DNA of 64,000 nt from Sphaerolaimus hirsutus (taxonomy: Eukaryota > Nematoda > Chromadorea > Monhysterida > Sphaerolaimidae), in the NCBI GenBank assembly GCA_964036195.1, contig OZ038457.1:12923147-12987146 (forward strand). The letters run 5' to 3'. The notes below the pieces were generated by a model. It saw nothing but the letters and a program-made list of their open reading frames with translations, was not told the origin of the DNA and searched no databases. The first letter of the stretch is position 1; every line of letters begins with the position of its first letter. A program made the translations under genes and the position numbers. Shown one piece after another: positions 1 to 64,000 of the stretch.

Positions 1-1
1 A

Positions 2-76
2 CATTTGGAGGTGGCCGCGCTGCCCTCCGCCGACGATGTGGTGCACACGTGCAGGAAGAGTCTCAATTTGCTCTAG
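2..76 (+). CDS. 3' end of an unidentified gene (partial)
   Basis: The first 76 bases are GC-rich compared with what follows. They read as one open frame of 24 codons (HLEVAALPSADDVV...KSLNLL) ending in TAG at 74-76, after which the sequence drops to AT-rich non-coding DNA. This looks like the tail of a last exon whose remainder lies left of the window. The gene would converge on the collagen/PEBP gene, whose stop is at 2347. I do not recognise the family. The short length means chance cannot be excluded. Confidence 0.4.
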   Translation, partial: HLEVAALPSADDVVHTCRKSLNLL

Positions 77-769
77 CTCTGCATTTACCTTAGGCACCTA
101 ATGATGTCCAGAAAATGTCCATGTCCAGAAAATGATGGTCTTTCTGCCCTGAGGTGATGATATTTGTTTCCTGGACACCGCCGATAGATCAAATATTGTG
201 TGATATATTTATAGATAATATTTATAATTAATGATGTTGTGGTGGCCTGTCAGGTTTGTCACGTAACTTTTCCGCGCACAAACTTTTACGTCAAATGGTT
301 TCCAGATCAATTCAGATTTAATTTGTTGGGTCGCAGAATGAATTAAGGTATGAATTAAGTTACTCACAGTTTCAATTGTTTGTGCTGCATTCACATACAA
401 TTCCGCATTCTAATTCCCATTTACGGTCACATAGATAATCTCATCGAATAACTTTCAAGAGTAAGCATTCACGGATAAATTAATTTTTGCATCGTCGTGT
501 TTTCCACTCTGTCGTTTTGCATCGGCATTCTCGATAAATATGGAAATCCTGATGATATTTTATTTGCGCGTGGATTTTTTGTAGGTCCTAGGCACAGTAT
601 TTTTAGATATCAGACATGATGTCAATCGAATTGATGTGATCGGACTGACATCCAGTTAAATGCAAAATGTCACGCATGGTGTCGATAGTCATTCGCAATG
701 TCCTGCAAAACATCAAATTTTCTGTTATTTTTCTACTCGTTTGACATTTTCCACGATTTTTGACACTTA

Positions 770-1020
770 GGCGCTCCACACGGTGGTTGACGCTACTTTT
801 TAGAAGTCGATTGAGTCAACTCAGAGTCAACTGTTTTAAGTATAACTATTTGTAATTTTTTACCTGTGTTGATTAAGAAATATTGAGAAGTCGATTGATG
901 TAGAATGAAAGAAGGGGATTTTTTGGATACATATTGTAAATGGCTCAGAGTCAATTGAATTTTTGACCAGTTGACTCTGAGTTGACGCTAATTTTGGCGT
1001 CAACTAGTGTGTGTGGGGCC
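770..1020. mobile_element. Tourist-like MITE (family F)
   Basis: Termini are inverted: GGCGCTCCACAC on the left and GTGTGTGGGGCC on the right, followed inward by GTTGACGC/GTCAACTAG. TTA flanks both ends (767-769 and 1021-1023), the 3-bp duplication typical of PIF/Harbinger elements. There is no coding capacity. The same termini recur at 14711, 42346, 48696, 49945 and 54529. Confidence 0.7.
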
Positions 1021-2092
1021 TTAGCAGGGTATTTTACATCCGATCGACCACTTTTCTGATTTCAATTCCGAATTACCAATTAAAAAAGCGCGTCTGTGAT
1101 GTTGAGCGCTGAGTGAGCGCCTTGGCGCATATTCGGACGGTATGAGCTACCCGACATCGATGACCAATGACATCAGAGAAAGTTTAGAAAAGTGACCCTC
1201 ATTAGAAAAGTCTTCGATTTCTCCCGCTCTGATGCAAGGCAACTATTATACATAGATTGATATTCCCTAGTTTCTATTTAAATGTTTAGATCCCGATTGT
1301 CGCTTTTTCAACACGATGGATGTTCAATTTCAACCGTTTTGTTTACCAAACTTCGCGAACCTTTATCCCATCACCGCGTGGCTAAGTTATCGTCAAATTC
1401 ATTGAAAGTTTACAGATTTCATTTTGTGTGCATGAAAGTGGTAGGTACAGAACGCAGTTTTACACACCCATACGTTACTCGACAATTTTGAAAAAGCCAA
1501 TGTAAAGCATAAACCCTGGCACAAAGCTTTTTCGGCTGTCTGCTACCAAAACACAGCAATAAATATCAATGGACGCAACTCACTCACTCAACCAAATGTC
1601 ATGAAACAATAACAAATCCGTCTGGCGGCTTAGACGGTTGTTTTTGGTCCACGGGAACTCCTCATTTCGGCGACTGGCAAGAAATTTCGTGCGGCGGCAA
1701 GAACAAAAGAAATTAAAAAATGGGACGACTTAACGGATGTAACAAAAAAAACGAAGGCAGAATATCTTGTGGCGAATCGTGGCAGTTCACTGGGATATAG
1801 AAATGGCGATTAAATGATCGATACAAAAGTGAGCCATCAGAAAAATGCAAAAAACACATTCGAAACGCTGTCTACTAGCGCGCTCAGTGCACCCTGTGGT
1901 CTATTGAAATGCTAACTACGTATTCAGATTCGAAAACTACCAAAATAAAAACACAATCAGGAAAAATTAACCGTGATACAGGCCCTAGCGACAAAAGCTA
2001 TGGAGTAATAAAATGGAGACTAGTGAGCGGCATTTCTTTCACAGTTGATGTTTGAAAGGCTACTGATGTGGATTACTGAAAGTTAGCGATGC

Positions 2093-2193
2093 TACCATAA
2101 ATCCTAGTATAGGTCTTCCTTCGAGTAACTCCCCTCTGTCAGCTGAGCTAGGAAAAAATAACTCCTTGGGGACTTATTCGAGGATTTACGGTA
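2093..2193. mobile_element. short TA-flanked MITE (family B)
   Basis: A 101-bp diverged copy of the family beginning TACCGTATATCC. The left end reads TACCATAAATCC and the right end GGATTTACGGTA. It lies about 150 bp beyond the stop codon of the collagen/PEBP gene, so it may be in its 3' UTR. Confidence 0.5.
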
Positions 2194-2346
2194 TTCACGT
2201 GCCACTCGTCAAACACAATTCCGTGTCGGACAAAAGATAGGTGTTCGAGGGCTGGTGTTTGCATTTTTTAAAAATGTCTAAAAAGGGGGCCCAGTTCTTC
2301 ACAGTTAACAACGCACAAGCACCCCTGAAACGTACACGCAAACTAT

Positions 2347-5300
2347 CTAAGCAGCGACAACCCAATAATTGAACGCCCACATCTGCAAATTCTGGGCGCC
2401 GTACATGCGGGCCAGGTCGAAGCCGATCCTGGCGCCGCCCGTCTGCCCGGCGGACAGGATCCTGTAGGCGCCCGTGTCCACCAAGCCCGACCGCTGCACG
2501 AAGATGGCCATCACGAAGCGGTGGCCTGGGATGTTTGTGGGGCGAGTGTGATGGGGTATGGGCAAGTGGTGGTTGGGTTTTGAAACATACCTATTTTACC
2601 TAGTTTCTGTGGTTTGATCTTTCATAACATGAATATTTTACCGTCACGTGTTTTGAGTCGTTTTGCACAAAAAACCAGTAAAGGTAGATTTACGGCAAAA
2701 CAACAGATAAGAAGTGAAACGACAAAAAACGTCACCGAAAAATTCATGTTTTCAAGTTTTTAATTCAAAATTCACGTTCAATAGTCGAGTTCTCCCACAA
2801 ATTTCTTATGTGTGAGATGTGAAATTCGAATTTGAATAAAAAACATTGGATGAAAAATGGTCCACCGACAAATCAATTTGACGTCGCCGCTCTTAAATCA
2901 ATTTGTTATCGGTCAGTGCAATTGCATACAAATCAAATGACCATTTATTTTGGTGCGTCAACGTGAAATTGATTTGTCTGCGGACCGTTTTTCATCCAAC
3001 TTTTTTATTCAATTTGAATTTCACGTCTCGCACGTTGTAACTTTGAACATCAATTTTGAATTTTAAAAAAAACTTTAAAAAAAACCCTGCGAGATGGCAT
3101 GTAGAATGTAAATTGTCAAATCTAATTTTTGGCTAACCATTTTCCATGACATTTTACTTGACTGTTTACACTCTACATGGAATTTTATGGAGTCTGTGAG
3201 TGCCACCAGGTAAACATCAGTGCACCTGTTTGTCTAGTGCCTATCATCCAAATGTAGGAAACATAAACACAAAAATCAACAGCAGGATTAGCATCAACAA
3301 TATCCAATGTCCAACAAGATACAATTAGAGTACCTAAACGAATGCTTGAATGTGCATAGGTATGTTGTTGAATGAATGAATGCTTGAATGTACATATACC
3401 TAGGTATGTTTATGAATGAATGAATGCTTTAGTGTATTGAGGATGTGTTCTTTCACAAGCATATGTGGCTTCAAAATTTAAGAATAAAATAAAAAAGAAA
3501 ATTTGAAAATTAAGCACAAAAGTTCTTATATTTTTTTAAATTGTATATAAAATTAACCTTGCGTGAAATTTTTTATCTCTTGTCTGTTAACTTTCTGCTT
3601 GTCCACTTGTGGAATAAGCATCTGTTTGTCTTTCACAATATGCACTTCTTATGATTCTTATTCCACTTTTCACTTCCCCTTGTGCGGAAATGGCACCGGT
3701 GATGCTTTTCACAGCTTTTTGCTATCTCGTTTAAGCGGGCATAAACAGTCCTCAGCGCTCGTTGCGTTTTTAGCTCTATGCCGTTTACCCGGGCCCCACT
3801 TTTCGGGTGACCCTTTCATACACTTAGGTAAAAAAAAAAAGTCGGCAGACATGAAACGAGTCAGCGGGACGGGCGCCATGTCTTTCGACATAAATATTTC
3901 GTCACTTTTTCTTTTTCTTTTGTTTTTACCATTTCGACGATGTACGCTTAAAGACGTCATGATGGAGTGGTTCCTTCCAGATATTGATTCCCATAATGTC
4001 TGCCGAGTTTAGCTGCCCTTTTCTGTGGTTTTTGCGTAGCGACAAACTCACTCCTGCCATCGTTGATTGTGGGCGGCGTGTATTCGAAGAACTCGTAGCC
4101 AGAGCCGATGGCCGTGCCGGGAATGTTCACCACGAGCCAGTTGATGTACGCTCCCTCGGCGTGGTCAAAATCTGCGAATCGTTCTCGTAGAGGTATGTAT
4201 AATGTTTGGTTTGGTTAAAGTGGGGGAATTATTTAAGTGGGAATTTATTCGAGTAAATACGGTAGATGCAATAACCCCCCTCGCCAAAAGAATTACTAAA
4301 AAAACTTCCTGGAGAATTTATTCAAGCATTAACTATATTTTGGTTCTTGAAATAGACATTCGAATTAGAAATTTCATTCAATTCACATCGCACTCCACAA
4401 GCGCACTGACCGAGAAGCACCAAAGTGAACAGCCTCTGCCTGGTGCGCCAGAACACCTGCGGCACGCGCTGCAGAATGCTCGTCGACGGCGCCAGATCGC
4501 CGAATTCGGGCGAGAAGAACTGGCCGCTTTGTTCGTAGACCACCTGACGCGTTGTAAAACAGAGTGATTACAATAGTGGAATACTGATGGGCAGATTTGT
4601 TAAGAGTGCTGAAGTTTTTTCAAAGTAGACAAACCTAAAGTATTTAATTTTTACTCACCCCTGACTGAGTACAGAAAACGTAAAGTAATTTTTTTCTTTT
4701 ACACTGCCTAAAAGGCAAGTAAACGAACCGGCCAGTATTTTCACTCAGGGAAAACGTAAAAGCGAGTATTTTTTCGATTTTGTACCCAGGAAAACGTAAA
4801 TGTGAGTAAAAGTTGTCACTTTCCCTACCCGTCAAAACATCAATCATTTGCACTATCATTTTGGAAGCCGTTTCAAATCGCTTGAGTCGTTGTTGCGTTT
4901 GTGCCCCCCCCATTAATTTTTTTGAATTACGTTTTCTGTACTCGCATACTTTCAAAAAATACGCATAAAGGTGAGTACAGGTATTTTTCAGAAGGAAACG
5001 TTCGAATAAACGTAACTACGTTTTACCAACTATGCTGCTGGGCCAGCAATAATCCCGTGTCCCATCTCCGCGCGTACTCACCGTGGCGAAATAGTCCGGG
5101 GCTTCTATATTCCATCCGAAGGCGCTGGTCTCCCTGGCCCAGACGTTCTGCACCACGTTCGACTCGACCACGTTCACGGTGCGCACGTAGAAGTACGTGT
5201 ACGCCCACACGGTGCAGCGTTCGGTCGAAGCGAAGCTGCTCGGGTTGAAGGCGCTCTTTTGGCGGTAGCGGCCCACGTCGATGTCGCCCGATTGCTCGAA

Positions 5301-8300
5301 TACGATGTATGCGTAGCGCTGGATTTCTGAGAGTTGTTGCCGACGGGTACACATAGAAGTACAGTGGGCAGTTCCCGACCCTGTAAAATGTCAAATTTCA
5401 TGCAAAGTATCAAAAGTCATGACCGTGTCGCCATATTCCAGGGCATTTACATGACTTTTGACACTTTGCATGACATTTTACATTTTACAGGGTCTGGGAC
5501 TGGCACCAGGTGGACTGGACTGAAGTGCGTCAGTGCTAGTGTGGCAACTTTCCGCTTTCTGTAGGACGGATTTTGACCATTCCGTTTTCCGGCTGATAAT
5601 TTTTTACCTTTCGTTTTTCCGTTTTCCGTCAAGGGTTGAGTTTTTACCTTTCCGTTTTCCGTAAAAATTGTGTTGTTTTGAGACCCTAGTTAGTGCTGCG
5701 CACGAACCGTTTGAGTCCCTGGGTGGTCTCGCTGCGGTGTAGGGCACGGCAACATCAGCGGTGGCGACGTTATTGCCGCGCATGTTCAGCAAGAGCCAGT
5801 GCAGGTCCCACTGACCATTCTCAAGCACCTCTGCGATCGAAATGAGCAATGAAGCGAGTCAACAATTTAATTTCAAACATGTGTGACCACGCACAGTAGT
5901 AACTAGTGTGGTGATGGAATGGCGCCGTGGAGCTGGCGCCCTTTAATGGCGCCTGGCGCCATTTTTTCTGGCGCGTTTCCATCACTACTAGTAACTGAAA
6001 CTCGAAAAAATTAATAAATCTGCTTTGAACACATTTTGAGTTTTCCTGAATGAATGAGTGATGTCCATACTGACCCATGAAAACGACGGTGTATTTGCTG
6101 GTGGCGGCGAATTCAAAGCGCAGAGTGGGCTGGTCGAATGTCCACGTGTATTCCAAGCTAGTGCCAAAATCGCCGTACCACAGCGCGCCGTTGTACCGGT
6201 AGGACACCTGGGGGGGGCGTATAACAATTCACAATGCAATGTGGCATTAGAACATGAAAATCCGTAGCAAATAGTGTCCAACCGTGCAAATCCACTGAGG
6301 GGAGCTGCTGAACCATCTGGAGAAGGACAGCTCCGGCCAGACTTGTCTGATGTAGCGCGTTTCCGCATCCACCTCTGTCTCGATCGATGGACCCCTGGGG
6401 AATATTACGACATTACCTAAACGGTCCATCAGTTCATAGTTGTTAAAACGTATTTACGTTTACTCGAGAAATACGTATACTTGAGTACTGAATAATACGT
6501 TTACGTTTCCCCTCAAAAATACCTGTAATCACCTTTACGCGTACTTTCTTTTAGGCGTGCAAGTACAGAAAACGTTATTCAGAAAAATAAATGGGGTGCA
6601 TAAAAAGTGAAAAGTGACATAAACTAATTGAAACGGCCGTGAAAATGTCAGCGGAAATGTTCGTAGTCACACCGTACTCACTCGATGCTAACACCAGTCT
6701 GGAAGGTGAGCCCACTCTGGCAGCCGGGCTCAAACTGGCTCATAAAGAAATTGCCAGCCACCGGCGTCCACTGGCGCCAGCTGTCGCCGTTGGCCACGAT
6801 GAACCCATCGTGCACCTTGAATCGGAACCGGTTCGACAAATCGGTGCGCGACGTGAAACGGAAAATGCTGCTAGAGACGATCGACGTTTGTTCGTAGGCC
6901 AGGAAGACGGTGCGGTGGCGGCCTGTGGAGGTTACGTGGATTTGAATGATGTCAGGGGCAGTCCCAGACCTTGTAAATGGTGAAGTAAAGTGTCAAATTT
7001 CATGTAAAATGTCAATCAAAACAAAATAGAAAATATTTTATTACTGAACTTTGAATGACGATTGACACTCTACTTTACATTAGTCAAGACAATGGCATCT
7101 TACATGACATCTGACACTTTACTTCACACTTTACAGGGTCTGGGCTATTTAGTTATATACTGGACGGTCGGGACGCCATGCAGTGAATGCTACCATATTT
7201 TGATGAATAAATGTTACGTGAAAAATTGTGCACCAAACTTACCCACAGTGGGATTAATATGATGTGATGATAATAATTTTTTATGTCTGTTCATTTTTTC
7301 AGGTGGTATATGGTAGATTTCCTTGTAAGATATGCCGTCAGTAGACTATACCAGATGTGAAATGCGAATCATGTGAACCGCTGAAAATAGCAGCTTAACA
7401 TAAACTGTATAGTGGCAGTATTCAAGTTTCATTGTTAAATATTCTTTTAAATTCAAACCGGTGTTCTCCAGTGGTCTCGGTCCGAGATATTCCACAATGG
7501 TCTGGCCCTGGTCCATGTTGCCAATCTTCGCATCGGCCCCAGGCACATTGATAATCATCCAGAGCAGAACCTCGCGCAAGTTTGGATCTCGGCGCGATTT
7601 TTCATCCATATCTAGAATTGGTGTAGCTGTTTTTATTGTTATTAGCACTCTAAAATTTTCGGGATATTTATATTCTTCTAAATATAAGAAAATAAAGAAA
7701 ATTCTCATAATTATTTATGTATTCTCCAGGTAATTCAGAAGAAATCAAATTATATTTATTTTATGATGAGAAGAAGAATTTTATTTTATTTTTTGAGAGA
7801 TTTTCTGATATTATTTATATTTGATCATATTTTGTGAAAAACACCCATTTTTGGAAGCCTAATTGTTATCTATGCGGTATATTGATGGCAGCAGTGCTTT
7901 TAGCTTTGTCTCATATCCCCGTCAACTGACCATACATAACGAGAGTGTAGTACGACTCGTCCCTAGTCGGCCATTGGATGCGGTGCGGGCGGGCGGTACT
8001 CTGCAACCAAGAATATTGATGATACCGTGATATATTCCACAGACATATATTTACCGTATTTCCTTGAAGTACCCCCAGGGGGTTTATTTTTCCAGAGTGC
8101 AAATTTTGACGGGGGAGTAATCGAGGGAGGGGGTATTAAGTTGTTTGCAATGTACGCAGACGTCGTAAAATGCAACAACCGGCATGCATAAGCATCCATA
8201 GACTTACTGTTTTTAACGTGTGTTCCGGATGACACAGATCAAAAATCGCAGTTTTTGGCAATTACATTCTCTTTACGCTCATTTCGTGTGCGCGTTATTT

Positions 8301-8579
8301 TTCATTAGCTCGCTCAGACCCGGGGGCATTTGGAGGGGGGTATTTCGAGGAAATCAATTCAAGTGTCTCTAGTAAAACCACCAGGAACCTACAATTCCCT
8401 CGCAAATGGCATTGCCCAAGTAGATGTCGTAGAGCGTGTCCCTGTACTCGTAGACGACGGTGAGCAGGCAGGGCGGCCCGTCGGGCAGCGACTCGCGCAC
8501 GATGCTGTAGTCCTCGAAGCGCTCGGCCACGATCGACGAGCACGCCTCGATCTTCACTTGCACCAGCGGGTTCTTGTCG
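2347..8579 (-). CDS. Three tandem PEBP domains (C-terminal module of a collagen-PEBP gene)
   Basis: Eleven exons, 5' to 3': 8579-8393, 8000-7931, 7611-7459, 6922-6682, 6394-6283, 6207-6075, 5830-5708, 5326-5082, 4543-4411, 4171-4052, 2525-2347 (TAG stop). All introns are GT-AG and all phases join. The translation holds three phosphatidylethanolamine-binding-protein domains. Domain 1 has [30 protein letters not shown] and PVAGNFF. Domain 2 has [10 protein letters not shown] and [10 protein letters not shown]. Domain 3 has [15 protein letters not shown] and [10 protein letters not shown]. PEBPs bind lipid or nucleotide head groups in a small anion pocket formed by DPDxP and GxHR. Domain 1 keeps D-x-D and G-x-H-R, domain 3 keeps D-x-D and HR, and domain 2 has lost both, so not all can bind. 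Secreted PEBPs are known from parasitic nematodes (Ov-16, TES-26). The first exon begins in phase 2 with no in-frame ATG upstream, so it must be spliced to an earlier exon. The nearest fitting one is the collagen exon ending at 11515. Confidence 0.88.
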
Positions 8580-11500
8580 CTGTGAAAGTGCCGGTTTTAG
8601 GTGGATAGGTAATACTGCGTTCGTTTATCTGGGGCACTCTCAGAGCCTGTAAAATGTCAAATGTCATGCAAAGTGTCAACAGTCGTGTGTTTATTAAAAA
8701 TACCCTGTAAAATACCAAACGTACAGGGTCTGGGGTAGGGGTGGCGCCTGCAACAAACTTGTATCTCTTTTGGTATTCATTGAATCTGCCTAGTCGTAGT
8801 GGAGGTTCAACGTTTTTACGTCTATAACTTTTTTTACTTTATTACGTTTTTAAACACATGCACAGCGTAGCTTTCACCGTTCACCCTGTGATGCATAGTA
8901 TTCACCGTTCACCCTGTGATGCCTTTATGTATTCGAGGGGAGGTGTAATCTTCCGCAGATCGCTCAGCATAATGAATTATTAGAGGGGGAATTAATCGAG
9001 GAAAGATGTTACGTATGTAATTACATAGGTATTTTATCTGCACAGTTTTTTCACCTGTTTTTGTCAAGTTGTCTAACTATTTAAATTCAATGTATCGCAC
9101 CATAAATTAAGTGAAATAGGTAGGTAGGTATAGTTAGCAGTGACTTCTAGTGATGAAAGTGATCCAGTGAAGTAATGGTAGAATAAACAAAAAGCCATCT
9201 AGTGATGCAAGTGTGATCCCGCTTCCCATTTTGTTGTTTAAATATTTCACAGCTGAGCCCTCTGAGGCCAGTGAACCACTGGGCAGCCAATGAACACCAG
9301 CACCTGAGCGAGAGACTCGACCGGGAGTGAGGGACTCCACATCAACCCTTAACTGGTGCCGCGACCGTGGATCGACTCAAAGTGCCTTGAGAGCCAACTG
9401 CACAGGCAGTAGTCCAGTAGCTGCTGGACAGTAGTGCTGTAAGAGTGCAGCACAGAGTAGCTCAGAGAGCTACAGTTGTTAGTGTGCACCTGGTTAGTTG
9501 TGCACCTAACATAGCTTGGAGTGACTCTAGATGCAAGACTCCTCCAATGCTTGGCTGACTGTCTAATTGCAGTTCTTTAGAGCACTGCATGTGATACTTG
9601 CCTTGTCACACAGTGACATAGTGAAAGCCCATTGGGCCTGCATTATTAGCAAGGTGGACTCCAAGGTCCGGACTCAATGCTTTGCTTTCTATTGAGGTCT
9701 GCCCTAGCGATGCACAAAGTGCATAAAGCGAAAGGCACACGCTCAAACCTGCCACCAGGCAGTGAAATAAACACAAAAAGGACCTACTACCTATTAAAGG
9801 TTGCCCACTATAGAGTGGTGCTAATTGCTTTTTGGCAAATGTCAGCATAAACTGACATGCTCTGAGTGAGCTGGCATCCCAGAAGATGGCCAATGAACAG
9901 GGTGAAGGCCCTGCATTCAATACTCGCTCACATGGTGCAAATTTGATCAGTGAAAGTAGTGCCACCAGGCAGAATGCTGAAGCACCAGCAGCAAGTTCTG
10001 CTGAAAACAAAAATGACCAGGTAGATATGGTCAAGCAAATGTGCATATTCATGCAAAACATGATGGAACAGCAGAAGTGCATGATGGACAAACAAAACCA
10101 GATTTTTGAAATGTTAACTGAAAAATTGTCCTCAACCCTGTCCATCAATGAACCCCAGTTGCATTCACCAACACCAACAAACCAACCTAAATACACAGAT
10201 AGCCAGAAACTACTGTGGACACCACTTTTGAATAAAAAGTTTCCAACTTTTGATGGAGAAGATCCACTCAAATTCAAATTGTGGCTTGAAGAGGTCAAGG
10301 TGAGAGTTAAGCTCACTGAGGTACCAGATGAATTTGCTGTGATACATGTGCGCAAATGCCTAAGTGGACGAGCATTGAAACAATTCGAGCACCTGCCTGA
10401 AGGTGATAGGCAAACATTTGAACATGTGTGCAAGTTCTTAGAGACACAGTATGGTGATAGGTTTGCTGCACAAAATGCAATGTCAAAACTTACTGTAGCC
10501 AGGCAAAACAGTAATGAAAATGTCAAAGATTTTGGCCTGTTGATTGAAAGCCTAGTTAAACAGGCATTACCAAACACAGCTGAAAGTGCAACGCAAGTGC
10601 AGCTCAAACACTATTTTATGACAGGACTAATGTGTGAAAAACTGAAACACCAGCTATTTGCTCTGCCCACATTTGATTTGATGGCTTTTGCAGAATTGGT
10701 TGGAAGTGCAGAAAGGCTTGAATTTGCTGCCAAAAGAGTCCAATTTGTTAGGGATTTGACAAACAAGTTTTGCTCCATTTGCAAAACAAATGACCACTGC
10801 ACTGATGATTGTGATATTGTGCTGAAATTGAAAGCTGAGCAAAATGCTCTGAGGTCAAATGCCAAATTGAGTAAGGGAGGGGAAAGTCAAATCTACCAAC
10901 AGTCCCAGAAGCAGTCTGGTAAGTGGTGCACATGGCACAATTCAACTACACACAGCACTGAAGAGTGCAGTTACCTGAAAAGTGTTCCAGAAGAACAGCG
11001 CACCAGGCAGAGTAGTGTGCGCCAGGTTCATGACAGTGCCCCCTATTTGTTCACACAACCCCAAAATTACTCAGATTCAGTCAACACCACAGGAAGGCCG
11101 ATAGCAAGCAGCAACAGAGAGTGGCTGTGCAGGAACCCAGTTCCAAAGTCGAAGTGCATGGATGTAGGTTAAGTACAAGAAGCTGCAGAGCGAGAATGGT
11201 TAGAGTTTGTGATAAGTGATTTTAAGTATTTGAGGCCAAATACTTGGCATAGCCCCCAAGGAGTTAGCAGTGACTTCTAGTGATGAAAGTGATCCAGTGA
11301 AGTAATGGTAGAATAAACAAAAAGCCATCTAGTGATGCAAGTGTGATCCTGCTTCCCATTTTGTTGTTTAAATATTTCACAGCTGAGCCCTCTGAGGCCA
11401 GTGAACCACTGGGCAGCCAATGAACACCAGCACCTGAGCGAGAGACTCGACCGGGAGTGAGGGACTCCACATCAACCCTTAACTGTATTTACATTACCAT

Positions 11501-14500
11501 TGCATGCCACTCACACATAGCAGTCCTCTCTACAAACGCCGTCCGCACCTTGCGGTCCCGTAGGCCCCCTGGGGCCGGGGGTTCCTGGCTGGCCGGCCAG
11601 TCCGCGGTTGCCCGGCCGTCCTGCATTATTAAGATTGCATTAAGCGGTGTAAAGATTAAGCATACTTATCGTTTCAAAAGATTAGTCTTGCATAGTCATT
11701 GAACAATGGAAAGTGCATAGTGTTAGGACTCGGGGTGTAAAAATCGTCAGTCTTTGGCGAAAGCGCCAAAAGCGCCATGGCGCGTTTTATCACCCCATTT
11801 GGCGCTGTTTGTTTCGACGCCAACGCGACGCGCTTTTGATTCCGGCGACATGGTAAAAAGACAGCGCCAAGCGCCGGTGGCAACGCCGTGACGCTTTCAC
11901 ATCACCAGATAGGACTTTACCAGGTGGTCCGGGAGGTCCACGTGAACCGGGGGATCCATCTCTGCCCGGCGAGCCCGGTCGCCCGGGCAAACCATTGGGT
12001 CCGGGGTCGCCTGAAATACACAAACAAACAGTTATCTATGTAATTGAAGTGTTAAAATTACACCAAATAAACCCTTCAATTTGGGCACTCACCGGGTGCA
12101 CCGGGGTTGCCAGGGACATTGGGCGTGGAAACGGCGGGCCTGCCGGGGTCGCCCCTGGCGCCGGCTCTGCCCGGGGACCCCTTGGGGCCAGGGGGGCCCT
12201 GGGGTCCACGACTGCCTTGTCTGCCTGGATTGCCGCCGCGGCCGGGAGAGCCGGGCCGGCCGGGGTTGCCTGCGCGTGAGTAGGTTGTGTGTTGTAGAGT
12301 TACTCGAGTCAGATAGGGCGCACTCGCGTGCGCAGCGCTCTATGTGGCTTACCTACTACCAAACATACCCGCATGATTGACGGCACGGTTGGCACAGAAC
12401 AATAACATATTTGGGTAAAATAATGTGGTAGATTGTGTGTTACTTATTTACTTACGTTTATTTGAAAAATACATATATTTACTCGAATACTGAGTAAATA
12501 CGTTTACGTTTCATCTGAGAAAAAATGCCGGTACTCATCGTTACGCGTACTTTTAGAAAGTACGCGGGTACAGAAAACGTATTTTACTCACACGCATGCC
12601 CTTAACTCGAAAATATAGAAACGTTGAATGATAGCATATCATATCCCTAATAAATACTTAACAAGGGAAGTTTGACGTCTTATTTGACGTCATATTTGAT
12701 GTCTTCTAGAGTAGAAATTTAAAAATTCTCACTTTTACGTTTTCTGTAAGAAGAAATACTCGCTTTTACGGTTTGTGTAAGAAAAAGTACTCACTTTAGT
12801 ATTTCTCTGAAAGAAAAGTAATTTACTCACCTTTTACTCAGCGTAAAAGTAAACATTTATACTTTGTTTTCTGTACACAGCGGTGAGTACACTTTGAAAA
12901 AAGTTCAGCATTTAACAACTTTGGGTAAGCGTCAGTAGACGTTTCCAAAGACAAATATCACCTCACCTGGGTCACCGTTGGGGCCGGGCAAACCGGGCTG
13001 GCCGGGCGGACACTGTCTACATGCGGGAATCTGCACCTCCTCGCACACGATGGGCGGGCGGCCGGGTCGGCCGGGGGTGCCCGGTCTTCCGGGGGTGCCC
13101 GGTTGCCCGTGACGTCCGGACACTCCCTTGGGACCCGGGTGGCCCGGCAGACAGCACCCTGCGATATATTTGAAGTGTTTGTGTTTTTGTTGGCTTTTAG
13201 ATTTATATACCCGGACCCTGGACCCTGTGTTGTGAAAGGGCTCTACTTTTTGGTGGAGCATACGATTGTAACGTGACCGCCGTGGATGGACTTGCATGCA
13301 CAAAAGTTTGCATATTTACGCACAATATCACTTCATTAGGTAAGACACATGTGTTGTGTAACATAAAGGTAAAAGATCGTAAATATTTATGCATCGCACT
13401 TTACACTGTACTGTCTGCCAATACAGCGCCGTCTGTGCATCAATATAAAATACACCGAGCGCGTTTTTAAAATACTTAGCGCACATTTGGTTCGTGCAAC
13501 ACGCTCTTCAGACTTTGAAAAGCAGAGATTTCAGTAGTTACAATGTGAAGGTAAATACATACCTAGTATCTCAGATCATCACAACTTGAGCTCAGAATAC
13601 AGTTTCGAAAAGTTATGGCCATTTAACACAAGAAACGACGTCTATCGCGCCTGTGATGCCGCAAGTAGTGATGGAAAAGCGCCAGAAAAAAGGGCGCCAA
13701 GCGCCATGGCGCCATTCGGAAACCGGGCGCCAGGCGCCACGGGAAAAGGGCACCAAGCGTCAAGGGCGCCATGGCGCCTTTCAGAAAGTGGGCGCCAGGC
13801 GCCAATAGCGGCACAGAGAAAGGGCGCCAGCGCCATGGCGCGATTCCATCACTAGCCGCATGTCAACAACACAGAAACATTGGGGCATGCCACCACTACG
13901 CAAATTTGACGACAGAAAAAAGACTCGAGGTAAGATACCTAAGCGCCATTTGCTAAATTTACAACATGATATCTAGATAGCTGAACGATTACGGGGGGGT
14001 TCAGATAAAAGTAGCCAAAACATCTGCCTCGGGAAAGATAAATACCGTAAATGCTCTAATAATACAACAGGTCTCCAATAATACGACATCTCCAATAGTG
14101 CGACAGGTTTGGGCACGTTGTGTGAAAATAATCCGACACTCTCCAATAATACGACACTCTTCAATAGTGCGACACCCGAGAAAAAAATAAAAAACAGCTT
14201 AATGATGTCGCAATCTGCGGAAGCCGTGGATTCCGCGCTTTTGGACAATTGTTTTGTTAATGTTGATGTTTAATGGCGATTTAATGGGCGATTGTTGATG
14301 TTTATTGCTTTACTATATCATGCTCACGTTTGAGTTATGTGGACAATGAAGTTGTTGATTTGATGAAAACAATAATGCGACACTCTCTAATAATGCGACA
14401 TCTCCAATAGTACGACACCTAAAAATGTGCTGAAAAAAATAGTACGACTGTCGTATTATTAGAGCATTTACGGTAGCTGAGCGGTGTCCACGATATATTT

Positions 14501-17500
14501 ATACCTAGATAGCTGGCCGATTCGGAATGGCGTCCCCCCAAACCCCATTGGACGCGTTCACAATAATCATGCGAAAACAAAATTGATGATTTTTGATTTC
14601 ACAAGTAGGATCAATAAATTTCGTTCTGATCGTTTTTCTTGAGTTTATGCGTTAACATATCAAGCGTAGCAATTAAGTATATTTAAAGGCACAAATACCT
14701 ATCACTTATGGCGGCCCCACACACGCGTGCGTCAACTGCTCTGTGTCAACTCATATTTTTGATTCACGTGTCGCAGGGCGATCGTCCGATGCACTTGCCA
14801 TAATACCACATTTCCTCGAATTACGCGCCTTGGATTGCCCCCCCTCGAAATACCCCCCTGAATAATGTATATCATGTATGCAATGTACATGACGTATATT
14901 GCTGCCAATTTGCATCGTGGCTACCAGGGTTGGCAAAATCTCGGAAAAAAATAAAAATAAAATAAAAATAAAATGGAAAATTTAAGAATAAAATAAAATA
15001 AAATAAAATGGAAAATTTTAGAATAAAAATAAAAATAAAATAAAAATTCGAATTTTTGTAAAATTTTTGTAAAATTGTATAAAAATTCGTATTTTTGTAA
15101 AATTGTGTAAAAATTCATATATTTTTTGTAAAATTTTATCTCATTGCTTGAGTCTCTACCTGTTTATTCATAAATCTGGGAACAGTCCCAAAGTTTGTAA
15201 AGTGTCAAATGTCATGGAAAGTGTCAATTGTCATGACAAATGTAAAGTAAACTGTCAATTGGCATGACAAATATAAACTAAATTGTCAATTGTCAAGCAA
15301 ATTGTATCCAAATCTTATGTTTTATTTTTAAATCTTATGTTTTGTATCCAAATTATGTTGTTGTTGAATCCAAATCTTATGTGAACATTTGGAAACAAAA
15401 ACATAAGATTTGGATACAAGACACACCATGGATACAAAAACACAAGATACGGATACACAATTTACACTTTGCATGACATTTGTCATGACAATTGCCACTT
15501 TGCTTGAAATTTGACGTGACATTTGATATTTTGCATGACAATTGACACATGGCATGACATTTTACAAATGTGCCCAGCACACTCCAGTAGTCCTACTGAC
15601 AATAATTGTAACTTTACACTTGCAGCTAGCTAACAATACCTACTGCATGCAACTTTTGAAAAGTAATGGAAAAATTTGTCACAGGTTTTTCATGTACAGG
15701 TCCAATTATAACATTTTTCTGGCCTTGCATGCATGATTTCGATTTTTTGTAAAATTTTTGTAAAATTTTTGTAAAATGGTGTCATTTTATTTTATTAATG
15801 ACTTTTGGGAATAAAATAAAATAAAATAAAATGAAACAAGAATAAAATAAAAATAAAATAAAATTTTTATACAATTTTTATACAATTTTACTAAAATGAA
15901 TTTTTATAAAACCAACCCTGGTGGCTACACATAAACGAGTTTAGACAGACACCTTTATGTAGTTATGTATAAAAATATGCTGTTTATCACATTTATTACC
16001 CGTTTCAGGTATGTATGTAAAACCCTTTTCTGTACTATGATACTTCACAAAAATGTATGACGCAATAATAACACTCCCCCTCGAATTAAACACCTCTAAA
16101 TTTCCTGACCAAAAAATAAACCCCCTTAGGGTATTTCGAGGAAATACGGTATTTATTTTTCAACATTACTTCATGCGACACGTGAAGCTGAAATCTAAGT
16201 TGACACAGACCAGTTGACACACATGTGTCAATTAGTGTTCGGGCCGCCTATGTTCTCTTACCACAAACACATCGCAGTTCCTTTCTGTTTCCTAAAACGT
16301 GTCCAGTTTGCTATCGGTTACTGTTTGCTATGCGTGCAAAGCAGGGACGTAGCCAGGGTTTTTGAACGGAGAGGGGGGCGCCCCCCTATAAAATTTTGTC
16401 CCTGTAGTGCCAGAATGGAGCTATGGCGCTGGCGCCATTCGTAGCCTAATTCATAACCGTCTGAATGCGGCCAGAAACACACTATTTCGATCGAAATTTG
16501 TATCAGAAAAGAGGACGCGAAATCATTTGTTCAAAGTTGACATAAACAGCCAACCCCCCATTTCAGATATGCTTTCAGTGTAAAGTAACTTTACAGGTAA
16601 ATAAATACATTTTTCACGCCGCGGGCGGCACAAATCATTGGGTGAGGTGCGCATTTAGAAAAACAGTGAGCGGAATGGCGCCGGGCGCCTAATCAAATCA
16701 GAAACGGTACCATTGTCCGTTTGCGTGCCTTACAAAAAGTGACCTCGAAACTTTTACAAATTACCCAAAGAAATTAGATAGGCACCTACTTACACAGATG
16801 CTTGTTTCAAAATTTGAGGTTTTTTGTCGCGACGCAAAAACTGCAAATCACAGACGACGGTGGCGCCAGGACTGATTCGCAAATAGATCAACATAACTGG
16901 ATGGAACAAACTAGAATAATTACTGTGATACTGTGATGTAAGTGATACTTAATAGATAGATGTAATAATTAGGTAGATGTCTCATTCTAATGAAATGCGG
17001 CTGAAGAATTGATGCGTATTTGAAATTTGCCAATGCAGCAATTGCAATCGAACTGTTTCTAATAAATAAATAGTTACCTACCGTATATCCTTGAATAAGA
17101 CCCCAGGGGCGTTATTATTTCGTCAGAGGTTTTTTTTTGGGGGGGGGAGTTATTCAAGGGGGGCACTATTCAAGGGGGGGAGTTATTTTTTCCTCAGAAC
17201 TTCCAGGAAAACTTTCACTTTATTCATTGTTTGTATGCATTCCGTCAACACATCTAATGCAGAAAATGACCAGTTCAACAAGAACAAAAACAACGTATCC
17301 CGGCCGTAGGCTAACATTCTTTTGTATTTTTCGTTTCACACACCAAACCCCATTTGCATTCGATGAATCAGCCCAGACATAGCTTTATTTTTCTGTTTGT
17401 CTCGTTTTCATTTTCGTGTGTTGCTCATCGATCGTTTTACCCAAAGGGGGACTTATTCAAGAGGGGGGGAGTTATTCAAGGGGGGGGCGTTATTTTTTCC

Positions 17501-18759
17501 TCACCTGGCCAACGGGGGGGTGTTATTCAAGGGGGTGTTATTCAAGGGGGGTGTTATTCAAGGGGGGTCTTATTCAAGGATATACGGTATATTGCATTCG
17601 AACTGTTGCAATAATAAATATACCTATTGCAATCGACCTGTTGCAATAATAAATAAATATAAAATTACGATACATAGACACTATACCTATATTGAATTTT
17701 GAGTGATGCGTTCGAACGTTTTTTGGAAACTAAAGTGTGAAACTAAGGAATATACCCAACAGAAACCTGTATAAGGGAAAAAGATTTCCTCTTATCTGGT
17801 GGGCCTGTGTTTTTCATCCTAAAATTCGCACTAGTTCGCCCCCGCGCCAAAAAACCCAAAATTTCAGTGGGTGGTACGCCATAGAAAAAAGAACAAAGGA
17901 CTCACGTTCACAGCCATACACCTGCCTCTTGTGTCTGAGTGAATCGCCGGTGAAGTTGGCTATTCTGTGCTGTTCCTGTGATCTGGACACCTCCGTGCTG
18001 GCCGACATGGCGTCCAGCTGCGACAGCGGCGGGCAGTTATGCACGTACACAATTAATTGATATGTTCTGTGATTGACCGTAAAAATAATGGAGATGGAGC
18101 GAACAAAGCTGCCACAGTACAATGGCAACTCGACTCGACCGACACCAACATGAAACAACGAATGAAAACGGGATTACTACCGCATTTCCTCGAAAAAAAT
18201 GTGACACCTTGCAGCCTATTGATCGGAATTTAAAATATTACAGTATTTTCTCGCATTATCTCCCCCCCCCCTCGAGATATATAATGTACATTATGTATGC
18301 AATGTACATGATGTACAGTATTTCATTGAAATACTCCCAGGGGGTTTATTTTTCAGAGTGCAAATTTTGAGATGGGTTTAATCGAAGGAGGGGTATTTCG
18401 AGGGGGTATTTGAAGGAAAAACGGTATTTGCAATAAAGTAAAAACGCACCCTAGCATGCGAGTGCAAACATACTGAAAGATGGACACTGTATTGGTTTGA
18501 ATTGACATTAACTGTTGAAAAATTGACTAGGAAATTCTCAGAAATAAACAAAAAGGTCGAAAATTACAAATAAGCCAAATCGGCATTGGCGCACCTTGCA
18601 CCTGCCCAAATCCTTCTGCGCGACGGTGCTCCAATACTCGACGCTGTGCATGGCCATGGGCACCAAGCACGCGCAGCCGATCAGCGCCGCCAGCGACGCG
18701 GCCAAACTGGCGTAGATCACGTGCCTGTAGGCGGCCTCGCGGCCCGTTTCCTCGCCCAT
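2347..18759 (-). CDS. Whole-gene model: cuticle collagen fused to three PEBP domains
   Basis: Joining collagen exons 18759-18595, 18017-17906, 13158-12967, 12269-12093, 12010-11921 and 11620-11515 to the eleven PEBP exons gives 2538 nt, exactly 846 codons including the stop. From N to C: cytoplasmic tail, membrane segment (about residues 13-36), RHKR at 83-86, Gly-X-Y tracts (about 96-275), a C-x3-C stretch, and PEBP domains at about 305-497, 535-700 and 703-845. The join uses donor GTGAGT at 11514-11509 (phase 2) and the TTTCACAG acceptor before 8579, giving a Val codon. Inferred role: an extracellular, cuticle-anchored PEBP protein. The rival model ends the collagen at TGA 11511-11513 (281 residues) and leaves the PEBP gene without a first exon. 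The fusion is an inference from phase and spacing, without transcript evidence. Confidence 0.6.
2755..3072. repeat. inverted repeat (foldback MITE) in a PEBP-gene intron
   Basis: Arms of about 100 bp run in opposite directions around a short centre. The left arm contains GGATGAAAAATGGTCC and ACAAATCAATTT, the right arm AAATTGATTTGT and GGACCGTTTTTCATCC. It lies in the intron 2526-4051. No target duplication was resolved. Confidence 0.55.
4592..5034. mobile_element. hAT-like MITE (family A)
   Basis: Begins CAGATTTGTT and ends ACCAACTATG, matching the family termini CAGAGTTGTT/AACAACTATG. Flanking 8-mers ctgatggg and ctgctggg agree at 7 of 8 positions, as expected for a hAT target duplication. 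The interior is rich in ACGTAAA/TTTACGT motifs and non-coding. It lies in the PEBP-gene intron 4544-5081. Confidence 0.65.
5371..5503. mobile_element. MITE (family H)
   Basis: Inverted ends GACCCTGTAAAATGTCAAAT and ATTTTACAGGGTCTGGG surround TGTCA/TGACA-rich sequence. This is one of about ten copies in the window, always with GACCCTGTAAA...TTTACAGGGTC termini. It lies in the PEBP-gene intron 5327-5707. Confidence 0.6.
5913..5983. mobile_element. short GCGCC-rich hAT-like MITE (family G)
   Basis: Ends GGTGATGGAATGGCGCC and GGCGCGTTTCCATCACTA with GGCGCC repeats between. It is a minimal copy of the family described at 51680-51945, in a PEBP-gene intron. Confidence 0.5.
6435..6640. mobile_element. 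truncated hAT-like MITE (family A)
   Basis: Starts CATAGTTGTTAAAACG like other family A copies and continues with TTTACGTTTACTCGAG. The far terminus is not recognisable, so the right boundary is approximate. It lies in a PEBP-gene intron. Confidence 0.45.
6953..7146. mobile_element. MITE (family H)
   Basis: Inverted ends CAGTCCCAGACCTTGTAAA and TTTACAGGGTCTGGG with AAAGTGTCAAAT-type interior. It lies in the PEBP-gene intron 6923-7458. Confidence 0.55.
8052..8356. mobile_element. TA-flanked MITE (family C)
   Basis: Left end TACCGTATTTCCTTGAAGTA, right end GGTATTTCGAGGAAATC. The right terminus has lost the final ACGGTA. G-run-rich interior (gggggtatt), no coding. It lies in the PEBP-gene intron 8001-8392. 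Confidence 0.55.
8632..8740. mobile_element. MITE (family H)
   Basis: Ends GCACTCTCAGAGCCTGTAAA and GTACAGGGTCTGGGGTAG flank TGTCAAATGTCATGCAAAG. It lies in the collagen-PEBP junction intron. Confidence 0.5.
9132..9354 (+). repeat. 5' LTR
   Basis: 223 bp with ends AGTTAGCAG and CCCTTAACT, containing AATAAA at 9182-9187 as a likely polyadenylation signal. Its partner is 11262-11484. Confidence 0.88.
9354..9371 (+). promoter_or_regulatory. putative tRNA primer-binding site
   Basis: TGGTGCCGCGACCGTGG directly follows (and shares its T with) the 5' LTR end. TGG at this position is the complement of a tRNA CCA tail. I could not assign the priming tRNA. Confidence 0.6.
9886..11172 (+). CDS. Retrotransposon Gag-like protein
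   Basis: A 428-residue ORF and the only protein of the LTR element. The N-terminal 110 residues are polar with Met/Gln-rich helical sequence. A retrotransposon-gag capsid-like region starts near FPTFDGEDP (119-127) and runs to about 280. A canonical CCHC zinc knuckle follows (C296-x2-C299-x4-H304-x4-C309), then a CHHC variant (C348-x2-H351-x4-H356-x4-C361). Such proteins package element RNA in cytoplasmic particles. The start ATG comes 531 bp after the 5' LTR, a normal leader length. The ORF is intact, so the element may still be mobilised in trans. The opposite strand carries a long open frame that I consider a shadow. Confidence 0.85.
   Translation: MANEQGEGPAFNTRSHGANLISESSATRQNAEAPAASSAENKNDQVDMVKQMCIFMQNMMEQQKCMMDKQNQIFEMLTEKLSSTLSINEPQLHSPTPTNQPKYTDSQKLLWTPLLNKKFPTFDGEDPLKFKLWLEEVKVRVKLTEVPDEFAVIHVRKCLSGRALKQFEHLPEGDRQTFEHVCKFLETQYGDRFAAQNAMSKLTVARQNSNENVKDFGLLIESLVKQALPNTAESATQVQLKHYFMTGLMCEKLKHQLFALPTFDLMAFAELVGSAERLEFAAKRVQFVRDLTNKFCSICKTNDHCTDDCDIVLKLKAEQNALRSNAKLSKGGESQIYQQSQKQSGKWCTWHNSTTHSTEECSYLKSVPEEQRTRQSSVRQVHDSAPYLFTQPQNYSDSVNTTGRPIASSNREWLCRNPVPKSKCMDVG
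11262..11484 (+). repeat. 3' LTR
   Basis: 223 bp with the same termini as 9132-9354. A weak purine stretch precedes it. The 3' end is followed by the target duplication GTAT. Confidence 0.88.
11511..18759 (-). CDS. Nematode-type cuticle collagen (N-terminal module)
   Basis: Six exons: 18759-18595, 18017-17906, 13158-12967, 12269-12093, 12010-11921, 11620-11515 (or to TGA 11511-11513). Exon 1 starts [14 protein letters not shown] and carries a membrane segment and Cys, matching the nematode cuticle collagen N-terminal domain. Exon 2 has sequon NFT (76-78) and the subtilisin-type cleavage site RHKR (83-86) followed by QVYGC. Exons 3-6 are near-perfect Gly-X-Y repeats, interrupted once by a Cys-rich stretch (VCEEV...PACRQCPPG) typical of cuticle collagens. 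Every triple-helix exon starts by completing a Gly codon after a phase-1 intron. The tail [12 protein letters not shown] resembles the short Cys-containing C-termini of this family. Processed trimers are expected to be secreted into the cuticle. Read alone with its TGA, the protein is 281 residues, a normal size for the family. Confidence 0.9.
11731..11908. mobile_element. GCGCC-rich hAT-like MITE (family G)
   Basis: Flanked by ttaggact (11723-11730) and ataggact (11909-11916), 7 of 8 matching, with the end TTTCACATCACCA. The right-hand duplication overlaps the +5/+6 positions of the donor of collagen exon 5 (GTAAAG at 11920-11915). The insertion therefore sits about 11 bp inside that intron. 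Confidence 0.6.
12430..12919. mobile_element. hAT-like MITE (family A), diverged
   Basis: Shares the TTTACGTTT...ACTCGAATACTGAGTA and TACAGAAAACGT motifs and the right end TTAACAACTTTG with family A. The left terminus is poorly conserved. It fills most of the collagen intron 12270-12966. Confidence 0.5.
13666..13854. mobile_element. GCGCC-rich hAT-like MITE (family G)
   Basis: Ends TAGTGATGGAAAAGCGCC and GGCGCGATTCCATCACTA. Flanks gccgcaag and gccgcatg agree at 7 of 8 positions. The interior is alternating GGCGCC/GCGCCA. It lies in the 4.7-kb collagen intron 13159-17905. Confidence 0.7.
14043..14475. mobile_element. TA-flanked MITE (family D)
   Basis: Inverted ends TACCGTAAATGCTCTAATAA and TTATTAGAGCATTTACGGTA. 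The interior repeats AATAATACGACA / AATAGTGCGACA. No coding. Confidence 0.7.
14925..15920. mobile_element. hAT-like foldback element (family L), third shell
   Basis: Ends CAGGGTTGGCAAAAT and ATAAAACCAACCCTG with an exact 8-bp target duplication gtggctac (14917-14924 and 15921-15928). The arms are (A)AATAAAAT-rich low-complexity sequence in opposite orientation. A family H MITE sits inside. No transposase. Confidence 0.75.
15183..15573. mobile_element. MITE (family H), core of the nest
   Basis: Ends AGTCCCAAAGTTTGTAAAGT and ACATTTTACAAATGTGCCC bracket TGTCAAATGTCATGG-like repeats and an internal palindrome of AAATCTTATGTTTT / AAAACATAAGATTT. Confidence 0.5.
17079..17589. mobile_element. TA-flanked MITE (family B)
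   Basis: Ends TACCGTATATCCTTGAATAA and TTATTCAAGGATATACGGTA, perfectly inverted over about 20 bp. The interior has GGGGGG-rich blocks with GTTATTCAAGG. Open frames in it are G-run artefacts. Confidence 0.75.
18178..18426. mobile_element. TA-flanked MITE (family C)
   Basis: Ends TACCGCATTTCCTCGAAAAA and TATTTGAAGGAAAAACGGTA with a ccccc/ggggg interior. It lies in the collagen intron 18018-18594. Confidence 0.55.
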
Positions 18760-18849
18760 TGTCGACTCGAAATTTGACGATTAATTAATAGAGTAATTAA
18801 TTAGATTGTAGTTGTTGATAGACTAAATTGTTTTTAGAAATAATGTGGC

Positions 18850-18963
18850 CTAGGAAATGTCTAGCGGAGCTAAGCTGCCCAGCGCGGGAGTGAACGCACT
18901 GCCGATGATTTCATGTGAACCGGGAAATGTGCGCGGCGTGTAGGAAGCGCTCCCGTCTTCCGA
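18850..18963 (-). CDS. Terminal exon of an unidentified gene upstream of the collagen
   Basis: A consensus nematode acceptor (CAATTTTCAG) precedes 37 codons and a TAG. The peptide begins SEDGSASYTPRTFPG and ends GSLAPLDIS. The exon is GC-richer than its surroundings, and the open frame upstream of the acceptor is AT-rich and not protein-like. Its stop is 90 bp upstream of the collagen ATG on the same strand, close to the roughly 100-bp spacing of nematode operons. I could not find the preceding exons, and the family is unknown. Confidence 0.5.
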   Translation of the reverse strand, partial: SEDGSASYTPRTFPGSHEIIGSAFTPALGSLAPLDIS

Positions 18964-19635
18964 CTGAAAATTGCAATGTTCATCGTAAAAAAGTCCTAAC
19001 AGTATGCCTGACAAATTATAAATACAATGCAGCATCAACGATGTGGCAGTGGCACCGTGCATAAAATAATAGGTTGTAAACTACAGAGTAAATTTTATTT
19101 TACATTTGTATGAGATCGCAAAAAATAGGTGATGAATGAATTCCTAGGAATATTGATCACTATGTAGCATTATAATATTGAGAATTTTAATGCTGATTTT
19201 AGTAGCATGTTCTGGTTTTGTTGGTATTAGCTTTCGCTGTTTTACGTAAAGTAGGTAAATGTTTATGTTCTAAGTAAATAGCACCAGTAAAATGCATATT
19301 TTAATGTACTTCTGGGTGTTTCAATATGCTTGGACAAGACGCAGCTCCGGCATAACTAACGCCCTGGCAAATCAGAAGAACATGTGCCTAATTTTGTGGC
19401 AAAATTGGCGACAACTCTGTGCGCATGTAAACCCGGTGCACATGTAGACCCGGTGCACACATAGACCCGGTGATCGGGGGGGGGGGGCAAGGACATATCC
19501 AGGATTGTTGAGCGGGGAGCTGATTGTTTACTGAATCCGGTTAACGGAGGGGGGGGGGGCTCAGCCTGCACTTAAATTTTACCTAGATGGTGACAGATGC
19601 TGCTGCCAAAAATCGCGGATATGTATAAATATACA
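18964..19635. other. no gene recognised
   Basis: AT-rich sequence with two G-runs (about 19478 and 19548) and a short tandem of cccggtgcacat-type units at 19430-19470. It may be an intron of the gene ending at 18850. Confidence 0.4.
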
Positions 19636-20073
19636 TACCGTATTTCCTCGAAATACCCCCCGGGGGGTGATTGTTTCATAGTGCTCCCGAGAGGGGGGGG
19701 GGTAAACGAGGGGGGGGTTATTATTTCGCCAGAAATTTTTTGAAATGGTAGTACAGAATCGTTGTTTGTGATGTGCGTTGGGGTAGAAAAATGCATCAAT
19801 AACTGACATGTATAGACCCCTGTATACTAATATTAGTATGTACGTAGATGGTATAAACACTGCTCTCATGTGATTCCGACATTGTTTTAACGTGTGTTCT
19901 GCACTACGCAGAACACAAACTGCAGCATTTGTCATGTACGTTCTCTTTACACTCAATCTGGGGGGGGGGATTTCGAGGGGGGGGGGGTGATTGTTTCATA
20001 GTGGTCTCGACAGGGGGGGGGTCAAACGAGGGGGGGGGGGTATTTCGAGGGGGTATTTCGAGGAAATACGGTA
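19636..20073. mobile_element. TA-flanked MITE (family C), full length
   Basis: Ends TACCGTATTTCCTCGAAATA and TATTTCGAGGAAATACGGTA, an exact inverted repeat of 20 bp, with long G runs inside. This is the best reference copy of the family in the window. Confidence 0.75.
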
Positions 20074-20700
20074 CTCATAGAGGGCCGGGAACGGCATTCG
20101 GTGTATTTTGTAGAGAATTGACAGTACGAGGACCGATTTACCTTTAAAATATCAGTGTGATGGAAAAATGCAGGACATTTGGCCTACATGTGTCCCGGGT
20201 TTACTTGCGCACCGGCACAGACTCGGCAAAATTTACATCGAACTATGGTACTCCGTTCTTTGGTCAAAACATTTGAATACAAGCCTCGTATAAAATTTCA
20301 ATAGCTCCTGACAAAGATGAAGAAGTAAATATAATGATGAAAAGATTGAAATGCCAAGCTACAAACATGTCAAATAATACTAGAAAAGCGGATTTTGGGT
20401 GGTTGAAGACAAACAACATAGCGCATGCACACATCACGTAGCCCATCGCATAATCGAATCAATACAAAAAATACCGAAAAACATTCACTATAAAAACGTT
20501 AACGTCGATGCGGGACCACATTTCAATCACACAGGTTTGAAAATTAATTCTGCCCGCTGCGGCTAAATGTGACGCAGCCATCAGTGGAAGTCTGTCTGTT
20601 CTTCATACTTTGCAGAAAATGACACCTTCTGTAAAATATACTACAGGGTGGGCCAAAAATTTGTAAATCACGAAAGTTAATCCCATTAGAGTGGAATGAA
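20074..20700. other. no gene recognised
   Basis: AT-rich single-copy-looking DNA without splice-flanked open frames. Confidence 0.4.
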
Positions 20701-20701
20701 A

Positions 20702-20866
20702 AATTTACAGCAGGGGGCACTCCCAGACCCTGTAAAATGCCCTGTAAAATGTCAAATGTCATGCAAAGTGTCAAAAGTCATGTAAATAAAATGCCTGGTA
20801 AAATGGCAAACGTTCGTTTGACATCTGACATTTTACAGGGTCTGGGAGTGGCACCAGGTGGCAGAT
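20702..20866. mobile_element. MITE (family H)
   Basis: Ends GGCACTCCCAGACCCTGTAA and TTACAGGGTCTGGGAGTGGC, a near-perfect inverted repeat. This is the cleanest family H copy. TGTCAAATGTCATGC motifs continue to about 20915. Confidence 0.7.
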
Positions 20867-20929
20867 GCTCACCCTGTAAATTGTCATGTAAAGTGACAAA
20901 TGTCATGCAAAGCATAAATAAATTAGTGC

Positions 20930-21755
20930 GGTATTAGATCCTGAACTAGCAGAGAAGCACTAGCTCACCATCCAATCAGAAAAAATAAGCGAGCGAGTTG
21001 GGTCACCGTGTAAATATAGCATGAACAGCTGAGGTACGTTTTCCACCGGCGCTGCCGCATTTGGCATTTCAACCGCTCTCAAACAAACAAATTCATCAGA
21101 AAGCCACACCTGAAAAATAGGACTCGAGTGCGCGCACGCGTTTTATTGGTGAACGAAAGGTGTTGTCAGCTCATGTGTTTCGTTTAAGTGGACGACTTTT
21201 GGAAGTATAGAAAAAAAACCTAGCGCTTATTGGCCCATTCTGATTTGCAACTGTTTGGTGGAATGGTATCAACAGGTATTTAAAATACAATCATTTACAG
21301 ATATCATGTATTCGAGTGCAGACCACTTAACATCAAACCCATGATTACAAGTGATGCACAGTCCACGCGCAAAAGGCATCCTTAAGCTATTCTAATCACA
21401 AAAATAATCACAAAAAGTCTCCTGTATCCCAAAGTGACCAGTCTTAGCGACAGTCACGCCTAGGGTTCTGGTATGTTAAATCGTCCAAAACAATAGTAGA
21501 AAAAAACATGAATAACAATGAGAATCGTAGCAGAATCAATTTGCGTCATTCAATCGCTACCTTACTCGTCAGTTTTAACACTGTAAACACCGGAACTAAA
21601 ACTATAAAAAACTATTGCGGCTGTTTACGATGCAAAACCCAAATTTAGCCTATACTGCCGATGCTGCATCATTGAAACCAATAAAATGATAGACAGGTTC
21701 CGGCGAACAAAAAGTTTGACTGCTGCAATAACAATAAATTAAATGAGGAACGAAA
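20930..21755. other. no gene recognised
   Basis: No convincing exon on either strand. Low-complexity AT-rich DNA with scattered GC-richer patches. Confidence 0.4.
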
Positions 21756-21756
21756 G

Positions 21757-21966
21757 CAGATCTGGGGCCACATTTAATTCTCAATAAATGCGCCCGACGA
21801 GTAAGTAATGCGCCTGAAATCGTTTTATGTTGTGCCTGACACACATTGTTCACGTTCATGTCCTACAGGTAATGTAAGGCACCCGACTCTGTCACGTCGC
21901 TGTCAGGTGTAGGACATATTTAAGTACGGTATTCACTTAAAAGTATTTGTAGGGAGAAGTAAATTT
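21757..21966. mobile_element. MITE (family I)
   Basis: Left end CCACATTTAATTCTC followed by AATGCGCCCG motifs, right end GGGAGAAGTAAATTTG. It matches the better-bounded copy at 28101-29043. Confidence 0.5.
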
Positions 21967-22137
21967 GACCACCGGGCCATTTCACCCTGCCGCAACTTAT
22001 ATGTGAACTCGTATAGGTTGTAGGTATTTACTGTTGTGGTTCGTTTGTCAACTTGTCAGTTAAAAGTTACATGTAACCTACCAATTATAACTTTACCTCA
22101 TCACTTATTCCGTCTACCTAATTATGGAATGGAAGTG

Positions 22138-22507
22138 CAAGTTCCGCAAGTGGAGAAGTGAAAAGCGAAGTGAAATGAGAAGTGAAAAGCGAAGTGAAAT
22201 GAGAAGTGAAAAGCGAAGTGAAATGAGAACTGAAAAGCGAAGTGAAAAGAAAAAGGAACAATGCAAAAGATGAATTCTGACTCAGACAGCATTGTTTCTG
22301 ATAACGGTTATGATGATGTAGTGGGAAACATGCCGATTTGTCGCTTCCGTCGGAACTTTGGAATTGAAAGTTTAACCTTTTCAAAAAACTTCACATCAAC
22401 ATTTCACCTCACTTCTCACTTCCCATTTCACTTCTCACATCCCATTTCACTTCTCACTTCCCATTTCACTTCTCACTTCCCATTTCACTTATCACTTCTC
22501 CTCTAGC
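22138..22507. repeat. foldback minisatellite
   Basis: Units of GAGAAGTGAAAAGCGAAGTG (22155-22255) are mirrored by CACTTCTCACTTCCCATTTC units on the right (22395-22500) around a unique centre of about 140 bp. Transcripts would form a long imperfect hairpin. The centre is non-coding. Confidence 0.65.
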
Positions 22508-22528
22508 GCAACTGGCATCTGGGCAACC

Positions 22529-22706
22529 TGGGGGCAGTTCCGCACCCTGGAAAGTGTAAAATGTTATGTAAAATGTCATAAAGATTTGTCAAATGTCACA
22601 CAATATGTCAAAAGTTAATTGATGAATATTTTTCAGTATGATTGACGTTTTGTAGGACATTTGACACTTGAATTTACAGTTTACATGGTGGGAGACTGCC
22701 ATCAGG
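22529..22706. mobile_element. MITE (family H)
   Basis: Diverged ends GGCAGTTCCGCACCCTGGAA and TTTACATGGTGGGAGACTGCC with TGTCAAATGTCAC interior. Confidence 0.5.
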
Positions 22707-22746
22707 TGCTGTTTGGCCCTAGTGTATTTCCAAAGTGTCTGGTGAC

Positions 22747-23036
22747 TAGTGATGTAAAAAACGCCAGAACTTTGGCGCCAAGCGTAAAAAGCGACATGGC
22801 GCTTTTCCGACCCATAGCGTCAAGCGCCAGAGCAAAATGGCGCCAAGCGCCAGGAGCGCCATGGCGCTATTTGTTTTGGCGCTAGCGCCAGGCATTTTGT
22901 TCCTGGCGCCGGTCAAAAATAGCGCCAAGAGCCAAAAGCGCCATGGCGGTTTTCGTGAGTACAGCGCCAAGCGCCAATGGCGCCACAGCAAAATGGCGCC
23001 GAGTGCCAAAAGCGCCATGGCGCTTTTACATCACTA
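22747..23036. mobile_element. GCGCC-rich hAT-like MITE (family G)
   Basis: Ends TAGTGATGTAAAAAACGCC and GCGCTTTTACATCACTA. Flanks ctggtgac and ctggtgtc match at 7 of 8. The interior is a tandem of GCGCCAAGCGCCAAAAGCGCC-like units with GCCATGGC palindromes. Confidence 0.75.
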
Positions 23037-23589
23037 CTGGTGTCAAATGCGACAAATGGTGCCAAATACCACCAAAAGTAAATTAAACACCATTCCACAT
23101 CTCCTCCCCACAATCCAAATTAAATACCAGCCAGATCTGGCAACACAGGGAGTAAAAAATTTTTTTATACGAAACGGAAAATTTTTGCACTTGCAGGAAA
23201 TTAGAAAACGGTAAAATGATATGTGAATGAGGGAAAGTGAAATTTGCATGGGCATGAAAAGATTTGCAAAAATTTTGACAGAAACGGAAAAATTTTGCAT
23301 TCGGAAAACGGAAGTTGACGCCCTAAACGGTCCGGTTCGAGACCTATTACAACGTATCACATGTAAATATTTATACGTAAAATGTCCAAAATAGAGATAA
23401 AAGTTCTGCACCAACATGAACCCAACGGAACAGAAAGCCCCATTAAATCAGAGGTTCCTGAAAAAGACGTCAATATCAACATTCAGCCACAAAGGTGACA
23501 CATTTACGCAAGACTACCAATATCAATCAAAGCCCAGCCCACCGCCACGCATCTTGATTCTCGACTAGTTTTCAAAAGTTGGGAACACA

Positions 23590-23762
23590 AAACTTGTATT
23601 CCGGTTTAGGCGAAATGAATTGAATTGTGCGCCGTTAATGATAGTAAACAGTATTGTAGGGACACATTGTAAGGTAAATATTTACAGAGTACGCAGCAGT
23701 GGCACTCGATTTCTTGTGAAACATTTAGTTTTGTATGATTTTATTTTGAGTGACTGTGTTAA
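23590..23762. other. possible 5' region of a small ORF
   Basis: Non-repetitive sequence preceding the ORF at 23763. No TATA box or splice acceptor stands out. Confidence 0.2.
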
Positions 23763-24005
23763 ATGACGTCATTTGAATATTGCATTGAGCAGCGTGGTTA
23801 TTTGCCACCAAGCGTTACGAACGCGTCTGAACACCTGTTCAAAATTTTATCTGATATATCGAAAAACATAGAAAACAGGGAAGTCCGATCTTTGATAGTT
23901 CGCCAAATAAACAACATATTTATAACAGTCAGTTACCCGATCGCGAACAGGCAATATCACATCACGTTTATAAAAAATGGCACCAATCTTCTTGATTTAC
24001 TGTAA
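23763..24005 (+). CDS. Hypothetical 80-residue protein
   Basis: An intact ATG-to-TAA frame in a non-repetitive stretch. The peptide (MTSFEYCIEQRGYLPPSV... ending NGTNLLDLL) has a balanced, amphipathic composition unlike the low-complexity shadows elsewhere, with a predicted-looking helix around HLFKILSDISKNIE and a beta-like ITVSYPIANRQYHITFI. I do not recognise it. It could be a single-exon gene, an exon of a larger gene, or a chance frame. Confidence 0.33.
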   Translation: MTSFEYCIEQRGYLPPSVTNASEHLFKILSDISKNIENREVRSLIVRQINNIFITVSYPIANRQYHITFIKNGTNLLDLL

Positions 24006-24556
24006 AACGCCGATTATCTACGATGATAAAAAGCGCAGGGTCGTTTGCATGTTTCATGCTATACATATTATGAATTCTTCGATATTTTGTCGCCGAAACA
24101 TTGACAAATCACATGGGTGGAAAATGTGTAAAAGATAGAAGGAAAATCAGAAAAAATACAAACTCAAATGGAACCTGAAGGCAAAATTTTTTTCTCAAAC
24201 GATATGAAAACCAAGTAGGCAATTCGTGGAATGCATGCAGTCTAACTAGATCATATTTATCAAAAATGTAAGGTGGTAAAGATTCAAAGATAACGTCGTA
24301 AAAAATATTATAGCGACTGTGACATCATAGGAGAGCGCTATTTTTTGTCAGCCAAGCTGTCAATCAGAACTTTTTTGAACCTCATCAGTGAATATTACTT
24401 CAAATACAATGAATCGGGTACCCGAGAAGAGGGACGATATCAGAACAAATACCCGCAGGTAACATTCAGTGCAATGCTTTAGTGTTATTGAACATCCCGC
24501 AACATTTACCAACCCGGCAGCAGTTCGTCACCAATGCAACAGGCACCATGTGACTA
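24006..24556. other. no gene confirmed; possible short first exon
   Basis: A frame MNRVPEKRDDIRTNTR at about 24409 runs into a GTAACA donor-like site near 24460. Nothing downstream continues it convincingly. Confidence 0.2.
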
Positions 24557-24783
24557 GGGCCCACACACAAGCGATTTACATTTTTCATCCCGTACGGTTT
24601 ACATGCTCACGGTTTTCATGCCATTCTGTGATAACTTTACTAGCTAAGTGTGACACTTTACTGGCTACTCTACTGTGCCAGTTTTCATCAAAAGTATTAC
24701 ACCTTACTTGCTTTAAGTATGCCACTTTTCAAGCCAAACTTGTGTGTTTTGCTCCAATTTACTCTTTTACATGAAATGTGGCA

Positions 24784-25119
24784 TACTGTATTTATTATAA
24801 TAGAAGGACATCTCCAATAGAAGGTATATAGTAAAACTGCTGGAAGCGCTGATGTCAGACAGTTCCATCATTTAGTATGGTAGGTAGGTAGTAAAATTTT
24901 TGATATCGTTGTTATTGTTCTTTTCAAATATTCTATGAAATGTTTCGAATGATGCTTAATAAAGACTGGTCAGTATGCCCTGCACAATGTTGACTGACAT
25001 TTCAAGAAAATGTCTGAAAAGATGGCGAAAAAAATAGAAGGGCAATCTTCAATAGAAGGGTGGGTAAAGAAGTTGTTGAAAAAATAGAAGGGCGCCGTTC
25101 TATTAGACGAAATACGGTA
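24784..25119. mobile_element. TA-flanked MITE (family E), nested
   Basis: Ends TACTGTATTTATTATAATAG and TTCTATTAGACGAAATACGG. The interior repeats AATAGAAGGGC. Related copies lie at 28480-28562 and 45731-45930. Confidence 0.6.
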
Positions 25120-25493
25120 TTTAGTGGCGTGCTTGTGGCTTGTAAACCGTAATACTTTGGCATGTAAAGTGGTATACTCTGGCATGAAAAGTGACACATA
25201 AATTTGACATGTAAAAACATGTCTGGGGATTGAAAACTGTACGTTTCAGCAAGTAAAACGGAGTATTTTAGATGAAAAACGTGAGCATGTAAACCGTAAG
25301 GGATGAAAAACGGAACACACTCCCCACACACTAGTTGAAATTTCAAATTAATGTCAACTGATTGTCAACTAAAACACAAAGAAAATTCTAAAAGCATCAT
25401 ACCTACTTAACATATTTATGTAATGGAAATCAAGTGTCACGATCACGATTTATAAAATTACAATGATCTATCAAAGTTGAAATCACCTAGGTG

Positions 25494-25684
25494 TACTCGG
25501 CGGACATCACACTTAGTAAGGGACCCTACCATATACAATCTGAATAATGAACCAAAAATTATACAATTTTTCATCATCATATTTCGTTTTTACTATGGAA
25601 TAATTAATTACGAAATTTATCACAACATTTTATTCATTAAATTATGGTAGGATTCTGCACATATTTTGCGGTCCACCGAGTAAA
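25494..25684. mobile_element. MITE (family M)
   Basis: Ends TACTCGGCGGACATCACAC and GCGGTCCACCGAGTA. It is about 190 bp and closely similar to 41699-41880 throughout (ATTATACA, ACTATGGAATAAT, ATTATGGTAGGATTCTG shared). Confidence 0.6.
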
Positions 25685-25986
25685 ATAAACCAAAATTCAG
25701 TTGACACGAATTTTGGTGTCAACTAGTGTGTTTGCGCCCTTAGCAGTTTCACAAAAACGATGCTAATGCTCGGCCGAGTGCAATGACCCGTGCACGGCGT
25801 GCAAACGCTTTCGAGGTTTTTCATTGGAAAGTGAAAATTCACGCTCCATTGTCTTCTAAACGATGCATCAATTCGAAAAAAAACATAATACACTATCAAA
25901 TCTGGCGAAAAAGTGCAGCGATGAAGTTTTATAATTGAAAATTATATATAAATACAAAGCCTATAATTTCCACCAGCGCAGGTTCA

Positions 25987-26358
25987 GTCGTGATGGAAAA
26001 ACGTCGCACCAGCGATACTTTTGCGGTTTTTAGTGGCGTCACCAATGTAGTTTTTCCCATGATAGCACTCAAATCAGTTCGCTGTGGGCATTGACAATCA
26101 CTACCGGCGGTTTTGGTTCTAGCACCACTGGCAAATAATAGGGCACCGAAAAGGCAAAAAGGCAACGATCGGAAAAGCTAAAAATCATGGGATGCTAGGT
26201 ACTCACTCGGTGCATTGCAAATGACGCTAAAATCAGCAATGCACCCTAACCGTGTACAGGTGCTTGTGACGAAACAGTATACGGTGCGGTGCCTGGTGCC
26301 TTTCTCGCACCGGTGGTGGTGCGCTAACAAGATTTCACGGTGGTTTTTCCATCACTAT
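25987..26358. mobile_element. variant TGATGGAAAAA-ended element (family G relative)
   Basis: Ends CGTGATGGAAAAACG and GGTTTTTCCATCACTA, with interior units based on CACCGG/GGTGCG instead of GCGCCA. The open frame 25929-26165 on the minus strand lies mostly in it. Confidence 0.5.
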
Positions 26359-26459
26359 CTAAGACGTTCAGTACCCTACCGTTTTAATGTCGGAGTTACG
26401 AAACGACCAAAATTATCGCTCAAAAGTTGGGGCATAACAAATTGATTAGGGGAAACAAG

Positions 26460-27160
26460 GAACAGACAACAATGTTTCGATCACATCTCGGAAACGTTGT
26501 CGACAACCGATAATTCGATCACATATTGGGAGAAAAAGGTGAAATGGCGCATGCTAAACACGCGTAAAATGGCGCACAACTAATAAATTCCACATTAACC
26601 ACGTTCGGCTTTCTGTCCGCACATTAAGTTCCGATTTGTAAGGACTGCCAAAGTTTCAGCCAAATGCCGTCAATCAGATACATGCAGGGTGCGGCAATTT
26701 AGACGGACCCCATAAAGTTTTGAATAACTTGTCACTGGGTAGTCGGATTAACGTCAAATTTAAGGTCAACATTAACAACTAAATAGGAAAGGAGCCCTGA
26801 CAATATGGCTGCGATAGCTCCACTCGTTCTCAAGTTATTCATGGAAACGTGTAATTGTCACTTTTCCACCACCTAGCTCTACGACCAATTACGCAAGCGC
26901 CTGCCGATATTGTTATGGGCATAGCGAATTGGTGGCGGGCGTGCACGCATTTAGGCATGCAGCTGCGAAAAGAAAATCAGAAAAAACCCCTGAAAAAAAC
27001 AATCCGATCCCGATCGTTGATAACTGATACGTTGATACTGATCACAATAACTTTTTATAGCACTTCATCTTTCTCGAAATTTTCACCTAATACAGAAGTA
27101 GGTTTGGCAAGCGATCTTTTTAAGCGTTTTGTAAAATCGCAACACCTAGGCCAGTTCCGC
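26460..27160. other. no gene recognised
   Basis: AT-rich sequence. A frame at 26855-27199 has no family resemblance or splice context. Confidence 0.4.
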
Positions 27161-27164
27161 AAGT

Positions 27165-27770
27165 TAAAAGAAGAGAATAAAAATTGGAGAGTAGAGTAAA
27201 ATGACAAATGGCAAGTAAAGATTAGAGTAAAGATTGAAAAGTAGAAAAAAATGACAAATGGCAAGATAAGAGTAGAGTAAAAATTGGAGAGTAGAGTAAA
27301 AATTGGAGAGTAGAGTAAAAATTGGAGAGTAGAGTAAAAATTGAGAAGTAAATTGAAAATTGAAAAGTAAAGTGAAAAGTAAAAGAAAGAGTAATGTAAA
27401 TAGTAAAGAAACACACAGAAAATAACAATACAATGATAGAAAAATAAAAAATAACTTGTTTCTATTATTATTGAAGTGTTCAACATTTTATCATTATTTT
27501 TGTTTGATCTTTACTCTTGCCTTTCTTTTACAATTTTTAATCTACTCTTTATTTTCCTTTTCAATTTTTACTTCACTCTTCAATTTTTACTCTACTTTTC
27601 AATTTTTACTCCACTTTTTATTTTCCTTTTCAATTTTTACTTAACTCTTAAATTTTTATTTTACTTTTCAATTTTTACTTCTCTCTTCAATTTTTACTTT
27701 ACCCTTCAATTTTTACTCTACTCTTTACTTTCCATTTGTAAGTTTACTCTACTCTTATTACAATTTTTAC
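27165..27770. repeat. foldback minisatellite
   Basis: Units of GAGTAGAGTAAAAATTGGA (19 bp, 27170-27400) are mirrored by TCCAATTTTTACTCTACTC-like units (27500-27770) around a 100-bp centre. Same architecture as 22138-22507. The Phe/Leu/Tyr-rich frames here are artefacts. Confidence 0.7.
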
Positions 27771-27875
27771 ATATTTTTTATTATGGCTATATCTATGGTT
27801 TTATGATGTTATATGTCCTCTTTTGTGACATTTATTACCAATTTTGGGTATGTAAAGCCCATTTACGAAAATTTC

Positions 27876-28070
27876 TGGCGAAATAATACCCCCTCGAAAT
27901 ACCCCCCTCAAAATTTCCACTCTGAAAAATAAACCCCCTGGGGGTATTTCCAGGAAATACGATATTTACATACATATAAGCGATTTTTGGCATCAGCGTC
28001 ATCGCCAATGGCGCCACGGCGTGGCACCTACGAATGGCGCCAGTGCCATGGCGCCATTCCGCCACCATAT
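27876..28070. mobile_element. fragments of family C and family G MITEs
   Basis: 27880-27964 ends GGTATTTCCAGGAAATACGATA (family C right part). 27995-28065 is GGCGCC-rich and ends CCATTCCGCCACCA. The junction into the next element is duplicated at 47606-47690. Confidence 0.5.
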
Positions 28071-28100
28071 ACCGTATATCCTCGAATAAGACCCCAGGGG

Positions 28101-29043
28101 CCAGATTTAATTCTCGTGTAATGCGCCCTACGTGAATGTGATGCGCCCGAAATCGGGCAGCCTCCCTACAGATTGTTTACGGTTGCCCTACCCTACACGC
28201 CAGGCTCCCGACACGACAAAACGCAATTCAATTGCATGTCGGGAGGTCGCCCGCGGGTGTAGGGCAACCATAATCAATTTGTCGGGAGGCTGCCCGATTT
28301 CGGGCACATTATTCACCGAAATGTTTACAACATAAAAAAGAAAATGTCCAAAATGTTCAAAATAGAAAAAATATGAGCGACAACAAGCGCGTCCCGCCGC
28401 TGGCACCCACTTTTCGCATGTCATGCTAATTGAGTATAAAATGCGTGTGCAGTGCATTTCGTCGTTAATCTGAATACTGTACCTTGCTAATAGAAGAGCA
28501 GTTCTATTTATTGGCTGACATTCTATTAAAGGTACGCCCTTCTATTAGAAGAAATGTGGTAAGGAACTGAATGTTTGGTCGATCAGCTGAATAACATCTG
28601 AATAAAAATGCAATATTGAAATAGAATGACATGTTGGCACTGATAAAAATGATTGCTCCTCTTATTTACTATAGGGTGATAGTGAATGAAATCAACTGTG
28701 AACTGAACGGAATCCATCCATTCAATTTTGAATTTGAGACATGAGTAATTTAAAACATAAGTACCTAAATGGAACAAAATTGTACAGTCAAAAGTCCGTC
28801 CATCTTTACTAACGTTTACCGCTCCCGACAGCATTTTTGTGAAGGGCAGAATTTTTTTTATTTTTTTATTTTGTCGGCCACGCGCCCGACAAAACGCGTG
28901 AATTGAATTAGAAATTGATGTGTCGGGTGCCTTTCACGCATAACTCGGCTGTCAATTGTACACGGGTTTGTCGGGCGTGTAGGGAGACGCGTGTAGGGTG
29001 TAGTGCATAACTTAGGAAAATTTGTAGGGAGAATTAAATCTGG
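28101..29043. mobile_element. Family I element with 9-bp target duplication
   Basis: Ends CCAGATTTAATTCTC and GAGAATTAAATCTGG, flanked by an exact 9-bp repeat ccccagggg (28092-28100 and 29044-29052). A 9-bp duplication is typical of Mutator-like elements. The interior repeats GCCCGACA/TGTCGGG and is non-coding. A family E MITE (28480-28562) lies within. Confidence 0.65.
28480..28562. mobile_element. Family E MITE, nested in family I
   Basis: Ends GTACCTTGCTAATAGAAG and CTTCTATTAGAAGAAATGTGGTA. About 80 bp. Confidence 0.45.
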
Positions 29044-29245
29044 CCCCAGGGGAGTTATTTTTTCGTCAGAGTTTTTGAGGGGGGACTTAATCAAGGGGGA
29101 GGAGTTATTCAAGGGAGGGAGTTATTTTTTCCTCAGAAAGTTGGACTGAATTCATCGTATGAATGCATTCTGTCAACTCTTGTAATCCATGTATTTAACA
29201 GTTCAACAACAACAAAAAGATGTTTATACACTGCGTACGATTCCA

Positions 29246-29402
29246 GGTATTCTTCCCTCCATGGACATCTTACCTTTGGAAGATATGATGTCCGCGCGGA
29301 CATCATACCTTCGCGGTCATTATACCTTCAACATTTTTGACTTAAGAAGGTATAATGTCCGCGGTATAAACACTAGTAAAATGCATATATGTGGGACATT
29401 AT
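29246..29402. repeat. short-palindrome repeat (family J)
   Basis: Alternating GGACATCATACCTTC and GAAGGTATAATGTCC in both orientations, including a perfect ATGATGTCCGCGCGGACATCAT palindrome core. Also at 47396-47492. Confidence 0.5.
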
Positions 29403-29404
29403 AG

Positions 29405-30384
29405 CTCCGCCGATAAATGACCCGCATTTAGTAGCGTAATAGAGGCGTCTGTTACACTGCATAGGTCTATCGATTGATTGGAGCGCGCATATGTGCGCCT
29501 GTCTATGCTTTTGCAACGAATGAGTCCAGTTATGAGAACTGGCCATCTTGGATTTTTGAAGGGGTCAATGGCATGTGCGGAAAAATACGTCCGCCGCGTG
29601 AATTATCGAATTCGCGTGCAGACATATATAAATACAAAAACGTAAATATATAAACTTCACCACGAATTCTCTTCTCCACATGAGTAAATTTTCTGGGTGT
29701 TTTTCAAAATCGCATTTAACCACATGACATTCCAGCTTTTTAGCATATGTATAAATCCGGGAAAGTAATCTAACCTGACATTTTGAATGTTTGAACCCTG
29801 ACATTTTGAATGTTCTATACCAAAATAATTATTCTAAAGACAATTTTTGTATTTACTTTCACTGTGATTTACTTATAGACTATACTATTACTTTTGGATA
29901 AGTCTGCACGCGTATTACATAATTCACGCCGCGGATGTATTTTTCCATACACGCCATTGGCGTAGGTGTAGGCGTGTGATAGTGTGTGTAGGCACATTGT
30001 ATCCATTTACCTTTATATGCGAATGATGTGTTCCAGTGGTGCGGTCGCTAATCATTGTAAAGTTTCAAATATTAATTATAAAGTGGCAAATTTTCTGTTG
30101 GGAAACTTACTAAAGGGAGAAGAGACATCGAGAAATATTGGTAAAACTGTGAAAAATTGGCTGGACCCAACCCTAAATGCTTTTTGAATTTGACAGCTAC
30201 ATTTTTGGGTGGCAAAAATTTCCGATGTTTGATTTTAAGCTAAGCTTTAGGTCCCTAAGCTTTAGGTGTTCAGACTAGGGATGGCACATGTTTAAATAAA
30301 AAAACGCTTTTTTAAAAACAGAAGCATCGAAACCTTCGAAGTTCAGTTTAAAATAAAAAAGGGGTGTGCAACTTTTACCCTCAA
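29405..30384. other. no gene recognised
   Basis: AT-rich. The stretch 29977-30100 is shared with 42893-43013 (AGTGTGTGTAGGCACATT, then ACCTTTATATGC), so it belongs to a dispersed repeat. The frame 29984-30187 lies in it. Confidence 0.4.
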
Positions 30385-33300
30385 AATACTGGGGTGCGTT
30401 CTGTACATGGGTGCGTTTTGTACAAGGGAACTCAAGTTCAATGGCCAGTGTAGTATGTGGGCCATAATTTGAATCCATCGTGAATCTATACATCACGAAT
30501 TCCCTTGTGCAAAACGCACCCATGTACAGAACGCACACCTCAAAATGTAAAATTGTGAAATGAAGCATTGTGGGTTTCTAATTGCACTGATTTGATATAT
30601 GCACTCCATTTTGACACTACATTACCATGACCCTATAAATGAACCCCTGGGGCCAAAAACTTTGAATTTGTGAAATAATGCATTTTTGGGTTTCTGATTA
30701 CAATGATTTGAAATATGCACTAGATTCTGACAGTACATTACCATAACCCTGAAATTGAATCCCTGGGGCCAAAAACTTTGAATTTGTGAAATAATGCATT
30801 TTTGGGTTTCTGATTGCACTGATTTCAAATATGCACTCCATTTTGACTCTACATTACCAAATATGTTTTAAGTAGTTATTCACCCTCAAAATATGGGTGC
30901 GTTCTGTACATGGGTGTGTTTTGTACAAGGGAATTTAAGTTCAATGGCCAGTGTAGTATGTGGGCCAAAATTTACAATTTGAATCCATCATGAATCCATA
31001 CATCATGAACTCCCTTGTACAAAATGCACCCATGTACAGAACGCACCCATGTACAGAACGCATGCCTCAAAATGTCATTTCGCTAGCCATGTGATTAGCA
31101 TATCATTTTGGTATTTACATTTGTCTTCGCAGCCCCCCATTTTGATGGTATTTGTACAAAAGCTATTTTGTTTGTCCAGGTAAAGTTGTAAATATTTACT
31201 GTAGCATTTTTCTGATCAGTATTATGTAGTTATTCACCCTCGAAATATGGGTGCGTTCTGTACATGGGTGCATTTTGTACAAGGGAATTCAAGTTCAATG
31301 GCCAGTGTAGTATGTGGGCCAAAATTTACAATTTGAATCCATCATGAATCTATACATCATGAATTCCCTTGTGCAAAATGCACCCATGTACAGAACGCAT
31401 CCATGTACAGAACGCATGCCTCAAAATGTCATTTCGCTAGCCATGTGATTAGCATATCATTTTGGTATTTACATTTGTCTTCGCAGCCCACCATTTTGAC
31501 GGTATTTGTACAAAAGCTATTTTGTTTGTCCAGGTAAAGTTGTAAATATTTACTGAAGCATTTTTATGATCAGTTTTAAGTAGTTATTTACCCTCAAAAT
31601 ATGGGTGTGTTCTGTACATGGGTGCGTTTTGTACAAGGGAATTGAAGTTCAATGGCCAGTGTAGTATGTGGGCCAAAATTTACAATTTGAATCCATCGTG
31701 AATCCATACATCATGAATTCCTTTGTGCAAAATGCACCCATGTACAGAACGCACCCATGTACAGAACGCACCCATGTATAGAATGCACGCCTCAAAATGT
31801 AAAATTGTGAAATGAAGCATTGTGGGTTTCTAATTGCACTGATTTGATATATGCACTCCATTTTGACACTACATTACCATGACCCTATAAATGAACCCCT
31901 GGGGCCAAAAACTTTGAATTTGTGAAATAATGCATTTTTGGGTTTCTGATTACAATGATTTGAAATATGCACTAAATTCTGACAGTACATTACCATAACC
32001 CTGAAATTGAATCCCTGGGGCCAAAAACTTTGAATTTGTGAAATAATGCATTTTTGGGTTTCTGATTGCACTGATTTCAAATATGCACTCCATTTTGACT
32101 CTACATTACCAAATATGTTTTAAGTAGTTATTCACCCTCGAAATATGGGTGTGTTCTGTACATGGGTGCGTTTTGTACAAGGGAACTCAAGTTCAATGGC
32201 CAGTGTAGTATGTGGGCCATAATTTACAATTTGAATCCATCGTGAATCTATACATCACGAATTCCCTTGTGCAAAACGCACCCATGTACAGAACGCACAC
32301 CTCAAAATGTAAAATTGTGAAATGAAGCATTGTGGGTTTCTAATTGCACTGATTTGATATATGCACTCCATTTTGACACTACATTACCATGACCCTATAA
32401 ATGAACCCCTGGGGCCAAAAACTTTGAATTTGTGAAATAATGCATTTTTGGGTTTCTGATTACAATGATTTGAAATATGCACTAGATTCTGACAGTACAT
32501 TACCATAACCCTGAAATTGAATCCCTGGGGCCAAAAACTTTGAATTTGTGAAATAATGCATTTTTGGGTTTCTGATTGCACTGATTTCAAATATGCACTC
32601 CATTTTGACTCTACATTACCAAATATGTTTTAAGTAGTTATTCACCCTCAAAATATGGGTGCGTTCTGTACATGGGTGCGTTTTGTACAAGGGAATTTAA
32701 GTTCAATGGCCAGTGTAGTATGTGGGCCAAAATTTACAATTTGAATCCATCATGAATCCATACATCATGAATTCCCTTGTGCAAAATGCACCCATGTACA
32801 GAACGCACCCATGTACAGAACGCATGCCTCAAAATGTCATTTCGCTAGCCATGTGATTAGCATATCATTTTGGTATTTACATTTGTCTTCGCAGCCCCCC
32901 ATTTTGATGGTATTTGTACAAAAGCTATTTTGTTTGTCCAGGTAAAGTTGTAAATATTTACTGTAGCATTTTTCTGATCAGTTTTATGTAGTTATTCACC
33001 CTCGAAATATGGGTGTGTTCTGTACATGGGTGCGTTTTGTACAGGGGAATTCAAGTTCAATGGCCAGTGTAGTATGTGGGCCAAAATTTACAATTTGAAT
33101 CCATCATGAATCCATACATCATGAATTCCCTTGTGCAAAATGCACCCATGTACAGAACGCACCCATGTACAGAACGCATGCCTCAAAATGTCATTTCGCT
33201 AGCCATGTGATTAGCATATCATTTTGGTATTTACATTTGTCTTTGCAGCCCCCCATTTTGACAGTATTTGTACAAAAGCTATTTTGTTTGTCCAGGTAAA

Positions 33301-36300
33301 GTTGTAAATATTTACTGAAGCATTTTTATGATCAGTTTTAAGTAGTTATTTACCCTCAAAATATGGGTGTGTTCTGTACATGGGTGCGTTTTGTACAAGG
33401 GAATTGAAGTTCAATGGCCAGTGTAGTATGTGGGCCAAAATTTACAATTTGAATCCATCGTGAATCCATACATCATGAATTCCTTTGTGCAAAATGCACC
33501 CATGTACAGAACGCACCCATGTACAGAACGCACCCATGTATAGAACGCACGCCTCAAAATGTAAAATTGTGAAATGAAGCATTGTGGGTTTCTAATTGCA
33601 CTGATTTGATATATGCACTCCATTTTGACACTACATTACCATGACCCTATAAATGAACCCCTGGGGCCAAAAACTTTGAATTTGTGAAATAATGCATTTT
33701 TGGGTTTCTGATTACAATGATTTGAAATATGCACTAAATTCTGACGGTACATTACCATAACCCTGAAATTGAATCCCTGGGGCCAAAAACTTTGAATTTG
33801 TGAAATAATGCATTTTTGGGTTTCTGATTGCACTGATTTCAAATATGCACTCCATTTTGACTCTACATTACCAAATATGTTTTAAGTAGTTATTCACCCT
33901 CGAAATATGGGTGCGTTCTGTACATGGGTGCGTTTTGTACAAGGGAACTCAAGTTCAATGGCCAGTGTAGTATGTGGGCCATAATTTACAATTTGAATCC
34001 ATCGTGAATCTATACATCACGAATTCCCTTGTGCAAAACGCACCCATGTACAGAACGCACCCATGTACAGAACGCATGCCTCAAAATGTCATTTCGCTAG
34101 CCATGTGATTAGCATATCATTTTGGTATTTACATTTGTCTTCGCAGCCCCCCATTTTGATGGTATTTGTACAAAAGCTATTTTGTTTGTCCAGGTAAAGT
34201 TGTAAATATTTACTGTAGCATTTTTCTGATCAGTATTATGTAGTTATTCACCCTCGAAATATGGGTGCGTTCTGTACATGGGTGCATTTTGTACAAGGGA
34301 ATTCAAGTTCAATGGCCAGTGTAGTATGTGGGCCAAAATTTACAATTTGAATCCATCATGAATCCATACATCATGAATTCCCTTGTGCAAAATGCACCCA
34401 TGTACAGAACGCATCCATGTACAGAACGCATGCCTCAAAATGTCATTTCGCTAGCCATGTGATTTGCATATCATTTTGGTATTTACATTTGTCTTCGCAG
34501 CCCACCATTTTGACGGTATTTGTACAAAAGCTATTTTGTTTGTCCAGGTAAAGTTGTAAATATTTACTGAAGCATTTTTATGATCAGTTTTAAGTAGTTA
34601 TTTACCCTCAAAATATGGGTGTGTTCTGTACATGGGTGCGTTTTGTACAAGGGAATTGAAGTTCAATGGCCAGTGTAGTATGTGGGCCAAAATTTACAAT
34701 TTGAATCCATTGTGAATCCATACATCATGAATTCCTTTGTGCAAAATGCACCCATGTACAGAACGCACCCATGTACAGAACGCACCCATGTATAGAACGC
34801 ACGCCTCAAAATGTAAAATTGTGAAATGAAGCATTGTGGGTTTCTAATTGCACTGATTTGATATATGCACTCCATTTTGACACTACATTACCATGACCCT
34901 ATAAATGAACCCCTGGGGCCAAAAACTTTGAATTTGTGAAATAATGCATTTTTGGGTTTCTGATTACAATGATTTGAAATATGCACTAAATTCTGACAGT
35001 ACATTACCATAACCCTGAAATTGAATCCCTGGGGCCAAAAACTTTGAATTTGTGAAATAATGCATTTTTGGGTTTCTGATTGCACTGATTTCAAATATGC
35101 ACTCCATTTTGACTCTACATTACCAAATATGTTTTAAGTAGTTATTCACCCTCGAAATATGGGTGTGTTCTGTACATGGGTGCGTTTTGTACAAGGGAAC
35201 TCAAGTTCAATGGCCAGTGTAGTATGTGGGCCATAATTTACAATTTGAATCCATCGTGAATCTATACATCACGAATTCCCTTGTGCAAAACGCACCCATG
35301 TACAGAACGCACACCTCAAAATGTAAAATTGTGAAATGAAGCATTGTGGGTTTCTAATTGCACTGATTTGATATATGCACTCCATTTTGACACTACATTA
35401 CCATGACCCTATAAATGAACCCCTGGGGCCAAAAACTTTGAATTTGTGAAATAATGCATTTTTGGGTTTCTGATTACAATGATTTGAAATATGCACTAGA
35501 TTCTGACAGTACATTACCATAACCCTGAAATTGAATCCCTGGGGCCAAAAACTTTGAATTTGTGAAATAATGCATTTTTGGGTTTCTGATTGCACTGATT
35601 TCAAATATGCACTCCATTTTGACTCTACATTACCAAATATGTTTTAAGTAGTTATTCATTCTCAAAATATGGGTGCGTTCTGTACATGGGTGCGTTTTGT
35701 ACAAGGGAATTTAAGTTCAATGGCCAGTGTAGTATGTGGGCCAAAATTTACAATTTGAATCCATCATGAATCCATACATCATGAATTCCCTTGTGCAAAA
35801 TGCACCCATGTACAGAACGCACCCATGTACAGAACGCATGCCTCAAAATGTCATTTCGCTAGCCATGTGATTAGCATATCATTTTGGTATTTACATTTGT
35901 CTTCGCAGCCCCCCATTTTGATGGTATTTGTACAAAAGCTATTTTGTTTGTCCAGGTAAAGTTGTAAATATTTACTGTAGCATTTTTCTGATCAGTTTTA
36001 TGTAGTTATTCACCCTCGAAATATGGGTGTGTTCTGTACATGGGTGCGTTTTGTACAGGGGAATTCAAGTTCAATGGCCAGTGTAGTATGTGGGCCAAAA
36101 TTTACAATTTGAATCCATCATGAATCCATACATCATGAATTCCCTTGTGCAAAATGCACCCATGTACAGAACGCACCCATGTACAGAACGCATGCCTCAA
36201 AATGTCATTTCGCTAGCCATGTGATTAGCATATCATTTTGGTATTTACATTTGTCTTTGCAGCCCCCCATTTTGACAGTATTTGTACAAAAGCTATTTTG

Positions 36301-38110
36301 TTTGTCCAGGTAAAGTTGTAAATATTTACTGAAGCATTTTTATGATCAGTTTTAAGTAGTTATTTACCCTCAAAATATGGGTGTGTTCTGTACATGGGTG
36401 CGTTTTGTACAAGGGAATTGAAGTTCAATGGCCAGTGTAGTATGTGGGCCAAAATTTACAATTTGAATCCATCGTGAATCCATACATCATGAATTCCTTT
36501 GTGCAAAATGCACCCATGTACAGAACGCACCCATGTACAGAACGCACCCATGTATAGAACGCACGCCTCAAAATGTGAAATTGTGAAATGAAGCATTGTG
36601 GGTTTCTAATTGCACTGATTTGATATATGCACTCCATTTTGACACTACATTACCATGACCCTATAAATGAACCCCTGGGGCCAAAAACTTTGAATTTGTG
36701 AAATAATGCATTTTTGGGTTTCTGATTACAATGATTTGAAATATGCACTAAATTCTGACAGTACATTACCATAACCCTGAAATTGAATCCCTGGGGCCAA
36801 AAACTTTGAATTTGTGAAATAATGCATTTTTGGGTTTCTGATTGCACTGATTTCAAATATGCACTCCATTTTGACTCTACATTACCAAATATGTTTTAAG
36901 TAGTTATTCACCCTCGAAATATGGGTGCGTTCTGTACATGGGTGCGTTTTGTACAAGGGAACTCAAGTTCAATGGCCAGTGTAGTATGTGGGCCATAATT
37001 TACAATTTGAATCCATCGTGAATCTATACATCACGAATTCCCTTGTGCAAAACGCACCCATGTACAGAACGCACACCTCAAAATGTAAAATTGTGAAATG
37101 AAGCATTGTGGATTTCTAATTGCACTGATTTGATATATGCACTCCATTTTGACACTACATTACCATGACCCTATAAATGAACCCCTGGGGCCAAAAACTT
37201 TGAATTTGTGAAATAATGCATTTTTGGGTTTCTGATTACAATGATTTGAAATATGCACTAGATTCTGACAGTACATTACCATAACCCTGAAATTGAATCC
37301 CTGGGGCCAAAAACTTTGAATTTGTGAAATAATGCATTTTTGGGTTTCTGATTGCACTGATTTCAAATATGCACTCCATTTTGACTCTACATTACCAAAT
37401 ATGTTTTAAGTAGTTATTTACCCTCAAAATATGGGTGTGTTCTGTACATGGGTGCGTTTTGTACAAGGGAATTTAAGTTCAATGGCCAGTGTAGTATGTG
37501 GGCCAAAATTTACAATTTGAATCCATCATGAATCCATACATCATGAATTCCCTTGTGCAAAATGCACCCATGTACAGAACGCACCCATGTACAGAACGCA
37601 TGCCTCAAAATGTCATTTCGCTAGCCATGTGATTAGCATATCATTTTGGTATTTACATTTGTCTTCGCAGCCCCCCATTTTGATGGTATTTGTACAAAAG
37701 CTATTTTGTTTGTCCAGGTAAAGTTGTAAATATTTACTGTAGCATTTTTCTGATCAGTTTTATGTAGTTATTCACCCTCGAAATATGGGTGCGTTCTGTA
37801 CATGGGTGCGTTTTGTACAAGGGAATTCAAGTTCAATGGCCAGTGTAGTATGTGGGCCAAAATTTACAATTTGAATCCATCATGAATCCATACATCATGA
37901 ATTCCCTTGTGCAAAATGCACCCATGTACACAACGCACCCATGTACAGACTGCACACCTCAAAATGTAATTTTGCGCACAATGTGATTAGCATATCATTT
38001 TGGTATTTACATTTGTCTTCGCAGCCCCCCATTTTGACGTCATTTGTGCAAATTTCACATTTGTGCAAAAGCTATTTTGTTTGTCCAGGTAAAGTTGTAA
38101 ATATTTACTA
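30385..38110. repeat. Higher-order satellite array with hairpin monomers
   Basis: About 7.7 kb of tandem sequence. Module A is a foldback of about 170 bp: GTACATGGGTGCGTTTTGTA on the left arm, TGCAAAATGCACCCATGTAC on the right. It is followed either by module B (three related stretches of about 115 bp containing GGGGCCAAAAACTTTGAAT) or module C (CATTTCGCTAGCCATGTGAT to GATCAGT). AC-AC-AB makes 1252 bp and AB alone 510 bp. A 207-bp landmark in B recurs at 30622, 31874, 32384, 33636, 34888, 35398, 36650 and 37160 (steps 1252, 510, 1252, 1252, 510, 1252, 510). The repeated 68-70-residue frames are satellite, not genes. Confidence 0.9.
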
Positions 38111-38261
38111 TAGATAGCATTTTTTCATGTAAATATTGTCATTATTTATGTATACTTCTGAAATGTTAAGTACTTATAACAACTCTATGCATATTGCCAT
38201 GTTTCCAGGACATATTTATGTTATGCTACTAAATGCATATTATTGACTGAGCAATAAAATG

Positions 38262-38415
38262 CACCCATGTACAGAACATACTTATATCCAGAATGCACCC
38301 ATGTACAGAACGCACCCATGTACAGAACGCACCCATGTACAGAACGCACCCATGTACAGAACGCACCCATGTACAGAACGCACCCAGGTACAGAACGCAC
38401 CCATGTACTGAGCGC
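38262..38415. repeat. 17-bp minisatellite at the satellite edge
   Basis: Tandem GCACCCATGTACAGAAC units, about eight copies. This is the outer arm of satellite module A amplified on its own. A lone pair recurs at 46715-46765. Confidence 0.85.
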
Positions 38416-38551
38416 ATCTATATCACATATTTCTGATCAGCCTTGTCGTTTTAAGCAGTAATTTTCCCTCAAAATATTCACCCACTCCCAATTCAAATAA
38501 AACTAAAAAAATATTTATATTTGTGTTTTCATGTAAATATTTTCGTTGTTC

Positions 38552-38632
38552 AGACTCCCAGACCCTGTAAAGTGCCCCGTAAAATGTCAAATGTCATGCA
38601 AAGTGTCAAAAGTCATGGAAAATGTCCTGCAA
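38552..38632. mobile_element. MITE (family H), half copy
   Basis: Left terminus CTCCCAGACCCTGTAAAGTG and TGTCAAATGTCATGCAAAG. No right terminus. Confidence 0.45.
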
Positions 38633-38639
38633 CATGGCG

Positions 38640-39360
38640 CTTTCTGATGCTTTTGTTGAATCTACAAAAAGTGATGGCAAGTGATGGGAAGTGAATGCAT
38701 ACAACAGACAAATCCTACACACCTGTGGCAGAATGCCTGTTTGATTTGTTTTCAGGCCACGGGAGACACTTCGCTGCAGTTTTGTGGCCACCAGCTGCGA
38801 CCAGTCAAGTGGCTGGCAATTAGGGTGGTGCTTGTCTGGGTTGTGGGTCACCTACTGCATAAACGTGATGCGTGTCGCGGTCAATTGGAATAAGTGCAGC
38901 TGGGCCACCACCAGTATCTATGCAATCATGTGGGAACATTTGCGGCATATTAAAAAGCTGGCAGCATCAAAAACATGCTAAAAACTTACTTTTGCCATGT
39001 ACTTGCACACAAAAAATGGACGTCCGGCGGCAGAGACGCGGCTGGTTACTTGAAATGTGCGCACATTGTGAGAGTTGGCTGTCGGCACAACCACAATGTA
39101 ATCAGCGCCAAATGGTGTGGAATTTGCGCGATTTGCCTTTGAAGGTGGCATAAAATGGGTACAAGTGGTTGAGCAAAAGCGAGCAGAAAAGTATGGAATA
39201 AGCTATATTAACCTTGAATTTGCTCGGCTGAAAATCGGCAGTAATAGGCTCGCCGATAGCATTGTGAAAAAGCTGTTGCCGACCAGCCATTTTCAACAAA
39301 TCGTTGCAGCTGGCAGCACTCCATGGTCCCATTTATACTACCAATTTTCATGATATCAAA
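38640..39360 (+). other. coding-looking island of unknown identity
   Basis: Non-repetitive and less AT-rich than its surroundings. After a TTTTCAG at about 38756, one frame reads CSFVATSCDQSSGWQ... with many Trp/Cys residues. Near 39020 another reads DAAGYLKCAHIVRVGC and ends at TGA. A third (39150-39353) ends in a TGA after a plausible C-terminus. No consistent splice model joins them and I recognise no family. It could be exons of an unidentified gene or a decayed gene. Confidence 0.25.
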
Positions 39361-39366
39361 CATTTG

Positions 39367-41160
39367 AAGTGTGTGCTTCTAAAAGTACCGATCTACAAAT
39401 TTTTCACATTTGAGTTAGGACCATTTTTGGGGTCCCCATAAAAATGCGCTTCAAAAATATACATAATATGTGGGGGGTGTGAAATTCACTTTTGAGATAT
39501 GGGGGGTCGAAAAAAGCAAAAAATTCGCAAAATACAGTTTTTGAAATTTTAAAATTACCGATCTACAAGCTTTTACAGCTTTTGTATTTTTTAAAGTGCC
39601 GATCTACACACATTTTTCAAAATTGTACTTCTAAATGTACCGATCTGCACTTTATTTTTTGTGCTTCTAAAAGTACCGATGTCAGCTCGGCATCATCAGC
39701 AGCAAAAACTCAATTTGTGCTGTTTTACTATGGGTAAAAGTACCGATCTACATCTATCTGATTTTGTGCTTTAAAAGGTACTTATCTACATGCTATTACC
39801 AATTTGTTCCTTTAAAATGTAATGTACTACAAAAAATACAATTTACTAAATGTTATATACCTAGCTAGTGTTATGTGTATAAGGTGTAAAATAATACGGA
39901 ACTTGTTGAAATGACTTGTGAACTAGCTCCTATTCCTAACCGAGGAAGAGGACAAATGTGAACGTATGAAAGTTGACGTGAAGCGTCGTCTCTTAGTTGA
40001 CGTTCCGTTATTTTATCAAAATGTGATTAGTTGAATTGAAGTGAATTGACGTGAGTTAGTGTGAAGCAAATTTAGATTGTTTACCAAAGGTTTTGACGAA
40101 CGTTTTTATTTAGACAATTAAATACAAAGAAATAAGTGTAAATAAAATATGTATAAAATTATACATAAACAAAGGAATTAATTTACAACTAAATTAATTA
40201 CTTAAATAAAACGTAAAATAAACTCTAATTACCGTAGAAATAAGGCAATTTAAAGAAGGCACTTAATTACGACAAAAGGCGATAATTAAGTGGCGCGGTT
40301 GTGAGAAAAGCACCTTAAACAGCGCAGGTGTGAATAAAGCACTGAGGTGACTTAAAGCACCAAGAGTTAAACTTAGCACCAAAAACAAGCGACTTAATAA
40401 AGTGACAACGGCGCTTATTTAGATCCTAGGAAGAGATTCTTGTGAAGTTGACGAGGTTGCAAACACTGCCGATTCTAGCTGTGAAATCGGCTTTTAAGGG
40501 CCAGACCAATGGCGATTGACTTGGCGCCAATCGGTCGGCTCTAATCTCCGATTTTTACCCAACATTTCCAATTGTGAAAGTTCAATCCTTGCCCGCTCGC
40601 TTCTCCGATGAAAAGCGAGCTAAACTGACAAGATAGTGAAAATGTGAGACAAGCCAGACAGCATTTGAAATGGCGTGCGGGCACGGCCCCCCGCTTGGGG
40701 CGAGCCCGCCGCTTAACATAAACATGACGGCGTATTTGCGTGCTGCTTGTCAAGGAAATGTGGCGGAATGTGAGCAATGACTAAGATCTAAATATGTGAG
40801 CGATGTAAAGCGCACGTTGTAAACAACGTCGCTTGAGATATTAAATGACGAATGTGAAGATGTTAAAAAATGGAATGTGAATTAAAATGGAATCTTAATA
40901 AATTGAATTAATTAAATATAAAAGCGAACATAAGAACGTCAACTTAAATATTAAAGGTTTTACATTTTACGATAATGTTACACATAAGGAACGATTATAC
41001 CCATGCATGTGGATACCCAACAATATGGCCGAAATACCCATACCCAAAATTCCCATACCCAATACCCATGTATGGGTGTTGCATACTCCAAACTTTCAAT
41101 TGTGATTATCTCAAAATCGATTCTTTGTAGATCGGTACATTTAGAAGCACACCCTTCATT
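39367..41160. mobile_element. 1.8-kb TIR element (family N)
   Basis: Left end GTGTGCTTCTAAAAGTACCG ATCTACAAA, right end TTTGTAGATCGGTACATTTA GAAGCACAC, inverted over about 30 bp with one difference. Seven further partial copies of AAGTACCGATCTACA are spread over 39540-39790. CATTTG lies just outside both ends. No transposase ORF is visible, so it is non-autonomous. Confidence 0.65.
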
Positions 41161-41519
41161 TGTTGCATAATACGTTGATTTTAACTGCATTGTTGATTTT
41201 ATCATTGTTATAATGTCCCAACTTGATCTCAATATCTATTTACTTTATGGTTTAGCACTTATTTACATTACCATCTTGATCGTTTTTTCATTCTAATCTC
41301 CAAACCGCATTAAGTGCACAGACAAAATCATCTGTTGCGCAGGCATTTCCGATTAGTTTCACAATGCGCGCAGAGCAGTTGCGTCATTCACGCGGGGGGG
41401 GCGTATTTATTATTCCGCACACGCCATTGACCCCGCACAAATCAAATATGGCCACGTTCTCATAACTGGACACACCGATCGCTTTACAATGTCATGCTCA
41501 CATTTGAGTTATGTGACCA

Positions 41520-41632
41520 GTGACGTTTATGATTTGAGGAAAACTAAAATGCGACACTCTCCAATAATGCGACATCACCAAATGTGCTGAAAACAATAGT
41601 ACAGTCACATTATTAGATAATTTACGGTAACT
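41520..41632. mobile_element. Family D MITE, partial
   Basis: Contains GCGACACTCTCCAATAATGCG and ends CACATTATTAGATAATTTACGGTA, like 14043-14475. Confidence 0.5.
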
Positions 41633-41698
41633 GCCCATTAAATGGCAGGCCGCTTTTTAGAGCTGGGCACGTGTTTTTAGGGCCGGGCGTGCATGGTG

Positions 41699-41880
41699 CT
41701 ATACTCAGCGGACATCACACACCATGACCCATCTGAATAATGAACTAAAAATTATACAGTTTTTTCATCTTAATATTTGTTTTGACTATGGAATAATAAA
41801 TTAGGTATAAAATATATCACAAGATTTTATCCATTAAATTATGGTAGGATTCTGTGCATACTTTGCGGTCCGACGAGTAC
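41699..41880. mobile_element. MITE (family M)
   Basis: Ends TACTCAGCGGACATCACAC and GCGGTCCGACGAGTA. Similar along its length to 25494-25684. Confidence 0.6.
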
Positions 41881-42067
41881 TAAACAATGATTACACGTAT
41901 TAACATTGAACGTACTTTGCAGGTACGGCGTTGTATTAAATAATTGCAACACATAAATATCAAATTGAAATAGAGACAATAATATTATTTTTCTTGTAAT
42001 ATTTATAATCTTTTCTGAAGGGGCATTTTTAAACATTTTTTCAAGAAACAGTATCCGGCTGCAGTTA

Positions 42068-42331
42068 ATTCACAGAGCGATGCGACAACCTGGCGGCAAA
42101 CACAAAGGTACCGCCGAGTTGTCGCGCTGGTCTGTGAACGTGCCGCAGCTACTGCAACCAGCGCGGCAGTGATCAAACTCATACAGAGTCATAAAATGCA
42201 GCGGCCACAGATCTGCATGTGCTCCGCCATTGCGCTGCCTGCAGTAGCTGCGGCACGTTCACAGAGCCGTGCGACAATGCGGTGACACCTTTGTGTTTGC
42301 CGCCAGGTTGTCGCATAGCTCTGTGAATATT
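42068..42331. mobile_element. TIR MITE (family O)
   Basis: Arms of about 85 bp are inverted: TTCACAGAGCGATGCGACAA on the left and TTGTCGCATAGCTCTGTGAA on the right, with CGTGCCGCAGCTACTGCA and TGCAGTAGCTGCGGCACG internally. GC-rich, no ORF. Confidence 0.7.
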
Positions 42332-42345
42332 AGTTGTGCGGCATT

Positions 42346-42905
42346 GGCCCTACACACACTAGTTTTCACCGTGACCGATGTGAAAACTGAAATGGCCACA
42401 TGGCTAGTGATGTAAATAGCGCCAGAACTTTGGCGCCGAGCGCCAAAAGCGCAATGGCGCTTTTCCGACCCATAGCGCCAAGCGCCAATGGCGCCAGAGC
42501 AAACTGGCGCCAAGCGCCAGAAGCGCCATGGCGTTTTTTGCTTGGCGCTAGCGCCAAGCGCCAGCGCCAGGCATTTTGTTCCTGGCGCCGGCCAAAAATA
42601 GCGCCATGCACCAAAAGCACCATGGCGCTTTTCATAGGTATAGCGCCAAGCGCCAATGGCGCCACAGCAAAATAGCGCCAAAGCAAAAAGCGCCATGGCG
42701 CTTTCACATCACTACACATGACCACATCCAGCCTACTCTTTTTGTATGCTATATGTCTTTTAGTTTCAAATTTTTTAATTTTAACTTTCATTAATTTGAA
42801 TTCCAATAAAAATTACTTGAAATCATTCAACCGTGTTCATTTATTTGCATTTGAAAATTTTTCAGTTTTCACACGAAGTCACGGTGAAAACTAGTGTGTG
42901 TAGGC
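42346..42905. mobile_element. Tourist-like MITE (family F) with nested family G
   Basis: Ends GGCCCTACACACACTAGTTT and AAACTAGTGTGTGTAGGCAC, flanked by ATT on both sides. Inside, a family G element occupies 42405-42714. Confidence 0.7.
42405..42714. mobile_element. GCGCC-rich hAT-like MITE (family G), nested
   Basis: Ends TAGTGATGTAAATAGCGCC and GCGCTTTCACATCACTA. Flanks cacatggc and cacatgac (7 of 8). Long tandem of GCGCCAAGCGCCA units. Confidence 0.75.
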
Positions 42906-43588
42906 ACATTCTATCCATTTACCTTTATATGCAAATGATGTGTGTCCAGTGGTGCGCTCGCTAATCATTGTAAAGTTTCAAATATTCATTATAAAGTGGC
43001 AAATTTTCTGTCTCTGTTCTCAAAATATATGCCAGCAGTGGCCTTTCCTTTTCTTTAGAAGTTTACGCCTCAAAGATAATGGCCTGTAGGATATTGGGTT
43101 ACCCTGTAAGATATGGCCTGCTAGGACCTTATCGTATCCACAATTTGGGTGTGTATTGGCAAAAGTCGATAAATCACTAAGCTTTGGAAGTTTTGTGTAC
43201 AGTGTGACCCAGAAATGCACTCTTCAAAAAACAATTAAAACTGGATTTTTCCCAATTAGCATTGGAAAAAAATCTTGGGAGATATAGATTTTTGAAAAGT
43301 TCATAAAAATTTCAAAAAAATATTTATTTTTTCTCTATGTTTTCCTGTTTGATATACATGAAAGTAGGGTAGAAAAGCCCATACATACCATCATTGGGTT
43401 ACCCTGTAAGAATGGCAATCACCCCTATGCATATATTTATGTTATGTTCAATCGAATGTAATTACATGTTATGATTTTTGCCATTTTGTTCAGGCTACAT
43501 CATTACTAATTACGCAGTGGTATTGGTATACATAGTGTACTCCTCCTGTGTTGCCAGGAAAAAAACGATTTTAACAATGACTTCTAAC
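42906..43588. other. no gene recognised
   Basis: 42906-43013 is the dispersed repeat also found at 29980-30105. The rest is AT-rich with no supported exon. Confidence 0.4.
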
Positions 43589-44351
43589 CAGGGTTGCAGC
43601 AGAGTTCACACATTTTTTACATTCACACATTCGCACATAATACTTAAAGTCAACATATTAAAAATCACACACAAAAAATTCACACACTCCCATATTATGC
43701 AGTTTTACGATGGAACAGCTTTTAAAACACTATGTAACAGTGTGCTGCAATGTGTTAAATTGTGCAGATTCACACACAACAGAAGGTCACTATTTAGGTG
43801 ACCACTGCACGCTGAAAACTATAGTGCCCATCACATTACAGTGTGGGTCAAATAGCAATGTGAGAGCATGTGTTACATTGTGAAAGCAATGTAATGTAAT
43901 GAGAGTTTAAAACAAATTGGTCTTATTTGGATGGGATATGGTAGATTTCACTGTAAAGTCTGCAGTGGGTGGGGCGAGAATTAAAATTCTAAATGCAAAG
44001 ACAATTTTGTTGTATATGTAAAGAGCTGTACAATTACATCTATACATAGAACTAGAAATGAAACTCAAAACACAATTTAAACAATCCCATTCTAAGGTCA
44101 GTTATGTCTACATAAATAAATAAATGTATGAAATGCATTTCAATGAAACTGCAATTTGAGTTTGCATTTTCAACATGGGCCACCCTTCCTTTGACCCATT
44201 TGTCCTGACTGCTATGTAACATGAGACATAACAGATGCATTGACACAAGCAGTATAACTAGAGCAAAGCAGGTAACACAGTGCTTGAAATTCACACGTTT
44301 TTATGTGTATTTTTTTCGGCTGTGAAGGTGAAAACGGGAGCTGCAAGCCTG
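43589..44351. mobile_element. hAT-like element (family L type)
   Basis: Ends CAGGGTTGCAGC and GCTGCAAGCCTG with an exact 8-bp target duplication cttctaac (43581-43588 and 44352-44359). 763 bp, with TCACACA-rich arms and no transposase. Confidence 0.75.
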
Positions 44352-44359
44352 CTTCTAAC

Positions 44360-44480
44360 TCTTTGCATGACATTTTACATGACTTTTGACACTTTGCATG
44401 ACATTTGACATTATACAGCTAATTTTATGTGACTGTTGACACTTTGCATGAAAATTGACACTTTCAGGCAATTTTACATG
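44360..44480. mobile_element. MITE fragment (family H)
   Basis: TGCATGACATTTTACATGAC and ACACTTTGCATGAC repeats without clear GACCCTGT termini. Confidence 0.4.
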
Positions 44481-44489
44481 ACCTGACTA

Positions 44490-45556
44490 GTGATGGAAAA
44501 AGCGCCAGACTTTTGGCGCCAAGCGCCAAAAGCGCCATGGCGCTTTTCCTATGTGCGGCGCCAAGCGCCAATGGCGCCACACGAATTGAGCGCCAAGCGC
44601 CAAAAGCGCCATGGCGCTTTTCCGAACCGTAGCGCCAAGGAGTGTGCGTCATTAGGACAAAAGTGCATTCGTACAACAGTAGCTATTGTACAACAAAAGT
44701 GCTCATTAGTACAAAACGTGCTTTTGTACAATACCCATCCCGAGTACAACACCTGTTGCATTCGTACAACACATGTTGCATTCATACAACAAATGTCGCT
44801 TTTGTACAAATAATTGATGGTACAGGTTATAGATCTTACAGGTAATAGATATGGCTTAGCAGATCATGAAGATGAAATTATTTTGAGTGAAAGTTCTTGA
44901 TTTCCAGTATGGATGCAACTGTGGTAGAATAGTACTGGATGCTTCTGGCATTTAGAAGTGCCAGCGTTGAAGTCAATTTCAATTGTGCTGAAATCAGCGA
45001 TACTAACCATGTGATGTTAATAAATGGTGAAAAAATTAAAATTTACAGTAGCACCATTTAAATGGTAATATAGAAGTACTCCACACAAACACGGTGTGAA
45101 AGTGACCTCTGGTGCTGCTATTGGCACTCATAAAGGCATCAAAGTTCATGGGTGATCCCATGCTGCTTTGGCAATATAGTCTGTGCTTTTACAGGATCTG
45201 GCCGCTTCAAATTTTTTGATCTTGATCAAAGCTATGATGTTCCACCTTAAATTTGTTCTTTTTCTAACATAACATTTATGATGGCATTATATTTATGATG
45301 GATGCATTCTTACCCATGTTGTACAAAAGCAACATTTGTTGTACAAATGCAACATGTGTTGTACGAATGCGACAGGTGTTGTACAATCGGGATGAATGTT
45401 GTACGAAAGCACGTTTTGCACTAATGAGCACTTTTGTTGTACAATAGCTACTGTTGTACGAATGCACTTTTGTCCTAATGGGATACCCCCGCGCCAAGCG
45501 CCAATGGCGCCAGAGGACAATAGCGCCAAGCGCCAATAGCGCCAGCGCCAAAAAAA
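44490..45556. repeat. composite inverted repeat flanked by family G halves
   Basis: Left arm 44640-44820 (GGACAAAAGTGCATTCGTAC) and right arm 45305-45482 (GTACGAATGCACTTTTGTCC) are inverted copies about 490 bp apart. Outside each arm is a GCGCCAAGCGCC block (44490-44640 and 45488-45556). The left one begins TAGTGATGGAAAAAGCGCC. It appears to be one large foldback element that captured a central segment. Confidence 0.6.
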
Positions 45557-45730
45557 TTCGAACATGTTTCTACAGCCGCCGTATACACAGTTGAATATTT
45601 TACCGAGAACTACATAAATACTGAGCTATTTTAGTACTGGAAAAATGAGTTTCTTATGTTTGAAGAATTTTTCTTTTTAACAGTATAACGTGAAATGTTC
45701 AGCACCCTATTCACCCATAGTGAAAGATAA

Positions 45731-45930
45731 TACCGTATTTCTTCTAATAGATGGGCATAGGCGTCTAATAGATGGGCGTCTCCAATAGAAGGTACACATT
45801 TTCAAGTTAATTTTTGCCACGAAATAAATAGGAGGGCTGCCTCCAATAGAAGGTACACTTTTTGGAGTTTGTTTGGGCCACAAAATAAAAAGAACGGGGC
45901 CTCTAAAAGAAAGAAGGGTGAATTCTGCTG
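45731..45930. mobile_element. Family E MITE, partial
   Basis: Left end TACCGTATTTCTTCTAATAG and repeats of CTCCAATAGAAGGTACAC. The right terminus is lost. Confidence 0.5.
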
Positions 45931-46018
45931 GAAATGTGCCAAAACTATTATCTCTCATATTTATGATGTAAATATTTGATAGGTAAATCTGCCGCAAACT
46001 TACACAGATCGTATGGCA

Positions 46019-46222
46019 CTTTTTTGGCGCTTTTTAAAGTGCGAGCGCCAAGTGCCAATAGCGCCACAGCATCATAGCGCCAAGCGCCAAAAGCGCCATG
46101 GCGCTTTTGGAGGGCACGGTGCCAAGCGCCAATGGCGCCACGGCAAAAAAGCGCCAAGCGCCAGAAGCGCCATGGCGCTTTTTGGTTTGGCGCTAGCGCC
46201 ATGGCGCTTTTCCATCACTAGA
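46019..46222. mobile_element. GCGCC-rich MITE (family G), left end truncated
   Basis: Tandem GCGCCAAGCGCC blocks ending GGCGCTTTTCCATCACTA. The left end lacks TAGTGATG. Confidence 0.6.
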
Positions 46223-46261
46223 CCAGACACACAATGGGTTTTGCATGCACAATGTGACAAA

Positions 46262-46400
46262 GGCAGTCCCAAGCCCTGTAAAGTGTAAAGTCAAGTGTCA
46301 AATGTAAAGTCAAATGCAAAGTAAACTGTCAAGCAAAACAAAAAAGAAAATATTTTATTACTGAACTTTGGGATGCCCATAGGTACATAGATGAGGATGC
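46262..46400. mobile_element. MITE fragment (family H)
   Basis: Left end CAGTCCCAAGCCCTGTAAAG followed by AAGTCAAATG repeats. The stretch AATATTTTATTACTGAACTT is also found in the copy at 6953-7146. Confidence 0.4.
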
Positions 46401-46466
46401 CCATTGCGGGGATGCCCAACAGTATCCTCCCCTGCATGCGTGGTTCCCGCTGGAAGTGTGCCAACG

Positions 46467-46659
46467 ATGGTTAACGCATCCGAGTTTCATAAAAAGATAA
46501 CAAAATTGATTGTTGTTATAATGTTATTCATTAACATATTCACATCGATCAATTTTTTCATATTTTTATGGAAATCGAATGATTTAATAATCATTGGCAC
46601 GTTTCCAACAGGAGACATAAATCAGTGCGAGAGCAGAGTATCACGTACGCCGAGTATAG
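46467..46659 (+). CDS. Possible exon with a membrane segment
   Basis: ATG-initiated frame MVNASEFHKKITKLIVV... with a hydrophobic stretch of about 25 residues, then a polar segment NQCESRVSRTPS, ending at an AG|GTACTT donor-like site (46660). The plan (short basic N-terminus, membrane anchor, Cys) is reminiscent of cuticle-collagen first exons, but no Gly-X-Y exon follows on this strand in the window. Chance AT-rich hydrophobicity is a serious alternative. Confidence 0.25.
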
Positions 46660-46970
46660 GTACTTTTAACAACTCTATGCATATTTGCCATGTTTCTTGG
46701 ACATATTTAAGGCACCTATGTACAGAACGCACCCATGTATAAAGTACAAAACGCACCCATGTATAAATTGCCAAATAAACAAATAATAAAGGCCCATGAA
46801 TGCAAATTTCACCAAAAAGCAGTGTTTGGGACGCGCGCTTTTACTTTGGCAGACCAGGCGCAGGATCAATGCAGCACAGCATCATAACGCGACACTGAAC
46901 CTCACCTCCACGCGATAACTGCAAAGGAGCAACCAACCTAATCATAATTTCTAAAAACGAAACCAGGAGT

Positions 46971-47250
46971 AGCGATGGAAAAGCACCAGCGCCAGCGCCA
47001 AAGGAAAAAGCGCCATGCCACAACGCTATTTTGCTGTGGCGCCATTGGCGCTTGCCGCCACACCGACAAAAACGCCGTGGCGCTAGGCGCCATTTTGGCG
47101 CCAGGAATAAGATACTTGGCATTGGCGCTTGCAGCCAGCGCCAAAGCAAGAAGCGCCATGACGCTTGGCGCCATTTTGCGCCGGCACGATTGGCGGGGTT
47201 CGAAAAAGCGCCATGGCGCTTGGACCCAAAGTCAGCTTTTTCCATTAACA
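46971..47250. mobile_element. GCGCC-rich MITE (family G)
   Basis: Ends TAGCGATGGAAAAGC and GCTTTTTCCATTAACA, with GCGCCAGCGCCAAAG-type interior. Confidence 0.6.
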
Positions 47251-47395
47251 GGAGTGAAAACAACAACAATGCTTGCAACTGACCAGTGGAGGCACGCGTA
47301 AATAGGCACGCGCAACGCGGCAGGCAGGCGGAACAGGCGCCTCCGTGCTTCTAAATGCATATTATCGCCCAAACGTGTATTTATTTTATATTTCG

Positions 47396-47492
47396 AAGTG
47401 ATGATGACCGTCTCTCGAGAAGGTAAGATGACCGCCTGAAGATATGATGTCCGCCTGGACATCATACCTTCAGAAGGTAAGATGTCCAAGAA
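47396..47492. repeat. short-palindrome repeat (family J)
   Basis: ATGATGTCCGCCTGGACATC AT palindrome and GAAGGTAAGATG units, like 29246-29402. Confidence 0.5.
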
Positions 47493-47605
47493 GGGAAAGT
47501 TTCCGGGGTCCACTGCGTACATGTCATGTATCTGCTGTCACCGCCATACGTTAACATTCTTTTGTATTTTGATCGATCATTTTTGTAAATTTTATAGCAT
47601 ATTTT

Positions 47606-47832
47606 TCACGAATGGCGCCAGTGCCATGGCGCCATTCCGCCACCATATACCGTATATCCTCGAATAAGACCCCAGGGGAGTTATTTTTTCGTCAGAGTTT
47701 TTGAGGGGGGACTTATTCAAGAGGGGGGAGTTATTCGAGGGGGGAGTTATTTTTTCGTCGGTGTTTTTGAGGGGGGAGTTATTCAAGGGGGAGGAGTTAT
47801 TCGAGGGGGGTCTTATTCGAGGATATACGGTA
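47606..47832. mobile_element. TA-flanked MITE (family B) with attached family G fragment
   Basis: 47648-47832 has ends TACCGTATATCCTCGAATAA and TTATTCGAGGATATACGGTA. The 42 bp before it (GGCGCCAGTGCCATGGCGCC...) is the same as at 28023-28070, so the pair was copied together. Confidence 0.65.
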
Positions 47833-48344
47833 GGTAAAATTCTAGGGGGGGCGTGCTCCGTAAACAAGCAGTCCCCCCGCTCCAAAATCCTCGATACGTC
47901 CCTGATTTATATTGTGTTCGCAACAAGAACATGCAATTTCAGCAAACAAAGTTACGAATCATCGATGAAATGTGATTCACACAGCAAATATTTAAAACAA
48001 ATTTACTTTTATGATTTTTTCCATCAATATACTGAACTATTCTTAAGTGGAACTACAGACTAGGGTTCAAACGGGATGCAGACCCCTTATCTCCATAAAA
48101 AGCAAAAAACTGCAACAAAAACACTTGCATGCAAAAAATGTGCAAAATACTTGGTGAATAAGCAGTAATAACTTTGGCGGAGCATTGCGAAAGGTGAAAA
48201 TTTGCAAAAAGCATGAAAATTAGTAATTTTGAGTGAGAATTTGAGAAAAATTCTTTGAAAAAGAATTTCACTGAAAAAGAAAAAGTATTAAAATAAAAAG
48301 TTTACTCATGAATTTCTGTACCTATGGGGTGAGTAAAAAATATA
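47833..48344. other. no gene recognised
   Basis: AT-rich. TAGGGTTCAAACGGGAT at about 48062 matches the terminus of the foldback element at 60156-61686. Confidence 0.4.
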
Positions 48345-48590
48345 TACCGTATTTCCTCGAAATACCCCCCGGGGGTTTATTGTTTCATAGTGAGAATTTT
48401 GAGAGAGAAACGTGAAAAATGCAACAATAACCACCATTTTTAAGTTTTTACAGCCTTATATAAGGATGTAGATGGTATAAACGATGTTCTAACATAACAC
48501 AGTAAGTGTTTTGAACGTCTGTTATGCATTTCCTGGACCACAAATCCATAGTACCCATTTTGAGGGGGGGTATTTCGAGGAAATACGGTA
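48345..48590. mobile_element. TA-flanked MITE (family C)
   Basis: Ends TACCGTATTTCCTCGAAATA and TATTTCGAGGAAATACGGTA, an exact 20-bp inverted repeat. Confidence 0.75.
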
Positions 48591-48695
48591 CCTAACGTTT
48601 ACACATATTCAAAAGTTAAGTAATCTTCACAACTCTGTCTACCACCACTTTCTAAACAAAGCAAGCAAACCACGGTTTGCTTTTGTTGCACCAAT

Positions 48696-48940
48696 GTGCC
48701 TACACACACTAGTTTTCACCGTGACTTCGTGTGAAAACTGAAATTTTTTCAAATGCAAATTAATGAACACGGTTGAATGATTTAATTTTAATTAAATTTG
48801 AATTTAAATTAATGAAAGTTAAAGTTTGAAAATTTGTAAACTAAAACAGATATAGCATACAATAAGAGTAGGCTGAATGTCGCCATGTCGCCATTTCAGT
48901 TTTCACATCAGTCACGGTGAAAACTAGTGTGTGTAGGGCC
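48696..48940. mobile_element. Tourist-like MITE (family F)
   Basis: Ends GTGCCTACACACACTAGTTT and AAACTAGTGTGTGTAGGGCC with AAT on both sides. The interior TTCACCGTGAC and ACGGTTGAATGA is shared with 42346-42905. Confidence 0.7.
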
Positions 48941-48994
48941 AATTGTTTTTCGGTAGTTTTCACCATTTAAAATTAGAAAAAAACACGATAAGCA

Positions 48995-49305
48995 ATGTTG
49001 GAAAGTTCACCAGAAAATGGCAAGCACTGGGAGCAGAATCACGCTTACAAAAAGCGGGAATACGGTGCAGAGTCTTCCAACAGACGCACAAAAACCAGAC
49101 ATTCCAGCGTCTACGGTAGTGACGCCAAATAAAGAGATAACTTCCCGGTACGTTGAAGATCGAAACTGCGTCATTGCCGCCACTGCAGAGAACGCGCCGC
49201 GGCGGCAAGGGACATGCGAATTGGCGGCGCGCGGCGCGGATGCGATATGCTCCAGTGAGCGCCCCGTTCCGCGCGGCGGCCGTCTGCGAGCCGCCGCATG
49301 AAAAT
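48995..49305. other. GC-rich island with candidate first exon
   Basis: A sharp GC-rich block (49140-49310, rich in GCGCCGCGGCGG) in AT-rich DNA. Just before it, a frame from ATG 48995 reads MLESSPENGKHWEQNHAYKK and a second frame from 49017 reads MASTGSRITLTKSGN. GTACGT and GTAGTG donor-like sites lie near 49110-49150. It may be the 5' end of a gene, but no downstream exon was found. Confidence 0.25.
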
Positions 49306-49944
49306 GCCCGCCGACCGAAAATGGGGGGGGGGGAATTGATTAGATCGACGCCAACCCACCGGGGCTATCGTAATCGATTGAACGGTAATTGGCCGCGCGA
49401 GATGCTCGTGTGGGCGCCGATGATAAAATTTACATGTTGAGTGGACAGGTGGGGTGTCGAGTGATTGCAACGGTGAATAACTAGGTGCCAAATGGATGTT
49501 CCGGGTAGACTAGGTTCCGGGTTCCAGATCTCAAATAGAAACTAGATCAGATGTTTGGAAGTGCCGGTTGACGGTAAATGACATATCCGGCACTACGTTG
49601 AATGTGAGCATGTTGCGCTAACGTTACAAGGAACACTTTCAATCCGCCCACGGGTCACGCTGCACGGGCTAATTATACTGCCTGAAAAAGTTGTCGGATG
49701 GATCAATTTTCAGGTGGGTGTTTTATTGTAAATACCTAAATAAATGGTGCACTACTGACAGCGTAGGGCACACATTTATGCACGTTACAAGCGGGTGGAC
49801 GCTTGAAGACCCTTCAAGTTTTCAAATGCGGTAACATCAAACGTACGAAGAGGTTGACACAGCAGACGACAAAGGTTGTCATCAATATCAACGAATGATG
49901 ATAAACAACGTTCGACATCAATAAGCACTTTCTGCCGATTTAAT
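49306..49944. other. no gene recognised
   Basis: Mixed composition, with no splice-flanked or family-like frame on either strand. Confidence 0.35.
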
Positions 49945-50145
49945 GGCCCCACACACACTAGTTTACAATCTCCAAAGTTGATGAGTCGGTTTAAAACACA
50001 CTTAAGTTTATTTACCATAATGGGGACTCCGTCAACTATTACTGCTGATTGAGATAAAGAGTGAATCATTCCGGTGAACTCAAATACGTTCAAAACAGAT
50101 TTAACTGTCTTGGAAATTTCGGCTGTCAACTATTCGCGTGGGCCC
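49945..50145. mobile_element. Tourist-like MITE (family F)
   Basis: Ends GGCCCCACACACACTAG and CTATTCGCGTGGGCCC with AAT on both sides (49942-49944, 50146-50148). Confidence 0.65.
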
Positions 50146-50148
50146 AAT

Positions 50149-50524
50149 AAATCTTAATCGGTTTTAGTGAGCATTGACAGGCACTGGAACCGAATTTGAA
50201 CAAACATGCGTATCAGAAAGCAGTAACGGGAACCATTATCATGAAGGACCACCAGTGGCGTCCGAGGATAAACAATATAATAAAAAAGCTAGCAGAGGCC
50301 ATCACCGCTGCAGTGACAAACTCATTACCATTGCCCACAAAAACGGATTGAAATTTATGTGAGGCGCAAATTACACTACAAGGCCAATCTGAACAACTAT
50401 TTATTCAAAAGATACACTAGACTTCGCTTCCTTAATGTTCATGGAAAATGTCTACATGGCGACTATCTACATAATTGTAATCATTGCCATCGAAAAAAAC
50501 ATGGAATAAATAAAGACTGTCCAG
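50149..50524. other. no gene confirmed
   Basis: Two abutting open frames (50174-50362, 50359-50571) are Lys/His/Asn-rich. The second runs into the MITE at 50525. Not recognised, probably not coding. Confidence 0.3.
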
Positions 50525-51031
50525 CAGAGTTGTTAAAAGTACTGAACTTTTTTCAAAGTAAACGTATTTAAACGTAACGTATATATTTTTTACACACTCG
50601 TGAGTGCAGAAAACGTACCTTAAATGTTTTATCTTTACTCTACTTTACCTTTAACTTTACGAGTAAACTTTTTAACCTTTTTCACTTACACTTTTTTCGC
50701 CGCCAAAACGCAAAAGTGAGTATTTTTGAGAATTTTTCCCCCTAATTTTAACCTAAAATCACTAATTATCATACCTTTTTGTCCATTTTCACCCCAAATT
50801 CACTAATTCATCTGTTTTCTTGCCAATTTTCGGCCATTCTTTATGTGCTTACTGCTTATATACCAAATTTTGACTATTTTCCCCTTTTATTGCATTTTTC
50901 TTCATTTTTTCCCTTCTACGTGTTGAAAATAGCGATATAAAGGCATATACAAAACCCGTTTTCAGTACTCGTGTACTTTACTCGAGTATACGTATTTATC
51001 GAGTAAACGTAAATACGTTCAAACAACTATG
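50525..51031. mobile_element. hAT-like MITE (family A), reference copy
   Basis: Ends CAGAGTTGTT and AACAACTATG, flanked by an exact 8-bp duplication ctgtccag (50517-50524, 51032-51039). 507 bp, no coding, interior with ACGTAAA/TTTACGT and TACAGAAAACGT. Confidence 0.85.
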
Positions 51032-51338
51032 CTGTCCAGTTCGAAATGTGTAATACCTGCTCCACTCATCACCAATTGTATAGATAATGTATGAGATACC
51101 GGTTGTAATTTCAAAACACAGTCACAATCCATTGCGCTCATAGTAAACATGTGAATGAACCGGGCAAGATGCCGCAAAACGCAACACGCTTTCTGATAAA
51201 GCTCTACCTTTGGTGAAACACCGAGCCAACACCACGAATCACAGACAACAAATCACATAAAATCACTAAAAGCCCAATACGAGAAAAGCACCGAAAAACT
51301 ATGGAAAGTCAAAACTGAACCCACCTGGATACTTCAAG

Positions 51339-54300
51339 CTACATTTTCGCTCTCAACTGATCACTTAGCGCCCGCCAATCGGCCGGCCTTTCAAAGCATT
51401 TCGGCGAGCTCAAAACCGCCTCAAAAATGCGCTCGTAGATTTTCCCGTCACTCGAGCCCAAACTCGAGTTTAGAATAAAATCGGGCGGGGCCAAAACGTC
51501 GGCGAGGGCGACGCATTCGGGTCGAAGTTTATCAAGAAGTGCCAAAGTGCGCTGTTGCAACCTTTCGAGCCATTGTCTGTCGCAGAAACCGCCTGAGAAT
51601 TTTTTTCGAGAAATTGACAGTTCATGGGCGATTGAATTATTTTCCACTACTTGAGTTTTTCGTCCTAAATGTTGGCATCTAGTGATATAAAAAGCGCCAA
51701 TGCTTTGGCGCCAAGCGCCGTGGCTCTTTTCTAACCCTTAGCGCCAAGCGCAAATGGCGCCATAGCGAAATGGCGCCAAGCGCCATGAGGCTTCTTTCTT
51801 TGGTGCTAGCGCCAAGCACCAGTACCAGGAGCTATCGTTCCTGGCGCTACAAAAATAGCGGTAAGCGCCAAAAACGCCACCGCGCTTTTCTTGAGCATGG
51901 CGCCAAGCGCTACAGTAAAATGGCCATAGCGCTTTTTCATGACTATTGGCATCAATCAAACACTGTCAAAATCCGAATCACTGGGCCGAAAAGTGCGCCA
52001 CAGATGGTGGTTCCGCGCGACCCCTGCTGAGCAGTGACGTCAAAGTAAAACTAACCCATGTACAAGAAAGTAGAGTGCTTGTGCAGGCAAACGGCCGCAT
52101 ACAGTTCGCACAGTTTTCGCATCACACTGCGCACTGCCACATCGGGTGCGGCGCTCGCAAATTGTGAAAAAGCCCGGATGACCACGTGCTGCAAAACCGG
52201 AGGAGGGCTTTAAATATCATTTCGAGCAGTGATTCTAGACAAAACAGATTTCAAACCTGCGCGTAGGCGAGGCCCAAGTCGGCCGCGTGGAACACCTGGG
52301 CGTTGTTCTTGGCGCTGAACGCGTCCTGACCCCGCTCCGTGTTGGAGCGAATGCGCGTCACAGTTCGACGCAAAAGGTACGCTATTAGCCAGTGGTATGC
52401 GTCCAGCACGTCTGAACAAGGGTGAAGGTTCAATCCTCCGATCTTAGGTGTAGAAAATCGAGGCTGAATTTACCAGCTATGAAATCGTCGCTATGCGCAC
52501 ACGACTTCCTGGTTGGTTGACGCAATTCATCGTGAAGGAAATCCGCACTTCCAAAAGGCGATTCGATCGGGGAGCCTGTTCAAACAGCCAGCTTTCGCAT
52601 AAGTTTACGTAGGTCATGTTTCAATGTAGGTAAGTATTTCATTAACCAGTCTCAAATGCGTCATAAAGGGCGATGAGATAATTCGAAGCTTGTTGCATAA
52701 GCACATGATTTTCCCCTTCGAAGGTGACGGTGGGGTCAAAGTCAGACCGCAGATCGGACAGCCGGGACGACTTCAAAAATCTGCAAAGGTTACTCAGTAA
52801 GTCACAGCATTTCCCGCTCAGTAAATCGCACCCGAATTTTTCCTATTCCCCGTAAGCCGTGACAATAAGAGTTCTACTATGTACAAACAAACAACTTTGT
52901 GCGTAAAACCTCCACCTTATCAGTATCGCTTTGGACAAACAAAGCTTATGACCTCAGAAAGTCACGTAAAACAATCATTAAATGTTCTATTAAGAAAATA
53001 GCAAAAAAATCTCCACCTATGTTAGCGATATTCCCAACTTTTTTTGTCATCTACAATTTGAAAATACATTGAAGATCTAAATAGAAAAATATATCTCGGG
53101 TGGCCCACGTCAGGCGCACGGTTTCAATTGGCTCCCAACACGTCAATTTTGAATGAAAACTGCTCAATTTGGTATGTCGGTAGAAAAATGTACCCCATTT
53201 GTTGTGTTAAGTGCACGGTTCCACATAACAAAAATTCATGTCGGAACGTGAAACACAGTTTTGTACATGTTTGAACTGTCGAACGAGCTTCAAGTGTCTA
53301 CCAAATCACCAATTCTTCATAAAAATAGCCCAAATTTGGCATGGCAGTAGATAAATGTTCCCTTTTTAGTATGTTAAGCGCACACATTCATATCACCAGA
53401 TTTGTCACATTTATCACACCATATGCAAAAAACGTAACTCCACAGGACCACCTAAATTGGGATTGTTTTCAACATGTGAATATGAAACTGTGCTTCACGT
53501 TCAACACGAAATCTTGTGATATGAAACCGTGCACTTAACATAACAAATGGGGTACATTTATCTACCCTCATACCAAATTTCAGCCATTTCCATCCAAAAT
53601 TGACGTGTTGGGAGCCAATTGAAACCGTGCGGCTGACGTGGGCCACCCGGTACTATTGACAATATACATTGAACCCCCGCAAAACCTACAAAACGCATGT
53701 AAAAGCCCAAAAATATAACCCGTGTCCTCCACAAGCTTCGCGAGCCATTTGCACGGCGGCCAAGCCGGTCCAAGTCGCCAGCGGCTTGCACGCGGATGAT
53801 ATGGCGTGCATTTCGCGCGACATGCTCACCTGCAAAGTGAAAATTGCCATTCGATCGCCACAGATATTGTCAAAAAGCTGATAGTGTTGATGGTTAGAAT
53901 GCGCCGGCGAAAACTGGCCATGCCACTAGCATCGGAAAAAATGCGACGCGTCTCCGTTTGGCTTTTTTATCAATCTCATCGATGCACTAAAGCAATGAAA
54001 AATGCCCCAGGGACCAAACACACCACTTCGTCACTTTTATCACCAGAGAGCTGCCTTGCCATAAACTCGACATACCACAGAAAGATTGTGTCAGCGAAGT
54101 GCGTCAACACAAATGCGCTAGCCAATGCGGGTAGAACTCGATATTGCTGCGATAATTAAAATTCTAAATATTTTAATGGAAAAAATCGGCTCAATAAAAC
54201 AACCCACTGACGTCTTAAAAATTTGAGAGAAAATGACCAAAATTGAGCAATACCAATAAACTTGGCAAAAATTCCGCTGACCTGCTGTTGGTATTCAATA

Positions 54301-56548
54301 ACAGACAATTCATCAGCTTGTTGTCCTTCACTGTCATGTGGTCCAAACTGGCGCCTGGCAGCCGAATATCGGACCACAATAACAGATGCCAGTCTGCATG
54401 CGACCGCGCCCTGTTCCACGATTCCGACGCGGCCCATTGAAAGTGCACCCAGGGCGGCGGATTGACGCTCACGGGAGGACTGGAATTTGGGTAGACATTG
54501 CGACCATTTGCGCAAAGCTTTGGGTTATGGGCCCACACACACACTAGTTGACATCGCAAATTCGTCACAGTTCGAATGTCAACTAAAAACACAAAATATT
54601 TTTCAACTTTAAAAAAGCATAAAACTTAACAGAAACGATGACAATTGTGTCAACCTCTAGCACATAGGAAAGTTGAAATTACATATTTGACCAAAATTTG
54701 GTTTAATTAAGTTGACACGAATTTTGATGGCAACTATAGTGTAGACCCATCCGGGCGCGCCAACCTTTGCTGAGGTGACGTAACGGCCATCGGCAGTCAC
54801 GTCGCCACTTCGATTGAGAAGGCACCAGCGAGGCACCCGGTAGTTCACGAACATCAGCCAACTGAGAGTGAATCACAACGCAGGGTACACGCAAGCTTAT
54901 TTGCATATGCCAAAACTAATTATTATTTTCAAAATCGAAATTATGCAGTTAAAGCTTTTTAATTTGCGAGGTAGCGTTTGCAAGCGTGGTGTTGAAAATA
55001 TAATTAGCCGATTTTGCATAGCCGGTTTACGTATTCAAAGCAGCAAACTTGCCCGTTATCGACCGCATTCCAGCCGGCTTTCTCGCCCATATCGCCGACA
55101 ATGACACCAGGCGGCGACTTCAAAGTCACCATATCTCTTATTTGCACTACAAAACAGTGTGTCCCGTGGCATTGCTGCTGCTTTGTGGAGTGGTCGCGAG
55201 TATACAGCTGCAAGTAGACGCACGCGTGTGTCGCGTATTGGCCTGCATGGTAAATTGAGAGTTGATTTGGTCTGAATGAATGCCCTCAAGCCTAGCCGTT
55301 TGAGATGTCAAGTTGACATTGTCAACTCACCCATGTTGCCCACCCATGCCTTGGCAGCTCTAAAATCGGGACTGTTCAAAACGAACTCCTCAGTTTCTGC
55401 ATCATAAACGGCCTCCGATCGAATGGCTTTGGAGTTTGAGCCGTGCGAAAACTCCGTCAATGCGAAACAACCGAAAAGCTCAAAGTTTTGCGCTTTCTCG
55501 GCGATTTCCCTCTGGCGATCAGTGCCCATCATGCGGACGGTGTTCGTGAAAACCTTCGATTGTAAGGTCGCCGGTAACATCAAATACCATATTACCCCCA
55601 GGAGGTTTATTATTTCGCCAACAAATTTTCAGGGGGGTTAATTAGAGGGGGTCTATTTTTGCGAAATTCCACATACTCCGACAGCGAAAAATCAAACAAT
55701 TACATAGAGTTGTGTTTATAGACGTATATAACTTTACCTACGCATAAACCCTGCCCTAACGTCACCCAGCCATTGATTTCAACGTGTGTTCTGCATCATA
55801 CAGATCACAAAGTGCGGTATTTGTCGTGTACATTATTTTTAAACTCAATTTGGGTGGGGCTTTTTCGGGGGGGGGGGGGGTGTTGTTATTTTCCCAGCAA
55901 AATTTTAGGGGTCATTTCGAGGGGGGTTAATTCGAGGTAATACGGTAGACAATCTCTTGCACAAAGAAAGAAACAATTTAAAAATTGCACAGCACCTGTG
56001 TGTGCAGAACATATTTAGCCAACAGTTGCATGTCGTACATCGCCAGCGCCTCGCTCAGCCAGTGTTCCCTTAGGAGCTGAATGTCAAATGAAGCATTCGA
56101 TTGGTCAATGAAGTTATTTCACCAAAATACTTGTCGAATGACAAACATCGGAAGAAATTTCCCACAGATCCTTGTAGACGACAAGCTTCTGCCACTTTTT
56201 GAAGGTGGCGCTGCGCAGTTCGCTCGCGGGCAGAGTGACATTGTTGTCGCGTGCAAACGTGTTGTCGTTGGATAACGTCCGGAACACGACATCCTGCAGC
56301 GGGAATCAATTGGTTCAAATCAACGGCAATGACAACAACAACGACAACGCGTTCCGATACACATTTGCCCGCAAAAACTCTGAAACGATTCCAACCATAA
56401 ATTGTATTTTATCATCTGAGTCAAAATAGCGTTTTAGGGCGGCCCAATCGAAGCTGGCTTGTCGTCGAAAGGGGGTCAAGTCGCCCGGTGTGACTTCAGC
56501 CAGAATTGTCTCTACCGATCTTTCGGCTGGCACGCGCATTTCGGACAT
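51339..56548 (-). CDS. ACOX3: Peroxisomal acyl-CoA oxidase, ACOX3 type
   Basis: Fourteen exons: 56548-56363, 56293-56123, 56076-55996, 55553-55331, 55242-55053, 54861-54765, 54479-54282, 54146-54024, 53829-53720, 52780-52647, 52575-52474, 52411-52257, 52188-52056, 51592-51339. They join in frame to 718 residues, against about 700 for the family. The protein would catalyse the FAD-dependent first step of peroxisomal beta-oxidation, making trans-2-enoyl-CoA and H2O2; ACOX3 prefers branched-chain substrates. Visible signatures: GCFALTEFSHGSN (174-186), QCHGTHCFVVQIRD, VGDMGEK, MGRVGI, RYSAARRQFGP, EACGGHG (454-460), and FEGEN with likely catalytic Glu481. The C-terminus AKM fits the PTS1 consensus. 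The start MSEMRV was chosen because homology begins soon after it and the upstream frame is not protein-like. Introns hold MITEs of families C, F and G. The intron after 55053 is GC-AG. The exon 8 end could be 54024 or 54027. Confidence 0.95.
51680..51945. mobile_element. GCGCC-rich hAT-like MITE (family G), reference copy
   Basis: Ends TAGTGATATAAAAAGCGCC and GCGCTTTTTCATGACTA, flanked by an exact 8-bp duplication ttggcatc (51672-51679, 51946-51953). It lies in the last ACOX3 intron. Confidence 0.85.
53097..53653. mobile_element. foldback element in an ACOX3 intron
   Basis: Arms of about 250 bp are inverted: GGGTGGCCCACGTCAGGCGC at the left end, GCGGCTGACGTGGGCCACCC at the right. AAAAATGTACCCCATTTGTT and AACAAATGGGGTACATTTAT occur within the arms. 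No ORF. It fills most of the intron 52781-53719. Confidence 0.7.
54529..54748. mobile_element. Tourist-like MITE (family F)
   Basis: Ends GGGCCCACACACACACTAG and CTATAGTGTAGACCC, with GTTGACAT/GTTGACAC inward. In the ACOX3 intron 54480-54764, ending 17 bp from the donor of exon 6. Confidence 0.6.
55589..55946. mobile_element. TA-flanked MITE (family C)
   Basis: Ends TACCATATTACCCCC and TTAATTCGAGGTAATACGGTA with G-run interior. In the ACOX3 intron 55554-55995. Confidence 0.6.
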
Positions 56549-56641
56549 TTTTCGGCTGTTAGAGCGTAGTAAAATACGGAATGCAAGCAAAAAGGAAAAC
56601 TGATAACCATTGGCACTTGACCAAAACTTTTTTCGAAACAC

Positions 56642-57126
56642 AAAATGATGTCAACATTATTTTATACGATTTATTAAAACAGTAAAAAGCTTAATTTTTT
56701 AGATGTACATATAATATCAGACACTCGGTTTGTACAAAATCTGGCGATTAAAATAGCTACTGTAGTGCTATTGTCAGGTGCATGGTTGGCGCACTTTAGT
56801 TCCACATGTTTTTACTATCGTTTCTCTCGTGCAGCGAATTACGACTCTGTTCTCTATAATTCTTTACTTTTCACGTTTTATCCAAATGCGAACTCCCGAG
56901 AAAAAAAATAGAGCGACTACATAGCGCAGAAGTCTATGGCTCTGTAATGACTAACCTTACCTTTGAGCGACTCGTTTGGGATGGTGCCAAGACACTGTAA
57001 CGTTGTATATTGAAAATGTAAAAAGCTTAACAAAAGTTGCCAAAGCGACCAAATTGGCACCAGACTTATTCATGCTCATGCGTTGGAATTAAAAGAATTC
57101 TACTGACTATTTTCTAGGAAAATTCA
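56642..57126. other. ACOX3 upstream region
   Basis: AT-rich. No TATA box in a convincing position and no exon was seen. Confidence 0.4.
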
Positions 57127-57340
57127 CTATTTTGGGCTTAAGCTTAGGCTTAGGCTTAGGTAAAAAATTAGCCATACTAACCATTTTGAGCTTAGCCCTA
57201 CTAACCATTTTAAGCTTAGCCCTACTAACCATTTTAAGCTTAGCCCCACTAACCATTTTAAGCTAGCCCTACTAACCATTTTAAGCTTAGCCCTACTAAC
57301 CATTTTAAGCTTAGGGCAATGAACCATTTTAAAAATGGCT
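57127..57340. repeat. 24-bp minisatellite
   Basis: About eight units of AGCTTAGCCCTACTAACCAT TTTA. Frames through it are artefacts. Confidence 0.85.
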
Positions 57341-57344
57341 TAAA

Positions 57345-57915
57345 TAGGTAGTGGTAAAGTCAAATGTCAAATGTAAAGTGAAGTGTCAAATGTAAAGTAA
57401 AGTGTCTATTGTGTATCCAAATCTTTTATTTTTGTATCCAAATCTTATGTTTTTGTATCCAAATCTTACTTTTCGAAATAAGATTTGGATACAAAAACAT
57501 AAGATTTGGATATGAAAAATAAGATTTGGATACACAATTGACACTTGACTTTACATTTGACACTTACTTTACATTTGACTTTGCATTTGACCTTACATTT
57601 GACACTTTTCTTTACATTTCACATTTGACTTTACATTTGACACTTTACTTTACATTTTACATTTGACTTTGCATTTGACTTCACATTTGACTCTTTTCTT
57701 TACATTTCACATTTGACTTTACATTTGACACTTTACTCTTTATTTTACATTTCACATTTGACTTTGCATTTGATCTTCCATTGACACTTTTCTTTACATT
57801 TCACATTTGACTTTACATTTGACACTTTACTCTTTATTTTACATTTCACATTTGACTTTGCATTTGATCTTCCATTTGACACTTTACTTTACACTTTAAT
57901 GGGCTTGGGATTGCT
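57345..57915. repeat. family H MITE with expanded internal repeats
   Basis: Tandem ACATTTGACACTTTACTTT and ACATTTCACATTTGACTTT units, a palindrome of ATCCAAATCTTATGTTTTTG and its inverse (57415-57535), and a right end TTAATGGGCTTGGGATTGC like other family H ends. Confidence 0.6.
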
Positions 57916-57920
57916 ACCAG

Positions 57921-58017
57921 GTTGTTTTTACCCAACTGTATCAAGGTAACTACCACAGTGGTGATAAATAATATCACCACTATGGTAGTTACCTTGATAC
58001 AGTTGGGCAAAAACAAT
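57921..58017. repeat. 46-bp-arm near-perfect palindrome
   Basis: Arms 57921-57966 and 57972-58017 match inversely at 43 of 46 positions around a 5-base loop (aataa). The core includes CAACTGTATCAAGGTAACTA and its complement. Confidence 0.85.
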
Positions 58018-58155
58018 GTTGCCAAACCCGCGAGGTACAGAGCCAGCTAGAGCCAATTCCAGACCACAGCAAACATGTCCAAACAGAGCCAGCTGGTGCC
58101 TGCAGGCTCCGCCCACTCTGTTAGTGTAACTGCTCTAACCTCTGTCACCCACCCA

Positions 58156-58162
58156 GTATAAA
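58156..58162 (+). promoter_or_regulatory. TATA box (candidate promoter)
   Basis: TATAAAA in the context CCCAGTATAAAACCAGCTCC, with a GC-richer region downstream and the YIPF3 exons from 58908. It could drive the YIPF3 gene or be the promoter of a solo LTR starting near 58016. No second LTR copy is present to test that. Confidence 0.35.
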
Positions 58163-58907
58163 ACCAGCTCCCTAGACAGCCAGAGCTCAAGTCAGACCCA
58201 CTTGGGTCTGCACCTAGACTCAATATAGGGTTCTACCTCCTATATTGGGATTGTATTTTTATGTAGGGGGTGTTCCCGACCAGTGGCCCCCGGTGCATAG
58301 GATGGGGCGACCAGCCGTGGTCGTGTGTCCAATTTTTTGGTCACATGATTGCGACAGTGGTTGCGCGTTTTGTCTTTTAGATAAAACGCGTAAGTCGCTT
58401 TTGGTAAATTGCCCACCTAGTAATAAGAAAAAGGTAAGGTTAGTAATGTTAGAGCCGAAGTCTATCCGCGCGTGATGGATCCGCCTCCTGAGCTGTCGAC
58501 ATCCCCATTCACCAGCCAAGGCGATGTCCGCTATGGGTCGGTTTGGGTGGTCACATTGGATTGTACCATTGCTGCTTCCTTTGTTATTTGTGTTTGGGGC
58601 TCAGTGGTGATTGGTACGAGACTTGGCATTGTGCCAATACGCCACGTTGAACGTTCGCAGCCAACCGAGTGGACATTGGCGACGCCGGAGCAGGGATGAG
58701 ACTGCGAACACAGCTGAGAGACGAGACGAGCCGCCCGCCGATATGCAAGGGCATATGGCGCAAATGGTGCCTAGTGAACTTTCTTCTTCATGGAAATTCT
58801 AAACTGGAAGTGAATGGACTTATAATTTCGCATCATCTCAAATAAATTAGCGCAATTTAGTGGTGTTTCTATCAAATTCTCCAAACGCACCAGTGTCCCT
58901 ACCGTAG

Positions 58908-61900
58908 GTTTGGTCCGCCGGCAGCGCGCAGGTGCAAAAAGCCGTGCACACCTACGGCAGGATCGATTTATTCCGGCCTTACTTTGATGTCCAGCCGCAA
59001 CAGGTCCGCGCCCGATTGATACAGGCTTTCATACCTAAACGACCGAGTCAGATGCAGGTAATTTTTTTCTGACAAATGTTTTTTTTGTGTGCTGAATGTG
59101 TGTATTGAGTGATCAGTCAGTTCCTATAATTTTTTGGCAGCCACCTAACGATCTCTACGGGCCACTGATGTTGATTTTCACACTGGTCGCATTGTTGCTG
59201 TTGCATATGAAATCATCATCGTTCACAGTGGTACGTGTGCATAGCTTTCATAACATAGACACCTGACTTTAGAGTAGGACCACTTCAAACAGGCTATCAC
59301 ATTATGGGTACCTGCAGATCCGGGTATGCCAGGGCAAAGTTCCCGTTGTTAATTCCTTTTTCGGATTCAGGATTTGGATACATACAGAATTTTTATACTG
59401 AATGTACTGTACTGTACGACAACCCCAGGGGTCGCTGAGTTTCAAAAAGGTATACAATCCGGGGAATGTACGGCTAAGGGGGGGCGATTTTGCCTACAAC
59501 GACGCCAGGGTCGCTGATGCCAGCAGACTGTCGCTTTTACAGCTATCCTACGGTGCATGAATATCAAGGGAACTTTTCATACGTTTGTACAGAATTGCAT
59601 GAATATCAAGGGAACTTTTCATACGTTTGTACGGAATCAAACTGCACGTGGCGCGACCGCTAAAGTGGAACTGCACGCGTGCAGTTTTTATACTTAAGCC
59701 CAGTTAACAGCGAGTTTGTTAACTGAGCTGTGGCGCAGTGCGTGAGCTCGCGCTTCCCGCGCGAGAGGTCCTGGGTTCGTTCCCGGGGCCTGAGAGGTCC
59801 TGGGTTTTCTCCCAGGGCCACTTCTCTCGTTCCCCGTGCCACTCTCCTCCCTCAGCACCGATGATTACACACGTCGGTGCTGGCAGGCCGCCGTCTAGCC
59901 TTCCAGACCGACCGTCCAACTGCCCTTCAAACATAACTTGGAAAAACGTTTCAGCAAAATGGAACGTTAATGGGTACTGCGCTGCTCACCTGCTTTGGCT
60001 ACTGGGGAATCGTGGGAATGGGGCTGTATTTGTTCCTGTATATTTTCGTAGCCAATGCTCTGCCGTTGGTACAGGTGCTCAGCGTGCTGGTAAGTTCCTG
60101 TTTGTCAAAATCGTTAAAGTATTCACATTGGCTTTTTTATAAATGATTGTGAGTAGGGTTCAAACGGAATCCCGACCATAGCTGAAATCGAGGGTAGCAT
60201 TTCGAACGGGGGGGGGGGTCGGCCTGCCGGCACGTGTTTATATCTCGGGAACCGCTCGGTGAAAATTGTTGAAGTTTAAATATAATATGGTTTCAGGTCG
60301 GGGCTAATTACAAGTCCGAGGAAATTTCGCTACGATGCCCCAGACCGGAGATAGGGTGGGTCTATAAAAAGATGGTCATTTGCGAAATTTTTGGGTGACG
60401 CCCAGAACATGCAACTTTTGAACGTCAATATCTCGGATTTTAGTCATTAAACTTTTGAAACAATCACAAATGTTTGGAGAGTTCATTTCTGTGGTCAAAT
60501 CGGTGACATACAATTGTGTATATACCGATTTGGCCTAATTTCCGCTTGCAAAATTTCGGGCAAAATTATTTTATGGACATGCTATCATATACACTTGATC
60601 GCGAGAAACATACCCATACCGAAAGAATGAGATCGATATCTCTATCCGATCAAAAGTTATAGCACTTTAAACTTCCGCCTACCATCCCTATAAATGACTG
60701 CATGAAGAAAAATGCATGGAACTTTAAAACGCCATTTCTCGGCCATTTTTCAACCGATTTTGACCAACAAATACTTAAAATGATCAGAATAAACAGGAGA
60801 TTACATTTTCATTCTCAGATTATTCTTTATGAATTTTCATCATGACAATTTCATACAAGAGTTTGCATTATTTTGTTGTGTGGGGAATCTGAAGTAATGT
60901 ATAGATAATCCGAGGATGATAATGTAATTCCCAGGTTATTCTGATCATTTTAAGTGTTTGTTAATCAAAATCGGCTGACAAATGGCCGAGAAATGGTGTT
61001 TTAAAGTTCCATGCATTTTTCTTCATGAGGTCATTTATAGGAATGGTAGGCGGAAGTTTAAAGCGCTATAACTTTTGATCGGGGAGAGATATCGATCTCA
61101 TTCTTTCGGTATGGTGTTTCTCGCGATCAAGTGTATATGATAGCATGCCCAAAACAAATAATTTTGCCCGAAATTTTGCAAGCGGAAATTGGGCCAAATC
61201 AGTATATGCACAATTGTATGTCACCGATTTGATCACAGAAATGAACTCTCCAAACATTTGTGATTGTTTTAAAAGTTTAATGACTAAAATCGGTTCACAA
61301 AAAGCCGAGATATTGATGTTCAAAAGTTTCATGTTCTGGGCGTCACCCAAAAATTTCGCAAATGACCATCTTTTTATAGACCCACTCTATCTCTGGTCTG
61401 GGGCATCGTAGCGAAATTTCCTCGGACTTGTGATTAGCCCCGACCTGAAACCATATTATATAAAAAAATCAACAATTTTCACCGAGCGGTTCCCGAGATA
61501 TAAACACGTGCCGGCAGGCCGACCCCCCCTCGAAATGCTACCCTCGATTTCAGCTTTGATCCCGACCCCAACCCCTAAACATGAATCCCGATACCGAAAT
61601 CTCAAAATATGAAAACTGATTCCGAAGCCCCGATCCCTAAAACTAAAAGACAACCCCTAGCTTGAAAAGTCAATCCCGTTTGACCCTAAGCTAAGTGTCA
61701 ATGGGTGATATGATGAAATTCGTTGACGCAGGGCTACGGGCTGGTGGGTCACTGCGTGGTCATACTGCTCACGGCTGTGTTCCACCCTGTGCACTCGCAC
61801 ATGTTTTTTCTGCTCATCACAGCCGTGTTTTGTGGACTCACTGTTGTGAGAATGGTGAGTTCTCGTTGGTAACTGGAAACTGGAAATGAAACTATTGAGG

Positions 61901-62429
61901 GTGTTTACGAGTATTTACTGCAGACCAAGAAGTGTAAGATGCAGTTTTTTGCATCAGCTTCGAATGCAAAAAAATTCGATTCCGTTTATTTACTATAGAT
62001 GCTACGGTCATTATCATTGGTCGCTCTGCCCCCACGCGAGATGTCGCCTTGGCAGTGCGCATGTTAAACTATTTTTTTGGTTTTCTGGTTTCGATGGGCG
62101 GGTTTTTGTTAAAAAAACCTTTGGAAAATCCCAGGCCATCCCTAGTACATACGTTGCACATCGATAATCTAATAATAATTAATAATGTAATAACATTGAA
62201 CTCAATTTTGCAGGTAATATTCTTTGCATCGAAAGCCCGCGACCGCGTGCACAAACTAGTTATCACTGCTGCATTGACCGTTGTGCATTTTGCTTTTCTC
62301 ACCTACTTGCATTTCGCGTTTGAATCGATTGTAGAAGGTTGGTTCATTTTTTCCACATGGCTTCCAAGCTCAATAGGCTCGAAATACGGATACAGAGTTG
62401 TTCAAAGTATTGAACTTTTTCCAAAGTAA
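58908..62429 (+). CDS. YIPF3: YIPF3-type Golgi membrane protein (N-terminus not resolved)
   Basis: Five in-phase exons: 58908-59057, 59141-59230, 59955-60089, 61732-61854, 62214-62429; all internal introns are GT-AG and phase 0. The peptide has RIDLFRPYFDVQPQQVRARL, the family signature before the membrane domain, then DLYGPLMLIFTLVALLLLH, NGTLMGTAL, GYGLVGHCVV, HMFFLLITAVFCGL and FLTYLHFAFESIVEG, about five membrane segments. YIPF3 is a Yip1-family protein that pairs with YIPF4 in the Golgi and supports its structure. The N-terminal acidic region is missing. Candidates are an exon ending at 58433 with donor GTAAGG (phase 0) or one starting ATG 58475. After VEG the frame runs on to TAA 62427-62429, the last 12 codons lying in a MITE. 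A donor at 62338 (GTTGGT) is the alternative. Confidence 0.88.
59554..59637. repeat. 42-bp tandem duplication
   Basis: TGCATGAATATCAAGGGAAC TTTTCATACG... occurs twice head to tail with one base difference. In a YIPF3 intron. Confidence 0.85.
59724..59940 (+). mobile_element. tRNA-derived SINE-like element
   Basis: An A box (TGGCGCAGTGC, from 59731) and B box (GGTTCGTTCCC, 59774-59784) are correctly spaced, with a CTCGCG/CGCGAG anticodon-type stem (loop CTTCCCG) and a CTGGG/CCCGG T stem. The acceptor ends do not pair and the T loop lacks its conserved A, so this is not a working tRNA. A second GGTCCTGGGTTTTCTCCCAGG hairpin follows. The right end is uncertain. Confidence 0.5.
60156..61686. mobile_element. 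1.5-kb foldback element in a YIPF3 intron
   Basis: Two inverted arms of about 650-700 bp (60175-60850 and 60890-61560) meet at a short centre. Outer ends are GGGTTCAAACGG and CCGTTTGACCC, flanked by TA (60154-60155, 61687-61688). Shared arm motifs include GGGTGACGCCCAGAACATG and its complement CATGTTCTGGGCGTCACCC. No ORF of note. Confidence 0.75.
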
Positions 62430-63197
62430 ACGGAAACGTAAAGTATTTTATTTTTACTCACCCCGAGTACAGAAAACGTAAAGTAATTTTTTTACTTTTA
62501 CACTGCATAAAATATTGGTAAACGTAAATACCAGTGTTTTTCGCGGAGAAAACGTAAAAGCTAGCATTTTTTCGATTTTGTACTCAAGTAAACATGAAAG
62601 TGAGTAGAAGCAAAAGTGAGAGTCGCCGCTTTCCCTACCCGCCGCTACTTCGATTATTTTTCACAGCCATTTCAATTTTTTTAAATCGTTTTTGCTTGTT
62701 ATGCACCCCAGACATTTATCTGAATTACGTTTTCTGTACATGCGTACTTTCATAAAGTGAGTACCGGTATTTTTTTAGGGAGGAAACGTAAACGTAATTT
62801 ACGCAGTACTCGAGTATAAATACATATTTTCGAGTAAACGTAAATACGTTTTAGCAACTACCGTATATCCTTGAGTAAGACTTGAATATCTCCCCACCCT
62901 TGAATAACTCCCCCCTCTGTGATAGGTGGAAAATTTTTTAGTCATATCAAATAACAATCAATTAAGTCAGACAGACCAAAAAAAGGTACGCCTGTGCTGC
63001 AATGTAGTGCAGTGTGTGAAATGAAAAATTTAAAACAATATTAGACTACAGCAGCGACAACGTATACATAAGGTAATTCTGAGGAAAGAATAACCCCCCC
63101 CCCCCTGAAAAACTCCCCACCCTTGAATAACTCCGCCCTCAAAACCTCTGATGAAAAAATAACTCTCCGGGGGTATTTTTCGAGGATATACGGTATG
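62393..63197. mobile_element. hAT-like MITE (family A), interrupted
   Basis: Starts CAGAGTTGTT. Its right end AGCAACTATG is split after AGCAACTA (62860) by a family B MITE and finishes with TG at 63196-63197. The exact 8-bp duplication tacggata flanks the whole unit (62385-62392, 63198-63205). Confidence 0.8.
62861..63193. mobile_element. TA-flanked MITE (family B), nested
   Basis: Ends CCGTATATCCTTGAGTAAG and TTTTCGAGGATATACGG with TA on each side (62859-62860, 63194-63195). The site was TA inside the family A terminus. Confidence 0.8.
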
Positions 63198-63205
63198 TAC
63201 GGATA

Positions 63206-64000
63206 GAAATCTTAGGCGCCCTAGGCGTCCAGGCTTGCCGGTACTCTCCAAGTGGTAGGAACAATTAATATAATCTTGGAAAATTTCTCAAAATGAAGAT
63301 ATAATCAAATCTATCAGAAGCCTAGCAGGGTTAACATTTGAAGATGAGGCAGATTTTTTAAGCATCAGAAAGTAATAAAAAATTCTTATTGTTATACATT
63401 CTTTTTTTCTACAATATCCGACTGAAATGACTTCCTGTAATAAATACAGTCAATATTCTTGAGTAATTGTTCATATGAGAGAGCATGATGCCATTTTTTT
63501 GCAAATCTGTTTTGCATAGGCTCGTTGAATGCCATCGATCTAAATTTCAGAACTCGATGAAGTACTGCAGGATAAAACCAGTGATGCACAGCAACTTTTC
63601 ACGATTGAGATGTCCGGATTATCCGTTAGCAGTGTACTGAGTGTATGAAATATTGAATGGTGGTTTTCGTTGTGTTTCACCACTAAATATTTTCTGTGAA
63701 ATCTTGCATTGTATTTAGGAGATTGAAAAGCAAAACATTTGTGCCTGCATTTGGTTTACTGACATGGATTTACTGGGTTTCTTTCTGTCGTTTTTCTGCG
63801 GGAGCAGCGTTTTTACTGTTTGAGTGTAATATCTCCTGTGCGATGTTCATATAACACTGTATGTATTTATTTACCACATGCATTTGGCGCGTCAAATGAA
63901 TTGATTTGGTAGAAAAGTACGCTTTATTTATTGTGACATTTCGCATGAAACACGAAAATGTTCTGTTGAGCTATCCTTTCGATCTATTTGTAAGTTAACT
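63206..64000. other. no gene confirmed
   Basis: AT-rich. A minus-strand frame (63589-63392) reads MHHWFYPAVLHRVLKFRSMA... ending VEKKNV. Its composition is protein-like and a CTGCAG acceptor-like site lies inside it, so it could be an exon or transposase remnant, but I recognise nothing. Confidence 0.25.

Follow-up and report, generated by a model that had tools for sequence, protein, structure and literature searches.

A predicted cuticle collagen of Sphaerolaimus hirsutus with three PEBP domains at its C-terminal end

Cuticle collagens are regarded mainly as structural proteins. Outside the cuticle, C1q and the collectins use a collagen stem to assemble their C-terminal binding domains into multimers. 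In Caenorhabditis elegans, many cuticle collagens are type II membrane proteins that carry an RxxR site, the cleavage of which is aided by BLI-4 in the cases studied, and DPY-7 and DPY-8 with a mutated RxxR site are not secreted (PMC13225626, PMC10538796). Of the 173 cuticle collagens of this species, 109 are reported to have the RxxR motif (PMC10538796). As for PEBP domains, one is fused to other domains in TES-26 (also Tc-PEB-1), an excretory-secretory antigen of Toxocara canis; this protein has 262 aa, its PEBP domain is joined to two ShKT domains, and no collagen is mentioned in its description (PMC3611597). In the literature that we searched, which most subscription papers lie outside, no protein fusing a collagen to a PEBP was found.

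Here we analyse a 64,000-nt stretch of the genome of the nematode Sphaerolaimus hirsutus (contig OZ038457.1), hereafter the window. Judging from its sequence, we consider it probable that one gene in the window encodes an 845-residue protein made of a cuticle-collagen stem with three PEBP domains at its C-x3-C end. Like TES-26, the predicted protein has PEBP domains fused to other domains; unlike TES-26, its partner is a collagen. It would work like C1q and the collectins without being a member of these groups, since its binding domain and its collagen family are both unrelated to theirs.

Gene model and domain content

On the minus strand, from 18759 to 2347, 17 exons join into one open coding frame with a single stop, at its end, and the 16 introns of this model are all of the GT-AG type. 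The six collagen exons (C1 to C6) and eleven PEBP exons (P1 to P11) follow one another on this strand, as a preliminary description of the locus had stated. Splicing at donor 11514 gives 2538 nt, that is, 846 codons including the stop, so that both the codon count and the phase-2 GTGAGT donor previously proposed for C6 are recovered.

Exon C1 (18595..18759) opens with the start ATG and a short tail, followed by a hydrophobic segment at 18723-18649. Exon C2 (17906..18017) encodes RHKR, an RxxR sequence of the furin type (17936-17925), which precedes the Cys cluster borne by C3 (12967..13158) together with the first Gly-X-Y block and a Cys-rich spacer. Gly-X-Y sequence fills C4 (12093..12269) and C5 (11921..12010) and ends in C6 (11515..11620 in the fusion model), which contributes the C-x3-C motif and terminates 2 bases into a codon. 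The collagen part is built of Gly-X-Y blocks with non-collagen spacers, the spacer carrying Cys pairs. When the window protein was scanned against Pfam, with matches to E 1 shown, the Collagen family was found at 8e-25 (86.8 bits versus a cut-off of 27.2). Col_cuticle_N was placed where expected, at residues 16-57, with 12.9 bits, under its curated cut-off of 23.5; despite this sub-cut-off score, a tree of collagen N-termini (see below) groups the window collagen within the cuticle collagens. More precisely, it belongs with cuticle collagens ending GICPKYCALDGGVFFEDGTRR, such as P0004 from Meloidogyne, with which it shares a C..CC.PGH cluster, an RPPI.C spacer and an RxxR site. Unlike the window fusion, P0004 retains the usual collagen tail, ends 14 residues after C-x3-C and has no PEBP domain listed.

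The product of exons P1 to P11 is 564 residues long and contains three PEBP domains. Domain 1 starts in P1 (8393..8579), runs through P2 (7931..8000) and P3 (7459..7611) and ends in P4 (6682..6922). Domain 2 extends from P5 (6283..6394) through P6 (6075..6207) and P7 (5708..5830) into P8 (5082..5326), where domain 3 begins, the latter continuing through P9 (4411..4543) and P10 (4052..4171) to P11 (2347..2525), which also holds the stop codon. Over the whole PEBP region, Pfam PBP matched in three stretches (1e-20, 74.8 bits, cut-off 24). The domain search suggested in the preliminary description was also run on each domain singly: domains 1 (39.9 bits) and 3 (26.3 bits) pass the same PBP cut-off, and domain 2 alone gave no Pfam PBP match. 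Domain 2 is identified as a PEBP by hhalign, which scored it at 97.6% (E 4e-12) against a profile built from six further PEBP domains, compared with at most 1.7% for 10 shuffled domain 2 sequences.

The exon sizes of P6 and P7 (133 and 123 nt, 6207-5708) resemble those of P9 and P10 (133 and 120 nt, 4543-4052), all on the minus strand. This match suggests an internal exon duplication in domains 2 and 3, although their present sequence identity is as low as 21%.

Among the relatives of domain 1 with solved structures are Tm16 (3e-20) and PEBP1 (2iqx). Where these two proteins have DPDAP..HHW/HHF and GLHRY, domain 1 has DMDEK..LLW and GRHRT. The canonical motifs of the DPDxP..HHW and GxHRY type, which we take to be the PEBP ligand-site residues, are thus only partly kept in domain 1, and for this reason a protein or an altered lipid would be at least as likely a ligand as ordinary phosphatidylethanolamine.

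Elsewhere in the window, two ORFs on the minus strand (51342-51737 and 55311-55628) have the appearance of acyl-CoA oxidase exons; Pfam returned ACOX at 1.4e-22 and, below cut-off, Acyl-CoA_dh_M at 2.3e-4. Rfam and tRNA scans of the 64-kb window gave no match.

A protein of the same build predicted in Plectus sambesii

When the PEBP part was searched against 5.8 billion proteins, its nearest relative was the UniRef entry A0A914W6A2 (P0001 in our listing), a predicted, uncharacterized protein of 658 aa from Plectus sambesii (E 5.9e-65). At E <=0.001 this search returned two matches, A0A914W6A2 and a 372-aa tandem PEBP (4e-29). A search with the PEBP part of the Plectus protein returned, at E <=1e-6, A0A914W6A2 itself and a 423-aa tandem PEBP. 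In these PEBP-part searches, the length range of which left out single-domain PEBPs, no third species with a collagen-PEBP fusion appeared, the Plectus protein being the only match with a collagen.

A0A914W6A2 begins with a cuticle-collagen N-terminus, an RSKR sequence at the same place as the RHKR of the window protein and a C..CC.PGH cluster. Further on, Gly-X-Y resumes and is followed by CPVFC, a short linker and two PEBP domains. Like the window protein, it therefore presents a cuticle-collagen N-terminus with RxxR, Gly-X-Y, C-x3-C and PEBP in the same order; unlike the window protein, it has two PEBP domains instead of three and a collagen that seems to be partly misread. Judged by eye, the collagen is apparently read in the wrong frame at about residues 130-225. 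Since Gly-X-Y, CPVFC, the linker and the PEBP sequence run on without a break, the Plectus model reads the correct frame both before and after its collagen-PEBP junction. At cut-off, Pfam listed PBP only for this protein (Collagen 20.0 bits versus 27.2; Col_cuticle_N unlisted). An AlphaFold model of it, computed from a 3-row alignment, had a mean pLDDT of 45.7 and was too poor to use.

The two predicted proteins also resemble each other in detail. Their first PEBP domains are identical at 95 of 213 positions (44.6%) and share an extension ahead of the PEBP fold (ITLTVDRCSSLV in one of the pair). The motif [VI]IY.S occurs in only 2 of 122 sequences, those from the window and Plectus, the others being the best 120 listed collagen matches of 1075, a few vertebrate MARCO among them. 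When 82 collagen N-termini (80 of the 105 matching listed collagens plus the window and Plectus sequences) were placed in a tree, the two came out as sisters with support of 88/59, which is not decisive. This pair is nested in a four-row clade (98/88) with P0004 and with P0003 from Pristionchus, an entry marked partial that stops within the collagen tail. With phmmer, the Plectus protein ranked 7th of 48 when collagen residues 1-93 were used, 4th of 118 with residues 1-140 and 89th of 121 with the full collagen, and we ascribe this last rank to the apparently misread stretch in A0A914W6A2; the comparison above relies on the N-terminal tree in place of the full-length ranking.

The preliminary description had put forward a possible new protein architecture and recommended looking for the same fusion in related genomes. 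The collagen-PEBP build is supported by our analysis, and its presence in the predicted Plectus protein means that S. hirsutus is not alone in having it. The order of collagen and PEBP in one frame is permitted by the frame and splice sites of the window and is present in the Plectus prediction. From these sequences, the best reading is that the collagen-PEBP fusion has come down to at least two lineages of nematodes.

The collagen-PEBP junction and its alternative readings

The GTGAGT donor of C6 (11509..11514, minus strand) encloses a TGA at 11513-11511 in the collagen frame, a feature absent from the preliminary description. Because of this stop codon, the collagen alone could end there, as a complete 846-nt frame of 281 residues. 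The TGA is not independent evidence for such an end, since a phase-2 intron with GTGAGT always reads xxG TGA GT, and P4 of the same gene, whose donor is also a phase-2 GTGAGT, would likewise run into an in-frame TGA if left unspliced. Of the 2962 stop triplets counted in any frame on the minus strand of the window, 17 (0.57%) fall inside GTGAGT, six of these GTGAGT sequences being donors of this model (five undisputed ones and the disputed one of C6). Accordingly, the TGA loses weight as a demonstration that the collagen is a gene of its own. GTGAGT is the sole phase-2 GT in C6. Taken as a whole, this donor agrees with the consensus at 6 of 9 positions, its exon side (TGT) being poor; scores for the remaining 15 donors range from 5 to 8.

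The intron between C6 and P1 houses an LTR retroelement of 2.35 kb (9132..11484, plus strand). Its two LTRs (9132-9355 and 11262-11485, about 224 nt each) are identical, indicating a young insertion, and a 4-bp target duplication, GTAT, is seen at 9128-9131 and 11485-11488. The longest ORF of the element, to which the protein search was applied, is gag-like (9856-11169, plus strand) and runs antisense to the gene; Pfam PNMA matched it above cut-off (1.8e-7) and Ty3_capsid below cut-off (1.3e-4). Subtracting the element leaves an intron of 577 nt, in agreement with the LTR insertion and the spacing of about 580 bp reported earlier. We also observed a dispersed short repeat with CCAGACCCTGTAAAATGTCA ends, which looks like a small inverted-repeat transposon from its sequence. 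It is matched seven times at up to 3 mismatches, versus 0 expected (5374-5393, 5478-5497, 7124-7143, 8640-8659, 20723-20742, 20826-20845 and 38558-38577), one copy lying inside the junction intron.

We looked for a start exon of an independent PEBP gene within the junction intron (11510-8580). The 577 nt contain 10 ATGs, and a strongly hydrophobic stretch is found in none of the frames that they open. The four longest of these frames are 29, 28, 22 and 20 aa, with 8-residue means <=1.16; the 29-aa frame is without a phase-2 GT, and the other three have phase-2 GTs. With the element in place, 34 ATG frames have a phase-2 GT, and 15 of them exceed the hydrophobic-run threshold set here; all 15 are inside the LTR element and are thus not ancestral. 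P1 begins in phase 2 with no ATG upstream, as had been described; extended upstream, its frame reaches a stop codon first. Consequently, a separate secreted PEBP gene would be without a visible start in the junction intron, and the earlier remark that little room is left there for a PEBP first exon agrees with the absence of a credible candidate in the 577 nt. Within the PEBP part no Met occurs before residue 84, so that trans-splicing onto P1 would cost the first 83 residues of domain 1.

These data bear on whether the locus could instead consist of two genes, a collagen stopping at the TGA and a tandem-PEBP gene with an unrecognised first exon, the Plectus protein then being a merged model. 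The collagen frame is indeed complete with its TGA, its donor is poor on the exon side, and P1 might be reached from an unrecognised exon, perhaps inside another intron. The junction intron has AATAAA at 8843 and at 8695, beyond the LTR element, which would suit an early collagen end, and neither AATAAA nor ATTAAA occurs within 1 kb past the PEBP stop, where only variants are found (1423 and 1403). Automatic models do merge neighbours, as seen among the listed gene models in P0036, which includes an unrelated glycosyltransferase domain, and in P0111, which includes an unrelated GPCR domain; the Plectus protein is itself a single automatic model with an apparently misread stretch, a sub-cut-off Pfam collagen score and an indecisive sister support. 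Two genes would, however, require that the same neighbours stay adjacent in two diverged nematodes and that the PEBP gene do without a signal-peptide-like ATG frame in the 577-nt intron or, if trans-spliced onto P1, without a large part of domain 1. The collagen would also have an unusually short tail: a stop at the TGA would leave 2 residues after the second Cys of C-x3-C, compared with 4 in one and at least 14 in 33 of the 34 collagens that have Gly-then-C-x3-C in their last 60% (among the 120 listed, the best of 1075 relatives). We therefore judge two separate genes improbable.

Because the donor carries a stop codon, a junction intron that is retained or ended prematurely would give a plain collagen, and one gene might thus make two products, the fusion when the intron is spliced and a 281-residue collagen upon intron retention or intronic polyadenylation. 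The position of the TGA within the donor and the two AATAAA sequences beyond the element speak for this scheme, which is compatible with the single fusion gene that we favour; the automatic occurrence of such a TGA at any phase-2 GTGAGT donor, P4 included, and the lack of the usual collagen tail in the short product speak against it. Overall, we regard a second product as possible, if rather unlikely. A fusion gene that is real in ancestry and disabled in this copy by the LTR element appears least plausible, with a very small chance of being correct: the identical LTRs do point to a recent insertion, but the exons are open, the splice sites are present, and the element is wholly intronic, with its gag-like ORF antisense to the gene. 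The same order in the Plectus model, together with the lack of a credible PEBP first exon in 577 nt, leads us to support the fusion architecture.

Proposed arrangement and significance of the fusion

The predicted fusion protein starts with an N-terminal hydrophobic anchor and RHKR, continues with a triple-helix region that closes with C-x3-C, and finishes with the three PEBP domains. In our working model, the anchor would take the chain into the secretory pathway, chains would trimerise through Gly-X-Y and be cut at RHKR, and the three PEBP domains of each chain would be carried into the cuticle or a precursor matrix. By analogy with the RxxR-bearing collagens studied in C. elegans, a C-terminal PEBP array could reach the cuticle. 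A cuticle-tethered or furin-released PEBP array, as the preliminary description had envisaged, would fit the RHKR sequence and the collagen N-terminus. We lean toward the view that these proteins of Plectus and S. hirsutus are lineage-restricted cuticle collagens in which tandem PEBP domains took the place of the usual C-terminal tail, and that a trimer may display up to nine PEBP domains (in the window protein) in the body-surface matrix.

P. sambesii can be cultured (PMC12536314), making the fusion testable in that species. If our proposal is true, the cuticle-collagen machinery, with its anchor, furin release and trimer, would have acquired a second use, the presentation of a binding domain as seen in C1q and the collectins, and PEBPs would gain a place in the extracellular matrix.
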